From Victivallis vadensis (GTDB taxonomy: Bacteria; Verrucomicrobiota; Lentisphaeria; Victivallales; Victivallaceae): DNA of 61,611 bases. Positions within the stretch are counted from its first letter, which is position 1, and every line of letters starts with the position of its first letter. Shown piece after piece: positions 1 through 61,611 of the stretch. The stretch spans positions 1 to 61,611 of the forward strand of contig NZ_QEKH01000032.1 in the NCBI RefSeq assembly GCF_003096415.1, in the 5' to 3' direction. A model generated the notes under the pieces. The model searched no databases. It was not told the DNA's origin and saw nothing but the letters and a program-made list of their open reading frames with translations. A program made the position numbers and the translations under genes.

Positions 1-60
1 GGAGGACTACTGGCAAAAACGTATGCAAATTATCGGCAACGTCGTTATCGGCGTTGGAAA

Positions 61-582
61 CTACAAGTGTGTTTCACAAAATTTGGGACAATAACTAAAA
101 ATTACAGTTACCAAACCATCTATACTTTCATCCCATTCCTCATACTCTACATTTAACACTTTATTCCAAGTAGGAAGATTATGACCAATTATATCGGCTT
201 TTCGTTGTTCTATTCGTTTCTTATGTAACAACAAATTATTTGTTTTCAATTCAAACTGCAAGAGTTTTACATTAGACTCCTTAGCTAAATCTCGAAATAA
301 TTTTCTGGTCAAATGTAATGGATTGACTGTATCAATGATTACACTTAACCCCAAATTAAGATTTTCTCTTGCAAGATTTACTATTGCATCATACCCTTCT
401 CCTTTTAAACCTGAAGTTGCATTATATCTACAAAATGGTACCTCTATACAATCTAAACGAAGATATACCAGAGATAATTTTTTCGCCAATGATTTTGCCA
501 AGGTGGTTTTACCTGTTCCCGGCAATCCTGCTAACGTTATAAATAAGGGTTTGCGATTTTGATAATCTAATTGAAAATCCAT
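61..582 (-). CDS. P-loop (AAA/zeta-type) kinase-like ATPase
   Basis: Small soluble nucleotide-binding protein of about 173 residues. A Walker A motif (GLPGTGKTT) lies near the N-terminus, followed by a hydrophobic strand ending in IIDTVNP as a Walker B candidate and a basic lid-like segment (HKKRIEQRK). This layout fits the AAA_33/zeta-toxin-like kinase group that phosphorylates small molecules or nucleic acid ends; the substrate cannot be read from sequence. The frame is open up to a TTG at 660, but the ATG at 582 has a GGAG about 11 bases upstream and starts just before the Walker strand, so I prefer it. The gene is AT-rich compared with most of the window, which suggests horizontal acquisition. 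Confidence 0.65.
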   Translation of the reverse strand: MDFQLDYQNRKPLFITLAGLPGTGKTTLAKSLAKKLSLVYLRLDCIEVPFCRYNATSGLKGEGYDAIVNLARENLNLGLSVIIDTVNPLHLTRKLFRDLAKESNVKLLQFELKTNNLLLHKKRIEQRKADIIGHNLPTWNKVLNVEYEEWDESIDGLVTVIFSYCPKFCETHL

Positions 583-660
583 TAATATCTTATCTCCAAA
601 TTCCGGTTTCTTTATCTGATCTTTCTCCTCAATTATACACGAAAGTATAGGCTTTTTCAA

Positions 661-996
661 TCCTCAGAACTGTCTTTGATTTAGGTCTAAGCGGCACTCC
701 CACACACCGCAGAAGCGCCGCCTACTGCCCATAAATACGTTATCTCATGCTCTAGAACTTCCCGTACACACGCCTGAATGTTGTTTATTTCTTACCCATA
801 AAAGTTGATTTTCAACTTTCAGCAGTTCCGTCACTCAATGTCTGTCAGCACATTCCTTTACCAACCGAGAAAACATATTCTCAGCCTGCTCGTCTACACT
901 CATAAGATATTATTAATATACCTTTTACTAGCATACACAAATAAACCGCTTATGCTCCTTGAAATAGCGTTGATATTTCAATAAATAAAGCAATTT
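661..996. other. AT-rich intergenic stretch without a clear gene
   Basis: Both strands lack a frame with start, ribosome site and useful length. A short minus-strand frame near 839-909 (22 codons) could be decayed coding sequence but has no good ribosome site. An inverted repeat around AAAGTTGATTTTCAACTTT (802-820) is the only clear structure. Confidence 0.4.
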
Positions 997-1109
997 ATTA
1001 TTTTCATTCATGGAATTTGATTATCCAAAGCAAGACAACAAAGTCAGCGATATTGTCATAAGTAACAAATCAATAAGCATCTCACTTTTTTTTAAACAAA
1101 AATTCTCAT
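997..1109 (-). pseudogene. Truncated third copy of the duplicated hypothetical gene
   Basis: The minus strand repeats the ribosome site (AAGGTGACTTC) and first ~110 bases of the genes at 1461-2057 and 2147-2740. An indel puts a stop after five codons (M-R-I-F-V-stop) and similarity ends around 997. It is a decayed 5' remnant from the same amplification. Confidence 0.75.
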
Positions 1110-1139
1110 GAAGTCACCTTATTAATTTCCATGACTTTC

Positions 1140-1395
1140 ATTGTTTAAAAAAGAATGCAGTGTAACATCAGCAGCAGAATATCTTCTTCGGCACACAAAA
1201 TCTTTAATTTACTATATCCCATTGGCTCCCAAGCACAAGTTCTGGAATAGAATTCATCCATTTTTTGTTATCACTATCGGATGGAAACCTCCGTAAAATG
1301 GCAAACCCGCGATCAAGCGGGCAGACCAGCGAAAGCCATTCCTGCCGTACCAAGCCCCGGCTCTCATATCAATTCATATTTGATTAATCTACTGA
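1140..1395. repeat. Non-coding repeat R, copy 1
   Basis: About 250 bp that recurs at 2757-3000 with scattered substitutions and indels. It lies upstream (minus-strand sense) of a copy of the hypothetical gene in both places. It contains a short GC hairpin (CCCGC-N6-GCGGG). Indels break the reading frame between the copies, so it is unlikely to encode protein. Confidence 0.7.
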
Positions 1396-1460
1396 AGCTA
1401 TAGAAGGTTTTACAAAATCACAGTAACCCCATAGCCGAAAACTACTGCCATTGAATAACA

Positions 1461-2057
1461 TCACGGTCTAAACCAATCTTCCGAAAGAATTTCCTGTTCC
1501 GATTTTTTAAATTGTTTTCTCATAATTATGTCAGGAGACATCGGAGGCGAATATGAATATCCAATATTTTCAGTGTGCAGGAAATAATGAATGACCTTCA
1601 AACAGTTCGTCTGCCTGTCGATTATCTCATCAATTAATATGTCTGCAATTATGGCATTGTGCTTCGCGAGCCACCATCTGTATTCCTTATCATTGAATAT
1701 TCTATTGGTTACCATAAAAACATGAAAAATTTTGCTAATACAGCAGAAATCAATATGGTTTCTAAAATATTTTCCAAAATATCCGGAGGGGATAACTGAA
1801 TATATACCATTGCAAATAGTATAACCGATATGATCAAGACATGTTATTTTAATATGTTCTGCACATGAATGATCATGCAAAAATCGATGCAGCTTTTCGA
1901 GTACATAAATATTGCGATCCAGATAATTCGACCGGTAATATTTTGTTCTTTCTATCCATGAAATTTGATTATCAAAAGCAAGAACACAAAGTCGGCGATA
2001 TTGCCATAAATAACAAACCAACAAGCAAATCGCTTCTTTCTTAATAAAAATTCTCAT
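1461..2057 (-). CDS. Hypothetical protein, tandem paralog A
   Basis: I do not recognise this family. The 198-residue product is rich in aromatic residues, Cys, His and Ile, with no clear signal peptide or catalytic motif. It is nearly identical along its whole length to the 197-residue product of 2147-2740, and the C-terminus (ending EILSEDWFRP) is the same in both. Differences are mostly single substitutions. The ATG at 2057 has an AAGGTGA ribosome site 4 bases upstream, conserved in all three copies, which supports real translation. Base composition is far more AT-rich than the housekeeping genes, so a transferred origin is likely. Confidence 0.6.
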   Translation of the reverse strand: MRIFIKKEAICLLVCYLWQYRRLCVLAFDNQISWIERTKYYRSNYLDRNIYVLEKLHRFLHDHSCAEHIKITCLDHIGYTICNGIYSVIPSGYFGKYFRNHIDFCCISKIFHVFMVTNRIFNDKEYRWWLAKHNAIIADILIDEIIDRQTNCLKVIHYFLHTENIGYSYSPPMSPDIIMRKQFKKSEQEILSEDWFRP

Positions 2058-2146
2058 AAATCACCTTGATATTTTCATACATCTGTATTTATGATATCCC
2101 AAGCTGTGTAACACATTGATTTTTGAGGTTCTGCTATGGAATAACA

Positions 2147-2740
2147 TCACGGTCTAAACCAATCTTCCGAAAGAATTTCCTGTTCCGATTTTTTAAATTG
2201 TTTTCTCATAATTATGTCAGGAGACATCGGAGGCGAATATGAATATCCAATATTTTCAATGTGCGGGAAATAACGAATGACCTTCAAACAGTTCGTCTGC
2301 TTGTCAATTATCTCAATTAATATGTATGCAATTATGAAATTGTGCTTCGCAAGCCACCCTCTGTATTCCTTATCATTGAATATTCTATTGGTTACCATAA
2401 AGACATGAAAAATTTTGCTAATACAACAGAAATCAATATGGTTTCTAAAATATTTTCCCAAATGTCTGGAGGGGATAACTGAATATATACCATTGCAAAT
2501 AGTATAACCGATATGATCAAGACATGTTATTTTAATATGTTCTGCACATGAATGATCATGCAAAAATCGATGCAGCTTTTCGAGTACATAAATATTGCGA
2601 TCCAGATAATTCGACTGGTAATACTTTGTTATTTCTAGCCATGAAATTTGATTGTCAAAAGCAAGACTACAAAGTCGGCGATATTGCCATAAATAGCAAG
2701 CCAGTAAGCACATCGCTTCTTTTTTAACAAAAATTCTCAT
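2147..2740 (-). CDS. Hypothetical protein, tandem paralog B
   Basis: Second full copy (197 residues) of the gene at 1461-2057. The ATG at 2740 follows the ribosome site AAGGTGACTTC. The DNA repeat continues past the stop codon (common sequence to about 2138 and 1452), and the upstream side is followed by repeat R, so the duplication unit is larger than the gene. Substitutions are spread through the protein while the frame stays open, consistent with a recent duplication and some constraint. Function unknown. Confidence 0.6.
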   Translation of the reverse strand: MRIFVKKEAMCLLACYLWQYRRLCSLAFDNQISWLEITKYYQSNYLDRNIYVLEKLHRFLHDHSCAEHIKITCLDHIGYTICNGIYSVIPSRHLGKYFRNHIDFCCISKIFHVFMVTNRIFNDKEYRGWLAKHNFIIAYILIEIIDKQTNCLKVIRYFPHIENIGYSYSPPMSPDIIMRKQFKKSEQEILSEDWFRP

Positions 2741-2756
2741 GAAGTCACCTTGTTAA

Positions 2757-3000
2757 AAAAAGGAATGCAGTGTAACATCAGCAGCAGAATATCTTCTTCG
2801 GCACACAAAATCTTTGAATTACTATATCCCATTGGTTCCCAAGTACAAGTCCCGGAATAGAATTCATCCGTTTTTTTGCTATCGCTGCCGGATGGGAACT
2901 TCCGTAAAATGGCAAACCCGCGATCAAGCGGGCAGACCGGCGAAAGCCATGCCTGCCGTACAGCCCCGGATCTCATATCAATTCATGTTTGATTGATCAA
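2757..3000. repeat. Non-coding repeat R, copy 2
   Basis: Second copy of the repeat at 1140-1395. A minus-strand frame (2737-2976) happens to be open here but is frameshifted in copy 1, so I do not call it a gene. From 3001 to the terminator at 3096 I see nothing further. Confidence 0.7.
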
Positions 3001-3095
3001 TCGATTGAAGCTGCAGAAAAATCAGCGATAGCCTGACGGAACAATCCATGCTCCGGCCGATCGCTGCCGTTTCATTCCAGACACGAATCGCTTAT

Positions 3096-3130
3096 GAAAA
3101 AACCGCTTTCCGGCTGGCCGGAAAGCGGTT
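3096..3130 (-). terminator. Rho-independent terminator of the rubrerythrin gene
   Basis: Near-perfect 13-14 bp stem (arms AACCGCTTTCCGG and its complement) with a tiny loop. On the minus strand it is followed by a run of six T (A at 3097-3102). It sits 27 bases after the rubrerythrin stop. Confidence 0.9.
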
Positions 3131-3156
3131 TCGTTCACCTTTCAGGCAAACAGAAC

Positions 3157-3735
3157 TTACCAGTTTTCGGCAAGAATCTCGAAATAGGCGCGCGGGTGTG
3201 CGCAGGCCGGGCAGGTTTCCGGCGCTTCGGTCCCCTCGTGGAGGTAGCCGCAGTTGCGGCAGCGCCAGACGACCGGATGGTCCTTCTTGAAAACCGTGCC
3301 GTTTTCGACGTTCGCAAGCAGGCCCAGATAACGGTGCTCATGCTGCTTTTCGGCGACGACCACATGCTCCCATACATACGCGATCGCCGGGAAGCCCTCC
3401 TCGCGGGCCTTCGCGGCAAATGCCGGATACAGGTTGTACCATTCGTCGTGTTCGCCGGCAGCGGCTTCGATCAGGTTGGCGCGGGTGTCGCCGATCACGC
3501 CGGCCGGAAAGCTCGCGGTGATTTCCAGGTCGCCGCCTTCGAGGAACTTGAAGAACCGCTCCGCGTGCTCCTTCTCCTGATTGGCGGTTTCGGTGAAAAT
3601 GTCCGAAATCTGCATATACCCCTCTTTTTTCGCCTGGCTGGCGAAGAAGGTGTAGCGGTTGCGGGCCTGAGATTCGCCGGCGAAAGATTTCAACAGGTTC
3701 TTTTCGGTTTCGGTTCCTTTGATGGATTTCATCAT
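3157..3735 (-). CDS. rbr: Rubrerythrin
   Basis: Cytoplasmic non-haem iron peroxidase that reduces hydrogen peroxide in anaerobes. The 192-residue product has the ferritin-like diiron domain at residues ~1-145, with ligand motifs GESQARNRY, EKEHAERF, AGEHDEW and EKQHEHRY. The C-terminal rubredoxin-like iron site has CRNCG and CPAC. Length and domain order are typical. The frame starts MMKS; the second Met is equally possible. The gene is monocistronic, ending in the hairpin at 3096-3130. Identification is firm; regulation by a peroxide sensor would be expected, but I could not define an operator. Confidence 0.95.
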   Translation of the reverse strand: MMKSIKGTETEKNLLKSFAGESQARNRYTFFASQAKKEGYMQISDIFTETANQEKEHAERFFKFLEGGDLEITASFPAGVIGDTRANLIEAAAGEHDEWYNLYPAFAAKAREEGFPAIAYVWEHVVVAEKQHEHRYLGLLANVENGTVFKKDHPVVWRCRNCGYLHEGTEAPETCPACAHPRAYFEILAENW

Positions 3736-3921
3736 ACATTCTCCTCTGGTTGGTTATGAATTTGACGCGTTCCCGTCGCTGAACGACAACACGGATTCTT
3801 TTTCTCCGGATTCGGCACTCTCCTCAACCGATCCATATAAGAATTTACCACATATAGTCATAAAGGCAAGTATGTTCCTGAAATTTTTTGATAAAAAAAA
3901 ATCACGGAAAGGTTTTCGGAC

Positions 3922-3950
3922 TTGTCAATCGAGCCGGCAGGGTGTAGGGT
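3922..3950 (+). promoter_or_regulatory. Possible sigma-70 promoter of the RsbW/STAS/T1SS operon
   Basis: TTGTCA, 17-base spacer, TAGGGT, about 90 bases before the first gene. The -10 box is weak, so this is tentative. Confidence 0.35.
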
Positions 3951-4037
3951 ATGAAAGTTCCGGGAAAGCGGAACGGAGATCCCGGTCAACGATATAAAAT
4001 ACAGACCCGGGCCGGAAATAATACCGGAGAATTGTCA

Positions 4038-4451
4038 ATGTATAAAGAATTTTTGTTTCATCTGCCCAACGATATCGGCAAGCTGATGCAGCTGGCGGCG
4101 GAAATCCGGCAGTTGAAGGAATATGAGGACCTGAGTCCCAAAACGCAGTATGTGCTCGATCTTGCCCTGGAGGAGATGGCGACCAATATCATCAAATACG
4201 GTTACGACGAACCGGGTACCAGGACGATCGAAATCTCGGTGGGGTTCAATCAGAAGGACCTGCGGCTGGTATTGAGCGACGACGGGCACGAATTCAATCC
4301 GCTCGAAGCGCAGGCTCCGGCGGAAGCCGGGATCGAAGAGCGCGATATCGGCGGCATGGGCATCTACCTGACCCGCAATCTGGTCAGGTCGATGGAATAC
4401 GAACGCAAAGAGAACAGAAACGTGCTGTCGATCTGCATCGACAAAGAATAA
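4038..4451 (+). CDS. RsbW-like anti-sigma factor serine kinase (HATPase)
   Basis: The 137-residue GHKL ATPase of the RsbW/SpoIIAB type phosphorylates and is switched by a STAS-domain partner. Visible motifs are the N box EEMATNIIKY (Asn50), a G1-like box SDDGHEF (~80-86) and a G2 box GGMGIYLT (~105-112). The frame opens at 3951, but the ATG at 4038 has GGAGA 8 bases upstream and begins exactly at the domain, so I use it. The STAS gene follows 17 bases later, the classical partner-switch pair. No sigma factor gene is visible nearby, so the regulated target is unknown. Confidence 0.85.
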   Translation: MYKEFLFHLPNDIGKLMQLAAEIRQLKEYEDLSPKTQYVLDLALEEMATNIIKYGYDEPGTRTIEISVGFNQKDLRLVLSDDGHEFNPLEAQAPAEAGIEERDIGGMGIYLTRNLVRSMEYERKENRNVLSICIDKE

Positions 4452-4468
4452 AACGAACAGGTAGGAAC

Positions 4469-4801
4469 ATGGAACTTGATTTCAAATCCGAAAACGGCGT
4501 AACCGTGCTGACCATGTCGGGACGGCTGGATTCCGCAACCAGCGGCCCGGCCGAACAGAAAATTTCCGAGGAACTCTCCCGCGGCGGCAGCTGGATCGTC
4601 CTTATGCGGGATCTGGAATACGTGAGCAGCGCCGGTTTGCGGGTATTTCTGCTGATGGCCAAGCGGTTGCGGGCCGCTGGCGGCAAACTGGCGCTGGCGG
4701 AGCCGGCGCCGGGAGTGCGCGAAGTCCTCGACATCAGCGGCTTTTCGACGATTTTCACCATCTGCGGCGACTTGAACGACGCCCGGACCGCCTTGCAGTA
4801 G
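4469..4801 (+). CDS. STAS-domain anti-sigma factor antagonist
   Basis: The 110-residue STAS protein (SpoIIAA/RsbV type) is expected to bind the kinase encoded immediately upstream. Its phosphoacceptor loop reads EYVSSAGLR, with Ser54 the probable phosphorylated residue by alignment to the family's SS-x-G-L pattern. The gene is 45 bases upstream of the ABC exporter gene, so the partner switch and the secretion machine are probably co-transcribed. That arrangement suggests conditional secretion, though control of an unlinked sigma factor is equally possible. Confidence 0.88.
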   Translation: MELDFKSENGVTVLTMSGRLDSATSGPAEQKISEELSRGGSWIVLMRDLEYVSSAGLRVFLLMAKRLRAAGGKLALAEPAPGVREVLDISGFSTIFTICGDLNDARTALQ

Positions 4802-4846
4802 CTCCTCTCCGCACCGGTCAGGAACGCCTCCAGAAAGGAATATCCA

Positions 4847-7402
4847 GTGGAACCAGTGAACGTAACCGGTATCGCATGTCTGCGCTACCTTTCAGCCAAC
4901 CTCAAACGCGACATCAACTTCGACGCGCTGATCACGCCGGAGCTGCAGAAGGAGTTCGCGGCGGACCAGTCCTCCGGACTGATGAAACTCGCCGCCGCGC
5001 TGCAGTTGAGTCCGGAACAGCATAAGAACGCCGCCGACCTGGCGGAAACCTATGCGGGTCCCGCCCTGCTGCTGCTTCAGAGCGGCAGCTGGGTCTGCGC
5101 GGTGAACCTGCAGCAGCTCAAAGGGCCGGGAGTCACCCTCTTCGACCCGCTGGCACAGGGCAAGGGCGGCATGCTCAACGTGCCGACCGAACAGCTGCGT
5201 CCCCGTCTGGGCGACGCGGTGATCATCTTCCGAACACTTCAGGCGGTGGACAACCGCAAGCACAGCGGGCTTTTCGCGCTGACCGCGATCGGCCGCCACC
5301 ACAACGTGCCGATGGACATCCGGCGGCTGCTGCATGATTATGCGGCGGGCGAGCAGGAGGTTTCGGTGCCGCAACTGCTGGAGATTGCCGGAGACTATCA
5401 GCTAAAAGCCAAAAAGGTCCGGCTGCGCTGGAAGGATTTCGCCGGAATGGGGCAGGCGTTCCCGCTGATCGACCTCAAGAAGGACGGCACCCGCCGGGTG
5501 ATCTGCGGCATGCGCCGCCGGGAGGAGGGCGACGACCTCGCGGTGGTCGATCCCGCCTGGCAGGCCGAACACCCCGGCCAGCAGTTCAACTTCATGGCGC
5601 AAAAAGAGTTCGAGGAAACCAGCTCCGGCAGCGGCATCTTGCTCAAGCGCGTCTACAAACTCGCCGACGAGGACCAGCCTTTCGGACTGCGCTGGTTCAT
5701 CCCGGAATTCCTGAAACTCAAGGGCATCTTCGGCCAGATCGCGCTGGCGGTGCTGATGATCAACGCGATCGCGCTGATCACGCCGCTGTTCTTCCAGATC
5801 GTAGTGGACAAAGTGCTGGTCAACAACAGCTACAACACGCTGAACGTGCTCGGCATCGGCATCGTCGCGGCGATCCTCTTCAACGCGGTGCTCGAATATC
5901 TGCGCAACTACCTGCTGCTTTTCGCGACCAACAAGATCGACATCGCGACCGCGACCAAGACCTTCAAGCACCTGATGCGGCTGCCGATCGAATTTTTCGA
6001 GCGGGTGCCGTCCGGGGTGCTGCTCAAGCACATGCAGCAGACCGAGAAGATCCGCGGCTTCCTGTCGGGGAACCTCTTTTTCACGGTGCTGGAGTTGTTC
6101 AGCCTGGTGGTGTTCATCCCGTTCCTGCTGCTCTACAGCGTGGAGCTGACGCTGGTGGTGCTGGGGTATTCGGTATTGATGGCGCTGGTGATCGCCACGC
6201 TGATCAAGCCTTTCCAGATCCGCCTGAACGAGCTTTACCAGGCGGAGGGCAAGCGCCAGAGCATGCTGGTCGAGTCCATCCACGGCATCCGCACCGTGAA
6301 GTCGCTCGCGATCGAACCGGTCGAGGAGAAGGCGTGGAACGATTCGACCGCCTACGCGATCAAGTCCTACTTCCGGGTCGGCAAGATTTCGATGACCGCC
6401 CGCACCATCAGCCAGATGCTTGAAATGCTGATGACGGTTTCGGTGATCTGGCTCGGCGCGTCGCTGGTGTTCGACCATGTGCTGAGCATCGGTGCGCTGA
6501 TCGCGTTCCAGATGCTTTCCGGCCGCGTGACCGGCCCGCTGGTGCGGCTGGTCGGGCTGATCCACGAATACCAGCAGGTCGCGCTTTCCGTGCGGATGCT
6601 CGGCGTGGTGATGAACACCCCGGTCGAACCCGCCGGCGGAGGCGTCCGCAACCCGCTCAAGGGCAATATCTCGTTTGAAAACGTGACCTTCCAGTACCGT
6701 CCCGACACTCCGCAGGTGATCAGGAACCTCGACCTCGACGTGCCGGTCGGTTCGACCATCGGCATCGTCGGGCGCTCCGGTTCGGGCAAGACCACGCTGA
6801 CCAAGCTGCTGCAGGGGCTGTATCCGGTGCAGTCCGGCCTGATCAAGATCGACGGCATCGACCTGCGCGAAATCGACAAATCCCACCTGCGCTCCAGCAT
6901 CGGCGTGGTGCTGCAGGAGAACTACTTCTTCAACGGCACCGTCCGCGAAAACATCTGCCTGACCAAGCGCAACGCGACGCTTGAGGAGATCATCTACGCG
7001 GCCCGGCTCGCCGGCGCCCACGACTTCGTGCAGACGCTGCCCAAAGGGTACGACACCATGCTTGAGGAAAACGCCTCGAACCTCTCCGGCGGCCAGAAGC
7101 AGCGCCTCGCGATCGCCCGCGCTCTCTTAACCAATCCGTCGATCCTGATTTTCGACGAAGCGACCAGCGCGCTCGACCCGGAAAGCGAAAACGTGATTCA
7201 GGAAAACCTCGGCGCCATCGCCAAGGGGCGCACCGTGCTGATCATTTCGCACCGCCTGAGCATCGTCAGCGGCGCGGATAAAATCCTGGTGCTGGATAAA
7301 GGCGTACGCACCGATTTCGCGCCGCACCGCGAACTGCTGTCGCACGACGGCATCTACCGCGATTTCTGGCGCCAGCAGATGGAAAGGAACCTTGCAAGAT
7401 GA
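4847..7402 (+). CDS. Type I secretion ABC exporter with degenerate C39-like N-terminus
   Basis: Inner-membrane ATPase/permease of a type I secretion system (HlyB class, 851 residues). Residues ~137-255 resemble a C39 peptidase-like domain whose catalytic Cys is missing (KHSGLFAL). Residues ~9-130 look like a second, earlier C39-like unit (Cys11 kept, His position lost). The membrane domain spans ~290-580. The ATPase domain has Walker A GRSGSGKTT (~641), signature LSGGQKQR (~745), Walker B ILIFDEATSALD (~765) and the ISHR switch (~800). The GTG start has AAAGGA 6 bases upstream. It overlaps the adaptor gene by 4 bases. No substrate or outer-membrane TolC gene is visible here. Confidence 0.93.
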   Translation: MEPVNVTGIACLRYLSANLKRDINFDALITPELQKEFAADQSSGLMKLAAALQLSPEQHKNAADLAETYAGPALLLLQSGSWVCAVNLQQLKGPGVTLFDPLAQGKGGMLNVPTEQLRPRLGDAVIIFRTLQAVDNRKHSGLFALTAIGRHHNVPMDIRRLLHDYAAGEQEVSVPQLLEIAGDYQLKAKKVRLRWKDFAGMGQAFPLIDLKKDGTRRVICGMRRREEGDDLAVVDPAWQAEHPGQQFNFMAQKEFEETSSGSGILLKRVYKLADEDQPFGLRWFIPEFLKLKGIFGQIALAVLMINAIALITPLFFQIVVDKVLVNNSYNTLNVLGIGIVAAILFNAVLEYLRNYLLLFATNKIDIATATKTFKHLMRLPIEFFERVPSGVLLKHMQQTEKIRGFLSGNLFFTVLELFSLVVFIPFLLLYSVELTLVVLGYSVLMALVIATLIKPFQIRLNELYQAEGKRQSMLVESIHGIRTVKSLAIEPVEEKAWNDSTAYAIKSYFRVGKISMTARTISQMLEMLMTVSVIWLGASLVFDHVLSIGALIAFQMLSGRVTGPLVRLVGLIHEYQQVALSVRMLGVVMNTPVEPAGGGVRNPLKGNISFENVTFQYRPDTPQVIRNLDLDVPVGSTIGIVGRSGSGKTTLTKLLQGLYPVQSGLIKIDGIDLREIDKSHLRSSIGVVLQENYFFNGTVRENICLTKRNATLEEIIYAARLAGAHDFVQTLPKGYDTMLEENASNLSGGQKQRLAIARALLTNPSILIFDEATSALDPESENVIQENLGAIAKGRTVLIISHRLSIVSGADKILVLDKGVRTDFAPHRELLSHDGIYRDFWRQQMERNLAR

Positions 7403-8742
7403 GCCAGCCCAAACAGGAGCGCCTCAATTCCAAAGCGATCGAATTCCAGCCGGACGCGCTGGAGATCAAGAACGAACGGTTGCCGTGGCCCGCGCGGGTC
7501 GGCGTATTCAGCGCCTTCTTCTTTCTGGCCGGAGCCGTGATCTGGGCCTGCGTATCGCAGGTGGACGTGATCGTCGGGGCCACCGGCAAGCTGGTCACCG
7601 ACACTCCGCCGGTGGTGATCAAGCCGCTGGAACGGACCGTGATCAAAAGCATCGACGTGAAAGTCGGCGACGTGGTCAAGAAGGATCAGGTGCTGATGCA
7701 CTTCGACCCGGTCAACAACCTCGCCGAAATCGCCCGGCTCGAATCGGAGGTTTCGACGCTGACCGCGCAGTTCAACCGCCTGCTCGCCGAATTCAAGAAC
7801 CAGCCCTACCAGCCGGGCGACACCGCCAACGAGGACGTCGAGTGGCAGCTGGCGATCTACAAGCAGCGCCGCAAGTTCTACGACGAGAAAATCCGCTATT
7901 ACGACCAGAGCATTGCCCAGATCAAGGCCTCGCAGCACAGCACCGAGGAGAGCCTCGAAAAACAGACCGAACGGCTTGAAGCTGTCAAGAAGATCGAGCA
8001 GATCTACACCAAGCTGCTGGACAAGAAGGCCATCTCACTGAAAGAAACCCTCGAAATCCAGATCACCCGCATGGAGATGGAGAGCGAAGTGGACAAGCTG
8101 CGCAACTCCCTGGTCGAACAGAAGCATCAGGAGCAGACCGCCGTCGCCAGCAAGAACTCCTATATCGAGGAGTGGCGCAACTCCATCTCCGAAGAGCTGG
8201 TCAAGGTGCAGCGCGAGCTGACCAGCAACCAGAAATCCTACGAGAAGGCGGTGCAGCTGAACTCCTACGACCGGCTCCGCTCGCCGTGCGACGCGGTGGT
8301 GCATGAAATCGCCGCCTTTTCGGTCGGTTCGGCGGTTCGTGAAGCGGAGGCGCTGATCACGCTGGTGCCGCTGGACAGCAAAATCGAGCTGGAGGCTGAA
8401 ATCGAACCCAAGGACATCGCGAAGGTCCATACCGATTCCAGCTGCCGGATCAAGCTCAATGCGTTTCCGTTCCAGAAGCACGGCACGCTGGAGGGGACGA
8501 TACGCAATATTTCGGAGGACACTTTCCAGCGGCAGCAGGGCGAGGCGGGAGCCACCCGCACCTACTACCGCGCCCGCATCGACATCGACGACAAGGTCAA
8601 ACTGCGCGGCGTGCCGGAGAATTTCCGACTGATTCCGGGCATGGAGGCGCAGGTGGAGATCCGGGTCGGCCGCCGCCGGGTGATCGAATATGTGATCCAC
8701 CCGCTGATCAAATCGCTCGACGAAGCCATCCGCGAACCGTAA
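7399..8742 (+). CDS. HlyD-family type I secretion adaptor
   Basis: Membrane-fusion (periplasmic adaptor) subunit of 447 residues. A cytoplasmic N-terminus is followed by one transmembrane helix (~33-55). A biotinyl-lipoyl-like strand region (~75-110, VGDVVKKDQVLMHFDP) leads to a long alpha-hairpin (~110-280). The second lipoyl half and beta-barrel end near VEIRVGRRRVIEYVIHPL, the usual HlyD C-terminal pattern. ATGA overlap with the exporter gene implies translational coupling and stoichiometric expression. The gene converges with 8764-12972, with only 21 bases between the stops. Confidence 0.92.
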   Translation: MSQPKQERLNSKAIEFQPDALEIKNERLPWPARVGVFSAFFFLAGAVIWACVSQVDVIVGATGKLVTDTPPVVIKPLERTVIKSIDVKVGDVVKKDQVLMHFDPVNNLAEIARLESEVSTLTAQFNRLLAEFKNQPYQPGDTANEDVEWQLAIYKQRRKFYDEKIRYYDQSIAQIKASQHSTEESLEKQTERLEAVKKIEQIYTKLLDKKAISLKETLEIQITRMEMESEVDKLRNSLVEQKHQEQTAVASKNSYIEEWRNSISEELVKVQRELTSNQKSYEKAVQLNSYDRLRSPCDAVVHEIAAFSVGSAVREAEALITLVPLDSKIELEAEIEPKDIAKVHTDSSCRIKLNAFPFQKHGTLEGTIRNISEDTFQRQQGEAGATRTYYRARIDIDDKVKLRGVPENFRLIPGMEAQVEIRVGRRRVIEYVIHPLIKSLDEAIREP

Positions 8743-8763
8743 GAACGCCTGGAGAGGGCGGCC

Positions 8764-11700
8764 TTATTCATAGAAATACGGGTCGTCCAGCCCGTCCAGC
8801 TTCCACTCGATCCACTTCAGGTCGGGCAGCGACAGGCGCAGGAGCTTCCCGCGGAATTCCGCGGGTATTTCCAATTCGGTCCGCCGGAAGGAATTGCCGT
8901 TCGTCTCCGGCTGTTCGGCTTCAAGGATATGGATTTCCCGGACGACCGGCTCTCCTTCCGGCGTTTCCAGACTGACCGCCAGCGGTTCGCCGGAACGGGA
9001 GTTGCGCGCGTTTTTCCACCGCCAATCCACCGCCAGTCGCCCGGATTCCGGCGCGCGGATCGTAAAGACCAGCGGCACCATCACCGTGGTGCGCGTCCCG
9101 AACCAGCGGTCGGCACGGATGCGGTAAGGATTCGGGCTGCCGACGCCGCCCCAGCAGTCATTGTGAAACGTCATCCGGGCAAGGACCGGTTCTCCGCCCG
9201 GAGCCGGCACCGTGATCCGGCGGTGTTCGGCGACGTCGTTGGCGTAAAGCGTCTGACCGGCCAGCTTCCGGCCGGCCCGGTCCGTGACCACCACGGAGAG
9301 CCGGTCGTCGGTGCGCTTGAACTGCCAGTAGCGGAAGCTGCGGATCCGGTAAAGATCCAGCACCGCCATCCCGTCCGGCCCCGGCGTCAGCTCCAGCTCA
9401 AACGGCCGGTCGCCTCCGATCTGCATCCGGCCGGCCAGCCGGTTCAGGTCGCCGTAGCGTTCCGGCATGGCCGGCTTCTCCCGCAGGCCGAACTGCCGCA
9501 TCGCCGCCAGATAAGGCAAAGCCCATGCCAGCGAATTGTCGCGCGAACTCCCGGCCAGCAGATGCCATAGCAGCGGATCGCCGTCGCCCCGGTTCAAATA
9601 GGTCAGATATCCCGGATCGCCGCTGCACCGCGCCATCATCGCCCCCGCGAAAAGCATCATCGCGGCCCGCCCCTCGTTGGCGCTTCCCGACCGGGTCGGC
9701 CGCGCAGTGCGGTCCGGAGGCATCGGCGCCGTTTCTTTGCTGTTGATCCGGCGGAATTCCGCGGCTTCGCGGTCCAGCCGTTCAAGATACCGTGTATCTC
9801 CGGTGACTTCGTACAATTTGGCGAGCGCCTCATGGGCAATACCGCCGTAGTAGCTGTCTGCGTCGGAAGCGCCGCCCCAGCCGTACTGGCGTTCAAACGC
9901 GGCGCGCAGCTGCGGATCGCCGGAAAGTTCGTAAAGTTCGGCCAGATGGAAAATCATCCGGTGCCGTTCCCGCCCCGCCTTGTACCGGATCGCCGACTTC
10001 TGGACCAGCACCGCGGCGCTGGAGAGCGCGCTTTCCAGCGAACGGCGGTCGCCGGTCAACAGATAGTGCCAGACCACGCCGGTGATCCAGAAGTGGCCGG
10101 TGTGGAAATTATAGGTCAGGTTGCTCCAGGAGTTGTGCGGATGAACCGCCGTGGCTCCGCGCCGGATATGGCACTGGTCGATATCGCGCATGTGGCGGCT
10201 GTGGCTCTCCGCCAGCGCGAAATCCCGCGGATCGCCGGAAGACAAATAGCGGGTCCAGAGGTTCCGCACACTGGAGGTTTCATGGTTGCGGTAGAAGTTG
10301 CGCGTACCGAAATCGCCGTAATCCGCGAAGCCGAACATTCCGGTCACGGCGGCGTGATTGCGGGCCGCATCGAACACCCGGTCGATCATCGCGGCGGAAC
10401 GCGGGAAGGCCGCCGCCTCTTCCCGGGTCAGAAAGTCCCCGAATACTCCGCTTTTACGAATCCAGTCGGCGGCAGGCTGCAGCAGCGGCCGGCGGGCCGG
10501 AGGCAGCGCGCCGCCATCCGGCGCGTACCAGCTCCGCATCGTGCCGGAGAGTCCGGCGGCGACATCCAGCGGATTCACTCCCGTCTCCGGCCACAGCATC
10601 AGCTTCACCGCGCCCGGCTCAAAGCCGAAACCGCGCGGCGACTGCTCGTAGAGTTCGTCGATCCGCAAACGGGCCTTGCCGCTCCGGGCTTCGCCGGAGA
10701 GGCGGCGGCCGGGCAGTATGGCCTCACGCCCGTCCCGGCGGACCGCGACATCGGCGGTGAAGCGGCCAGTCCGGGCCAGCCGCTGCACGAATTCGGCGGG
10801 TGCGGCGCCGCTTTCACCGTCCAGTTGGTATCGGGCCCCTCCCGGCAACTGCAGGTAGATGGAACGCACCAGTCTGTAAAGCGGGTCTTTTTCGGTGAAG
10901 TTGTTTTCAAACGAGCAGTCGATCTCCAGATAGGGCTGACTCCGGAATGCGGTCAGCCGCAGTTCCCACGCCAGAAACGCGTCGCCGCGCAGGAATACGG
11001 TACAGCGTTCCGGCCCGTTCTCCTCAAGTTTCACCAGCGTCGCAGCGGAGCGATGGATTTTGCCGTCCGGCGTCTTCACCGCGAAGAAAGCATCGCCGTT
11101 CTCCAGAAAAGAGGGTTTGTCCGGGGTCAGCGTCAATTGCAGCGCCCCGGTGTCGATCCTGATCCGGCCCTCCCGCTCCTCCGCCAGCGGCCTGCGCTTC
11201 GCCGCCGGGACGATCCCCCGGCCGTAACGGAGGCGGAAAGGCCCGGCGTCCGCAGCCTGAAAATCCACCGCCAGCGCCAGGATGCTGCCGTCGCGCGGCC
11301 GGCGGGCCAGCACGGTGAACTGTGCCGGAACCGTTTTCCCGTTCCGGTCCAGCAGCTCCGCTTCGGACGCGTCGAAAAACTCTCCGGCCGGAAACGGCAC
11401 ACCGCCCCGCACCGGCACTGCTTGCGGAGGCGGCGGCGCAACCTTGAGAACCACCTCTCCCTGCCGGGTATTCGCAGAGATGCGCATTCCCGGATACTGC
11501 TCGAGTGAAACCGTCTCGGCGATTTTATAGTGATATTTCGAGCCGCGAACCGGCGAAAACGGGCGCGGTTCCGCAAAATCCTGCTCCAACTGCACCGCGT
11601 CGATCCAGATCGGTTCCGTGCCGGTGTTGCGAATTTCCGCCCGATAGAGGTCGAAGTCGACTGCGGACATCTTCCCGGCCAGAGGGCAGTGGACCGATCG

Positions 11701-12972
11701 CCGCTCCCAACTCGTTCCAACCGTCACGCTGCCGCGCACCACCGGAGCGGCTGCCGCGCCGTGGTGATCCATCACCATATTCTGAAGCAGCAGCTCCGCT
11801 TTCCCGGCGCGTTCGCCGCGCAGCCACGCCGAGAACACCGCGCCTTTGCCGCGCATATCATGTGCGAACCAACTGAAAAACCCGCCCGGTTCGATCCGCA
11901 GCGACCGTTTGCCGTGAAACGCATTGCCGTCGTACCGGAAGCCTTTTCCGGTGATTTCCGGCCGGTAATCACCCCACAGGTTAAAATTCACCGCCGGCTC
12001 CGTTCCCTCCTCGAAACTCGGGTCCGGCAACAGGTTGACGACTTCGGCGGCCCGGTCCAGCCCGCTCAGCGTGACCGACCGGATCGTCAGCGGCGCATCC
12101 GCGATCACCGCCAGCCCATCCCAGCTCGCCAGATCGTGAAACGGCCCGAACCGCTCCAACGGGATCACGGCCCGCCCGCCTCCGGTCTTATCGGCGGACG
12201 GCACCACCTCCACAGTACGGTTGCTTTTGCCGAAACTCAGGAACTCCACCCGGAAAGGAACCGCTTCCGCAACCTCCACTTTCAGTTCCGCCCGATCCGG
12301 CGTGGAACCGGCCAGCAGTACCGGCTTGCCGTCGGCCGGAGCCAGTACAACCCGTCCCGGCGAAGCGATCGCCAATCCCGTTTTGTCCAGCTCCGCCCGG
12401 ACACCTGGAGCGGCGTTCCAGCGCCAGAAAAGCGGATTGCGCTCCAAACGGATCAACCGGCCCGTCCCGGTATTCCAGGCCGCCTCCTCCCCGGCAGGTT
12501 CCAGCCGCACCTCCGCAAACAGGACCTCCGCCGTGCTGCCGTAACCGTTTGCACAGTCAAGCGAAGCACCGAATGCGGCGGCGTCCGGCGGTATGTCGGC
12601 GGTCACGCTGTACGGCATCCACTCCGTCGCGCCGCGCACCGGTATGCGCGCACTCCGGTAGACAGTCCTGCCGTCGCGCGCCTTCACATCCAGCGTCAAA
12701 CCGACCGAGTTCGCCCGCGACGCCGCCAACTGCCGGATCCGGGCGGAAAACACCACCCGCCTGCCCCGGTACGGCGTCAACTCCTTTCCCGTGAAACGAC
12801 GGTACAGCCGATTGTTCGACCTGCCGCCGGTATCGTCCTTCAGATGCAGCACGCCATTCCGAAACTCGTTGACCGCGAACGGCTCACCGCCCGGTTTCCA
12901 CAACTCCGTTTCCACCGCTGCCGCAATGATCGCAACAGCCGACAAAGCCGCACCAATCAGCGTTTTCATCAT
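8764..12972 (-). CDS. Secreted exo-rhamnogalacturonan-lyase-like protein (PcRGLX/YetA-like)
   Basis: Large exported protein of 1402 residues starting with a signal peptide ([19 protein letters not shown]). Residues ~20-480 form beta-rich carbohydrate-binding-like modules. Around 510-600 the pattern GVPFPAGEF...[13 protein letters not shown]...LALAVDFQ is characteristic of the N-terminal domain of PcRGLX/YetA-like lyases. The middle (~700-1150), with [14 protein letters not shown] and [17 protein letters not shown], fits an alpha/alpha-barrel catalytic core, and a beta domain follows. It probably cleaves pectin-type polymers, but substrate and activity are inferred from family resemblance only. 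Its ATG overlaps the stop of the pseudopilin gene (ATGATGA), implying coupled translation. Confidence 0.7.
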
Positions 12973-14120
12973 TCCAATCCCCAGAACAGTTTCACCCCTG
13001 CCGACGCCGCCGCCAGCTCCGCCACATTGCTTTTCGAGGCGACATGCCAGTCCAGAAACAGCACATTCACCGAATTTGCATGGCGCAATGCCCCGTACAG
13101 CAGATGGTTGCGCTGTTTGGCGACATTGGGGTCCATCCGGATCGGCGTTCCGTCATCCGGATTGCCTGCCGCCGTATCCGCCAGTACGCAGATCCGTGAG
13201 GGATGCGCCGTAAAGCTCTGCCGCTTGCCGCCGATCAGCGCATTCAGCCCATAACTTGATTTCACCATCGAAGTATCACCGGCATTCGCAAAAGGTTCCG
13301 GGTCGGAAGGACACTTCAGCAGCTTCGCCGCCATCGCCTTGTCGATCGTGCCGGCCAGAAACAGCTCTCCCCGGTTGGTTTTGGTCCATAAGCCCCCATT
13401 CGGCATATAGCGGATCAGACGGCCGTCATGGCTGTCCGCATAGAGCAGGATGAAGGTTCCCATCTGTTTCAGGTTGTTCCGGCAACCGGAGGTCTTCGCC
13501 GTTTCCCGCGCCCGGTTCAGCGCCGGCAGCAGCATCGCCGCCAGAATTGCGATAATGGCAATCACGACGAGCAGCTCAATAAGCGTGAATGGCCTTACGT
13601 GGCCCGATGCGGGAGGCGTATCCGCCGCCCCCCGCACCCCCTGCGTCCGGCAAGGTGCCGGTGCCGGGTACGGGACGGTCGACAGGCGGAGCAGCGGTCG
13701 CTCGGCGGAGGAAGAAGATTCACAATAACGTGAAGTTGTCTTCCCGCTTTTTTGCGGAAAAACAACTTCACGTTTTTGCTCCGACTTGCCGCTTGCAGAG
13801 CATTGGCGGAGGCGTGAGAGCTTGCAAGAAGTAAGGAAAATGTTGGAGAGATTTGGTACGGGGAGAGACGCGACGCAAGTCGCCGCTTTCTCTCCCCCGA
13901 ACCCCTCTCTTTTACGCAGAGCGGGAACGAGGGGCCGGGGGAGCAGAGCTCCCCGGCGGGATAAGTAGGAGGAACGCAGTGACGATGCACATCCCGTTAC
14001 TCGGCAGCGGCACCTTGCCGCCTCTCTTTTACGCAGTGCGGCATACGGGGATAGATTGTATATTTTACAAGTTGTGTTCACGAGCAGCTCAATCAGCGTA
14101 AAATTCCGATTCTTTCCCAT
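12969..14120 (-). CDS. DUF1559-type pseudopilin carrying an in-frame 513-bp insertion
   Basis: Prepilin-like protein whose leader occurs twice. The ATG at 14120 (ribosome site AGGGAGAGG) gives [14 protein letters not shown], then ~171 residues of low-complexity sequence translated from a hairpin-rich insertion, then a complete leader [20 protein letters not shown] and the normal pseudopilin body. The C-terminal motif is [15 protein letters not shown], the H-x9-DG-type signature with W for G. The frame stays open through the insertion. Translation could alternatively begin at a GTG at 13637 preceded by a G-rich ribosome site, giving 222 residues with a normal leader. Whether the long form is processed is unknown. 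Confidence 0.7.
13568..14080. repeat. 513-bp hairpin-rich insertion flanked by 22-bp direct repeats
   Basis: Flanking copies of the sequence for FTLIELLV (13568-13589 and 14081-14102) differ at two positions. The insert holds a long inverted repeat (arms ACGTGAAGTTGT at about 13730 and its complement ending near 13771), CCGGCA-AGG-TGCCGG near 13652, and two copies of CTCTCTTTTACGCAG. It also shares a 22-bp word (14001-14022) with the mosaic at 43754-43969. It contains no transposase gene. Confidence 0.65.
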
Positions 14121-14160
14121 TGTCCTCTCCCTTTCACTCACTTATTCCATATATTCCGCA

Positions 14161-15243
14161 TCACAGGGAACCCCGCTTCAGCAGCCCGACCGGAAGCAGG
14201 AAATCCTTCCCCGGCGGAACCGCGCCGTTGATCTGATCGATCAGCAGTTCCACCGCCTTCTGGCCGAGCCGGTCGGAGTCGACTTTCACCGTGGTGATCT
14301 CCGGCTCGGTATAGCAGGAAAATCCCACTCCACCGAAACCGGCCACCGCAAAATCCTCCGGCGCGTGATAACCGTACCGTTTCAACACCTGCAGCGCTTT
14401 CGCCGCTCCGTAGTCGCAGGAACAGAAAATCGTCCCGCCGAAATGTTCCGGAGCCAGCCATGGGCGCAGCGTATCGTGGATCAACAGATAATGGTCGAGA
14501 TTCAGGAAATTGTCGGCGGTGATATTCTGCCCGTAATTCAGCCACTCCGCACGCACTCCAAACTCCTCCGCCGCCGCCCGGAATCCATCCGCGCGCCAGC
14601 GGTGCAGCGACTGCTGGTCGTGGTACAGGAAAGCCACCGGCCCTCCCCGCCTTACCGCCTCTCCGAGCAGCAGCCGGAAACCCTCTTTCGTATCCGGGGC
14701 GGCAACCGGCAGTCCGGTTTCGCCCGGGTGTCCGTCAACCACCACCAGATTCGGAGAAATCCGGCGGAAGAAATCAAGCTCTTCAAAGTGGTTCTGGAAA
14801 TAGCCGTCCACCAGCAGTCCGTCGAACTTCAATTTGCTGAACCGCTCCAGCGCCTCCTCCGCCGTGCGGATCACCCGGCTGAAAATCTGGAACTCCATCT
14901 CATGTTCTCGGGTCGCGCGCTCCGTCGAATAGATGATGTCGGTATAGTAATGGTCCGTCACATCGTAACGCATCGCCCGGGTATAATGATTGACCAGACA
15001 GAGCGCATTGTGCAGCACTCCGCCGCCGTTCCCCTTGACGAAAGTTCCCTTTCCCTGACGGCTGACCAGAATATTCTCCTCGATCATCAGCCGGATCGCC
15101 TTGCGCACCGAAGTCCGCGAAACCCCGAGCTTCTCGCAAAGCAGGTTTTCCGAATAGATCGCATCCCCGATCTTCAGCTCCCCCGAAGCGATGCTCTGTT
15201 TCAGGTATGCTGCAACCTGCTGGTAAATTTTATCGGCGCTCAT
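14161..15243 (-). CDS. GntR-type regulator with LacI-like ligand domain
   Basis: Transcription factor of 360 residues. A GntR winged helix at ~1-70 (KLGVSRTSVRKAIRLMIEENILVSRQGKGTFV) is followed by a periplasmic-binding-protein-like sensor domain of the LacI/GalR type (FSKLKFDGLLVDGYF, PEDFAVAGFGGVGFSCYTEPEITTVKVD). It probably senses a sugar and controls the adjacent pseudopilin/lyase genes. The frame is open to 15300, with ATGs at 15264 and 15243. The promoter at 15283-15311 would leave only ~11 leader bases before 15264, so I prefer 15243, which starts at the domain boundary. Confidence 0.85.
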   Translation of the reverse strand: MSADKIYQQVAAYLKQSIASGELKIGDAIYSENLLCEKLGVSRTSVRKAIRLMIEENILVSRQGKGTFVKGNGGGVLHNALCLVNHYTRAMRYDVTDHYYTDIIYSTERATREHEMEFQIFSRVIRTAEEALERFSKLKFDGLLVDGYFQNHFEELDFFRRISPNLVVVDGHPGETGLPVAAPDTKEGFRLLLGEAVRRGGPVAFLYHDQQSLHRWRADGFRAAAEEFGVRAEWLNYGQNITADNFLNLDHYLLIHDTLRPWLAPEHFGGTIFCSCDYGAAKALQVLKRYGYHAPEDFAVAGFGGVGFSCYTEPEITTVKVDSDRLGQKAVELLIDQINGAVPPGKDFLLPVGLLKRGSL

Positions 15244-15282
15244 ACACTTGTATCTTTCATCCATAATATTTTCGATACATAT

Positions 15283-15311
15283 ATTATGAATCAAAGCCAA
15301 TGTAAAAACAA
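15283..15311 (-). promoter_or_regulatory. Sigma-70 promoter of the GntR/LacI-type regulator
   Basis: On the minus strand, TTGTTT, 17-base spacer, CATAAT. The same CATAAT -10 hexamer appears before the genes at 44031-45410 and 46734. Confidence 0.55.
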
Positions 15312-15385
15312 GTATAAAAGCAAATTTTTTTCGAAAATATCGGAAAAACGATTGTACGAAGCCCCCCTCTTCACCTGAAAGGAAT

Positions 15386-16909
15386 TCAAAGCGGCGGCAG
15401 CGACAGGTAGATTTTCCGGTCCCGGTATGTAAAACCGCAAACGGTCCGGTAGCCGGGAAACGGCGACGGATTTTCCGTTATCACCACCGGCTGATAACTG
15501 CGCACGAAATTACCGGCCCAACCCGGATAATCCGGGTACACCTGATATCCCCAGTTCACGAACATCGGGTGAAAATTCGGCTGTTCCGGGAAGAAACGGC
15601 AATACAGCGCATCCTGGGTCAGATTCAGCCACGGCCGCTCCCGCAGCCGCTCCGGCACTGCTCTGCAATCGGCGGCAAACCGCTGGAAAAGTCTTCCTTC
15701 GGAAGCATTCACCCTCAAGCCGCTGAAACCGGGCGCCTCCACCGCCCTCTGATCGATACGGCTGAAATTCAGAACGGCGCTCCCGATCCTCCATCCCGCG
15801 GCGGCCGCCGGCCAGGCCAGCAGCACGATCAGCCCGGCAATCCGCAGGTTGCGCCCTCTCCGGCTGCGCCACCACTGTTCCGCGACAAAAGCCAGTGCCC
15901 CGAACATCGGAATCGCTCCCCAATAACAATGCCGCAGGCACGGAACCGGATAATACTGGTGCCATGAAGCCAGCCCGACCAGCAAAGCGGCGCAGAACGG
16001 CAACTGCCACTCCCCGCTCCGCCGCCGCCACAGCCGCCACACCATCCATCCGAAACAGCCCAGCGCCGCCAGCGGAAACAGCAAAAATACGGAGTCGGCC
16101 GGGAAAAGGCAGCTCAGCAGGTCCGTGATCCGGTCTCCTCCCGCGTCCTGACTGAAACGGGCCGTATTGACCCAGCACTGCCGCCAGTAGTCCCGCCATG
16201 CACCGAATACGGTCAGGTACAATGCCAGAAACGCCGGGAACACCAGCACGCCGCCGCTCCATATGCCGAACCGGTACAGCGCCTCCCGGAACTTCAGCCG
16301 CCGGGTCCACACCTCCAATCCGAGCGTCAGGATGCCGGCCGGCACCATCACAATACCGCACGGCTGCCGGAATCCGAAAGCGATTCCCGCCGCCACACCG
16401 CAGCCGAACAACAGCCGCAGGCCGCCGCCTTCCAGATAACGAACCATCAGCGTTCCGCCCAGCAACATGAAGTAGAGCGCGTAAACCGAAGACCATGACA
16501 ACATGATCCAGACGTAGAACGGAGCCAGCCCGAGAAACAGTCCGAATGTCAGCCAGCGGAACGGCTCCGACAGGAACCGGCACCACAGCCGGTCCAGTTC
16601 CATCGCCGACAACGCGTAAAACAGCACGGTCAACAACCGCAGCACTATAATCTCAGCCCCGAAAAACCAGACCGCGGCCCCCTGCAGCAGCGACGTCAGC
16701 AACCCGTATTGGTTGAAAGAATCCCGGAAGACCACCCGGCCGGCCGCAACATCCATCGCCGACTTCAACATCAGTCCGTCATGATGCGGGTCCACTCCCC
16801 ACGGAACAAAGCAGAGGAACAGCCCGCAGGCGGCAAACAGCACCCAGCGGTGGGAGGAAAGCCAGCCGCAGGCCTGCACACCCGCTCCGACAGCAGTTGC
16901 ATTCTCCAT
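15386..16909 (-). CDS. Polytopic membrane glycosyltransferase-like protein (GT39/ArnT type)
   Basis: The 507-residue protein has about ten hydrophobic segments. Near residues 38-75 an acidic loop (WGVDPHHDGLMLKSAMD, then GRVVFRDSFNQYG) resembles the first periplasmic loop of GT-C polyprenyl-phosphate-sugar transferases (PMT/ArnT-like). The soluble C-terminus ends YRDRKIYLSLPPL. The donor and acceptor cannot be inferred. Its start codon overlaps the stop of the MurQ-like gene, so the two are probably co-transcribed. Alternative: a membrane protein of the same fold without transferase activity. Confidence 0.6.
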   Translation of the reverse strand: MENATAVGAGVQACGWLSSHRWVLFAACGLFLCFVPWGVDPHHDGLMLKSAMDVAAGRVVFRDSFNQYGLLTSLLQGAAVWFFGAEIIVLRLLTVLFYALSAMELDRLWCRFLSEPFRWLTFGLFLGLAPFYVWIMLSWSSVYALYFMLLGGTLMVRYLEGGGLRLLFGCGVAAGIAFGFRQPCGIVMVPAGILTLGLEVWTRRLKFREALYRFGIWSGGVLVFPAFLALYLTVFGAWRDYWRQCWVNTARFSQDAGGDRITDLLSCLFPADSVFLLFPLAALGCFGWMVWRLWRRRSGEWQLPFCAALLVGLASWHQYYPVPCLRHCYWGAIPMFGALAFVAEQWWRSRRGRNLRIAGLIVLLAWPAAAAGWRIGSAVLNFSRIDQRAVEAPGFSGLRVNASEGRLFQRFAADCRAVPERLRERPWLNLTQDALYCRFFPEQPNFHPMFVNWGYQVYPDYPGWAGNFVRSYQPVVITENPSPFPGYRTVCGFTYRDRKIYLSLPPL

Positions 16910-18603
16910 TATTTTTCTCCCGGCTGCCGCTTCAGATCGGCCAGCACCACCTGAACCGCCGAGGGCCGGGCCGCATCCGGCGGCAGCGCCGCGACCTCCT
17001 CCATCGCCTGAAAGACCCGTTCCGCGGCGTCGGCGTACTCAAGGCGGCCCAGTTCAGCGATCAGCCGGATCGCCCGGTCGATCAGCTTCTTGTTGCTGGT
17101 CGCCACAAAACTCATCCAGTTGCCTGAAACCCGCCCCAGCTTCACCATCGTGCCGGTCGAAATGGCGTTCAATGCCAGTTTGACCGCCAGATGCTCCAGG
17201 AGCCGCAGCGGCGTCGGCTCCGCCGCGCACGGGATCATGAAATCCCCCTCCCCGCCGCCGATCGTCAGCAGCCGGCAGCCGTCGAACCGTTGCCCGGCCT
17301 CCGCGATCCGCCGTTTCAAAGCCGGATTTCCGGCTTCCGGCCCGGCCAGGAAACCGACCGCAAACGACGGCGAACGCCGTGCCGGAACCTCCAGCACCTC
17401 GCGCCCCACCGGAAACGCGTAGAACGCCTCATCGCCGATCACCGGCGGCTTTGCACAGACCGATTCCGGCGCCCCCATCGCCCGGTAATCGTCAGGAGTC
17501 CAGTTCAGGCAGCGCGGCGCGCGGCGGAAAATCCGCGCCCATACCTCCGGCGTCGACAACGCCGGATCGGCCACCCGCGCCCACGGCGCCGGAGAAATCC
17601 GGTCATCCGCCCGGATGAATCCCGGCAGCATGAAAGTCGGGGAGCGCTCCGTGGTGTCCGTGAAGATATCCAGCGCATAATCGTTCGCGAAATAGGTCAC
17701 GCCGCCGCCTTTCGCGTAAAGCTCCGCCTCAAAATCGATGTAGCGGGCCAGTTCGGCAAGCGCCTCCGGCGCAGTCAGCTGATCCAGCACCGCTTCAAAT
17801 CCGGCGGTGAAATCCGCCGGAGTTTTCCCGGAACGGCGGCACAGCAGAATCTCCAGCGCCGCCCCGGCGATCAGCATCTCCGAGGTGGTCGCCTGCATCC
17901 GGGTCGAACCGGCCAGCGCCATCGGCCCGCAGAAGAGGTCCAGCACCGTCACGCGCGGGTCCCGGATCGCATTGCGCGACCGTTCCAGTTTCTCCGCCAG
18001 CAGTCCGGCAGGGTTGTTGAACAGCAGAAAACATTCCGCCCCCCGTTCCGCCGCCTCCGCCAGCGTCCCCAGCACGGAGCTGGTCTCGCCGCCCTCCGTG
18101 ATCGCGATGAAGCAATCCTTCGGTCCGACTCCGAGATCGCGGCACTGGCGGCGCCCGAAGCTCGCAAAATCCTCAAAGAACTCCACCGATTTCACCAGCG
18201 CATAATCGCCGCCGGTCATGATGCTCGCCGCGCGGTCGGCCAGCTCCGGCAGGCCGGCTTCGATGCAGCCGTTCCGCCACATGCTCTCCAGCAGGATCGC
18301 GAGCCGCCCGGTCGCGCCGCAACCGGAAAAGACCAGCCGCCCGCCCCGCTCCAGCGCCCGCTCCCCGGCCTCGGCCAGTCTGCGGAACTCTCCGCCCGCC
18401 AGAACCCGTTTCGCCATCTCTGCAACGTCCCGGTCCGGCTTCAGCAGCGTTTCCACCCCGGCCCGGCTCGAACGCCGGAAATCCGTCTCCAGCGTCGCCG
18501 TCAACGGATTCGACTGCTCCGTGGGCAGGAAGCCCAGATGAAAGGGCTTTTCGTTCTCAATGAAATTCCGTGCGCTGTTTTTCGCCTTCTCCCCAACCAC
18601 CAT
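16909..18603 (-). CDS. MurQ/GKRP-like tandem SIS-domain protein
   Basis: Sugar-phosphate-binding protein of 564 residues. The N-terminal SIS unit shows MurQ signatures LPTEQSNPLT, FSGCGATGRLAILLESMWRNG and AGSTRMQATT. The C-terminus has ALNAISTGTMVKLGRVSGNWM and the helical tail seen in MurQ. Bacterial MurQ (N-acetylmuramate-6-phosphate etherase) is about 300 residues. The extra ~250 residues between these parts suggest a second SIS domain, as in eukaryotic glucokinase regulatory protein. It could be an etherase or a sugar-phosphate-responsive regulator. It lies downstream of ybaK and overlaps the following membrane protein gene. Confidence 0.75.
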   Translation of the reverse strand: MVVGEKAKNSARNFIENEKPFHLGFLPTEQSNPLTATLETDFRRSSRAGVETLLKPDRDVAEMAKRVLAGGEFRRLAEAGERALERGGRLVFSGCGATGRLAILLESMWRNGCIEAGLPELADRAASIMTGGDYALVKSVEFFEDFASFGRRQCRDLGVGPKDCFIAITEGGETSSVLGTLAEAAERGAECFLLFNNPAGLLAEKLERSRNAIRDPRVTVLDLFCGPMALAGSTRMQATTSEMLIAGAALEILLCRRSGKTPADFTAGFEAVLDQLTAPEALAELARYIDFEAELYAKGGGVTYFANDYALDIFTDTTERSPTFMLPGFIRADDRISPAPWARVADPALSTPEVWARIFRRAPRCLNWTPDDYRAMGAPESVCAKPPVIGDEAFYAFPVGREVLEVPARRSPSFAVGFLAGPEAGNPALKRRIAEAGQRFDGCRLLTIGGGEGDFMIPCAAEPTPLRLLEHLAVKLALNAISTGTMVKLGRVSGNWMSFVATSNKKLIDRAIRLIAELGRLEYADAAERVFQAMEEVAALPPDAARPSAVQVVLADLKRQPGEK

Positions 18604-18651
18604 GATCCGCCATCCTTAAAACTGTAATATTTGATTGAAACCGCTCTCCGG

Positions 18652-19143
18652 TCAGGAGTCACGCCGGACGATTCCGGCAAAGCTGCACCGGATCAGCTTC
18701 TCAAGATCCGCCGGAGCCACCTCCACCTGAAAACCGATGCGCCCGGCGCTGAAAATGATCGTCCGCTGTTCCAGCGCGGAACGGTCCACGACCGTGCGGA
18801 ACTGCTTCTTCATCCCGATCGGCGAGCAGCCGCCCCGGATATAGCCGGTGACCTTGTTGATTTCCGCGACATGGATCATCTCGACCGACTTCTCGCCGAC
18901 CGCGTGCGCCGCCGCCTTCAGGTCAAGTTCGCACGCCACCGGAATCACGAAAACAAAGAAATCCCGGCCCGCGCCCCGCGTCACCAGCGTCTTGAACACC
19001 CGCTCCGGCGGCTGGTTCATCGAAGCCGCAACCGTCAGGCCGTCCACCGCCTCGCCTTCCCGGTGTTCATAGGTGTAATGGGAATAGGGGATTTTCGCCT
19101 GATCGAGAATCCGCATCACATTGGTCTTGTCGTTTTTCGCCAT
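18652..19143 (-). CDS. ybaK: Cys-tRNA(Pro)/Cys-tRNA(Cys) deacylase
   Basis: YbaK/EbsC-family trans-editing protein of 163 residues that hydrolyses mischarged Cys-tRNA(Pro). Visible family motifs are KTLVTRG, the conserved-lysine region around DLKAAAHAVG, and GYIRGGCSPIGMKK. The ribosome site GAGGTGAG precedes the ATG. It lies just downstream of the dapA terminator, so expression needs readthrough or a promoter within that 75-base gap. Confidence 0.93.
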   Translation of the reverse strand: MAKNDKTNVMRILDQAKIPYSHYTYEHREGEAVDGLTVAASMNQPPERVFKTLVTRGAGRDFFVFVIPVACELDLKAAAHAVGEKSVEMIHVAEINKVTGYIRGGCSPIGMKKQFRTVVDRSALEQRTIIFSAGRIGFQVEVAPADLEKLIRCSFAGIVRRDS

Positions 19144-19153
19144 CGTCTCACCT

Positions 19154-19197
19154 CAAAAAAATACAGGATATTCCCGCCGGAGCGAAAATACCCTGTT
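19154..19197 (-). terminator. Rho-independent terminator of dapA
   Basis: On the minus strand a stem of ACAGG(G)TATT...AATA(T)CCTGT with a GC-rich inner part is followed by ATTTTTTT. It separates dapA from ybaK. Confidence 0.85.
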
Positions 19198-19218
19198 CAA
19201 CTGCATTCCTTCAGCGGA

Positions 19219-20094
19219 TTACTTCAGGATGCCGCACCGCTTCAGGCTGGCGGCCAGCTTTTCCCGGTGTTCGGGGCTGAGTTCGCAGAGCGGCAGCCGG
19301 TATTCCTCCGCAATCATGCCCGCCATCGCCATCGCCGCCTTGATCGGAATCGGGTTGGTCTCGACGAACTGGTCGCGGAACAGACAATAGTACTTCTGAT
19401 GGAGCTTGAGCGCCCCCTTGAAATCACCGGCCAGCGCAAGGTCGAGCATTTCGGACATCTCGGCCGGGATGATATTCGACGAAACGCTGATCACCCCCGC
19501 CGCGCCGACCGAAACCATCGGCAGCGCCAGGGAATCGTCGCCGCTCAGCACGGTGATATCGCAGATATCCTTGAGCATCGAAACCCGGTCCACGCTGCCC
19601 GCGGCCTCCTTGACGGCGGCGATCACCGGATTCTTCGCCAGCCGCGCGACGGTCGCTTCGGCGATCGGCACGCCGCTGCGTCCCGGCACGTTGTAGAGCA
19701 CCACCGGCAATCCCACTTTATCCGCGACCGTGGAAAAATGGCGGTAAATGCCTTCCTGGGTGGGCTTGTTGTAGTAAGGCGTAACCTGAAGCGTCGCATC
19801 CGCGCCGAGTTCCTTCGCCTCGCGGGTCAGCTCGACGGCTTCCGCCGTGGAGTTGGCGCCGGTTCCGGCGATGATCCGGCAGCGGCCGGCGGCGAATTCG
19901 ACCACCCGGCGGATCACTTCGAGATGTTCTTTGCAGCTCAGGGTCGGCGACTCCCCGGTGGTGCCGACCGGCACCAGCCCGGCCACACGCCCGGCGACCT
20001 GCAGTTCGACAATCTTACGCAGCGCATCCCAATCGATCTCTCCGTTGCGGAAAGGGGTGATCAACGCCGTGTAAACGCCTTTGAATTCCATCAT
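19219..20094 (-). CDS. dapA: 4-hydroxy-tetrahydrodipicolinate synthase
   Basis: Class I aldolase that condenses pyruvate with aspartate semialdehyde in lysine and diaminopimelate synthesis (291 residues). Seen are the GTTGESPTLS loop, the catalytic Tyr in LYNVPGRSG and the Schiff-base Lys in AAVKEAAG. The frame runs open to 20295, but the MM start at 20094 has CGGAG 9 bases upstream and matches the family N-terminus. The upstream promoter at 20173-20201 gives a leader of ~75 bases. I saw no lysine riboswitch in it. Confidence 0.96.
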   Translation of the reverse strand: MMEFKGVYTALITPFRNGEIDWDALRKIVELQVAGRVAGLVPVGTTGESPTLSCKEHLEVIRRVVEFAAGRCRIIAGTGANSTAEAVELTREAKELGADATLQVTPYYNKPTQEGIYRHFSTVADKVGLPVVLYNVPGRSGVPIAEATVARLAKNPVIAAVKEAAGSVDRVSMLKDICDITVLSGDDSLALPMVSVGAAGVISVSSNIIPAEMSEMLDLALAGDFKGALKLHQKYYCLFRDQFVETNPIPIKAAMAMAGMIAEEYRLPLCELSPEHREKLAASLKRCGILK

Positions 20095-20172
20095 TTTGTC
20101 AAACTCCGAAAAATTCGGGGACGGCCCGGTACGGCTCCCCGTGGTTGAAACATACGGTATCCATTCCTTTAT

Positions 20173-20201
20173 AAGATAATGCGAAACGACCGTAAAATCA
20201 A
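20173..20201 (-). promoter_or_regulatory. dapA promoter
   Basis: Minus strand TTGATT, 17-base spacer, TATCTT. Confidence 0.5.
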
Positions 20202-20221
20202 TATGTTTTCCATGATTTGAT

Positions 20222-20250
20222 TTGAAAAAAACCGGTTGCCCGGCTAATTT
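20222..20250 (+). promoter_or_regulatory. Promoter of the lipoprotein gene
   Basis: TTGAAA, 17-base spacer, TAATTT, 45 bases before the ATG. Divergent from the dapA promoter. Confidence 0.55.
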
Positions 20251-20294
20251 AAAGGATGGACTTGTATCGATGATCGAACAGAGGAGAATTTTCA

Positions 20295-20837
20295 ATGAAG
20301 CATTTCGCTCTTTTATGTTTCGCCGTGCTGTTTCTGGCGGCAGGGTGCATCTCGTACCAGTATGAAGGGGTCCGGGAGGCCGAGCCGACCACCCATGTGA
20401 AGGTCTACACCGACGCGACCAGGATCAGACAGCCCTACCGGGTGCTCGGCCAGGCGACCGCTTCCGGCGACTCGCAGGACGTCAGCCGCGACCGCCTTCT
20501 GGCCAAACTCGAAAGCGAAGCCGAAAAAAGCGGAGCCGACGCGATCCTGATCACGGAGCAGCAGGTGGTGCCGGGTGAAATCCAGAAAAACGGCAATCCG
20601 CAATTCGCCAATTCCTTCGACTATGACGATTCGACCCGCAGCTGGGCGCAGATTTACCGCGATGTGGACCTGACTTACGGCAGCGTGCGCGGCACTCCGA
20701 ACGACAATTCTACCGTGATCAGCTACAAGCGTATCCTGCGGGCCGAATTTCTGAAATACCTCGATGCTCCGGCAACAGCGGCGGAGGTATCGCAAGTCGA
20801 CGGGAAACCGGCTCCGGCGGAGAGCAGCGGCAAATAA
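20295..20837 (+). CDS. Hypothetical lipoprotein
   Basis: The 180-residue product has a lipoprotein signal peptide (MKHFALLCFAVLFLAAGC, lipobox LAAGC, lipidated Cys18). The mature domain (~25-150) contains VKVYTDATRIRQPYRVLGQATASGD, and then a helix DRLLAKLESEAEKSGADAILITEQQ. That pattern is seen in small envelope lipoproteins that share an 'HAVLITE'-type alpha/beta fold, but I do not recognise a named family. The C-terminal ~20 residues are Ala/Pro-rich. Ribosome site GAGGAG upstream. Function unknown. Confidence 0.75.
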   Translation: MKHFALLCFAVLFLAAGCISYQYEGVREAEPTTHVKVYTDATRIRQPYRVLGQATASGDSQDVSRDRLLAKLESEAEKSGADAILITEQQVVPGEIQKNGNPQFANSFDYDDSTRSWAQIYRDVDLTYGSVRGTPNDNSTVISYKRILRAEFLKYLDAPATAAEVSQVDGKPAPAESSGK

Positions 20838-21060
20838 TTATATTTTCCAAATATTCCTCAATTAAAATTGCTCTATGGAGGAGATCCGGTTTCACTTCCG
20901 GAGGAAACAGGAAAAATTTATGAAATATTCGGTTTTCCGGATTGAATTGGATGAAAATAAATGCTACTTGTATAGTGTGCCATTGTATTGATGGAAAAGT
21001 ACATCGGCCCTCTTTTCAATTGAGAAATTCATGTTTTGATACGAGATCGGGAGAAATATC

Positions 21061-21987
21061 ATGTTCCAAAGGCGCTGGACTTCTGAGAAAATCATCAGCC
21101 ATATCCTTGCACGCGAAGGGGTGGAGCCCCTGAACTCACATTACTACGCCACCACGTATCCGGATGTCTATGCCGCGGCGGAGCGCTTTTTCGGCTCCTG
21201 GTGCAACACGCTGGAAAGTTGCGGTTTCTCCTATCAGGAGATTCGCAAATACCGCACCTGGAACCGGGAACGCGTTCTCAATGAGATCCGCAAGCTCAGC
21301 GAGGTCCACTCTCCGCTCTCCTCGAAATTCGTCCAGACCGACCACCGCCCTCTCTACATGGCGGCCCTGAAACGCTTCGGCAACTGGGGCAACGCAATCC
21401 GCGCGGCGGGTCTGGAATACCGCCGCATACGTTTGCGCCGTCTCCAGACTCCGGAAGAGCTCAAGGAAGAGATCCGGCGCCTCTATCAGAGGGGGGAAAG
21501 CCTCTCCTATACCTACATGCGGAATAAGTACCAGTATCTGCTGGCTTCCGGCATGAAGAAACTGGGTGACGGCAGCTGGGTCAGGGCGCGCGAAGTTTGT
21601 GGCATTCATATCAATTGCCGCAAGCTTGCCGCGGAAGCCCGCAAGGCCGCGCTGCAGGAAGAGGAACGCAAGCGGCAGGAGCGGAACGAGAAACAGCGGC
21701 AGAAAAGATTGCAGAAAAAGCAACAGCAGCAAGCAGAACAACAGGCGCTGCTCAAAGCGGTAAAAGCTCCCAAGGCGCAGCCCAAAAAAGCAGCGGCAGT
21801 CAAATCCCAGCCGGCGAAGACAGCCGCCAAATCAGAAAAGGCGGCGACAGTCAAATCCCAGCCGGCCAAAACAGCGGCAGTGAAGACAAAACCGGCCAAA
21901 GCCGTAAAGGCGCAGCCGGCCAAGACCGCAAAGACTCCGGCGGCCAAAGCGCAACCCGTCAAGACCGCTGCGAAAAAGAAAAAGTAA
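21061..21987 (+). CDS. Repeat DNA-binding-like protein with histone H1-like Lys/Ala tail
   Basis: The 308-residue product has three imperfect ~60-residue repeats (about 4-62, 63-125, 126-184). Each has a pattern like W-x2-E-x-I...I...(L/P)(N/S)S...LY-x-AA-x-(R)-F-G-x-W...AG-x-Y-x-x-IR. Residues ~185-240 are a charged, Gln/Lys/Glu-rich helix. Residues ~240-308 are almost entirely Lys, Ala, Pro, Gln and Thr in AKT/KSQPAKTA repeats, as in bacterial histone H1-like proteins. I infer a nucleoid-associated or DNA-binding role; the N-terminal repeats may be helical DNA-binding units. GGAG ribosome site 8 bases upstream. Monocistronic. Confidence 0.65.
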   Translation: MFQRRWTSEKIISHILAREGVEPLNSHYYATTYPDVYAAAERFFGSWCNTLESCGFSYQEIRKYRTWNRERVLNEIRKLSEVHSPLSSKFVQTDHRPLYMAALKRFGNWGNAIRAAGLEYRRIRLRRLQTPEELKEEIRRLYQRGESLSYTYMRNKYQYLLASGMKKLGDGSWVRAREVCGIHINCRKLAAEARKAALQEEERKRQERNEKQRQKRLQKKQQQQAEQQALLKAVKAPKAQPKKAAAVKSQPAKTAAKSEKAATVKSQPAKTAAVKTKPAKAVKAQPAKTAKTPAAKAQPVKTAAKKKK

Positions 21988-22001
21988 TCAATTCATCTGC
22001 T

Positions 22002-22047
22002 CAGCCTGCCGTTCGGCTCCTCAAATCCGAAGGCGGGCTGCTCTTTC
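22002..22047 (+). terminator. Probable terminator after the histone-like gene
   Basis: Stem of AGCC(T)GCC(G)TTCGG with CCGAAGGCGGGCT, followed by GCTCTTT. The T run is short. Confidence 0.5.
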
Positions 22048-22056
22048 CGGCGGTTG

Positions 22057-22203
22057 TCAGGAATATTCATAATCGATGAATTCTCCGGAGAAACCGTCAC
22101 TCCGGCGCCGCCGGACTTCCCGGAACCCCACCCGCTCATACATCCGCTGCGCGGGAAGCAGTAAACCGTTTGTGGTCACAATGATCTTACCCAAGTTATC
22201 ATA
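22057..22203 (-). pseudogene. C-terminal fragment of a GNAT acetyltransferase
   Basis: The minus-strand frame translates to GKIIVTTNGLLLPAQRMYER-VGFREV and then a Gly/Glu-rich end before a TGA at 22057. This is the last part of the GNAT fold (strand, alpha-4 helix, MYERVGF). Upstream the frame enters AT-rich sequence without any GNAT motif and hits a stop beside the tRNA gene. The 5' two thirds are missing. Confidence 0.7.
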
Positions 22204-22336
22204 CCGGGAGATTTTGATACAATTGAATATAAAACAACGGGGAAGGATTACAATTTTATCTACAATGATACTTGAAACAATGGGTATACTGCGATTGCAT
22301 AACGCAATTTTGAAAGAAAATAAGCTCAGCTTCTAG

Positions 22337-22410
22337 TGGCAACCCCGCCAAGATTCGAACTTAGACTAACTGGACCAAAACCAGTTGTGCTACCATTACA
22401 CCACGGGGTT
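22337..22410 (-). tRNA. tRNA-Gln (anticodon TTG)
   Basis: The minus strand folds as a complete cloverleaf of 74 nt. Acceptor arms are AACCCCG/CGGGGTT, the D stem GTG/CAC, and the anticodon arm ACTGG-TTTTGGT-CCAGT with TTG at 34-36. The T arm is CTAAG-TTCGAAT-CTTGG, with discriminator G and an encoded CCA end. A short hairpin (ACGGCAGT...ACTGCCGT, 22411-22433) lies just upstream. Confidence 0.93.
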
Positions 22411-22650
22411 AACGGCAGTATGGACACTGCCGTGCTCTAAAAATAATCCATCTTTGCGAAAAATTCCATCTTTTTCTTCGCTTTTTTGAGATTTTTTGCA
22501 GACGTTGCGCAGTTCTCCGGCTCCGGCTTTTGAAAATGTTGACAAATCATCTCCTTGTGGCAGCTCCATTCCCGGCGATCAGTATGACTGCGGAGAACTG
22601 AACTGCCGGAGTTCAAACAGAGATCATTCAGTTCAACAGGAGAATTTGTC

Positions 22651-23442
22651 ATGTCCAATCCCGTTCTCGCCGTGATCGCGGGCGGCGGATGCCGCCAGAT
22701 CGAGGCCGCCACCGGCATGCTTCAGGCGCTCGAAGCTGCCGGAATCCGGATCGACCGTTACAACGCCTGCAGCGCCGGAGCATGTGTCGCCGCTCTTCAC
22801 GCATCGGGGCTTTCCGGCGCCGGGCTGGAAAAATTGATCCGGAACACTCCGGTCGAACAGCTGTTCCGCCCCTGCATCGGCCATCAGCTGCTCGCACTGT
22901 TCGGAATGCGCGTCGACCACCTGTTCGATCCCGCCGGAATGTACGGCATCCTGCGGCGCAGCCTCACCACCGAAGCCCGCCGCCGCGTCCGCGTCGCCGT
23001 GACCCGCCTGCCCGATTACGCCCCGATGATGTGCGATGCAACCGCCGTCACCGTAATGGCTTCCGCCGCCATTCCGCAGGTGTTCGAGCCGGTGAAGATC
23101 GGCCCGGACCATTTCGTCGACGGGGGAGTGAAAAATCTCGTGCCGACTCCGCGCATCGGGGAGATCGCCGATTACCGGCATATCTACATCCTGCTCTGCA
23201 ACGACGACGTCACCGGCGCACCGCCGCGCGGCAGGCTCGGACGCGCCCTTTCCGCCGCATTCGCCACCATGGACCGCGAAGTCACCCAGCTCTACGAATC
23301 CGGCTGGCATCTGCTCCCCAACGTCACCGTGATCCAGCCGCCCCCCTTTCCCTCTTCACTGCTGGACTGGTCCGACGGATACCGCCTGATCGCCCACGCA
23401 CGCGAATACGCCGCCGAAATCATCAGGAGGGAAAAAGCATGA
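22651..23442 (+). CDS. Patatin-like phospholipase
   Basis: The 263-residue protein has a patatin fold: oxyanion loop AGGGCRQ (usual GGGxRG), nucleophile elbow NACSAGAC (Ser in x-C-S-A-G, normally GTSAG) and catalytic Asp in HFVDGGVKN. The family hydrolyses membrane lipids. No signal peptide, so it is probably cytoplasmic or delivered otherwise. The ribosome site CAGGAG precedes the ATG. Its stop overlaps the start of a holin-like gene (ATGA), so the two are translated together. Confidence 0.85.
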   Translation: MSNPVLAVIAGGGCRQIEAATGMLQALEAAGIRIDRYNACSAGACVAALHASGLSGAGLEKLIRNTPVEQLFRPCIGHQLLALFGMRVDHLFDPAGMYGILRRSLTTEARRRVRVAVTRLPDYAPMMCDATAVTVMASAAIPQVFEPVKIGPDHFVDGGVKNLVPTPRIGEIADYRHIYILLCNDDVTGAPPRGRLGRALSAAFATMDREVTQLYESGWHLLPNVTVIQPPPFPSSLLDWSDGYRLIAHAREYAAEIIRREKA

Positions 23443-23759
23443 AACAGTTGATCCGGGACCTCGCCGGAGTCGCCTGCATCGCCGGTTTCGGCGGCTTCAT
23501 CCGCACCCTCGTCGGCAAGGCGCGCCATGAACCGTACAACCTCAAAACCGGCGTCACGGAAGTCCTGATCGCCGTCTTTGCCGGATTTCTCGCACACTGG
23601 CTCGGACAGGAGTACATCGCCAGCGACAACCTCCGCACCGCCGCGATCGCGCTCGCCGGTTACTCGGCGCGCGGCATCATGGCAATCCTCGACGCCGCCG
23701 TGATCACCAGATGCAAAGCGCTGGCACGTTTCTTCGGGCGCGTCAATCCGCCCTTTTAG
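23439..23759 (+). CDS. Phage holin-like small membrane protein
   Basis: The 106-residue protein has three hydrophobic segments (~7-24, ~40-58, ~66-86) and ends in a basic tail. The pattern AVFAGFLAHWLGQ...ALAGYSARGIMAILDAAV resembles LydA-type phage holins (conserved GYS-x-R-x-(L/I)-L-x). It starts inside the patatin stop codon with AGGAGG 6 bases upstream, so membrane permeabilisation and lipid hydrolysis appear coupled. It converges with, and overlaps by 17 bases, the methyltransferase gene. Alternative: a small channel unrelated to phage. Confidence 0.6.
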   Translation: MKQLIRDLAGVACIAGFGGFIRTLVGKARHEPYNLKTGVTEVLIAVFAGFLAHWLGQEYIASDNLRTAAIALAGYSARGIMAILDAAVITRCKALARFFGRVNPPF

Positions 23760-24600
23760 CCGCCATCATCACGTAATGATGAGCAAGCGGCAGGCCGCAT
23801 TGTTCCAGCTCCCGGGTGAAATACCCATCCACCTCCGCATCGCGCCCGAGCGGCAGCACTGCGTCGAAACCGGCCAGGATTCCGGTTTTGAGCAGCCACT
23901 CCAGAACCGGCACACCTTCCGGCGGCGCCACGTCAAAGGCGGCCTCCCGCGCGAAACCGATCCGGAATCCGGCCTTCACCAGCATCGCCGCCAATTCGGC
24001 CCCGCCTTTCGGAAATTTCGGGAACAATGCGCAGCCGGTCCGCTCCGGGAAGCGCGCCATCGTGCGCCGGAACGCATGGAATACCGCCGGCAGCGTTTCA
24101 CGGGTGTTGACCACGAACACCAGATCGCCGCCGCGCGAAAGTACCCGCGCCGCCTCCCGGATCAACCGGGGCGGATCGCTGTAGCCGAGCGCCCACGCCG
24201 ACACGATCAGCCCGGCGGAGCCGTCCGGTTCCCGGTGCAGGAATTCGAGCATATCCCCGACCGTGAAATTGCCCCGGCGGCACAGCCGCTCCGCTTCCGC
24301 GACCATTCCGGCGGAAATATCGACCGCCCGGACCGGCGTTGCCGGATAGCGGCGTTCCAGCTCCGCCGTGGTGAAACCGGTGCCGCAGCCGAGGTCGAGG
24401 ATATTCCCCGCCACCTGTTCCGGCAGCAGTGCGAACATCTCCTCCGTCACCGGCCGGAGCCGCGACAGCCAGTTTTCGGCGTACCCGGCGGCCAGCCGGT
24501 CATATCCCGCGGCCACCTCCTTTCCCGAAAGCAGCCGCCCGGCGAGCAGGTGCCCCAGCATCCGCCAGTTCAGCTTCAGGCAGTTGCGGTAGCGCCCCAT
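23743..24600 (-). CDS. Class I SAM-dependent methyltransferase
   Basis: The 285-residue methyltransferase has motif I NILDLGCGTGFT, motif II VRAVDIS, a post-motif acidic region VGDMLEF and motif IV-like AGLIVSAWALGY. The substrate is unknown. The frame opens further upstream (GTG 24627), but the ATG at 24600 shares its A with the stop of the tiny lipoprotein gene (TGATG), which explains the start. It is the last gene of the six-gene coupled operon that begins at 28178. Confidence 0.85.
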   Translation of the reverse strand: MGRYRNCLKLNWRMLGHLLAGRLLSGKEVAAGYDRLAAGYAENWLSRLRPVTEEMFALLPEQVAGNILDLGCGTGFTTAELERRYPATPVRAVDISAGMVAEAERLCRRGNFTVGDMLEFLHREPDGSAGLIVSAWALGYSDPPRLIREAARVLSRGGDLVFVVNTRETLPAVFHAFRRTMARFPERTGCALFPKFPKGGAELAAMLVKAGFRIGFAREAAFDVAPPEGVPVLEWLLKTGILAGFDAVLPLGRDAEVDGYFTRELEQCGLPLAHHYVMMAAKRAD

Positions 24601-24671
24601 CAGATCGGGCCGCATCCGGCGCAGCACAGCGCAACCACGGCAACCGCGGCATACATCACATACTTGCTCAT
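24600..24671 (-). CDS. Tiny entericidin-like lipoprotein
   Basis: A 23-residue frame on the minus strand starts MSKYVMYAAVAVVALCC and continues AGCGPI. It has a hydrophobic signal helix and a lipobox (CAGC) that would leave a mature peptide of only about four residues, like entericidins. The ribosome site GGGAGGA is 6 bases before the ATG. The ATG overlaps the previous stop (ATGA) and its stop overlaps the next start (TGATG), which makes chance unlikely. Function unknown. Confidence 0.6.
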   Translation of the reverse strand: MSKYVMYAAVAVVALCCAGCGPI

Positions 24672-26005
24672 CTGGAATCCTCCCTGTTATATTTTATTTC
24701 TTCCCGCCAGTCGAGCGGGTACTTGCCGAACGCATATCCGAGCAGGGCGACCACATATTCTTTGCCGTCGGAGAGCCGCCGGGCGATCACCGCCCCGCCG
24801 TTCGGGGAAATTTCGGAGCCGATCCCGTCGGTATGGAACACCACTTTGCCGTCGGCGGTCGCGGCAAGTGAAGCGGGATAATACCGGCGCAGCCGGAACA
24901 GCTCCCGCTCCTGCCCCGATGCAAGCGCGCACACCGTCTGTTCCCGCAGCGTCAGCCAGCCGCCGGGATAGCGGCACAGCGTCCTGCCGGAGCCGAACGG
25001 TTCCGGTTCCTCCATCCCCTCCAACGCAAAGCGGAACAAAGTATCATCGGCTCCCGGCCAGCAGAGTTCGCGACCATCCGCAGACCATTGGATATCCTTG
25101 TAACCGGCCTTTCCCTCCCATCCCCACTCTTCGCTGATCTCATCCGGTCTGCCGGCGGGCGTCACCAGCAGCCGGTCTTTCTCCCAGCGCGCCTCCCGGC
25201 TGCCGTCGGGCGAAAGCGCCGCGAAAGGCGGCGGCAAGGCCTCCAGTTCCCGCACCTCGCCATCCTCGATCCGAAATCTCCTGATCTGCCGGTTTGCCGT
25301 TTCAACGCAAAGTGTGCCGGTCACTCCCTGCAGCACCTCCGGGTCAGAGTGCCCGGCCTGAAAACGCCAGGCCGGCTCGTGCAGACTGTAGTTCATCAGG
25401 CCGAAAAACGACGGGACGGTCCCCAGAACCAATAGAGTTGAAACCGTGTTCAGAATCCACGGGTGTTCCGGCGGCCTCTGTTCCGGCAGTTCGTCCGCCT
25501 CGGTCGCGATCAGAAACCAGAACTGCCACAACAGCGCCACCGGCAATGAGTTGGCCACCGCGCCGAAGGCCCCGGCCAGCCAGATTCCGGAGAAGCCCCA
25601 CTCCGCCAGCATCTTCACCAGATACGCGGCGCCCGCCGCCAGCCAGAACAGGGTGAACCGCTGGAGGTTCGTGAATTTCCTCCTCCGAATCCATCCGCAG
25701 GCCGCATAGAAGCCCGCCCCGTATGCGGCGGCTCCGGCCACAACCATGACCGACGCCCCCGCCGCCGCGGAAAACGAATAGCGACCGCCCCAATCCGGAC
25801 ACAGCAGCATCAGCAATCCGGCGGCGGCGCCCGTTCCGGCTCCCGCCCCCGCCGCCTGCCACAGCTTCAAACGCTTCACCAGCGGGAAACCCGCCGCCAG
25901 CGCCGCGAACAGCAGCGCGCCGCGCCCCCATGCCGCCGGACCTCCCAGCAGGCTGCTGAGCGCCCCGAAAAATGCCGCGATCAGAATGGAACCGAATGAG
26001 ACCAT
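24668..26005 (-). CDS. Membrane protein paralog 4 with C-terminal beta-rich domain
   Basis: The 445-residue protein has five to six membrane segments in the first ~190 residues and a soluble, beta-rich C-terminal domain (~230-440) with repeated short strands that could form a propeller-like fold. The N-terminal motif WGRGALLFAALAAG matches the three preceding genes, and ELFRLRR...TADGKVVFHTDG...ARRLSDGKEY matches the C-terminus of the 25981-27108 product. The frame runs to 26056; the ATG at 26005 has GGGAGGTGAC upstream. It overlaps the preceding gene by 25 bases. No known family recognised. Confidence 0.65.
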   Translation of the reverse strand: MVSFGSILIAAFFGALSSLLGGPAAWGRGALLFAALAAGFPLVKRLKLWQAAGAGAGTGAAAGLLMLLCPDWGGRYSFSAAAGASVMVVAGAAAYGAGFYAACGWIRRRKFTNLQRFTLFWLAAGAAYLVKMLAEWGFSGIWLAGAFGAVANSLPVALLWQFWFLIATEADELPEQRPPEHPWILNTVSTLLVLGTVPSFFGLMNYSLHEPAWRFQAGHSDPEVLQGVTGTLCVETANRQIRRFRIEDGEVRELEALPPPFAALSPDGSREARWEKDRLLVTPAGRPDEISEEWGWEGKAGYKDIQWSADGRELCWPGADDTLFRFALEGMEEPEPFGSGRTLCRYPGGWLTLREQTVCALASGQERELFRLRRYYPASLAATADGKVVFHTDGIGSEISPNGGAVIARRLSDGKEYVVALLGYAFGKYPLDWREEIKYNREDSR

Positions 26006-27108
26006 ATTGTCACCTCCCGCCATTTGAGTGCTTTTTTCCGAAACCGGAATCCGCATCGGCCGATCAGGAACTCCCGGCCATCCGCCATGCGCCGCGCCAC
26101 CAGAACCGAAAAGGGGGCCAGCTCCGAAGTGACATCGTCGGTATAAAAGACAAATGTCCCGTCCCGCGTGGCGGCAATTGCGTGATGCGGCGACTGCCGC
26201 TGCAGCCGGAACAATTCGCGTTCTTTCCCGTCAACCGGCCGGAAACAGACGCTCTTCCCCCGCAAAACCAGTTTCCCGCCCGGATAAGGCGTGCGATTTT
26301 CTCCCCTGTACGCCGCCTCCACACTCTGCTGCGGCAGTTCCGTCACAATCCCATCGCGAATCTGAAATCCCGCATCATTGCAGGTCAGGATCCCGGAAAG
26401 CCCGCGCAACACCGCCGGATCATGCCGCGTCCGGGCAAACCGGATCAGCGGCTGGTCGAACATATGGTTTTCCATCAGAACCGGCAACGAAAAGGCGCCG
26501 CCGCCCGCCAGCAGCAGGGCCGCCAGAATCACGCCCCACTCCCAACGGCAGGCGGGGCGTACAAACTGAATTTGCCGCTTCTTTCTCCGTTGTCCGATTC
26601 CGGCCGCCGCCATCCAGCAGACCGCCACCGGCAATGAATTGGCCGCCGAACCGGCGACCGCTCTCTGCCAGGCTCCCGGAAACCACCAGTCCGGCGCCGA
26701 TTTCAGAATGAAAGCGCCGATCGCGACCAGATAACACAGCACAAACGATTCCATCGTGGAAAGCGTGCAGCGCCGATCCAGCTCCCGCACCGCAAACCAG
26801 CCGCCGCCGCAAACCGCCGCGCCGATCACCGCCCCCCAGTTCAGCGGGAATACCCCGGTCATCTCAGCCCTTTCGAGCCATCCGCCCGCCTCCGGTATCA
26901 ACGCGGCCGCCACTCCCGCAGCCGCCCCGAACAGTCCGCCGATGGCGATGGGCCGCCGGCCCCGCAACCTTTCCGTCACCGTCAAGCCGGCAGCCAGAAT
27001 ACCGAACAGCAGCGCGCCGCGCGCCGCCGCCGACGGCCCTCCGAGAAAGCTGCAGAACGCTCCGAGGAACGCCGCTGCTAAAATTTCAATCGCGTTTCTC
27101 CTCACCAT
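25981..27108 (-). CDS. Membrane protein paralog 3 with C-terminal soluble domain
   Basis: The 375-residue paralog has membrane segments in the first ~200 residues (N-terminus AAAFLGAFCSFLGGPSAAARGALLF broken by the RGALLF motif). One further anchor lies at ~198-220. The C-terminal soluble domain (~225-375) contains ELFRLQRQSPHHAIAATRD, TFVFYTDD and VARRMADGREF. Its ATG directly follows the previous stop (TGAATG). The function cannot be inferred. Confidence 0.65.
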   Translation of the reverse strand: MVRRNAIEILAAAFLGAFCSFLGGPSAAARGALLFGILAAGLTVTERLRGRRPIAIGGLFGAAAGVAAALIPEAGGWLERAEMTGVFPLNWGAVIGAAVCGGGWFAVRELDRRCTLSTMESFVLCYLVAIGAFILKSAPDWWFPGAWQRAVAGSAANSLPVAVCWMAAAGIGQRRKKRQIQFVRPACRWEWGVILAALLLAGGGAFSLPVLMENHMFDQPLIRFARTRHDPAVLRGLSGILTCNDAGFQIRDGIVTELPQQSVEAAYRGENRTPYPGGKLVLRGKSVCFRPVDGKERELFRLQRQSPHHAIAATRDGTFVFYTDDVTSELAPFSVLVARRMADGREFLIGRCGFRFRKKALKWREVTIWSHSVPF

Positions 27109-27633
27109 TCATTCTCTCTTTTTCTTTTCCAACAGCATCCCGTCCCGATTCCGGCAGAGCATGGTCACGCACCACGCCGCAGCCACGCCGACGGCGTTCA
27201 TCACCGCGAAATACAGCGTCAGCACTCCGGCCTCCATCTGGTCCGCGCCATATTGCCAGAGGCCGTAACGCACAAGCTGGGCGGCTACCGCCACGACCAG
27301 CGTCGCCAGAATCGCTCCGGGGAAATGCGAAGTCTGCGACAGGTATTCCGCCCAGTAGAAGCCGATTCCGTACAGCAGGCAGACCGCGATCACCTGAACA
27401 TTGCCGATCTCCACTGCTCCTGCGGGCATCCGGCAGAAAACGGCGGCGGCGACTCCGCCGGCCACGCTTCCGCAAAGCAGCGCCGCCCAGACCAGCCGGC
27501 AGCGGTGAACCAGCCGGATCCCGGAGGTCAGCAGCACAAAGAGCACCGCGCCGCGGATCATCCCGGCACCTCCTCCGACAAGCGAACAGGCCGCTCCGAG
27601 AAATGCGGCCAGAATCAGGCGAATCCAGATCAT
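27109..27633 (-). CDS. Membrane protein paralog 2
   Basis: The 174-residue protein has five hydrophobic segments and essentially no soluble domain. It starts MIWIRLILAAFLGAACS with the shared motif GMIRGAVLF and the shared LLYGIGFYWAEY segment. The frame is open to 27837, but the ATG at 27633 with GAGGAAG upstream and a 4-base overlap with the preceding stop fixes the start. Unknown family. Confidence 0.65.
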   Translation of the reverse strand: MIWIRLILAAFLGAACSLVGGGAGMIRGAVLFVLLTSGIRLVHRCRLVWAALLCGSVAGGVAAAVFCRMPAGAVEIGNVQVIAVCLLYGIGFYWAEYLSQTSHFPGAILATLVVAVAAQLVRYGLWQYGADQMEAGVLTLYFAVMNAVGVAAAWCVTMLCRNRDGMLLEKKKRE

Positions 27634-28178
27634 CGGACTTCCTCCGCGACTTCTCCGGCCCGCTGTTTTGCAAACACGCCACCGACCGCCATCAACACCA
27701 GCCATAAAAGCGTCACCGGCAGCGCCAATATCATGCAGCTCAGCAGACCGGCCAATTTCCCGGAACCGAAAGTGAGGGAAAAGCGCATCACTTGCGCCGC
27801 ACACGCCGTCAGATAAACGCCGGCGATAACGCACCAACGTTTTTTCAGACGAAATTCACAGAAATTCCAGCCGATTCCATACACCAGACAACCGGTCAAA
27901 ACCGGAAACGGCATCTGAATCACCGCCAACTCGGGCATATAATAAAATCTGATCTCCGGCACGATTCCCACCGTCCAAGCAGCTGCCAGGCCACCGGCCA
28001 CTCCGAACAGCCAGAACCAGCGCCGTCCCCATTGCGGATTTCCATTCAACGGCAATTGCGCGAGCGTCAGCATGAAAAAGCACAAGGCTCCCCGCCATGC
28101 CATCAGCGGCACCGGCCCCCAGACCGTCAACGCTCCGGCAATCGGAGCCAACGCCAACCGTCCCCAATACCGTTTCAT
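27630..28178 (-). CDS. Membrane protein paralog 1 (first gene of the operon)
   Basis: The 182-residue protein has about five hydrophobic segments. Family motifs are MAWRGALCFFML near the N-terminus and CLVYGIGWNFCEF in the middle. The ATG at 28178 has GGGGGAATGG upstream and a sigma-70 promoter at 28230-28258. It leads an operon of four paralogs, a tiny lipoprotein and a methyltransferase with overlapping or abutting ends throughout. Unknown function. Confidence 0.65.
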   Translation of the reverse strand: MKRYWGRLALAPIAGALTVWGPVPLMAWRGALCFFMLTLAQLPLNGNPQWGRRWFWLFGVAGGLAAAWTVGIVPEIRFYYMPELAVIQMPFPVLTGCLVYGIGWNFCEFRLKKRWCVIAGVYLTACAAQVMRFSLTFGSGKLAGLLSCMILALPVTLLWLVLMAVGGVFAKQRAGEVAEEVR

Positions 28179-28229
28179 ATTCCATTCCCCCTTGTGCCGA
28201 ATATCTCTGCGCATTCTCCCCCTGTTGCG

Positions 28230-28258
28230 AATATAACCGCCGGAAATTGAAAAATCAA
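28230..28258 (-). promoter_or_regulatory. Promoter of the membrane-paralog operon
   Basis: Minus strand TTGATT, 17-base spacer, TATATT, about 50 bases before the ATG at 28178. Confidence 0.6.
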
Positions 28259-28280
28259 CCCGTTTTTCGATGAAAAAATG

Positions 28281-28310
28281 TTGGACAGTATCATCGGTTG
28301 ATGTTATATT
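28281..28310 (+). promoter_or_regulatory. Promoter of the glycosidase gene
   Basis: TTGGAC, 18-base spacer, TATATT, 115 bases before the ATG at 28425. Back to back with the minus-strand operon promoter. Confidence 0.5.
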
Positions 28311-28424
28311 CCTGCAAAGCAACAATGAAATAACAGCAGTAAAGAGAATGAACGCGCCTTTCCCGCAGGCGTTCCGGTCCTCGCGGAAGGAGAGGCAGCT
28401 TTCCTGGAAATATTGGAGGTATTC

Positions 28425-29885
28425 ATGACGGCAAACTCCTTTCCGGCCGCCCGGCTTCCGGAACTGGTCTTCGATTCCGAACCCGGCTTCGTCGAACTCT
28501 ACAATGTCGCGTGGAAACTCGCGTGGGAACATGTGCTGACCCGCGCCGGCGCTCCCGTCTCCCCCTATATGGACGAGGGGTTCGACAAGGAACGGATCTG
28601 GCTCTGGGACACCAGTTTCATGGTCCACTTCTGCAAGTACGCCCCGGAGGCGTTTCCCGGCGTCGCCAGTCTGGAAAACTTCTATCGCCCGATGCTCGAC
28701 GGCGAACCCTCGACGCTGCTGGTCCACCACCCCGACAACCCGCCGCTGCCGGCGTGGGCCGAATACGCGAATTTCCGGGTCACCGGCGACCGGCAACGGC
28801 TGAAAAAGGTGCTCGCCGACCACCGCTGGCTGCAACGGTATTTCGATCTCTTTGAAGCCTTCAAACGCGGCGACCGGCCCGCGTGGGGCGGCGAAGCGGT
28901 CTGGCTTCAGCGCGAACCGCTCGGCTATCTGTGGCGCGGCAATCCGAACGGGATGGACAACACCCCGCGCGGCGGCGTCTCCGCCGACGAATCCGACAGC
29001 CGCAACTATGAGACGATGTACTGGTTCGACGCGCTTGCCCAGCAGGCGCTCTCCGCGCGGCTGATCTTCGAGATGGCCGAAGCGATCGGCCTCGGCGAAA
29101 GCGCCGCGAAATTCCGCACTCTCTGGTTCAGCTATTGCAACTTGCTCAATTCCCGCTACTACGACCGCGAAGACGGTTTCTATTACGACATCGAACGCAC
29201 CGCGCCGCACCGCTTCATCGAGGTGAAGACTCCGGCCGTCTACTGGGCGATGCTGGCCGGAGCCTGCACCGCCGAACAGGCCGGGAAACTCGCGCTGGCC
29301 GCGGTGGACCACAATATTTTCGGCGGCGATTTCCCGTTCCCGTCGGTCAGCCGCAACGATTCCGCCTACAACCCGCTCGGCGAATACTGGCGCGGCGGCA
29401 TCTGGCTGCCGCTCTCCTACATGGCGATCAAGGCGCTGGAAAAGTACGGCTTCACCGGCATCGCCGACCAGGCCGCCGAAAAGACCGTCCGGCTCCAGCT
29501 TGAAACCTACCGCAACTGTACGCCGCACACCATCTGGGAGTGCTACTCGCCCTCCGAATGCAAGCCCGCCACCAACAAACGCGTGGTCGGAGCGGACGAA
29601 CCGGTGCGCACCGACTTCTGCGGCTGGTCCGCCCTCGGACCGATCAGCCTGATGATCGAAAACGTGGTCGGGCTCGATCTCGACGGAGCTCACGGCAAAG
29701 CAGCCTGGCGCATCAAGCACACCGGACGCCACGGAGTGAAAAATGTCACCTTCGGCGGCATCCGCGCCGATTTCCTGACTCAGGGCAGCGGAACCGTCGA
29801 GATCGATTCCGACCGGCCCTTCACGCTGACCGTCAACGGCCGCGAGCTTGACGTGCGCGCCGGCCATAACCTCCTGAACTACTGA
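28425..29885 (+). CDS. MGH1/GH63-like glycoside hydrolase
   Basis: The 486-residue alpha/alpha-barrel glycosidase-like protein has WLWDTSFMVHFCKYAP at the N-terminus, RGGVSADESDSRNYE in the middle, and EYWRGGIWLPLSYMAIKAL with IWECYSPSECKPA and FCGWSALGP near the C-terminus. These motifs are typical of mannosyl-oligosaccharide glucosidase/trehalase-type (GH63/GH37) barrels. No signal peptide, so it is probably cytoplasmic and acts on imported oligosaccharides. The ATG at 28425 with GGAGGT four bases upstream is preferred over the upstream TTG. The aldo/keto reductase follows after 13 bases. Confidence 0.78.
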   Translation: MTANSFPAARLPELVFDSEPGFVELYNVAWKLAWEHVLTRAGAPVSPYMDEGFDKERIWLWDTSFMVHFCKYAPEAFPGVASLENFYRPMLDGEPSTLLVHHPDNPPLPAWAEYANFRVTGDRQRLKKVLADHRWLQRYFDLFEAFKRGDRPAWGGEAVWLQREPLGYLWRGNPNGMDNTPRGGVSADESDSRNYETMYWFDALAQQALSARLIFEMAEAIGLGESAAKFRTLWFSYCNLLNSRYYDREDGFYYDIERTAPHRFIEVKTPAVYWAMLAGACTAEQAGKLALAAVDHNIFGGDFPFPSVSRNDSAYNPLGEYWRGGIWLPLSYMAIKALEKYGFTGIADQAAEKTVRLQLETYRNCTPHTIWECYSPSECKPATNKRVVGADEPVRTDFCGWSALGPISLMIENVVGLDLDGAHGKAAWRIKHTGRHGVKNVTFGGIRADFLTQGSGTVEIDSDRPFTLTVNGRELDVRAGHNLLNY

Positions 29886-29898
29886 AAGAGACCAGACC

Positions 29899-31041
29899 AT
29901 GGAATACCGCGAAATCGGCAGAACCGGCCTTTCCGCCGGCATCATCGGGCTCGGCAGTGAGCACCTCGACAACAAGCCCTACGCGACGGTGGAGGAGACC
30001 ATCCATGCGGCGCTCGACCACGGCATCAACCTGATGGACCTCTTCATGCCCGGCGAGGAGGTGCGTTCCAACATCGGCCGCGCGTTGGCCGGACGGCGGG
30101 ACAGGATGATGATTCAGGGCCACATCTGCTCGGTCGACCTGAACCGGCAGTACGACATCAGCCGCGACCTCGCGACCTGCCGGAAATATTTTGAAAACCT
30201 GCTGCGCTGCCTGAACACCGACTACATCGACTTCGGGATGCTCTTTTTCATCGACTCCGCCGAGGATTTCAGCAGCGTCTTTGAATCCGACCTCCTCGAG
30301 TACGCGCAGCAGCTCAAGCGCAAAGGCACGATCCGGGCGATCGGCGCCAGTTCCCACAATCCGGTCACCGCGCGGCGGGTCGTCGAGAGCGGCGTGGTCG
30401 ATCTGCTGATGTTCAGTGTGAACCCTGCCTTCGATATGATGCCGCCGGAGACCGACCTCGAAACCATGATCGGCGATCCCGCCGGCTCCATGACCGGCAT
30501 GAATCCGGTCCGCGCCGACCTCTACCGGCTCTGTGAACAGCGCGGCGTCGGCATCACCGTAATGAAAACCCTCGGCGCGGGCAAGCTGCTGTCGCGCGAG
30601 CACACGCCGTTTGCCGAACCGCTGACCGTCGGGCAGTGCATCCACTACGCGCTGACCCGCCCGGCGGTGGTTTCAACGCTGATCGGCTGCCAGTCCGCGG
30701 CGCAGGTGGCGGAGGCGGTCGGCTATCTCGACCTCTCCGAAAGCGAACGCGACTACGCGCCGGTCGTCGGCAGCCGCCGCAACGATTTCAAGGGAAACTG
30801 CGTCTACTGCAGCCACTGCCAGCCCTGCCCCGCCGGAATCGACATCGCGGCGGTCAACAAATACCTGGACATCGCCCGGCTCGACGAAGCGCACATCCCG
30901 CCCGGCATCGCGCAGCATTACCGCTCTCTGAAAAAGCACGGCTCCGACTGCATCGGCTGCGGCAGCTGCCAGAAGCGGTGCCCCTTCGCGGTGCCGGTGA
31001 TTGAAAACATGAAACGGGCCGCGACGCTGTTCGGCGCTTGA
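29899..31041 (+). CDS. Aldo/keto reductase with C-terminal 4Fe-4S ferredoxin domain
   Basis: The 380-residue protein has the AKR barrel at ~1-280 (MEYREIGRTGLSAGIIGLGSE; DYIDFGMLFFID). The C-terminal iron-sulfur extension has CVYCSHCQPCPAGID and CIGCGSCQKRCPF, for two clusters. This architecture is common in anaerobes. The substrate is unknown. It is probably co-transcribed with the upstream glycosidase gene. Its stop codon overlaps the -35 box of the next gene's promoter. Confidence 0.9.
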   Translation: MEYREIGRTGLSAGIIGLGSEHLDNKPYATVEETIHAALDHGINLMDLFMPGEEVRSNIGRALAGRRDRMMIQGHICSVDLNRQYDISRDLATCRKYFENLLRCLNTDYIDFGMLFFIDSAEDFSSVFESDLLEYAQQLKRKGTIRAIGASSHNPVTARRVVESGVVDLLMFSVNPAFDMMPPETDLETMIGDPAGSMTGMNPVRADLYRLCEQRGVGITVMKTLGAGKLLSREHTPFAEPLTVGQCIHYALTRPAVVSTLIGCQSAAQVAEAVGYLDLSESERDYAPVVGSRRNDFKGNCVYCSHCQPCPAGIDIAAVNKYLDIARLDEAHIPPGIAQHYRSLKKHGSDCIGCGSCQKRCPFAVPVIENMKRAATLFGA

Positions 31042-31066
31042 CAGAAACGGCCGGCGCGGCTATATT
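31038..31066 (+). promoter_or_regulatory. Consensus sigma-70 promoter of the DUF362/ligA pair
   Basis: TTGACA (31038-31043), exactly 17 bases, TATATT (31061-31066). The -35 overlaps the TGA of the aldo/keto reductase gene. Confidence 0.8.
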
Positions 31067-31112
31067 TCTTACTCCGTAAAACGAATCAGGAAACCTGCAG
31101 GAAAATTCCATC

Positions 31113-32222
31113 ATGAAAAAAGCGGACGTTTATTTTACCGATATGAGAGTCAAGCCCGGCGGGCGGAACCTCCAGCAGAAGCTGGCTCTGCTGCTGAAAC
31201 GGGCCGGAATGGACACGATCGACTTCAAGGACCGCTTCGCCGCGATCAAAATCCACTTCGGCGAAGCCGGCAACCTCTCTTTCCTGCGCCCGAACTTCGC
31301 CCGTACCGTCTCCGACGAGATCAAAAAGCTCGGCGGCAGGCCGTTCCTGACCGACTGCAACACCCTCTACGTCGGTTCGCGCAAACATGCGCTCGAACAC
31401 ATCGAAACCGCCTACCTCAACGGCTTCACTCCGTATTCGACCGGCTGCCACGTGATCATCGGCGACGGGCTGAAAGGGACTGACGACATCGCAGTTCCGG
31501 TGCCCAACGGCGAACTGGTGCGCGAAGCGAAGATCGGACGCGCGATCATGGACGCCGACATCTTCATCTCGCTGACCCACTTCAAGGGGCATGAGATGAC
31601 CGGCTTCGGCGGGGCCATCAAGAACATCGGCATGGGTTGCGGTTCGCGCGCCGGCAAGATGGAGCAGCACTGCGACGGCAAGCCGACCGTGGACCGGACG
31701 CTCTGCATCGGCAGCCGGGCCTGCGCCCGCATCTGCGCTCACGGCGCTCCGACGTTTTCCGAAGGCAAGGCGGAGATCGACCATGCGAAGTGCGTCGGCT
31801 GCGGCCGCTGCATCGGCGTCTGCCCGAAGGATGCCATCCAGCCCTCCTGGGGGCAGCAGGAGGGACTGCTCGACCGCAAGATGGCCGAATACGCGCTGGC
31901 GGTGGTGCACGGCAGGCCGCATTTCCACATCAGTCTGGTGATGGACGTCTCGCCGTTCTGCGACTGCCACCCGGAAAACGACGCGCCGATCGTGCCGGAC
32001 ATCGGCATGTTCGCTTCGTTCGACCCGGTCGCGCTGGACCAGGCCTGCGCGGACGCGGTGAACAGCCGCGCCCCGAATCCCGACAGCCTGCTCGCGGAGC
32101 ACGGCAGTCATCACCACGACCACTTCCGGGATGTCTCTCCCTCCACGAACTGGGAGCTTCAGCTGGAGCATTCGGTGAAGATCGGCCTCGGCACCCGCTC
32201 CTACGAACTCGTCACGGTCTGA
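31113..32222 (+). CDS. DUF362 domain 4Fe-4S protein
   Basis: The 369-residue protein of the DUF362 family has AAIKIHFGEAGNLSFLRP at the N-terminus, SLTHFKGHEMTGFGGAIKN and GMGCGSRAGK in the middle. A 2x[4Fe-4S] ferredoxin insert follows (CIGSRACARICAHGAP, CVGCGRCIGVCPKDAI). The biochemical role of the family is poorly defined; electron transfer is inferred from the clusters. Driven by the consensus promoter at 31038 and followed 22 bases later by ligA. Confidence 0.88.
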   Translation: MKKADVYFTDMRVKPGGRNLQQKLALLLKRAGMDTIDFKDRFAAIKIHFGEAGNLSFLRPNFARTVSDEIKKLGGRPFLTDCNTLYVGSRKHALEHIETAYLNGFTPYSTGCHVIIGDGLKGTDDIAVPVPNGELVREAKIGRAIMDADIFISLTHFKGHEMTGFGGAIKNIGMGCGSRAGKMEQHCDGKPTVDRTLCIGSRACARICAHGAPTFSEGKAEIDHAKCVGCGRCIGVCPKDAIQPSWGQQEGLLDRKMAEYALAVVHGRPHFHISLVMDVSPFCDCHPENDAPIVPDIGMFASFDPVALDQACADAVNSRAPNPDSLLAEHGSHHHDHFRDVSPSTNWELQLEHSVKIGLGTRSYELVTV

Positions 32223-32244
32223 CGGCACGGAAAGCGTTCTTTTC

Positions 32245-34125
32245 ATGGATACGAAAAACTTCATCGCCGAAAAGCTGGACCGCGACGAACTGATCCGGCT
32301 GATCGAATACCACAACCGGCGCTACTGGGACGAGGGGGAGCCTGAAATCCCCGACGCGCGTTACGACGAACTCATCCGCGCACTGCAGAAGCTCGAACCG
32401 GATCACGAACTGGTCACCCGTGTCTACGCCCCGGCCGTTGCCGGTTCCGGCAAGGTGCGGCATCTCCGGCCGATGTTGTCGCTGGACAAGGCCTATTCGC
32501 TCGAAGAAGTGCTGGAGTGGGCGAAGAAGTTCGCCCGCAGCGAGGACGAGGAGCTGCTGGTCGAGCCGAAATACGACGGCATTTCCGCCAACTTCGACGG
32601 GCGCGTTCTCTCCACGCGCGGCGACGGCGAACTCGGCGAAAACATCACCGACAAACTGCCGCTGGTCGAGCTGGAAACCGCCGGGCACACCGGCAAAGTG
32701 GACCGGCCGGTGCGCGGCGAACTGGTGATCCGCGACGACGATTTCAAGACCCTCTATTCGCATATCCGCAAGAAGGGTGGCGGCGTCTACAAGAACTCCC
32801 GCAACGCCGTCGCCGGGATCATGGGACTCAAGGAGATCGCCGAAATGGAGCTTCAGGGGGCGAAGATCACGCTGGTGGATTACAATCTGGTTTCGTTCCG
32901 GGTGAAGTATTCCGAGCTGGCCGCGAAGTGGGAGGAGCTGCGGCGGCAGCTGGAAGCCCTTCCCTATCCGCAGGACGGCATCGTGATCAAGCTGGCCGAC
33001 TCCGCCTATTCCGCGTCGCTCGGCAACACCGCCCACCATCCGCGCGGCGAAATCGCGTTCAAATTCACCAACATCCGCCGCGAAACCAGACTGATCGGCG
33101 TGGAGTGGAGCTTCGGCAAGAACTGCCTGACGCCGGTGGCGGAGCTGGAACCGGTCGAAATCTCCGGCACCACCATCCGCCGCGCCACGCTGCACAACAT
33201 CCAGAACATTCTCGAACTGGGCGTGCAGATCGGCGATACCGTGACCGTTGAACGGGCCGGGGACGTGATCCCCTACATCGTTTCGTCCACCCCCGGCGAG
33301 GAGCGCCGCTCCCCGCTGATCGAAGATTGTCCGAGCTGCGGCGCGAAGCTGGTCCGGCGCGGCCCGGAACTCTGCTGCCCCAACCCGGAGTGCCCCGAAA
33401 CCCAACTCCAGCGGCTCGCCGCCGCCGTCCGCAACCTTGGCATCGAACGGCTCGGCGAACCCACTTTGCGCAAGCTGATGGAAAACTCCGGCGTCCGCCA
33501 CCTCGGCGACCTCTTCGAGCTGACCGCGATGGACCTGCTCAGGCTCGACGGCTTCGCCGCCAAATCCGCCGCCAACCTGATCGAGGAGATTCAGAAGGCC
33601 CGGATCGTCAACGACTACCAGCTTCTTGCCGCGTTGAATATCCCGAACATCGGCGCCAACGTCGCCAAGGTGATCTTCAGCCACACCGACTTCGCCGGCC
33701 TACGCCGGATGTCGGAGGAGGAGCTCAGCGCCATCCCCGGCATCGGCCCGGAACGCGCCAAAGCCCTGGTTTCGGAGCTGGCCGCCCAATCGGAATACCT
33801 CGACGAACTGCTCGGCGCGGTCCGGCTGATCCACGCCGCCGCACCCGCCGCCGAAATCCCGACCGTCTGCTTCACCGGGAAAATGCCGGAGAAGCGTTCC
33901 TATTACGAGAAGCTCGCCACCGCCCACGGCTACCGGAGCGCGGACGATGTAACCTCCTCGCTGTCGCTGCTCGTCGCCGCCGATCCCGCCGAAAACAGCG
34001 GCAAGCTCAAAAAGGCCGCCAGACTCGGCGTCAAAGTGGTTTCGCTCGACGAATTTCTGTCCATGCTGTCCCCCGCTTCCGCGCCGATTGCAGAGGCGGA
34101 CGGTCAGCTGTCGCTGGGGATTTAA
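32245..34125 (+). CDS. ligA: NAD-dependent DNA ligase
   Basis: The 626-residue ligase seals nicks using NAD+. Domain Ia (YHNRRYWDEGEPEIPDARYDEL, ~20-45) is followed by the adenylation domain with active-site Lys in EPKYDGIS (~108). An OB fold and a four-Cys zinc finger (CPSCG, CCPNPECP, ~363-382) come next. The helix-hairpin-helix region (~400-530) and a C-terminal BRCT domain (~545-610, VCFTGKMPEKRSYYEKLA) complete the usual order. It is somewhat shorter than the ~670-residue norm. The 332-bp tandem repeat array begins about 115 bases after its stop. Confidence 0.93.
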   Translation: MDTKNFIAEKLDRDELIRLIEYHNRRYWDEGEPEIPDARYDELIRALQKLEPDHELVTRVYAPAVAGSGKVRHLRPMLSLDKAYSLEEVLEWAKKFARSEDEELLVEPKYDGISANFDGRVLSTRGDGELGENITDKLPLVELETAGHTGKVDRPVRGELVIRDDDFKTLYSHIRKKGGGVYKNSRNAVAGIMGLKEIAEMELQGAKITLVDYNLVSFRVKYSELAAKWEELRRQLEALPYPQDGIVIKLADSAYSASLGNTAHHPRGEIAFKFTNIRRETRLIGVEWSFGKNCLTPVAELEPVEISGTTIRRATLHNIQNILELGVQIGDTVTVERAGDVIPYIVSSTPGEERRSPLIEDCPSCGAKLVRRGPELCCPNPECPETQLQRLAAAVRNLGIERLGEPTLRKLMENSGVRHLGDLFELTAMDLLRLDGFAAKSAANLIEEIQKARIVNDYQLLAALNIPNIGANVAKVIFSHTDFAGLRRMSEEELSAIPGIGPERAKALVSELAAQSEYLDELLGAVRLIHAAAPAAEIPTVCFTGKMPEKRSYYEKLATAHGYRSADDVTSSLSLLVAADPAENSGKLKKAARLGVKVVSLDEFLSMLSPASAPIAEADGQLSLGI

Positions 34126-34240
34126 GAGAGTTTCGCCTGACTGCGGCAACAGTCTTGGGAGTACGGAGATTCCTCTCCGCTTTCCAATCGGCCCGGCCCT
34201 TACAGGCAGAATACCATACAGCAACACTCCCGCCGCCAGG

Positions 34241-35345
34241 GCGGAGTTCCGCCGATAGAGCAAATAAACTGATAGATAATAAATCCGGTTTTGTAATTTT
34301 TACGTAGTAAAAATTCAAAACCCTACCCGCCGCCGGGTGCTACCCGGTCGGGGGGACCGGCGGGCGAAGCGCCACCGGCCGCCGGAGGCAAGCCTCCGGG
34401 GAAGCCTGCCGTTTTAAAGGCAGGCGGGTCTGCCCGCCCTTTGGGCGGCAGACCTTGTGCGCTACGCGGCCTGATTTTCAATCAGGCTCCGGTAGCTGGG
34501 CGCAGTAGCGCACAAAGTGTCTCCGACGGGCAAGGCGCTTCGCCCTTGCAACCCGACCGGCAACGTGCCGGGGCGGAGTTCCGCCGATAGAGCAAATAAA
34601 CTGATAGATAATAAATCCGGTTTTGTAATTTTTACGCAGTAAAAATTCAAAACCGTACCCGCCGCCGGGTGCTACCCGGTCGGGGGGACCGGCGGGCGAA
34701 GCGCCACCGGCCGCCGGAGGCAAGCCTCCGGGGAAGCCTGCCGTTTTAAAGGCAGGCGGGTCTGCCCGCCCTTTGGGCGGCAGACCTTGTGCGCTACGCG
34801 GCCTGATTTTCAATCAGGCTCTGGTAGCTGGGCGCAGTAGCGCACAAAGTGTCTCCGACGGGCAAGGCGCTTCGCCCTTGCAACCCGACCGGCAACGTGC
34901 CGGGGCGGAGTTCCGCCGATAGAGCAAATAAACTGATAGATAATAAACCCGGTTTTGTAATTTTTACGCAGTAAAAATTCAAAACCGTACCCGCCGCCGG
35001 AGGCATCCCGGTCGGGGGGACCGGCGGGCGAAGCGCCACCGGCCGCCGGAGGCAAGCCTCCGGGGAAGCCTGCCGTTTTAAAGGCAGGCGGGTCTGCCCG
35101 CCCTTTGGGCGGCAGACCTTGTGCGCTACGCGGCCTGATTTTCAATCAGGCTCCGGTAGCTGGGCGCAGTAGCGCACAAAGTGTCTCCGACGGGCAAGGC
35201 GCTTCTCCCTTGCAACCCGACCGGCAACGTGCCGGGGCGGAGTTCCGCCGATAGAGCAAATAAACTGATAGATAATAAACCCGGTTTTGTAATTTTTACG
35301 CAGTAAAAATTCAAAACCGTACCCGCCGCCGGAGGCATCCCGGTC
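34241..35345. repeat. 332-bp tandem repeat array (3.3 copies) of clustered hairpins
   Basis: The word GCGGAGTTCCGCCGATAG starts at 34241, 34573, 34905 and 35237, an exact 332-bp period. Each unit is a row of short inverted repeats: GGCGGAGTTCCGCC; AATTTTTAC-GCA-GTAAAAATT; CCGGGT-GCT-ACCCGG; CGGAGGC-AA-GCCTCCG; GCCTGCC...GGCAGGC; TCTGCC..GGCAGA. Further on are GTGCGCTAC...GTAGCGCAC enclosing GCCTGATTTTCAATCAGGC, then GCAAGGCG...CGCCCTTGC, then CCGGCA-ACG-TGCCGG. Copies differ by only a few substitutions. The open minus-strand frames through it are by-products. The last partial copy ends abruptly at about 35345. Confidence 0.85.
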
Positions 35346-35399
35346 GCAAAAGCCAATGCTGATTTTGAGGGGGAAATCGAAAAATATTGAGCATGGGGT

Positions 35400-35428
35400 T
35401 TGCTTTCCTGCGGAATATGTGGTATTTT
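35400..35428 (+). promoter_or_regulatory. HPr gene promoter
   Basis: TTGCTT, 17-base spacer, TATTTT, 41 bases before the ATG. Confidence 0.5.
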
Positions 35429-35468
35429 GAGAACAACAATCGATAATATTCACGATAATTGAGGGGGT

Positions 35469-35756
35469 ATGCTGATGAAGGAGCGAGTTTTCACGGTCCG
35501 TAACAAAGCGGGAATTCATTGTCGTCCGTCCAGCGTGATTCTGAATACGATCAATAAGGAGTTTCCCTACCATCACTTCTGGGTGGAGACCAGCGACGGG
35601 CAGGAAACCGAACTGAACAGCATTCTGACGCTGATTTCGCTCGGCCTTACGGTCGGCTCCAAAGCGGTGCTGCGGGTGGAAGGCCCCGATGAGGATGCCG
35701 CCGTCAACCGGATCGGCGATCTTTTCGAGCACGAATTCGATTTCCCGCCGCGGTAA
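35469..35756 (+). CDS. HPr-family phosphocarrier protein
   Basis: The 95-residue HPr homolog carries the active-site His in KAGIHCRPSS (usual GLHARP) and a regulatory-Ser region ELNSILTLISLGL, followed by GSKAVLRVEGPDEDAAVNRI. It would carry phosphate in a PTS or serve as a regulatory Crh-like protein. No PTS enzyme gene is next to it. Two in-frame Met codons (35469, 35475) are possible starts; the first has GAGGGGG nearby. Confidence 0.87.
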   Translation: MLMKERVFTVRNKAGIHCRPSSVILNTINKEFPYHHFWVETSDGQETELNSILTLISLGLTVGSKAVLRVEGPDEDAAVNRIGDLFEHEFDFPPR

Positions 35757-37443
<1,687 letters not shown>

Positions 37444-37489
37444 TCTTCCGCTCATGCGGCGCAACTGCGCCGGTGAAATGGAAACAAGC

Positions 37490-37524
37490 GAACGGGCCGG
37501 ATACCTCTCCGGTCCGTTTTTTTT
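37490..37524 (+). terminator. Rho-independent terminator of gdhA
   Basis: Stem ACGG(G)CCGGA / TCCGG(T)CCGT with a 6-base loop, followed by eight T. Confidence 0.92.
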
Positions 37525-37545
37525 GCCTCTTTTCCGGTGCCGGAA

Positions 37546-37574
37546 TTGCATTCCGGCGTCATCCGTGCTAAGGT
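37546..37574 (+). promoter_or_regulatory. Promoter of the radical SAM gene
   Basis: TTGCAT, 17-base spacer, TAAGGT, 33 bases before the ATG. Confidence 0.5.
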
Positions 37575-37606
37575 AAACCGTACTTAAAACCGAGGGAGGG
37601 AAGCCT

Positions 37607-38917
37607 ATGCGTCCGATGCAGTGGATCAATCTGTTGCGCCTGGCCGCCGATCCGAAGGTGACGCGCGTGCCGGTGCGGGTGTTGGCGGCTCTGCGCCGCG
37701 CGGGGAAGCGGCGGCTGCCGGAAAAGGTGGACCGGGAGGTCGCCGCCGGGATTCCGGGGCTGCGGACGCTGCGTTATGCGGCGCGCTGGCTCGACGGCGA
37801 AAACCTGACGCGCCACAACCGCCGATGGGTGCTCAACTCCTTTCTGCCCCCCTTCCCGTCCCGGGCGTACGAGCGGATGTTTGAAGCGATGCTGAGCGGA
37901 CGCCGCCTGAGCCCGGTCTCCGCCTTTCTGGCGGTCACCGCGGAGTGCCGGTTCAATTGCGTACACTGCAGCGCGAAAGGGCGGCCGACGGCCCGGCTTC
38001 CCACCGGATTCTGGAAATCGGTCATCTCGCAGCTGCTGGAACTTGATGTCGGGATCATCGGCTTTACCGGAGGCGAACCGATGATGCGCGACGATCTGGC
38101 GGAGTTGGTGAAATTCGCCGCCGACGGCGGCGCCGCCACCATCCTCTTCACCTCCGGCAGCGAACTGACCGAGGCCAAAGCCGCCGAGCTGAAGGCAGCC
38201 GGACTGTGGGCGCTCGGCCTCAGCCTCGACCACGTCGATCCCGCCGAATTCAATCAATTCCGCGGCCATCCCGACGCTTTCAATCTGGTAACCCGCGCGG
38301 CGAAGCTCGCGGTCCGGCACAAATTCTACACCATGACCTGCTGCGTCGCCTCGCCGGAGCTGGTCAAAGAACGCATGTATGAAAAGATTCACGCTCTCTC
38401 CGCCGGACTCGGCGTCCAAGAGTTGCGGATCGTCGAACCGATGCCGTGCGGCCGGATGCGCGGAGCCGACTCCGGCGCTTTCCTGACCGATGCCGAAATC
38501 GAACTCCTCCGCGACTTCCACTGCACCATGAACCGGCGCGGCGCGCGTCCCAAGGTCTGCGCCTTCAACCGGATCGAAAGCCCGGAGCTGTTCGGCTGCG
38601 GCGGCGGAACCCAGCACCTCTACGTCGACAGCGCCGGCGAAGTATGTCCCTGCGACTTCACTCCGCTCAGCTTCGGCAACCTGCGGCGGGAAGCCCTCTC
38701 CACCGTCTGGCGGCGGATGAACGACGCTCTCGGCGAACCCCGCCGCGACTGCTTCATCCGCCGCCACGCCGGCGCGATCAACGCCAAAGTGCAGCAAACA
38801 GGAGAATATCCGCTCTCCCCTCAACACAGCTGCGAACTCTGTCGGGAAGCCGGTTTCGGCACGTTGCCCGATTACTTCCGGATGGTGACCGGCCAAACCA
38901 CCACTCTCTCAAAATAA
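37607..38917 (+). CDS. Radical SAM protein with SPASM-like C-terminus
   Basis: The 436-residue enzyme has a basic N-terminal region (~1-105), then the radical SAM cluster motif CRFNCVHC (~114-121). The GGEP motif (GFTGGEPMMRDD) and a TIM-barrel follow. A Cys-rich C-terminus (CGGGTQHLYVDSAGEVCPCDF; HSCELC) is typical of SPASM/Twitch auxiliary clusters. Related proteins modify peptides or cofactors; no precursor peptide gene is visible next to it, so the substrate is unknown. Monocistronic. Confidence 0.87.
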   Translation: MRPMQWINLLRLAADPKVTRVPVRVLAALRRAGKRRLPEKVDREVAAGIPGLRTLRYAARWLDGENLTRHNRRWVLNSFLPPFPSRAYERMFEAMLSGRRLSPVSAFLAVTAECRFNCVHCSAKGRPTARLPTGFWKSVISQLLELDVGIIGFTGGEPMMRDDLAELVKFAADGGAATILFTSGSELTEAKAAELKAAGLWALGLSLDHVDPAEFNQFRGHPDAFNLVTRAAKLAVRHKFYTMTCCVASPELVKERMYEKIHALSAGLGVQELRIVEPMPCGRMRGADSGAFLTDAEIELLRDFHCTMNRRGARPKVCAFNRIESPELFGCGGGTQHLYVDSAGEVCPCDFTPLSFGNLRREALSTVWRRMNDALGEPRRDCFIRRHAGAINAKVQQTGEYPLSPQHSCELCREAGFGTLPDYFRMVTGQTTTLSK

Positions 38918-38942
38918 CCGCTTCGAAATCCCCGGTCCCCGG

Positions 38943-39833
38943 TTACTTCACATCTTCGGCGGAAAGGTGATACTCGTTGCGGCAGAACTGGCAGCGGACC
39001 GCCGGATTTGGATTCTCGCTGAACAGTTTGCGCAGGTCGTCCCGGCCGAGCATCTGCAGCGCCATATCGCGCATCCGCTCCCGGCTGCAGTTGCACGAGA
39101 ACTTCGCGGGGGCCACGGGATAGGCCGCATACTCCGGCACTTCGGCGGTTGCCAGCAGCCACATCAGCAACGTGCGGAGCTTTTCATCGGCCAGCAGCAT
39201 CGCATCCTGCAGGATTTTGCCGGCTTCCGGCGCCAGCAGACGGTTGCGGATTCCGTCGAACTCCTCCGCATCGCACCCCGGCAAAGCCTGAATCAGCACG
39301 CCGAACGCGGATCGAACCGGCGCTTTCGGGTCGGGCTGGAGCTGGATTTCACAGCGGATTTCGCTCTCGACCTGATCGCTGACCGACAGGAAGTAGCCGA
39401 GCGCGGCGGACGGCATGATGAATGCGGTCCTGACTTCGCCGGAATTCAGGATGCGCCCCTCGCAGGAACGGGTCACCGCCACGGTCGCGTCGGCGTCGCC
39501 GCAGGCGACCTCCACCGAATCCGCCGACTCCATTACATGAGGATTGCGGATCAACCCGCGGACACGTCCGTCCGCATTGGCATCGACCAGCAGCCCGCGC
39601 ACCGGGCCGGGATAGTCGATGCGGATCGAATATTTTTCCTTATCGTCAAGCAGCACGCTCATCAGCGCGGCGGAACTCAACGCTCCCGCCAGCAACCGCC
39701 CCGCGACGGGGTCGGTGTCGTGCCGGATCAAACCTTCCGAAGTCAAATCTTTGAAGCTGCCGATCGCCAAGCGAATCGCGGGAGTCTTCACCACCGCCCG
39801 GGTCAGATAATCCGGTTCCACCCGCATCACCAT
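38943..39833 (-). CDS. hslO: Redox-regulated chaperone Hsp33
   Basis: The 296-residue cytosolic holdase is activated by oxidation. The conserved N-terminal fold includes SVEVACGDADATVAVTRSCEG-type sequence. The C-terminal zinc switch has CNC (~249-251) and CQFC (~281-284), separated by ~29 residues, as in Hsp33. It converges with the radical SAM gene. The promoter at 39910-39937 and a leader hairpin at 39864-39886 lie upstream. Confidence 0.94.
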   Translation of the reverse strand: MVMRVEPDYLTRAVVKTPAIRLAIGSFKDLTSEGLIRHDTDPVAGRLLAGALSSAALMSVLLDDKEKYSIRIDYPGPVRGLLVDANADGRVRGLIRNPHVMESADSVEVACGDADATVAVTRSCEGRILNSGEVRTAFIMPSAALGYFLSVSDQVESEIRCEIQLQPDPKAPVRSAFGVLIQALPGCDAEEFDGIRNRLLAPEAGKILQDAMLLADEKLRTLLMWLLATAEVPEYAAYPVAPAKFSCNCSRERMRDMALQMLGRDDLRKLFSENPNPAVRCQFCRNEYHLSAEDVK

Positions 39834-39863
39834 GTTGTCGCTCCTCTCTCTCCTTGGGGCTGT

Positions 39864-39886
39864 TCCGGAGGCGCGACGCCTCCGGA
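39864..39886 (-). promoter_or_regulatory. Hairpin in the hslO leader
   Basis: Perfect 10-bp stem TCCGGAGGCG/CGCCTCCGGA with a 3-base loop, between the promoter and the start codon. It is probably in the 5' untranslated region. No T run follows on the minus strand, so it is not a simple terminator. Confidence 0.6.
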
Positions 39887-39909
39887 TTTGATTAAAGTAT
39901 CCTAATAAT

Positions 39910-39937
39910 ACTATAATCGAAAAACAAAATTTTTCAA
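39910..39937 (-). promoter_or_regulatory. hslO promoter
   Basis: Minus strand TTGAAA, 16-base spacer, TATAGT. Confidence 0.6.
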
Positions 39938-39983
39938 CACCCCGAACGACAGGTTTTCCGGTTTACGGCGGCAATCCCTTCCT

Positions 39984-42392
39984 TCAGCGTTTATGTTTCA
40001 GCTGCCACTCGTAGATCGAGGGAACCTGCGGCCGTGGGCGCGGCAGTTTCGTGTCGAGCGGAATGATCCGGTTATCCTTTTCCACCAGCGGCCGGTGCAG
40101 GCCCGAAAACAGCTTGCCGTTGCCGCCGGAAAAGGTGTTGCCGATCAGCTCCACGCCGCCGCAATCAGGCGTGGCAAACAGGATAAAAGGAGAGTTTTTA
40201 TCCTCAAGAATCACCACATTGCCTTTCAGGATGTGATCGAAACTGGCGGTCTTGAAAAAGAACCCGACGCCCTGCTTCGCCCGGAGCCGGTTCCAGGCGA
40301 AAACCCAGTTTTCGTTCATGCCGCCGAGGTAGACCGCGTCGGAGATCGAATAGCCGTCGCAGTTGTAAACCACGTTGCGCGGCCCGTTCGGCCCGTGCGC
40401 GCCATCCTCCGGCGACGAGGCCCAGAACGCGTTCCCGTAGCCGCCGAACTCTTTGGTGTCGCTGATCACGACGCAGTTCTCGAACAGGTTTTCGGTGCTC
40501 CAGCCGGCGTGCCATTGCGAATCGCAGTTGTAAAACCTGCCGTTGCGGATCACGTTGCCGGAGGCCCCCCACTGCACCACCGGCGCATGGCGCATCCGGC
40601 GGGCAACCACGCCGTCGATCAGGCAGTCCGAGCAGTTGTCCCAGCCGACATAGGCCGTTCCGCCGCCGCCGTTGAACCAGCTCCCGTCGAATTCGCAGTC
40701 GAGGATCGAACAGAACTTCGCGTGGCCTCCATAGACCGGATTGCGGCCGCACTGAATCACCTTGAGGTCGCGCGCCACGCAGTCCGAAGCGTATTCAAAG
40801 GTCACACTGCTCAGCCAGTAGTCGTATTTCGTTTCGAGCGTCATCCCCTCAACCCGGCCGCCGCGCACGATGTCGAACTTCCGCACGAACGATTTATCCG
40901 CCACCGGGTAATCGAGCCGCAGCGGCTGGTTGAAAGTCAGCTTCGTCCCCTGCACCTCCCTGATGAAAAGATGGGTGCTGCGGAAATTGCCCCAGTTGCA
41001 GGCGTTGCCGGTCACGGCGCGGCGCTCCGGGGTTTCCAGCGCCCGCAGGACCACGATATCGCCCGCCTTGAACGGATGGTTCTTATCCTGAAGCACCACC
41101 GACGATTCGCCGCGCACGCCGTCCTGCGCAATCCGGTAGTCCCTGTAGGTGAATCCCCTGCCGCGAAACGCGATAAAGCTGCCCGCCGCCTGTTCCGGCA
41201 GGGTCGGCCTGACCGCGGCGTCGACGGTCACTTCGGCTTCCACCGTGAACTTCCTGCCGTCCTGATATTCGGCGGTGCCGCGCAGCCGGTGCTTTCCCGG
41301 CTTCACGGAGCCGGGCAGGTTCTTCGCGTAAAGCGATGCGTTGCCGGAGTGCAGGCTGCGGGTGAATTTACCGAACTCCCTGCCGTCCACTTCAAGCTTC
41401 AGCGAACGCAGCCCCGCCGGACGGGCGTAGATGTGGACCGCCTGTTTCGGCGCGATCCGGTCGCCGTTCCTGATCCCGTACAGGTCAACCCGGTTGTCGC
41501 CGGCGTCATAGTTGAAATCGATCCGGGTCCTGTCGCTTCCCGCCCCCCTGAGCGTCACAAAATCCTTCGTGATGAGCAGCATATTCCTCATTTTGAAATT
41601 TCCGGCAGGAATCTCGACCGTGCCGCCGTCATCGGGCAGCGAATCGACGGCCCGGCGCAGCGGCAGGGAGATGTCGTCGCCCTCTTTCGCCTTCAGCCGG
41701 ACGACGGTTTTCCCGGCCTGTTTCAGCACGTCGGCCCGCGCTCCGGCATAGGTGAAATCCGGGTAGACGATGCCGTCCGGCCCCGGAATGTCCGCCGGAG
41801 TCAGCTTCGCCTTCTCCTCCGGCCGGAGCTTGTACTGCGGCTCCCACGGCGGCGGCGCCGGATCGACGGGCAGCGCTTCAAGCCGGATGTCGTCAAGCCG
41901 GATCAGCTGCTTGACTCCGTACGGAATATAGAGCTTCACCATCGCGTAGCTGGTTTCATCCGAAAAAGCGGCCCCCTTGAAATCGACATTGAGCCACGCA
42001 TCCTTTGCCGGAGGAGCACTGCCGAAATGATAGCCGTTGTTGCCGAGCTTGCGGTGTTGGGCATTATAAAATTCGATTCCGACCGTGGCGCCGTATCCCT
42101 CGGCAAGCTGGATTTTGCCGGTCACGCGATAGATGCCGCGGGTCACGGGGATTTTTTTCGACCACAGTACGCCGCTGTGCCGCTTTTCCGGCTTTCCGGC
42201 AGGGTCGAAACGGATTTCCGCCGCCTGCTTTCCAGAAGCGGCCGTCGCCGAGACTCCGACCTCCGCCCGGCTTTTCGGCAGCTCCCAGCCTTCGAGGCCC
42301 TTCTCGAAACCGCTCTGGAATTTCACCTCCGCTGCAAACGCCGCACTTCCCAGCGCCGCCAGAAAAAGCGGCAGAACCACGCTCTTTTTCAT
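39984..42392 (-). CDS. Secreted right-handed beta-helix (pectate-lyase-fold) protein
   Basis: The 802-residue exported protein has a signal peptide MKKSVVLPLFLAALGSAAFA. A carbohydrate-binding-like jelly roll (~22-170, IYRVTGKIQLAEGYG...) precedes the main domain. From ~230 the pattern LRRAVDSLPDDGGTVEIPAG-NFKM and LRGAGSDRTRID marks entry into a parallel beta-helix. A beta-sandwich-like insert lies at ~310-400. The helix resumes with repeated CV/DC/IL-D rungs (SDCVARDLKVIQCGRN, FCSILDCEFDGS, CLIDGVVARRM) to ~770. Such proteins are polysaccharide lyases or hydrolases; the substrate is not inferable. The upstream pseudopilin gene ends 9 bases before it. Confidence 0.72.
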   Translation of the reverse strand: MKKSVVLPLFLAALGSAAFAAEVKFQSGFEKGLEGWELPKSRAEVGVSATAASGKQAAEIRFDPAGKPEKRHSGVLWSKKIPVTRGIYRVTGKIQLAEGYGATVGIEFYNAQHRKLGNNGYHFGSAPPAKDAWLNVDFKGAAFSDETSYAMVKLYIPYGVKQLIRLDDIRLEALPVDPAPPPWEPQYKLRPEEKAKLTPADIPGPDGIVYPDFTYAGARADVLKQAGKTVVRLKAKEGDDISLPLRRAVDSLPDDGGTVEIPAGNFKMRNMLLITKDFVTLRGAGSDRTRIDFNYDAGDNRVDLYGIRNGDRIAPKQAVHIYARPAGLRSLKLEVDGREFGKFTRSLHSGNASLYAKNLPGSVKPGKHRLRGTAEYQDGRKFTVEAEVTVDAAVRPTLPEQAAGSFIAFRGRGFTYRDYRIAQDGVRGESSVVLQDKNHPFKAGDIVVLRALETPERRAVTGNACNWGNFRSTHLFIREVQGTKLTFNQPLRLDYPVADKSFVRKFDIVRGGRVEGMTLETKYDYWLSSVTFEYASDCVARDLKVIQCGRNPVYGGHAKFCSILDCEFDGSWFNGGGGTAYVGWDNCSDCLIDGVVARRMRHAPVVQWGASGNVIRNGRFYNCDSQWHAGWSTENLFENCVVISDTKEFGGYGNAFWASSPEDGAHGPNGPRNVVYNCDGYSISDAVYLGGMNENWVFAWNRLRAKQGVGFFFKTASFDHILKGNVVILEDKNSPFILFATPDCGGVELIGNTFSGGNGKLFSGLHRPLVEKDNRIIPLDTKLPRPRPQVPSIYEWQLKHKR

Positions 42393-42401
42393 GCTGACCG
42401 C

Positions 42402-43220
42402 CTATTGGAACATATTGTTGATATTGGTCGGAAACATCTGAAGCAGCACGTCATCCGAATCATAGATATTGAAGCTCGCGGCATGTCCGTCCAGAAACGC
42501 CGCATTCGCCCGGCCCTGTCCGTGACAGTTGTTGATATACAGCGAAGCTTTGTTGATCCAGTCGCTCCGCCCCCAGAAAGAGAGGCTGCTGTGGTTGCCG
42601 AATATCTGGTTGCTGTTGACATAGGTATCCAGAAATCCCGGCTTGGTCGCCGGTGCCCGGTAACGGCCGATCTTCGGAATCTGCTTATTGTTGGTCTTGC
42701 CCGCGCTGTATCCCAGCACCCGCGCCGCGAATCCATAGGTTCCCAGCGTCAGCGGATCGCCGGATTCCGGCAGGCTGATCTGCCCGATATCCGACGGAGG
42801 CGTCCCCTTGAAGCTGTCATAGGCCGGACAGAACGTCACCTTGCTTCTCGACCGCGTATAGTAGGTCTGGCGGTTGATATAGCCCGCCATGAAAAATTTC
42901 TGCCACGGATGGCTGTGCGGAAACCCGTCCCAAGTGGTCACATTGGGGAACTCACAGGCAGGAATGAATCCGTCGAAGTCGCCGACGTAAAGCGCAATCC
43001 AGGTGCCATGCTGTTTGAGGTTGCTGATACATTGGACGCTTTTCGCCTTCTCGCGCGCCTGATTCAGAGCCGGGAGCAGCATCGCCGCCAGAATCGCGAT
43101 GATCGCGATTACCACGAGCAGCTCAATAAGGGTGAATTTTGGCCGCATCGTGCCAGCCCTGCTGATGTACCCTGCCAGCTTTCCTCGTTGCATTTGCTTG
43201 TCCTTTATCTTGTTACGCAT
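42402..43220 (-). CDS. DUF1559-type pseudopilin
   Basis: The 272-residue pseudopilin has a long basic leader (~28 residues), the prepilin peptidase site and hydrophobic helix ([20 protein letters not shown]), and then the LNQAREKAK helix. The C-terminal H-x9-DG motif reads [16 protein letters not shown]. The ATG at 43220 has GCGGAGG 5 bases upstream, which supports the longer leader. The beta-helix gene follows after 9 bases, so the two are co-expressed. Expected to be membrane-anchored and processed by a prepilin peptidase. Confidence 0.88.
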
Positions 43221-43259
43221 TTTTACCTCCGCTGTAAGTCGGTCGTGTTTCTTTTAAGG

Positions 43260-44025
43260 GCCATTACAGGCAACAACTTTTATATTATGTTTACTTGTCC
43301 GGCCCAATGCCGTCCGATGTCAACCTTGGAGTGCGGAGCCCGAAGGGCTTGCTCCCGCTCTGCAGGAGTAAGATTCATCTCCGCTTTCCAATCGCACGTG
43401 ATCATGTAATTATACTTAAGTTTAGTTTGCCTTTCCGTATCGTTACCGGTCACAAACTGGTTGCTGCGTCTTATGCAGATGGCTCCGGAGGGCCAATCGC
43501 CCTCCGGACCTCCCCGCTCGCCTCGGAACTCCCGTTGACTTGCGAAGCACTTCCATTCGCGGGCGGCCCTAGCGGGCCTTACTTGTCCGCCTGCGGCGGC
43601 CAACCCTTCATCGTTCGCTACGCTCACTACGCCAGGGGGGCTTCGCTCTCTACGTTCGGCTTCGTCACTATCGTTCCTCGTTACTTGCTGCCGCAAGTAA
43701 TTCCCTCACATTCGTTCGCGGCGCTTACCGCGCTTGTTGTGCGCCGCGTAAATGGCCGCCACGCGACCTCGAAGGGCGTAGAGAGCGCACTCGGCAGCGG
43801 CACCTTGCCGCCGCGGCGCTTACCGCGCTTGTTGTGCGCCGCGTAAATGGCGATTCGGCCTTATTATACTGTATAATGGCTTTGCCAACCAACCTTCGCT
43901 TGCCTGTACTGGCCGCCGCGCGACCCCGAAGGGCGTAGAGCGCGCACTCGGCAGCGGCACCTTGCCGCCGTACCCGGCAGCGGTTACCTTGCCGCCCGCT
44001 TAACATGCTGGGCATTATGCGAAAT
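43260..44025. repeat. Hairpin-rich repeat mosaic upstream of pseudopilin 2
   Basis: About 770 bases without a credible gene. A 39-bp unit is present twice without change (43718-43756, 43813-43851; stem GCGGCGC/GCGCCGC). A ~59-bp unit is present twice with few changes (43754-43812, 43911-43969; contains CGGCA-CCT-TGCCG). Many other short stems occur, for example GGAGGGC-CAATC-GCCCTCC near 43480. Part of it is shared with the insertion in the pseudopilin gene at 12969-14120 and with 34150-34190. Confidence 0.75.
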
Positions 44026-44030
44026 CGACC

Positions 44031-45410
44031 TTACACCGCGGAAAATTCTCCGGCGGCTCCGGCGCACACCACCTCTCTTTCCTTATCCTGCAAATTCTTC
44101 CTGACTGCTTTCGGCGTAAAGGCTCTGAGGCGCAACACGGAACGCAACACATTCCCAAGTTCCGTGGTCACTTCGATCGGATCGGCTCCATTATAGAGAA
44201 TCTCGCAGACCCCGTTGCTGATCAGGTTGCTGATTTCCGGGGAATCGATGTTGTATCCGGCGGAAATTTTGGTCATCTCCGACAGGAACAGCAGATCGCG
44301 CGGGTCATTCGCGTCAAAGCTGTTGATCGCCGAAGTTTTACGGATCGGAATCCCGTAACGGAGTTCCCCGAGCCGATCCTGAAACGTTTCCGAAAGCATG
44401 GTTCTGACCATCTTTCCGGCCAGCTCGATATCTCCGTTGTGACGGCGGATGCAGAGCAGGTCGGTAGCCTGCGCGGTCAGGTCCGCCCCGCCCGGAATCA
44501 GCGGCATCGGCACGTTCTTCCACCGGCAGCGGGCGTTGAAATCGACCTCCTCGCGAGCGGCGAACAGAAAAGCGCACTCTCCCGCATTGAAATGTTCCGC
44601 ATAATCCCAGCCCACCTTCAGCTCCCTGACGCCCAGCGCCTCGTAAAGCGCTTTGACGCAGAAGATTCCGGCGAGAGTGCGCGGATGATCTATCATGACC
44701 TTGCCGCCATCGATGATGCTTCCTCCCGCCCGGAAAATAAAATTGATCCAGAAGAATGAATAGTTGCTCCAGTTGAAAATCCGGTTCGGAGGAAGCGACC
44801 TGCGCAGGATGCGGACATCGTCAAGAAATTCGTCGAAATTCCAGCCGGAGTGCGGCTCCGGGCAACCCAGACGGGCCAGCAGTTCCGGGTTATAGCAGAA
44901 TACGCGCGGCGAGAAGATCAGCGGAATCCCGAACAGCCTGCCGTCGACGGTGCGGAAGTTTTTGAAGGGGGCCTCAAAAAAACAACCCTTTTCCGGATAT
45001 TCCGCATCGAACAGTCCGGCAAGATCGAGATATTCGTCCCGGTTCTGCTGCACGTCGAGAGTGGCGCGGACCTCGAACATCCCCTTTTCAAAACTGTTCA
45101 GAGGTTCGATTCCGGGAATCGCCTCCCGGAACTCCCCGATCAGGTTCGGCCAGAAGCGGCGGAAGGATACGAAGCTGCCGGGCAGAATCCGTTCCCGCCA
45201 GTCGTGCCGGACAAAGGTGCCGCTGCGCGAAACGCTTTCGAGAATCCCTTCCCGGACCAGCGACGTGAACGCGCTCTGCACGATTGCCAGCGACACCCCG
45301 ATCCGTTCGGAGAATTCCCGGGCGCCCGGCAGCTTGTCGCCGCCCGCCAGTTCTCCGGACTCCAAACCGCCGAGGATATGCTCCCTGACCTCTGTGATTT
45401 TATCCGCCAT
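44031..45410 (-). CDS. GntR winged-helix fused to a solute-binding-protein domain
   Basis: The 459-residue protein starts with a GntR DNA-binding domain (~1-70, KLPGAREFSERIGVSLAIVQSAFTSLVREGILESV). Instead of a GntR effector domain, the rest (~75-430) resembles extracellular sugar-binding proteins of ABC importers (RTVDGRLFGIPLIFSPRVFCYN; PHSGWNFDEFLDDVRIL; AGECAFLFAAREE). No signal peptide or lipobox, so it should be cytoplasmic and act as a sugar-responsive repressor/activator of the pseudopilin/beta-helix genes downstream. Its promoter is at 45440-45468. Confidence 0.8.
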   Translation of the reverse strand: MADKITEVREHILGGLESGELAGGDKLPGAREFSERIGVSLAIVQSAFTSLVREGILESVSRSGTFVRHDWRERILPGSFVSFRRFWPNLIGEFREAIPGIEPLNSFEKGMFEVRATLDVQQNRDEYLDLAGLFDAEYPEKGCFFEAPFKNFRTVDGRLFGIPLIFSPRVFCYNPELLARLGCPEPHSGWNFDEFLDDVRILRRSLPPNRIFNWSNYSFFWINFIFRAGGSIIDGGKVMIDHPRTLAGIFCVKALYEALGVRELKVGWDYAEHFNAGECAFLFAAREEVDFNARCRWKNVPMPLIPGGADLTAQATDLLCIRRHNGDIELAGKMVRTMLSETFQDRLGELRYGIPIRKTSAINSFDANDPRDLLFLSEMTKISAGYNIDSPEISNLISNGVCEILYNGADPIEVTTELGNVLRSVLRLRAFTPKAVRKNLQDKEREVVCAGAAGEFSAV

Positions 45411-45439
45411 CGTTTTTCCTTGAGCTTCCTTACACTAAT

Positions 45440-45468
45440 ATTATGACAAAAACAATTGACCTTGTCAA
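45440..45468 (-). promoter_or_regulatory. Promoter and operator of the GntR-SBP gene
   Basis: Minus strand TTGACA, 17-base spacer, CATAAT. The dyad TTGAC-CTT-GTCAA (45456-45468) covers the -35 box and is a good candidate for an operator of the encoded regulator. Confidence 0.6.
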
Positions 45469-45588
45469 GAGCAATCAGTATAAAAAAGCGAAATAAATCG
45501 AAAATAAAACTTCGCCATCCAAACTAACCTAGTCAGAGAGGTTCCATAAAGGCGCCCGGCAATGCGGAACCGGGAGCAGAACAGTTGT

Positions 45589-46509
45589 TCAATCTCCGCG
45601 GCTTTCCCCACGCCGAGCTTCGTGCAGGTACTCGCTTGGAGAAACACCGGTTACCCGACGGAAACAACGGCTGAAAACCGGCAGCGATGAAAAGCCGGTC
45701 CGGTCCGCCACCTCCGACACCAGCAGCTCACGGCTCTCCAGCAGTTTCACCGCCTGCCGGATGCGGATGCAGCGGATGTATTCGCCCGGATTGCATCCGG
45801 CCATATTGTTGAACAAACGGTACAGAAACACCGGCGAAATCTCATGCCGCCGCGCAATTTCCTCGACCGACAGCCCCGGATCGGAAAGTTTCTGGAAAAT
45901 ATATCCGTTGATCTCCTCAAACAGCCGGAGCCTCGCATTGTCCGCGCTCAAATGGCGGTCAGCGTCGATGCGCTCCGTACATCCGCTCAGCTCCAGCAGG
46001 AAGCTGCCCAGATAACGCTGCAGCAGCCGCGCGGAAACGCCGTGTTCCGACTCCGGCGGCGCAAGGTAAAGCTGCAGCATCCGTTCGATCAGCCGCCAGT
46101 GGATTTCCTCCAGCCCGGAGCTGCGGTACATCAGGTTCGGAATCCGCGCCCCCTGATGCAGTTCAAACGTGATCACCAGCCAGAAAAAGTTGTTCTGATC
46201 CACCAGATAGTGATGCGACTGATACGGATAGACCAGAGCCGCATAATCCACCGGCAGCGGAAACGATTTCTCATTCACACAGATCAACCCCTCCGCCGCG
46301 AGATTCACGGTCAGCACATAACGGCGGTGATAGAGCTTGTCCGGCTCGGTCACGGCATTGATCTTCCGCTCCCGGCAGCGCCGGAACAGCAGAATGTTGT
46401 CCGGTTCCTCCGGCATACCGCCGCGGCGGCCAGACAGGTAGCTCGACGGATCATCCACCTTTCCCGCCGCCTGCCTGACTCTGTATTTGACTTCACTGAA
46501 ACCGGTCAT
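45589..46509 (-). CDS. AraC-family transcriptional regulator
   Basis: The 306-residue regulator has a cupin-like ligand domain (~40-180, EKSFPLPVDYAALVYPYQSHHYLVD). Two AraC helix-turn-helix units follow at the C-terminus (~200-300): SVEEIARRHEISPVFLYRLFNNMAG and VADRTGFSSLPVFSRCFRRVTGVSPSEY. The frame is open to 46602, but the ATG at 46509 follows AGGGAAAGGG. It is divergent from the aldolase-pseudopilin-LamG-symporter operon, which it probably activates through the TTGCAA sites at 46561-46659. Confidence 0.88.
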   Translation of the reverse strand: MTGFSEVKYRVRQAAGKVDDPSSYLSGRRGGMPEEPDNILLFRRCRERKINAVTEPDKLYHRRYVLTVNLAAEGLICVNEKSFPLPVDYAALVYPYQSHHYLVDQNNFFWLVITFELHQGARIPNLMYRSSGLEEIHWRLIERMLQLYLAPPESEHGVSARLLQRYLGSFLLELSGCTERIDADRHLSADNARLRLFEEINGYIFQKLSDPGLSVEEIARRHEISPVFLYRLFNNMAGCNPGEYIRCIRIRQAVKLLESRELLVSEVADRTGFSSLPVFSRCFRRVTGVSPSEYLHEARRGESRGD

Positions 46510-46560
46510 TCCCTTTCCCTGCGTGATTCCGGTTTCCAGTATAGATGATGTTTGCGGAAA

Positions 46561-46659
46561 TTGCAATTTGTTTTTGCAAAAAAAATTGTTTTTCCATTTC
46601 AAACAGGCTATTTCAGATAAACAATGAAAGAAATTGCAAAATCATAAAAAATATTGCAA
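46561..46659 (+). promoter_or_regulatory. Four TTGCAA sites, candidate AraC-type operators
   Basis: TTGCAA at 46561-46566, 46574-46579, 46634-46639 and 46654-46659. The last two are spaced 20 bases apart, start to start. The last lies 11 bases upstream of the -35 box, the position expected for a class II activator. Confidence 0.5.
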
Positions 46660-46670
46660 ACCAACTCCCC

Positions 46671-46699
46671 TTGCCTGCCGGGCGTTTTCATGTCATAAT
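46671..46699 (+). promoter_or_regulatory. Promoter of the aldolase-symporter operon
   Basis: TTGCCT, 17-base spacer, CATAAT. Confidence 0.6.
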
Positions 46700-46733
46700 A
46701 TAAACAGATCAAACCGACGGGAGAAAATTTGTG

Positions 46734-47681
46734 ATGAAACCTGTATTCAAAGATGGAGTCTGGCCGGTAGTGCTGACTCCGTTCCGGGAGGACGGCGGAC
46801 TCGACATGACCGCCTACCGCGCCCTGCTAGAATATTATATCGGCAACGGCGTGGCCGGATTGTTCGCGGTCTGCATGAGCAGCGAACTGTATGAACTGAC
46901 CCCGGAAGAACGGCTGACGCTGGCACGTGAAGCGGTCGCGGTTTCCGCCGGACGGGTTCCGGTGGTGGCTTCCGCCTTTCTCGGCAACAGCGAGGCGGAA
47001 AAAATGCAGTCGGTCTTCGACATGGCCGCCACCGGCGTGGACGCGGTGGTGATTCCGGCCTGCCAGCTCGTGCCGGAGACGGCGGATGAAGCCGGATTCC
47101 GCCGCGCGTTTGAAACGCTGCTCGGCCGCACTGCCGGCATCCGGTTCGGGCTGTATGAATGCCCCCATCCGTACCACCGGCTGATTTCCCCCGCGCTGCT
47201 CGGCGAACTCGCGCGGCTGGCGGGAGAGCGGCTCGCGTTCCTGAAAGACACCTGCTGCGACGCCGCCGTCATCGCGGCCAAGCTCGTAGCGTGCACCGGA
47301 ACCCCGCTCAAGCTCTATAACGCCCACCTGACCACCTGCCTCGAATCGCTGCAGCTCGGAGCCGCCGGATACAGCGGCACTTCAGCGAATTTCTATCCGG
47401 GATTGTTGGCGGAGCAGGCGGCCTGCTTCCGTTCCGATACGGCACGGGCGCGGGAGCTGCAGCAGTTTTTCAATCTGGTCCAGCGTCACGTCGAATTCAA
47501 ATACCCGCGCTCGGCCAAACTGTTCCTGCGCGAATGCGGCGTACCGCTGACTGATTTCTGCCGCGTCGCCTGCGACGAACTGGATCGGGATCAGATGATC
47601 CAGTTGCGCGCCTTTCACACCGGCGTACAGGCATTCGCCCGCAACAGTCAACCCCAATTAACAGGAGAAACCGCAATATGA
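46734..47681 (+). CDS. DapA/NanA-superfamily aldolase
   Basis: The 315-residue class I aldolase of the dihydrodipicolinate synthase/N-acetylneuraminate lyase superfamily has the catalytic Tyr region [13 protein letters not shown] and the Schiff-base Lys in [10 protein letters not shown]. The family's N-terminal [14 protein letters not shown] is also present. A separate canonical DapA is encoded at 19219-20094, so this one more likely cleaves a keto-sugar acid. Start is ATG 46734 (or GTG 46731), with GGGAG upstream. It shares 4 bases with the following pseudopilin gene. Confidence 0.85.
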
Positions 47682-48373
47682 AAACATGTCGTTTCACCCT
47701 TATCGAGCTGCTCGTCGTGGTAGCAATCATAGCAATTCTGGCTGGTATGCTGCTGCCCGCGCTGAACCAGGCGCGTGAGACGGCCAAAGCCTCCAGCTGT
47801 ATCAACAACCTCAAGCAGATCGGGCTGGCGCAGGCGCAATATATCGACGCCTATGCCAGTTATCCCACCCCTTCCACCGGTCCTTCGCCGCTGCACAACT
47901 GGTATCGGATGCTGATTGCCGGCGGCGTCAACACCAAGCACAGCAAACTGTGGTACTGCCCCTCGGTCACGGAGCATTATGTGGAAAAAACGGTGCTGGT
48001 GCCGTGGGGAGATATGTCCTATACCTTCGACTACGGCATCAACCGGAGCCTGGTCGGCGACCTCACTTCCGCAGGGAAACTGCAGATCGGCACCTATACG
48101 ATTCCCTTCAAACAGCTGGCTAATCCGAGCGAAGTGCTGCTGGTCGCCGACCAGGTAGCGGCTAAGAACCTGAACGGCTGCGGTTTTTCCGTGACCGGCT
48201 GGGTAGCGACGGACGGAACCAGTTATCCGATGGGACGTGCCGGGCGCAGGCACTACCGGAACCGGGGCCCCAACATCCTCTACTGCGACTTGCACGTGAC
48301 CGGCGTTCCGAATCCGACGATTTACAATGCGGGGACCCGCAGAAACTTCGGCCTGAAAGAGATAGGAGACTAA
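47678..48373 (+). CDS. DUF1559-type pseudopilin
   Basis: The 231-residue pseudopilin has a short leader: [20 protein letters not shown], then [20 protein letters not shown], and the C-terminal H-x9-DG-like motif [18 protein letters not shown]. It overlaps the aldolase gene by 4 bases and is followed after 4 bases by the LamG/FG-GAP gene. This is the third instance in the window of a pseudopilin directly ahead of a large exported protein. Confidence 0.9.
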
Positions 48374-48377
48374 AAGA

Positions 48378-51029
48378 ATGACAATCGGATTTTCCCGCCT
48401 GATTCCGGCGCTTGTCCTGTTCGGCAGCCTGCCGCTTTCCGGAGCGGTAGACCTCGACTTTGAAAAAGAGAATACAATGCTGGAGTGCCGTACCGGCGCC
48501 AGAGAGAGGATCGTCCAGCTTGAAAAGCCGCTTTCCGGCCCGTTCACGCTGCTCATCCGGCTGCGGCTGAATGCTTACCCGGCAGAGGCATTCACCGCAA
48601 CCAGCCCGGGCGGCGTAGCCTCACTCTATTCCGCCGACGGCAGGAGCGCACTGGAACTGCGCATCCGCGGCAGCTACGCCGAACTTTACGCCCACGGCGA
48701 TATCCGGCAGGGAAAAGCCGCCGACGGCCGTCTCCGACTGCCGCTCAAGCACTGGTTTGAACTGGGAGTCGTCTGGAACGGCAGCCGGATGTCCCTCTTT
48801 GTGGACGGCATCGAAACCGCCTCCAACCGCTGTCCGGCGCAGGCGAAACCCTTCACCCGGCTGATCGCGGGGCGCGGCATGGCGCCGCTGCGCCGCCTCA
48901 ACGGGGAAATCGCCCGGGTCCGGCTGGTCGAAAAGGCGCTGAGCCGCGAAGAGATGTTCGCCGATTTCAATAAGAACTGGGGTGGTTCGCAAATCCCGTG
49001 GAAGCATGAAAAGGCGCTCCCCGCCTATGCGCAGCTCAAAATCGCCGATGACGCCGTCGAACCGATCACCGGCCCGATCACGCAGACCGCCGAAGTCGTG
49101 CCGTGGAGCGGCCCCGGAACGCGCGACCTGCTGCTCTCCGGCCAGAGCGACCCGACCGGGCATTATTTCTTCGGGCATCAGCTCAAACTCCACCGCAATC
49201 TGAACCGTACTGAAAACGGCAGCCCGGTCTTCGACTCCGGCGAGGATATCGCCCTCAGCGGGCGCGAGTTTAAAACCATCCTCCGAAAAGACGGCCTGTT
49301 CGACCTGATCGCCTACGGCGCGAATACGCCGCTCGGCGGCCAGTTGATCTATTACCGCAACAGCGGCAAACCGGGAGCGCCGGTTTTCAACGCCGCAACG
49401 CCGGTAACGGTCGGCGGAAAATTCTATCCGGGTGAAATCGGCAACCGCTCCGCCGCCATCTGGGATATCGGCGACCTCGACGGCGACGGCGTACCCGACC
49501 TGGTATTCAGCACCCAGCCGCACGACGCCTTCCTGAACAGCATTCCCGACCGCACCCCCATCTGGGACGGGCGCAGCTACCGGAACTCCGGTCCCGGACG
49601 CGGCTACGACATCACCGGCAACTGGCTCGGACGCGAGAGCATCCACTACTTCTTCTGGGCGCGCGGCCAGGCCGCTCCCGACGGACTGAATTTCGGCAAA
49701 CCGCAGCAGATTTTCTACGGCACCCACCATCCCGAAACCCCGCTTCAGGTGAAAGCCCTGCTGTTCCCCTCCGCCCCGGCCGTGCTGAACATCGGCGGCG
49801 AACGTTTCCTCGCGATCGCCTGCGACGTGGACAAGCTCTACTGCGTCCGCATCAAAACGGGAAACGGCACAATCCGCGCCTATGACTCCCACCCGCTGCT
49901 GGCCTCTCCGGAAATGCCGACCAACTACATCATCTGCAGCATGCGCGCCGCCGATATCGACGGCGACGGGCGCGAGGAATTGATCGCCGGAGGCAACACC
50001 GGCCGGATCACCGTCTATAAAGGCACGAAGCCCGGCGATTTCACCGAAGCCGCCGTCCTGCAGCAGGGCGGCAGCCTGCAGGCCGAATCGCTGGTGACTC
50101 CCGCGCGCGGCGACTGGAACGGCGACAAATACCCGGATCTGATCACCGGCGACGCCTCCGGCTATTTGATCTGCTGGCCCGGCACCGCCGATCCGCTGGT
50201 CTACGGCACTCCGCGGCATTTGCGCGAAAACGGCAACCCCGTCCGCCACCGGGCCGGGCTGACCGGCTCCATCCAGGGCCCCGCCGAACGGCAGTGGGGA
50301 TATCTGCAGCCGACACTCGGCGACTGGGACGGCGACGGACGCAACGACATCATCACCAACGATATCAAGGGCGAACTCAAACTCTACCGGCACGCAGCGG
50401 CAGACCCGTATCAGGTGAAATCCGAATTTTTCACCTATCGCGGCCAAAAGCTCGTCACTGCAATGCGCAGCCGTCCGGCGATCGTTCCGGCAAAATACAA
50501 CTATGCGAATAAAAATATGCCGGTGCTGCTTTTTCTCGACTTCAACGGCTATTTGTCGGTCGCGATTCCCGAGAAAAAGGGTTCTGCGAAGATCGCCGAA
50601 ATCGTGCGCCTGACCGACGGCTCCGGCAAACCGCTTTCGGTCAGCGGCGTGAACCAGCTCTGGGGACGCGCGAAATTCGCCATCACCGACTGGGACGGCG
50701 ACGGCAGATGGGACATCCTGTGGGGCCATCTCGCCAACGCCTACCGCGAGGTCTGGCCGAAGGGGACGGAACAGCCCCGCGACGCGACGCTCTGCTGTTT
50801 CCTGAATACCGGCACCAATGAGAAGCCGCACTTCGGCACCCTGTACGCACTGAAGAAGCCGGATGGGAACTGGTATGCCTTCGGCAACCACAACAGTTCG
50901 CTCTTCCCGACCGACCTCGACGGCGACGGAAAAGAGGACCTGATCGTCGGCGCGGAGGACGGCAAAGTCTACTATCTCTACCGCAGCCAGCTCAAGCCGG
51001 TCAAGGTCGGCGAGTGGACCAAACACTGA
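48378..51029 (+). CDS. Secreted LamG / FG-GAP (VCBS-type) repeat protein
   Basis: The 883-residue exported protein has a signal peptide ending near SLPLSGA. A LamG-like concanavalin domain (~25-200, MSLFVDGIETASNR...) is followed by an FG-GAP beta-propeller. At least six calcium-loop repeats are visible: GDLDGDGVPDLVF, ADIDGDGREELIAG, GDWNGDKYPDLITG, GDWDGDGRNDIIT, TDWDGDGRWDILW, TDLDGDGKEDLIVG. Likely a surface or periplasmic carbohydrate-binding protein. Placed between a pseudopilin and a sodium symporter, it may present substrate for uptake. No catalytic motif identified. Confidence 0.8.
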   Translation: MTIGFSRLIPALVLFGSLPLSGAVDLDFEKENTMLECRTGARERIVQLEKPLSGPFTLLIRLRLNAYPAEAFTATSPGGVASLYSADGRSALELRIRGSYAELYAHGDIRQGKAADGRLRLPLKHWFELGVVWNGSRMSLFVDGIETASNRCPAQAKPFTRLIAGRGMAPLRRLNGEIARVRLVEKALSREEMFADFNKNWGGSQIPWKHEKALPAYAQLKIADDAVEPITGPITQTAEVVPWSGPGTRDLLLSGQSDPTGHYFFGHQLKLHRNLNRTENGSPVFDSGEDIALSGREFKTILRKDGLFDLIAYGANTPLGGQLIYYRNSGKPGAPVFNAATPVTVGGKFYPGEIGNRSAAIWDIGDLDGDGVPDLVFSTQPHDAFLNSIPDRTPIWDGRSYRNSGPGRGYDITGNWLGRESIHYFFWARGQAAPDGLNFGKPQQIFYGTHHPETPLQVKALLFPSAPAVLNIGGERFLAIACDVDKLYCVRIKTGNGTIRAYDSHPLLASPEMPTNYIICSMRAADIDGDGREELIAGGNTGRITVYKGTKPGDFTEAAVLQQGGSLQAESLVTPARGDWNGDKYPDLITGDASGYLICWPGTADPLVYGTPRHLRENGNPVRHRAGLTGSIQGPAERQWGYLQPTLGDWDGDGRNDIITNDIKGELKLYRHAAADPYQVKSEFFTYRGQKLVTAMRSRPAIVPAKYNYANKNMPVLLFLDFNGYLSVAIPEKKGSAKIAEIVRLTDGSGKPLSVSGVNQLWGRAKFAITDWDGDGRWDILWGHLANAYREVWPKGTEQPRDATLCCFLNTGTNEKPHFGTLYALKKPDGNWYAFGNHNSSLFPTDLDGDGKEDLIVGAEDGKVYYLYRSQLKPVKVGEWTKH

Positions 51030-51045
51030 TGCAGGGGAAACGCAA

Positions 51046-52575
51046 GTGAACACCGCAACGATCGCCAACCTCTGCGTAGTCGTCCTCTATTTGCTCGCGA
51101 TGGCGGGCATGGGCGTCTACTTCATGAAACGCAACAGCGACACCGAGGCGTATTTCCTCGGCGGGCGCCGGATCCCGGGCTGGGCGCTCGGAATCTCAAT
51201 GGTCGGGAACGCGATCAGTTCGATCACGTTCCTGGCGCTGCCCGCCGCCGCGTATGTGCTGGATTACCGCTGGTTCACGCCGAATCTCGCACTGCCGGTC
51301 GTGGCGCTGATCGCGGTATGGCTCTTTATCCCGTTCTTCCGCCGCAGCCGCATCACCACGGCTTACGAATATCTGGAGGGACGGTACGGCACCGGCATCC
51401 GGCTCTACGCGGCGGTCTACTCCATGCTGGGACAGTTGCTGCGGCTGGCGCTGATCCTCTATTTGGTGGTGCTGCCGCTCTCCGAACTGCTCCATATCGG
51501 CGAAGGAACGGCAATCCTGCTTTTCGGAGTAATCACCTGTTTCTACACGGTATTCGGCGGCATCGAGGCGGTGATCTGGACCGACGTGGTGCAAACACTG
51601 ATCCTGCTCGGAGGCGCGCTGGTCTGCATTCTGGCGGTGGTGTTCCAGATGCCCGGCGGCCTTCCCCAGATTTTCGACATCGGCATGCAGTACGACAAAT
51701 TCAGCCTCGGTCCGATGGAATTCAGTTTCGACGAACGTACTATCGTGGTGATGGGACTGATCGGAATTTTCAGCGCCCTCTCCGAGTTCTCCTGCAATCA
51801 GACGGTGGTACAGCGTTACATCGCCGCCCCGACGGTACGCGAAGCGCGCAAGGCGACGCTGGTATGCGCATTCATGTGCGTGCCGACCTGGCTGCTCTTT
51901 CTGTTCATGGGAACCTGCCTTTTCGCTTTCTATCAGGTATTCCCCTCCGCTGCGGTTGCCCGGATGAAGCCGGATGACGTGTTTCCTCACTTCATCCTGA
52001 CCCGGATCTGGCCGGGCGTCGGCGGCGTAATCATCGCGGCGTGCCTTGCAGCGGCGATGAGTTCGCTTTCCGGTTCAATCAACGCGATTTCGACCATCTG
52101 GACCGTGGACTGCCTGCGGCTGATCCGCCATAAGGCGAACGACCACTTTGAACTGCTCAACGCCAAACTGGCCTCCGGCGTCGCCGGAATCGTAATGATC
52201 GCCGGCGCATGGGGGATCTCGCAGATTCCGCGCGAAAGTGTTTACGACCTCGGCAACATCCTCGGGGCGCTGCTCTGCTCAGCGGGGCTGATGCCCTTCA
52301 TGCTCGGCTTTTTCACGACGCGGATCGGCAACCGGGCGATTCTCTTCGGGATGTACGCGGCGCTGCTTTTCAGCTTCTACAACATCCTGAACTACTTCGG
52401 CTGGCTGCCGGAACCGCTGCGTTGGAACATCCACATCTACATGGCTGGCCCCGTCTGCAATCTGGTGATGCTGGCGGCGGCATTCGCCTACTCGCTCGTC
52501 CGTCCCGCTTCGGTCACGGAAAGCCTCACCGGCCTGACCGTCTGGACGCTCTCCCCCGTCCCCCGGAAACACTAA
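51046..52575 (+). CDS. Sodium:solute symporter (SSS family)
   Basis: The 509-residue inner-membrane transporter has about 13 helices. SSF-family features include DTEAYFLGGRRIPGWALGIS near the N-terminus, YEYLEGRYG, and AACLAAAMSSLSGSINAIS in the sodium-site region. The GTG start has AGGGGAAA upstream. As the last gene of the operon with the NanA/DapA-like aldolase, it probably imports the sugar acid that the aldolase cleaves. A terminator follows directly. Confidence 0.93.
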   Translation: MNTATIANLCVVVLYLLAMAGMGVYFMKRNSDTEAYFLGGRRIPGWALGISMVGNAISSITFLALPAAAYVLDYRWFTPNLALPVVALIAVWLFIPFFRRSRITTAYEYLEGRYGTGIRLYAAVYSMLGQLLRLALILYLVVLPLSELLHIGEGTAILLFGVITCFYTVFGGIEAVIWTDVVQTLILLGGALVCILAVVFQMPGGLPQIFDIGMQYDKFSLGPMEFSFDERTIVVMGLIGIFSALSEFSCNQTVVQRYIAAPTVREARKATLVCAFMCVPTWLLFLFMGTCLFAFYQVFPSAAVARMKPDDVFPHFILTRIWPGVGGVIIAACLAAAMSSLSGSINAISTIWTVDCLRLIRHKANDHFELLNAKLASGVAGIVMIAGAWGISQIPRESVYDLGNILGALLCSAGLMPFMLGFFTTRIGNRAILFGMYAALLFSFYNILNYFGWLPEPLRWNIHIYMAGPVCNLVMLAAAFAYSLVRPASVTESLTGLTVWTLSPVPRKH

Positions 52576-52580
52576 AAGAA

Positions 52581-52611
52581 CAGCGCTCCGGGGAACCGGA
52601 GCTGCTTTTTT
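52581..52611 (+). terminator. Terminator of the aldolase-symporter operon
   Basis: GCTCCGG-GGAA-CCGGAGC stem with flanking CAGC/GCTG pairing, then TTTTTT. Confidence 0.88.
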
Positions 52612-52670
52612 CGCACAAACACCCCGAAAGCGAGTTTGAAATGAAGCTGGTTATGACTAAAGATGCTAAA

Positions 52671-52717
52671 TGGCATCCCCATGGGGATTCGAACCCCAGT
52701 TGCAGGGATGAGAACCC
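52671..52717 (-). other. Attachment site: 3' fragment of a tRNA-Glu-like gene
   Basis: The minus strand contains an anticodon loop TTCTCAT (CTC) with a 3-bp GGG/CCC stem, an intact T arm (TGGGG-TTCGAAT-CCCCA), acceptor 3' strand TGGGGAT, G and CCA. The 5' half (ATCCCCA, D arm) is absent and the outer anticodon pairs are broken, so the homology begins at about 52717. It lies 50 bases from the integrase stop, the usual arrangement for tRNA-targeting elements. Confidence 0.8.
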
Positions 52718-52766
52718 ATAAAACAAGCACAAATCAACACTATTACATACAATATCACATACAATT

Positions 52767-53837
52767 TTATTCAGAAAAAGACTTGGCAATGCGGCTGACA
52801 GAAGCAATATCACGAGCGTAAATATCTTCAACTTCATCTGATTCATGCCCCGTAATCTGCCGCAGTTCTTCCCCTTTTATGCCATGCTCCTTGAACCAAG
52901 TAATGGCGGTTCCGCGAAGAGAGTGAAAACTGGCTTTCCCATCTTTCGTATCATGTATCCCCAGCTTATCAAGCAATCTGGAAAACTTAACAGAGAATGC
53001 ACGATTATTCAGATATCCACAGCTCTTTACAATAGAAACTGATGGAGGAAATTTATTTATTCCCAATCCATTCAGAAACGCCTCAAGCTCCGGCATAATC
53101 GGACAGCACACCCATTTATGAAACCGCCGGGTTTTCCCGGGCGAAACGACAATTACCTTGCGATCCCAATCCAGCATGGCAGGAGTAATCCCGGCACAAG
53201 TTTCAAGACGTTGTGCGGTCCAGCGCGACAACATTGCCATGACCTTGACATCGAGAGAAGCAGCAGCGATCAGTTTGTCAAATTCAGCCAGCGTCAGATT
53301 CCTATGGCTATCTACATGAGTTACACGTTTATTGACAATCGGGCGGAAAGGAGATTCGGAAAGTTTAGCTTCAACCAAGCAACACCGAAAAATGGTATTC
53401 AAGATAGATTTCTGATTGTTGTAAGTCTTGCCATTGCCAGTTGAATAGTATTTCTGCAAATATGCCTGAGCAATATCCGGTGTCACCTGATCCGCATATT
53501 TCACTCCGATCCGATCTGCAAACCTCTTCCAAACCTCTAAGTGAGTTTTCCCTAATACCCGTTTTGACAAAGCACATTCCAGCATATCGGCAATTTTCAT
53601 GCCGCCGCGCTGATGTTCTCCGGTGGCGGTTTTAGGCAGCTCCGGCGGCGGTTTCAGCTCAGGAAAATCCCGCATGATCACCGCGCGCCCTTTCTTGGCC
53701 TGCAACTGGAGAATGTAATCGTCATGCAGCCGCCGGGCAAGCGTGGCGTCGGTCGTTTTCAATGAACGGGTTTTCAGCTTGCCGTCAACGTCGCGATAAT
53801 ACACGTAGTAGGTGTTGTGGATCTTTCGTAGGGCCAT
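52767..53837 (-). CDS. Tyrosine recombinase (integrase)
   Basis: The 356-residue integrase has an N-terminal arm-binding region (KIHNTYYVYYRDVDGKL) and a core SAM-like domain. The catalytic domain carries Arg in WTAQRLETCAGI, FHSLRGTAI (H-x-x-R), ITGHES and the nucleophile Tyr in VEDIYARD. It is adjacent to and directed towards the tRNA-fragment attachment site. It presumably integrates and excises the element reaching the right edge of the window. Confidence 0.95.
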   Translation of the reverse strand: MALRKIHNTYYVYYRDVDGKLKTRSLKTTDATLARRLHDDYILQLQAKKGRAVIMRDFPELKPPPELPKTATGEHQRGGMKIADMLECALSKRVLGKTHLEVWKRFADRIGVKYADQVTPDIAQAYLQKYYSTGNGKTYNNQKSILNTIFRCCLVEAKLSESPFRPIVNKRVTHVDSHRNLTLAEFDKLIAAASLDVKVMAMLSRWTAQRLETCAGITPAMLDWDRKVIVVSPGKTRRFHKWVCCPIMPELEAFLNGLGINKFPPSVSIVKSCGYLNNRAFSVKFSRLLDKLGIHDTKDGKASFHSLRGTAITWFKEHGIKGEELRQITGHESDEVEDIYARDIASVSRIAKSFSE

Positions 53838-53858
53838 TTTATTCTCATTATCGGGAAG

Positions 53859-54194
53859 TTATCGAGCAACTTGAAGAAATATTCCATTAATCAAAAATTT
53901 GATTTCTTTACTATTTTTCTCAAATATAATGACCTGAGTTTTTCCGGGGATAATATCGGGCAAAGGAGCATATTTGATTTGCCAAATATTTCCATTGGCC
54001 AATTTCATAAAAATATACTGCACTCGGTTCCGCTCTCTAACAGTACATTGCATCACCGTGTCAACGGTGGTAACCGTATAACCAATAACCTCTCTAAAAT
54101 CAGGAGAGCTTATTGGAAGTGCAGAAATTCGGCCTCCATTTCTTGCTTCAAACTCCCGCCTTTGTTGATCCAAGATTGCTTGGCGCTGTTTCAT
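53859..54194 (-). CDS. Hypothetical phage-type protein
   Basis: About 111 residues from the ATG at 54194 (an upstream ATG at 54272 would overlap the opposite-strand gene). A charged helix MKQRQAILDQQRREFEARN is followed by a beta-rich domain (VQYIFMKLANGNIWQIKY). I do not recognise a family. Confidence 0.45.
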   Translation of the reverse strand: MKQRQAILDQQRREFEARNGGRISALPISSPDFREVIGYTVTTVDTVMQCTVRERNRVQYIFMKLANGNIWQIKYAPLPDIIPGKTQVIIFEKNSKEIKFLINGIFLQVAR

Positions 54195-54231
54195 CTCCTG
54201 CTCAAGCTGATAACGCCGTAGGAGGAAAAGA

Positions 54232-54372
54232 ATGAACTGCGATAGATTCAAGTTCCGGGTATGGGATAGCAAAACGGCACGTTATCTTGACTGCCACAAT
54301 TCACCGATGATTGGTATGGACCGGGATTCGCTGGAGGTTGTCGGCAACATTCACGAGGATGAGAAGCGATGA
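54232..54372 (+). CDS. Small YopX-like phage protein
   Basis: A 46-residue frame opening MNCDRFKFRVWDSKTARYLD, the N-terminal pattern of YopX-type phage proteins, and ending EDEKR. Ribosome site TAGGAGG, 6 bases before the ATG. Its stop overlaps the next ATG (ATGA). It is too short to be a full YopX domain, so it is either a mini version or truncated. Confidence 0.6.
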   Translation: MNCDRFKFRVWDSKTARYLDCHNSPMIGMDRDSLEVVGNIHEDEKR

Positions 54373-54593
54373 GATTTTCCAGTAAATACGGCCTGCATGA
54401 CCAAATCACCATCGCCGGGGACATCCGGGCTTTGGTGACGGCGGTACAATTCTCCGGCGGGGAACCGCTTTACCGGCTGAGCTGGTTTGCGGCGGGGTCC
54501 AACCAAACCCTGTGGTTGGGCGAAACGGAGCTTGAACACTTTTCAAAGGGGCAGTCACATGCAATTGACCTCCCACGCAATCCGCCGGATTGA
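54369..54593 (+). CDS. Hypothetical small phage-type protein
   Basis: The 74-residue product (MRFSSKYGLHDQITIAGDIR...) has an SH3-like strand pattern (RLSWFAAGSNQTLWLGETEL). Coupled by ATGA to the gene before it and overlapping the next by 35 bases. No known function. Confidence 0.55.
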   Translation: MRFSSKYGLHDQITIAGDIRALVTAVQFSGGEPLYRLSWFAAGSNQTLWLGETELEHFSKGQSHAIDLPRNPPD

Positions 54594-54783
54594 AGAACGC
54601 GGTCTGGCGCCGGAACGGGTATGGCTGACGGTCCGCTACGGCAAGCGGCTGCTGTATCCGGGCCGGAAGTCCGTAAAATACAGAATGCGCTTTGACGACG
54701 AACTCTATTTTGTGGTTCAAAGCCTGGTCGATCAGAATATCATCACAGTTGCCAAACGCAAAATCAAGGAGAAAAGACGATGA
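54559..54783 (+). CDS. DUF4258-like protein
   Basis: The 74-residue product has LTSHAIRRIEERGLAPERVW, YRMRFDDELYFVVQSL and IITVAKRKIKEKRR, the pattern of DUF4258 (a small RelE-like fold often found in toxin or phage contexts). The ATG at 54559 has AAAGGGG upstream; the longer open frame to 54487 is unlikely. No antitoxin-like partner is obvious. Confidence 0.6.
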   Translation: MQLTSHAIRRIEERGLAPERVWLTVRYGKRLLYPGRKSVKYRMRFDDELYFVVQSLVDQNIITVAKRKIKEKRR

Positions 54784-54962
54784 TTCGCAACTACAGGAAG
54801 CGGGAAAAACATTCCCCAAGCCGCCGTATTCATTTTGAAACGGAAGAGGGCCGTCCGTTATGCGCCGGATTCCACGGCCATGCGCCATTGCTGACCGAAC
54901 GCCGCGAGCGCGTCACGTGCGGGCGCTGCCGGGAATTACTGAAAGCGGACAGAAACGTCTGA
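54780..54962 (+). CDS. Small Cys-containing hypothetical protein
   Basis: The 60-residue basic product has CAGFHGH and TCGRCRELL, a possible zinc site. ATGA overlap with the preceding gene. A hairpin ATGCTCCGG...CCGGAGCAT follows (54972-54996). Confidence 0.5.
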   Translation: MIRNYRKREKHSPSRRIHFETEEGRPLCAGFHGHAPLLTERRERVTCGRCRELLKADRNV

Positions 54963-55080
54963 TCAAAGAAAATGCTCCGGCCGCGAACCGGAGCATTCAG
55001 GAAAAACAGGAGTTCCACACGCATTTTGCAGACCTCTGGACTGAAAGTATCGCCATGAAAATTCAAGTCAAGGAGGTTCC

Positions 55081-55524
55081 ATGCAGAAAATCACATTTTT
55101 TTCAAAATGCGCCCGCTGCCATGCCGTCTACGTCCCGGCGGAACAGGTATACTGTTCCCGCTGCGAACGGCTCCGGGTCAGTCAGCTTCAACCGCGCCCG
55201 CCGGTCAGCTTCCGGGGAGCGCCACGTACCGTGCGGTTTCGGCTCAAGGCGGCTTCGCTGCCGTGGGAGTACAATCTCAACGAACTGGTGAAAGCCCGTC
55301 TTGTCGCCGCCGATCATACCGTTTACATCGGCCTGCGCAACAACGCCTACACCTATGAGATCCACCATGACGGAAACATCGTCGCCCAATTCTCCCGCCT
55401 GCCGGATATGGACGCCGCCCGAAGCCGTTCCGTCCGCCATCTGGCGCGGCTGCTGAATCTGCCGCTGCCGGAGCTGGCCGCCCGCCTGAAATCCGGGGAA
55501 CTGTCGCCGAAGAAAGGATGCTGA
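55081..55524 (+). CDS. Zinc-ribbon phage-type protein
   Basis: The 147-residue product has an N-terminal zinc ribbon (CARCHAVY...CSRCERL, four Cys). A central domain (TVYIGLRNNAYTYEIHHDGNIVAQF) and a helical C-terminus (MDAARSRSVRHLARLLNLPL) follow. Strong ribosome site AAGGAGG. Role unknown; it lies two genes ahead of the terminase. Confidence 0.6.
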   Translation: MQKITFFSKCARCHAVYVPAEQVYCSRCERLRVSQLQPRPPVSFRGAPRTVRFRLKAASLPWEYNLNELVKARLVAADHTVYIGLRNNAYTYEIHHDGNIVAQFSRLPDMDAARSRSVRHLARLLNLPLPELAARLKSGELSPKKGC

Positions 55525-55526
55525 CC

Positions 55527-55928
55527 ATGACCGCCAAAGAGAAAACATCCCCCGCGACTGGCAAATATGATCCCGATACTGTCCGGCGCTGGGCGTTACG
55601 CCGCCTGATGGCCGCCGTCGATTCCGCGCTGGACCTCTCCCGCTGCAACGATCCAGATTATCTGGCTACCCTCGCGCCGACGCAGACCGACAAGATCAAA
55701 CGGATCGTATACGGCAACCACGGAAACATCGTATCCGTCGAACCGGTGGCGCTGGTGGATATGCTGAAAGTCGCCGCCGACATCGCCGGGATCAAAGCGG
55801 CGACGGCACCGAAAGACGACGACAAAAAACGCAAGGGAATGAAGCTGCTGATCGAGGAAAAAAAGCAGCCCGCGCCCGCCGTGCGCAAAAGTGTTGATCC
55901 CTTGAGCAAGGTTTTAGGAGTAAAATGA
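55527..55928 (+). CDS. Possible small terminase-like subunit
   Basis: The 133-residue charged, helical protein ends immediately before the large terminase gene, with an ATGA overlap. Position and size fit a small terminase subunit, but no helix-turn-helix signature is visible and I do not recognise the family. ATG at 55527 preferred (AAAGGA 8 bases upstream) over 55518. Confidence 0.4.
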   Translation: MTAKEKTSPATGKYDPDTVRRWALRRLMAAVDSALDLSRCNDPDYLATLAPTQTDKIKRIVYGNHGNIVSVEPVALVDMLKVAADIAGIKAATAPKDDDKKRKGMKLLIEEKKQPAPAVRKSVDPLSKVLGVK

Positions 55929-57397
55929 CTATGGACATCCACAAAATTTACGTTCCGTCGCCGACCGGTGCGAAGTTTCACGCCGACAAACGCGCCATTG
56001 TGAAAGGTCTGATGGGGCCGATCGGTTCCGGGAAATCGGTGGCCTGCATCTTTGAACTGCTGTTCCGGATGCGTGAGCAGGCTCCGAATCGGGAGGGGGT
56101 GCGCCGGTCGCGCTGGGTGATCATCCGCAACACCTACCCGGAACTCAAGGAAACGACGATCAAGACGTTTTCCGAATGGGTTCCTTCCGAATGCTGCCCG
56201 ATTCGTTCCGAAGCGCCGTACAGCGGCACGGCATGGGGGCCGATGGATGACGGCACCACCTATGAGGCGGAATTTCTGTTTCTGGCGCTGGACCGCCCTG
56301 ACGACGTGAAGAAGCTGCTTTCGCTGGAGTGTACCGGCGCATGGATCAACGAAGCGCGCGAAGTGCCGTTGACCATCGTGAACGGCATTCTCGGCCGGAC
56401 GGGCCGTTTCCCGCCGAAAGCCGATGCGCCCACCACCTGGGCTGGGCTGATCATGGATACGAACCCGCCGGACACCGACCACTGGTATTACAAGATGGCG
56501 GAACTGGACAAGCCGGAGGGCTACAGCTTCTACCGCCAGCCGGGCGGCATCCTCGAAGTCGCCGAAGGGGTCTACGCGCCGAACCCGGAGGCCGAAAACA
56601 TCGAGAATCTGCCGCTCGGCTACGACTACTACCTGCGCCAGGCGAAGCCGGGCGTCGATCCGAACTACATCCGCGTGATGCTGATGGCGCAATACGGAAC
56701 GTTGTCGGCGGACCGCCCGGTCTACACGACGTTCAAGGAAAATATCCACGTGGCCGCAAGGCCGCTGGAAATTCACCGGAACCTGCCGCTGTTGCTGGGA
56801 TTCGACTTCGGGCTGACCCCGGCCTGCGTATTCTGCCAGCAGCTCGGCGGACAGCTCCGGGTGCTGCGGGAGCGGTTCAGCGATGATTCCGGCCTGAAAC
56901 AATTCCTGTTGTCGGATGTGATTCCGCTGCTGCGTTCCCCGGAGTTTGCGGGCCTGCCGGTGGAGGCGGTCGGAGATCCGGCGGGAATCCAGCGGGCGCA
57001 GGCCGACGACACCTTGAGCTGCTTCGGTATTCTGGCGATGAACGGCATTCCGGCCAGACCTGCGCCGACGAATGACTTTCAGCCGCGGCGACAGGCGGTG
57101 CTTGACCTGCTGGGGCAGCTGGGGCCGGGCGGCGTTCCGAATCTGGTTCTTGATCCGAGCTGCGAACGATTGCGCAAGGGTTTTATTTCCGGCTACCGGT
57201 TCAACCGCAAGCCGGGTTCGGACGGCACCCTGTTCAAAGATACGCCGGAGAAAAATCAGTACAGCCACATCCATGACGCGCTGCAATACGCCGCGCTGAA
57301 AACCGTCATGCCCGCATTGCGCGAACAGCGGGACCGGATGAACGGCTTTACCGCCCCGCCGCTTCCCGGCGGCAACGGCTGGAACGGGTATTTGTGA
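55925..57397 (+). CDS. Phage large terminase subunit
   Basis: The 490-residue packaging motor has Walker A GPIGSGKS (~31-38), a coupling region IIRNTYPELKETT, and a Walker B-like AWINEAREV. The C-terminal RNase H-like nuclease has LLLGFDFGLTPACV, VGDPAG and YSHIHDALQYA, acidic residues typical for the fold. No portal, protease or capsid gene follows in this window; a toxin-antitoxin pair comes next. Consistent with a satellite or a heavily reduced prophage. Confidence 0.85.
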   Translation: MTMDIHKIYVPSPTGAKFHADKRAIVKGLMGPIGSGKSVACIFELLFRMREQAPNREGVRRSRWVIIRNTYPELKETTIKTFSEWVPSECCPIRSEAPYSGTAWGPMDDGTTYEAEFLFLALDRPDDVKKLLSLECTGAWINEAREVPLTIVNGILGRTGRFPPKADAPTTWAGLIMDTNPPDTDHWYYKMAELDKPEGYSFYRQPGGILEVAEGVYAPNPEAENIENLPLGYDYYLRQAKPGVDPNYIRVMLMAQYGTLSADRPVYTTFKENIHVAARPLEIHRNLPLLLGFDFGLTPACVFCQQLGGQLRVLRERFSDDSGLKQFLLSDVIPLLRSPEFAGLPVEAVGDPAGIQRAQADDTLSCFGILAMNGIPARPAPTNDFQPRRQAVLDLLGQLGPGGVPNLVLDPSCERLRKGFISGYRFNRKPGSDGTLFKDTPEKNQYSHIHDALQYAALKTVMPALREQRDRMNGFTAPPLPGGNGWNGYL

Positions 57398-57416
57398 CAT
57401 ATTTCATGTTCCGGTC

Positions 57417-57454
57417 TTGATATTTTGCCGGAACATTGTACATTATCCTGTACA
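57417..57454 (+). promoter_or_regulatory. YefM/YoeB promoter with two TGTACA operator cores
   Basis: -35 TTGATA at 57417 and -10 TACATT at 57439 (16-base spacer). TGTACA occurs at 57437-57442 and 57449-57454, 12 bases apart centre to centre, covering the -10. This fits the core motif known for YefM operators. An inverted repeat ATGTTCCGG...CCGGAACAT (57406-57436) overlaps upstream. Confidence 0.65.
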
Positions 57455-57468
57455 GAAAGGGGGCATTT

Positions 57469-57738
57469 ATGAATGCGTTGAATTATACGACGGCCCGCAA
57501 AGAGCTGGCGCAGACAATGGAAACGGTTTGCCGGGATAATGCTCCGGTGATTATCACCAAGAACAGAGATTGCGCAGTGGTGATGATTTCGCTGGCGGAC
57601 TACTCCTCTTTGATGGAAACGGACTACCTGTTGCGGAATCCGGCCAATGCCGAACGGCTGCGCAAATCAATCGAGGCTTCCCGGCGCGGTGAAGGCAGGC
57701 GTATGAGCATGGAGGAATTTGAAGAGGCCGGTCGATGA
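57469..57738 (+). CDS. Phd/YefM-family antitoxin
   Basis: The 89-residue antitoxin has the DNA-binding N-terminal YefM fold (LNYTTARKELAQTMETVCRD, APVIITKNRDCAVVMISLADYSSL). A disordered-to-helical toxin-binding tail follows. The ATG at 57469 has AAAGGGGG upstream. Its stop overlaps the toxin start (ATGA). Expected to repress its own operon via the TGTACA sites. Confidence 0.92.
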   Translation: MNALNYTTARKELAQTMETVCRDNAPVIITKNRDCAVVMISLADYSSLMETDYLLRNPANAERLRKSIEASRRGEGRRMSMEEFEEAGR

Positions 57739-57995
57739 AAAATCTGCTGTTCACGCCGGAGGCATGGGAGGATTGGGAATACTGGCTGGACGAATCGCCG
57801 GAAAACGTCAAAAAAATCCGGGAGTTGATTCGTGATTGCCAACGGCATCCGTTTACGGGACTCGGCAAGCCGGAACCGCTGAAACATGCGCTTTCCGGGC
57901 ACTGGTCGCGCCGAATTACGCTGGCTGACCGGATGGTTTACCGGGTGGAGCAGGACTTACTGGTGATCGTAATGCTCCGTTACCACTACAAATAA
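57735..57995 (+). CDS. YoeB-family mRNA interferase toxin
   Basis: The 86-residue Txe/YoeB toxin has LLFTPEAWEDWEYWLD, GKPEPLKHALSGHWSRRI, DRMVYRVE and C-terminal RYHYK. These carry the family's catalytic Glu/Arg/His-Tyr residues. It cleaves ribosome-bound mRNA and is neutralised by the upstream antitoxin. Confidence 0.93.
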   Translation: MKNLLFTPEAWEDWEYWLDESPENVKKIRELIRDCQRHPFTGLGKPEPLKHALSGHWSRRITLADRMVYRVEQDLLVIVMLRYHYK

Positions 57996-58110
57996 AGCGC
58001 TTTATTCCATATAAGCGGGGCCGCTTCCCCCTTTCGTTTTCTGTAAATCGACGGAGGATAGAAAACAGATATAGAAATCCACGGGACGCCGGAAGTAAAT
58101 TACGAATATC

Positions 58111-59016
58111 TCACCGCCAGATGGCAGATTTTTCAAAATCCTCTGGAATCGCCATTGAAATACGGTGTATCATTGGAAATTCGGCAAGAATGGAATAAAA
58201 TCTTGCTTTCCAGTTCGATTGTGGAACGATCACATCCAAAAGCGATTTAAGAATGCACAAAGTAGAGTAAATACGATTGGGGCTTATCGGGTAAGCAGCT
58301 TCATGCCACCTCAAGTCTTTTGCGGGAATCAATGGATTTACGGCGAGTTGACGATTCCACAACCGGCCATGATGCGCGCAAATGTTGCGAACATAGTTCA
58401 GGTTGGTCAGCCAGGATTCAAAAACATGCTCATTACTGCCAAAGGATTTCGCAATAACTTGCTTGTCCTGTTTTTTCATAAGGCGGAAAAGCGTAAGCAT
58501 ATTTCCAAAAGTCATTACCTCAACCGCCATCCACAGTGGAAGTCCATTGGATGTATCGTATGTGCATCGGAAATGCTCCACAAATTCTTCTTTGCTCTTT
58601 TTGGTTTCCGTGTCGATAAAAGAGAGGAGCTCCTGATAGCGAAAAAAATTCAAAGGTTTTGCAAAAGTTGACGTGTTTCTATATGAGAAAGAACCGTATT
58701 TCATAGCAAGGTGATTTACGATTCTCGTCTTTGTGGCAACTTCAACTCGCTCTATCGCATCAATGATACAGAACCGTAATTTGCGGTCAAAACGGTAATA
58801 CTGCCAGCATTGATTGAACGATGTTCCCGGAACATAGTTGTCAGTTCCGTCATTTTTCCGAAATGGGTACAAATAGGCACTGAAACGATAATAACTTACT
58901 GTTTCCAGAACTTGTTGGGCAAATGTCACGTTTTCAATAAGGACACCTCGTTTTTCGAGCAGTGAAACCTGTTCCACAATGCTCAATGCCTGTTTTGAAT
59001 ATAACGCAGTTTCCAT
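58111..59016 (-). CDS. Abi_2 (AbiD/AbiF-like) abortive infection protein
   Basis: The 301-residue protein of the Abi_2 family has YYRFSAYLYPFR at the N-terminus, RKLRFCIIDAIERVEVATKTRIVNHLA in the middle and YVRNICAHHGRLWNR. The last is an R-x4-H HEPN-like catalytic motif of putative RNases. Members stop phage growth by killing or arresting the infected cell. It has GGAGCGGC before the ATG. An intrinsic-terminator-like small RNA (59028-59082) lies immediately upstream on the same strand. Composition is more AT-rich than the core genes. Confidence 0.88.
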   Translation of the reverse strand: METALYSKQALSIVEQVSLLEKRGVLIENVTFAQQVLETVSYYRFSAYLYPFRKNDGTDNYVPGTSFNQCWQYYRFDRKLRFCIIDAIERVEVATKTRIVNHLAMKYGSFSYRNTSTFAKPLNFFRYQELLSFIDTETKKSKEEFVEHFRCTYDTSNGLPLWMAVEVMTFGNMLTLFRLMKKQDKQVIAKSFGSNEHVFESWLTNLNYVRNICAHHGRLWNRQLAVNPLIPAKDLRWHEAAYPISPNRIYSTLCILKSLLDVIVPQSNWKARFYSILAEFPMIHRISMAIPEDFEKSAIWR

Positions 59017-59027
59017 TGCCGCTCCAT

Positions 59028-59082
59028 AAAAAAAACCCCTCGAAGGTTGAGCATCGGCAGAAACCGAGAGGCTTACGAGGGT
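59028..59082 (-). ncRNA. Candidate Abi-associated leader RNA with terminator
   Basis: On the minus strand, outer stem CCCTCG(U)AAG / CUUCGAGGG encloses a small hairpin UCGG-UUUCUG-CCGA. Eight U follow and end 11 bases before the Abi start codon. The ~55-nt element would terminate most transcripts before the gene, or act as a separate small RNA. A weak -10 (TATAGC) lies just upstream; no good -35. Confidence 0.6.
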
Positions 59083-59091
59083 ATGCTATAT

Positions 59092-59283
59092 TTACAGTAG
59101 CCGTTTTATAAATTTTTTCAACATCTTTTCTCTATAAATTCCATCTTTTTTTAGATTTTCTTCTTCAAATGATTTGACTTCAACAACCAATGGCGCTATG
59201 CCACCAACGTGGCTTATTGCCTCATACACCAGTAGAACGATTGTCAACAAAAAGCCGCTCCCCCATTTCGGTGGAAACTATCG
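59092..59283 (-). other. Unassigned open fragment between the DUF262 and Abi genes
   Basis: The minus-strand frame reads ...KWGSGFLLTIVLLVYEAISH and later APLVVEVKSFEEENLKKDG, ending at a TAA at 59092. There is no ATG; a TTG preceded by GGGGGAG could start a ~53-residue protein. The codons look protein-like, so it may be the tail of a lost gene. Confidence 0.3.
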
Positions 59284-60459
59284 GTTGCCTTTGGCGCGGT
59301 TGTGAGTCTTGCAGAGCATCTGACAATTGCGGATGTCTGTTGTTCCGCCTTTGCTCCATGCGGTCACGTGGTCGGCATCCATGTCCTTAAGGTCCCAAAT
59401 CTTTCGGTTGTTATTGTCGTTTCCCAGACTGCACAAAGGGCAGTTTGATTTTCCATCGGCTTTGGCCTTGACCATCTGTTGTTTGTAGACGATTTTTTTT
59501 ACGGCATCGTCAAATACGCGAACTTCCAAAAGTTTTGTGTCGACGCATCCGCCCAGCACATATTCAAAAATCCCTTTGCGGCTTTTGACGTAGGAGTCGG
59601 CATAGAGTTCCTGAACTTTTTTATGAACTTCCTGCGGATTGTAGGCTGTAGTATGATAGATTTCATAGAGGCGGTTCCATTCCAACCCGCACATTTCACT
59701 TTCAACATCGGTGAAAACGCTGTCAATCCAGTCGATGACACTGCAAAAATACGTTTTCAATTCATCTATGCTCTTATCATGCCGATGTGCGCTCATGTAA
59801 TGTTCGACACTCATGCCCTTGGCACTGCTTATCCAGGTCAACGCCGCAGCTAAAAATGCCTGTCGATAGACATCCCCTTTCACATACGCCCGCCACTTCT
59901 GAACATTGGCGTTACGGGAATTGCTGAATTCCTCTTTTGCTTTGGTTACAAACTCTCCACAATAGACGGCGTTATAAATTTCCTGCTGATTCAAGGGAAT
60001 TCCGGCGATATTGATGGTTTTGAACCATTCTTTGATTTCGGCCTCTTCCCCTTCGCATTCATAAATCAGGAGAACCGTATTAAGGATTTTGTCCTGTAAT
60101 TCCTTTGCCAGACCGGAAAAATACTGCTGCATTCCATTAGCGTCCTGAATCGCAAACTTCCCAGTCAGGAAGCGTCCGATGCTGGTAATACGCTGCTGTC
60201 CGTCCAAAACCTCGAAGCGTTTTGTTCCATCGCCGATTACGGTATTGAAATAAATCAACCCCAGCGGATACCCTTTCAGGATAGATTCAATGACGGCAAT
60301 CTCTTTATTTTCTTTGGCGTAGATGTAATTGCGTTGATATTCCGGTTGAATGGTGAGTTTTCCGGCAAGACCGAAAAGCCCTTTTCCTTCCAGCTCATTG
60401 TAAACGAAGCCTTCGCAGATTTGTGCGACTGTGATATCTGTACGCAAAGTCGTATTCAT
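59278..60459 (-). CDS. DUF262 protein with C-terminal HNH nuclease domain
   Basis: The 393-residue protein has an N-terminal ParB/Srx-like DUF262 domain ([37 protein letters not shown]). The C-terminal HNH domain has CPLC (~348), [30 protein letters not shown]. This resembles GmrS/GmrD-like restriction factors. Its ATG overlaps the stop of the adenine methyltransferase gene (ATGA), which suggests a modification/restriction pair. Confidence 0.85.
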
Positions 60460-61610
60460 TGTGTCACCTGCTTTTTCCGAATTAAAATACGTGCATATGG
60501 TTTCGTCGGGATTCCATTTTCCATATAGTACAACTGTCCGTCTCGCAAACTTTTATTAAGTTTTTTAAGTTCTCGATCAAACGGCTTCAACCCCAACTCT
60601 TTACCAGAGTCACCTTCTGCACAGCCCACAATTTCAAACTGTTCCGGACAATATTTATCCAGAAAACTTTTCGGAACCCCCATAATACCATCAAAGTCAT
60701 TGGGAATTGCATCAGTGTAGGCTACCTCAATCGCATCATAATTATCATAATGCCGATATTCATGACCTTTAACATCATTGTGCTTGCTGTATTTTATGTT
60801 GTCAGCCATGCTCATGAGTTCCAGCGGTTGATGGCGGCGTCCGTGGTCGAGATTCGTAAACCAGCGAACACCTTTGACACGAATATATTTCTTCCCATTC
60901 TCGTCAATACGCTGACCGGCGGCTTCCATCGGGTAATAATCGGGAATCCCGAATTCCCGGTCGCCGCTGTGAATACTTTGTCCCAGCCACAATTTATTTT
61001 CCTTGATCAAAGGAAAGACTTCTTTGTAAGTGACCGCATTCATGTTGCCGATGATGACAAATTGCTTTTGTGCTTCAACAATCCATGCCAGAAATTCGCG
61101 GAACAAAGAAAACGGTGGATTGGTGATAATGATATCGGCCTCGTCGCGGAGCGCTTTCACTTCGTCACTGCGAAAATCGCCGTCGCCGGAGAGATAGTTC
61201 CATTCCAGATCATCGATGTCGATTTTCCCGTTTCGATTGGCGTCATGCTCCAAAATAAAAATTTTGCCGTTGGTCCGGCTCCTGTCGGCGTCGTAATTGG
61301 GATTTTCCGTTTCAAACAGGGTCGGTTCCCACTCTTTGATCTGCTTGCTTTCGATGGCGTAGCTGGTGCTGATGAGCTTCTGCAATCCGAAGTTTTCAAA
61401 GTTCTGTGCAAAAAAACGGGTGAAGTTGCTCCACTCGGGATCGTCGCACGGGAGCAGAATGCTCTTGTTTCGGAAAACGTCCGGATCATATTCGATATAA
61501 GCATTGATTTCCGCCTGAATATCCGCATATTGGGTATAGAACTCGTCGTTTTTCGCACTCTTGGCTTTCGTCAGGTTTGTATTTTTCGCCGTCGTATAAT
61601 GTGCGATATG
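60456..61610 (-). CDS. EcoRI-family adenine-specific DNA methyltransferase (5' end beyond window)
   Basis: 384 residues visible; the start is outside the window. The N-terminal part contains [14 protein letters not shown] and [11 protein letters not shown], and then an EF-hand-like loop ([16 protein letters not shown]). The catalytic NPPF motif follows ([19 protein letters not shown]), and a long specificity region ([34 protein letters not shown]). This matches the Adenine_MTase_EcoRI family. It is translationally coupled to the DUF262-HNH gene. Confidence 0.9.
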
Positions 61611-61611
61611 T

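Follow-up and report, generated by a model that had tools for sequence, protein, structure and literature searches.

A tandem hairpin array in Victivallis vadensis is probably a local amplification of a dispersed, non-coding mobile repeat

The genome of Victivallis vadensis carries a tandem array whose units consist almost entirely of hairpins, about nine in ~325 bp, and contain no apparent gene. The array lies in a window of 61,611 nucleotides, which is the whole stretch of DNA analysed here. It probably arose by local amplification of a mobile repeat of ~325 bp that is non-autonomous and non-coding. Most likely this repeat is a miniature mobile element of DNA, not one locus encoding a structured RNA.

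The array had first been noticed as 3.3 near-identical units of 332 bp, and Tandem Repeats Finder recovers it as such (34235-35346; period 332, 3.3 copies, 98% matches, 0% indels). It was also correctly held not to be a CRISPR, since the whole 332-bp unit repeats at 98% and there are no unique spacers. Neighbouring units differ at a few positions; one has GGGTGCTACCC where the next has GGAGGCATCCC, for instance. The array is thus not an exact duplication of one copy. On its left is an intact frame (32245-34125, +) that looks like an NAD-dependent DNA ligase, and on its right an HPr-like frame (35469-35756, +), both named from sequence. For a neighbouring glutamate dehydrogenase, the nearest named genomes are those of uncultured Victivallis (87%). 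Positions 170-326 of the nhmmer profile match 34235-34390, which is the first, partial unit. The parts of the array are:

34235-35346, + strand: whole tandem array, 3.3 units of 332 bp (Tandem Repeats Finder)
34242-34390, + strand: first partial unit, second half only (AT-rich hairpin and reversed M module)
34398-34722, + strand: complete element 1 in natural order (nhmmer profile 1-326)
34730-35054, + strand: complete element 2 (nhmmer profile 1-326)
35062-35346, + strand: element 3, ending inside the reversed M module (profile 1-286)

Both strands of the unit fold far better than shuffled sequence, which bears out the hairpin-built unit of the first-pass annotation. The plus strand reaches -180.7 kcal/mol (z -8.1) and the minus strand -179.3 kcal/mol (z -10.0), and none of 100 dinucleotide shuffles attains either value. 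The unit as first proposed must be revised in two respects, its order and its tandem state. Single copies elsewhere run from unit position ~157 to 332 and then from 1 to 150, and tandem copies are the exception. In this natural order, the element is a chain of H1, H2, P3, M, a small GGCGG hairpin, an unpaired stretch, an AT-rich hairpin and M', a second M that is reversed. The M module is itself made up of a mini-hairpin, H4, ACCCGACCGG and H5. In element 1 these parts are located as follows:

34404-34425, + strand: hairpin H1 (GCCTGCC/GGCAGGC), with two main alleles in the family; helix 1
34427-34454, + strand: hairpin H2, conserved base GGTCT...AGACC, upper stem exchangeable; helices 2-3
34455-34515, + strand: P3, with outer stem TTGTGCGC/GCGCACAA, inner stem, CCTGATTTTCAATCAGG hairpin and conserved bulge AGCTGGGCG; helices 4-6
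34519-34571, + strand: M module; helices 7-9
34519-34527, + strand: mini-hairpin GTC-TCC-GAC of the M module
34530-34549, + strand: H4 of the M module, followed by ACCCGACCGG
34557-34571, + strand: H5 of the M module, CCGGCAACGTGCCGG
34618-34655, + strand: AT-rich hairpin CGGTTTTGTAATTTTTAC...GTAAAAATTCAAAACCG
34663-34722, - strand: reversed M module (M'), outer end TG-CCTCCGGCGGCC
34710-34722, + strand: GCCGCCGGAGGCA at the unit junction, the terminal direct repeat of the element

The terminal direct repeat is present at 9 of 26 distal ends, mostly at tandem junctions, compared with a background of 0.4%. No coding capacity was found in the element. The short open frames had been regarded as by-products, and this is upheld because copies elsewhere carry indels and swapped hairpins.

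A search for the unit in its own genome (G000, 5.2 Mb in 87 contigs) and in related genomes reveals a dispersed family. In G000, ~100 matches fall at ~39 sites, nearly all of them single or half copies. Since most copies in the genome are single, it is the tandem state that is special and not the unit. Copy counts were taken from a 1.18-Mb sample of G000 together with targeted stretches. The sample holds 28 core matches above 60 bits, which extrapolates to ~120 copies per genome.

Among 41 genomes searched, the full element occurs only in G000, with fragments in G005, a second Victivallis species, and one in G014. The pattern of the M end is found 40 times in G000, six times in G005 and not once in 239 other genomes of the phylum. 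Sequence-only comparison detects nothing but fragments in G005. Read directly, the G005 loci have the same architecture as the element of G000 and different stems. A covariance model built from G000 alone detects G005 copies with up to 123 bits (E 3e-30), compared with 67 bits for the same copy under a sequence-only model, a rough comparison because the models are weighted differently. In other Victivallaceae genera, the M part scores 41-56 bits, with different stems. The exact P3 pattern has no match in the genomic or viral contig collections searched, nor does the long M pattern in viral contigs. A shorter M pattern (TGCCTCCGGCGGCC N4-24 GGACCC) matches in five viral contigs (L318-L322); TGCCTCCGGCGGCC may also follow genes in Desulfovibrio. 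A name search of the Victivallis literature for such repeats returned only a statistical survey of reverse-complement triplets.

The stems are conserved through covariation across the two Victivallis species. In an alignment of 73 distinct rows that was fitted to the structure, and therefore favours it, 93.2% of cells pair and double changes occur in 35 of 54 pairs. Cells changed on both sides number 427; shuffles give 124 +/- 10, and sliding the partners gives 19-67. Homologous units therefore retain their stems, which the first-pass annotation had left as a point that could go the other way, and its suggestion of selection on folded structure is borne out as selection on, or copying of, that structure. 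Examples are still visible by eye in a MAFFT alignment. The outer P3 stem TTGTGCGC/GCGCACAA is replaced by CCGTGGGC/GCCCACGG in two copies, a compensatory change, and the mini-hairpin appears as GTC-GAC, ACC-GGT or GCC-GGC. RNAalifold gave a patchy fold on this alignment because alternative hairpins are out of register, and its fold was replaced by a stated structure and the covariance model.

Each hairpin slot has two to four alleles. All 10 pairwise tests of association between slots gave p>0.05, and 37 copies represent 33 haplotypes. Nearly every copy is thus a different mosaic of independently assorting hairpin alleles. The mosaic is most simply accounted for by homologous recombination between copies at conserved stretches.

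Evidence for mobility can be found at orthologous sites. The gap between pgi and the next gene is 4 nt in genome G006, and in G000 the element lies between the two. The other eight Victivallis lack such an element behind nadA, and behind pgk an intrinsic terminator is all that seven relatives have. In G000 the pgk terminator is retained (CCCCTCCATCCGGAGGGGTTTTTCTTT), and the element starts right after its T tract. Because the checked relatives are without the element at these sites, lineage-specific gain, and hence mobility, would be the simplest reading. It rests on presence and absence between species, so that loss in the relatives is conceivable. The empty sites are too diverged to fix the boundary of the element or a target-site duplication. 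Behind gatA, G000 has an internal-deletion derivative in which the middle is lost (M'-H1-direct repeat). At the gatA locus of G005 (L348), a different, G005-type hairpin repeat lies ~10 nt behind the gene; the gatA 3' end thus carries an element derivative in one species and another repeat type in the other.

The copies follow a placement rule. The 1.18-Mb sample contains 19 sites where the outer M' end follows a called stop codon, read in the sense direction, at a distance of 2-16 nt. One of the remaining outer ends is further away, 43 nt past pgk, and for three no gene was called nearby. If copies were placed and oriented at random within these spacers, ~4 of 20 would fall into this class, although the list was compiled after looking and the computed probability is indicative only. 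The upstream genes, named from sequence, are ordinary: pgi, nadA, queC, gatA, an aldolase and a ribonucleotide reductase. Several G005 copies also lie behind stops, more loosely (0 to ~60 nt). The array in the window is an exception to the rule, with its M' end cut at 35346 and facing the start side of the HPr-like gene. A position this strict makes the target rule testable, as selection against other sites or as targeting of terminators.

The same placement is the basis for another explanation, in which each copy is transcribed with the upstream gene and terminates, attenuates or stabilises its mRNA. An element that works at the level of the transcript would more naturally show a fixed polarity relative to the gene ahead of it, and this counts against the mobile-DNA reading; the stems are strong as well. 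By a simple rule, a terminator-like hairpin with a T-rich stretch is found at 10 of 19 element ends, compared with 98 of 487 other gene ends. However, the T-rich stretch lies within another hairpin, several nt away from the stem, a terminator already stands ahead of the element at pgk, and the orthologous genes of relatives manage without it. Mismatch counts bear on the same question. If one RNA strand is kept at each locus, G-U should be far more frequent than A-C on that strand. In G000, 66 G-U and 52 A-C were counted in 2788 cells, and in G005, 8 and 19 in 1129 cells; as some cells are misregistered and the copies are related, these numbers constitute an argument and not a proof. The tRNA stems of the same G000 sample have 32 G-U in 371 pairs, of which only the G-U share is comparable since ARAGORN admits no A-C. 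G-U is in excess on neither strand. That G-T is about as frequent as A-C argues against selection on one RNA strand per locus. The symmetric decay argues for copies that decay freely after production from intact sources, with spread at the DNA level. Folded single DNA strands or cruciforms are conceivable and favoured over RNA. The structured RNA array among the first suggestions is not sustained in its simple form, the family being dispersed, absent from most relatives and balanced in these mismatches. A structured 3'-UTR RNA is therefore an unlikely general explanation, and such a role of some copies is compatible as a secondary effect.

Three other explanations account for less. The copies may be DNA sites for a chromosome-organising or repair protein, similar to the gyrase or IHF sites of BIMEs, spread by gene conversion and kept for their function. 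They are extragenic and numerous, they pair at the DNA level, and the unpaired AGCTGGGCG and ACCCGACCGG are conserved and at least partly common to two species. Absence of the element from close relatives and the symmetric decay of its pairing make such a site family distinctly improbable, and no protein is known. Palindromes can also be maintained by template switching during replication (quasi-palindrome correction), without selection or mobility. This would suit arms that are nearly pure Watson-Crick and that are replaced together as blocks, but it does not account for the placement rule, for a chain common to a second species, or for the way in which an ordered chain of 325 bp became dispersed, and is very improbable. 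Finally, the tandem array alone could be an artefact of assembly, a concern raised when it was first described. The assembly is in 87 contigs, and such repeats seem to break contigs, G005 copies being located at contig ends. Yet the units carry private differences, and tandem copies recur at other loci in G000 and in G005; an artefact is scarcely credible.

If the repeat is a mobile DNA element, a trans-acting enzyme would recognise the folded M/P3 structure in DNA, probably single-stranded. Either this enzyme would place copies at gene 3' ends, or selection would remove copies elsewhere. Once inserted, a copy would decay without further selection on pairing. Tandem arrays may form by unequal recombination between the terminal direct repeats GCCGCCGGAGGCA, and hairpins may be shuffled through homologous exchange between copies.

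Neither a transposase nor a recombinase partner was found. RAYT (Y1_Tnp, PF01797) has 0 matches in G000, with control genomes positive, and the RAYT/IS200 transposase family is absent from that genome. The only reverse transcriptase of G000 has 321 aa and looks retron-like from its size and its YADD motif (L353, 1366-2331, contig C20). None was found in G005, and the enzyme was rejected as mobilising partner as it is not correlated with the element. An Rfam search at E<=1 gave nothing in the array and only a sub-threshold chance match elsewhere.

The element is comparable with BOX and BIME repeats but appears to be a distinct variant, since RAYT is absent, its ends carry no terminal inverted repeat and it is not a single short palindrome. 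BOX elements of Streptococcus pneumoniae are modular, intergenic, strongly folding repeats in many copies that are over-represented behind genes and thought to be mobile parasites (PMC3049150). By description, the Victivallis element likewise has ordered modules, an intergenic location and a stable fold. BOX elements are built as boxA-boxB(n)-boxC, have inverted repeats at their termini as well as target duplications, and vary in module number (PMC3049150). The Victivallis element is instead a fixed, GC-rich hairpin chain with exchangeable alleles and terminal direct repeats. REP/BIME repeats and the GTAG/CGTC families are extragenic palindromes of high copy number, with mosaic clusters and a probable mobile origin (PMC3733652, PMC2817692), and the element resembles them in being extragenic, high-copy, mosaic and probably mobile. 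GTAG/CGTC palindromes, however, are single hairpins of 20-40 bp tagged GTAG or CGTC, those with GTAG being tied to RAYT (PMC3733652, PMC2817692), whereas the element has 325 bp, nine helices in its core alone and no such defined tag, in a genome without RAYT.

MITEs are another point of comparison. Like them, the element is small, non-coding, folded and dispersed, lacks its own transposase and is absent at orthologous sites. Unlike them, it is not AT-rich and ends in direct repeats (GCCGCCGGAGGC) rather than terminal inverted repeats; M and M' form an internal inverted pair, which on the H1 side stops short of the end of the element. Group IIC introns favour sites on the 3' side of transcription terminators, with a single polarity. 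The element is similarly located at the 3' side of genes or terminators in one polarity, but it is too short and non-coding, with no Rfam match and no correlated reverse transcriptase. As for integron attC arrays, which are defined by gene cassettes between the sites and by an integrase, the copies sit singly behind housekeeping genes, without cassettes.

A bolder proposal, and a rather doubtful one, is a new class of mobile element with hairpins as exchangeable cassettes, whose putative enzyme would read the fold (the M/P3 architecture) and not the stem sequence, and insert at transcript 3' ends. Different species of Victivallaceae could then share one architecture and differ in their stems. 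Since some Victivallis genomes carry copies and others do not, such an enzyme would be searchable. As a natural record of a structure that is conserved when its sequence is not, apparently at the DNA level, the element is unusually clear: its many hairpins covary, their alleles are unlinked and the decay is symmetric. Repeats of this type break assemblies and can lead searches for structured RNA astray.

Other repeats were observed alongside. A second hairpin family in G000 is ~710 bp long and nearly palindromic, with M-like ends and no open frame in its consensus. It lies mostly between the stop codons of convergent genes (for example C10:57047-57750, C2:239819-240534 and C6:48838-49546 in the sample contigs). 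Just left of the array, at 34150-34190, is a short hairpin GGAGTACGGAGATTCCTCTCCGC. It resembles TTGGAGTGCGGAG...CTCCGCAC, found at 43.3 kb and beside several elements elsewhere. A further hairpin-repeat cluster (CGCGCTTGTTGTGCGCCGCG, CGGCAGCGGCACCTTGCCGCC) at 43300-43978 adjoins a pseudopilin-like gene. The pseudopilin-like N-terminus is the most repeated coding stretch of the genome, with ~50 similar places in the 1.18-Mb sample, and recurs in the window at 47666-47843, 43003-43200 and 13449-13600. The first 2000 nt of the window have a GC content of 35%, compared with ~60% over most of it, and may be a recent import.
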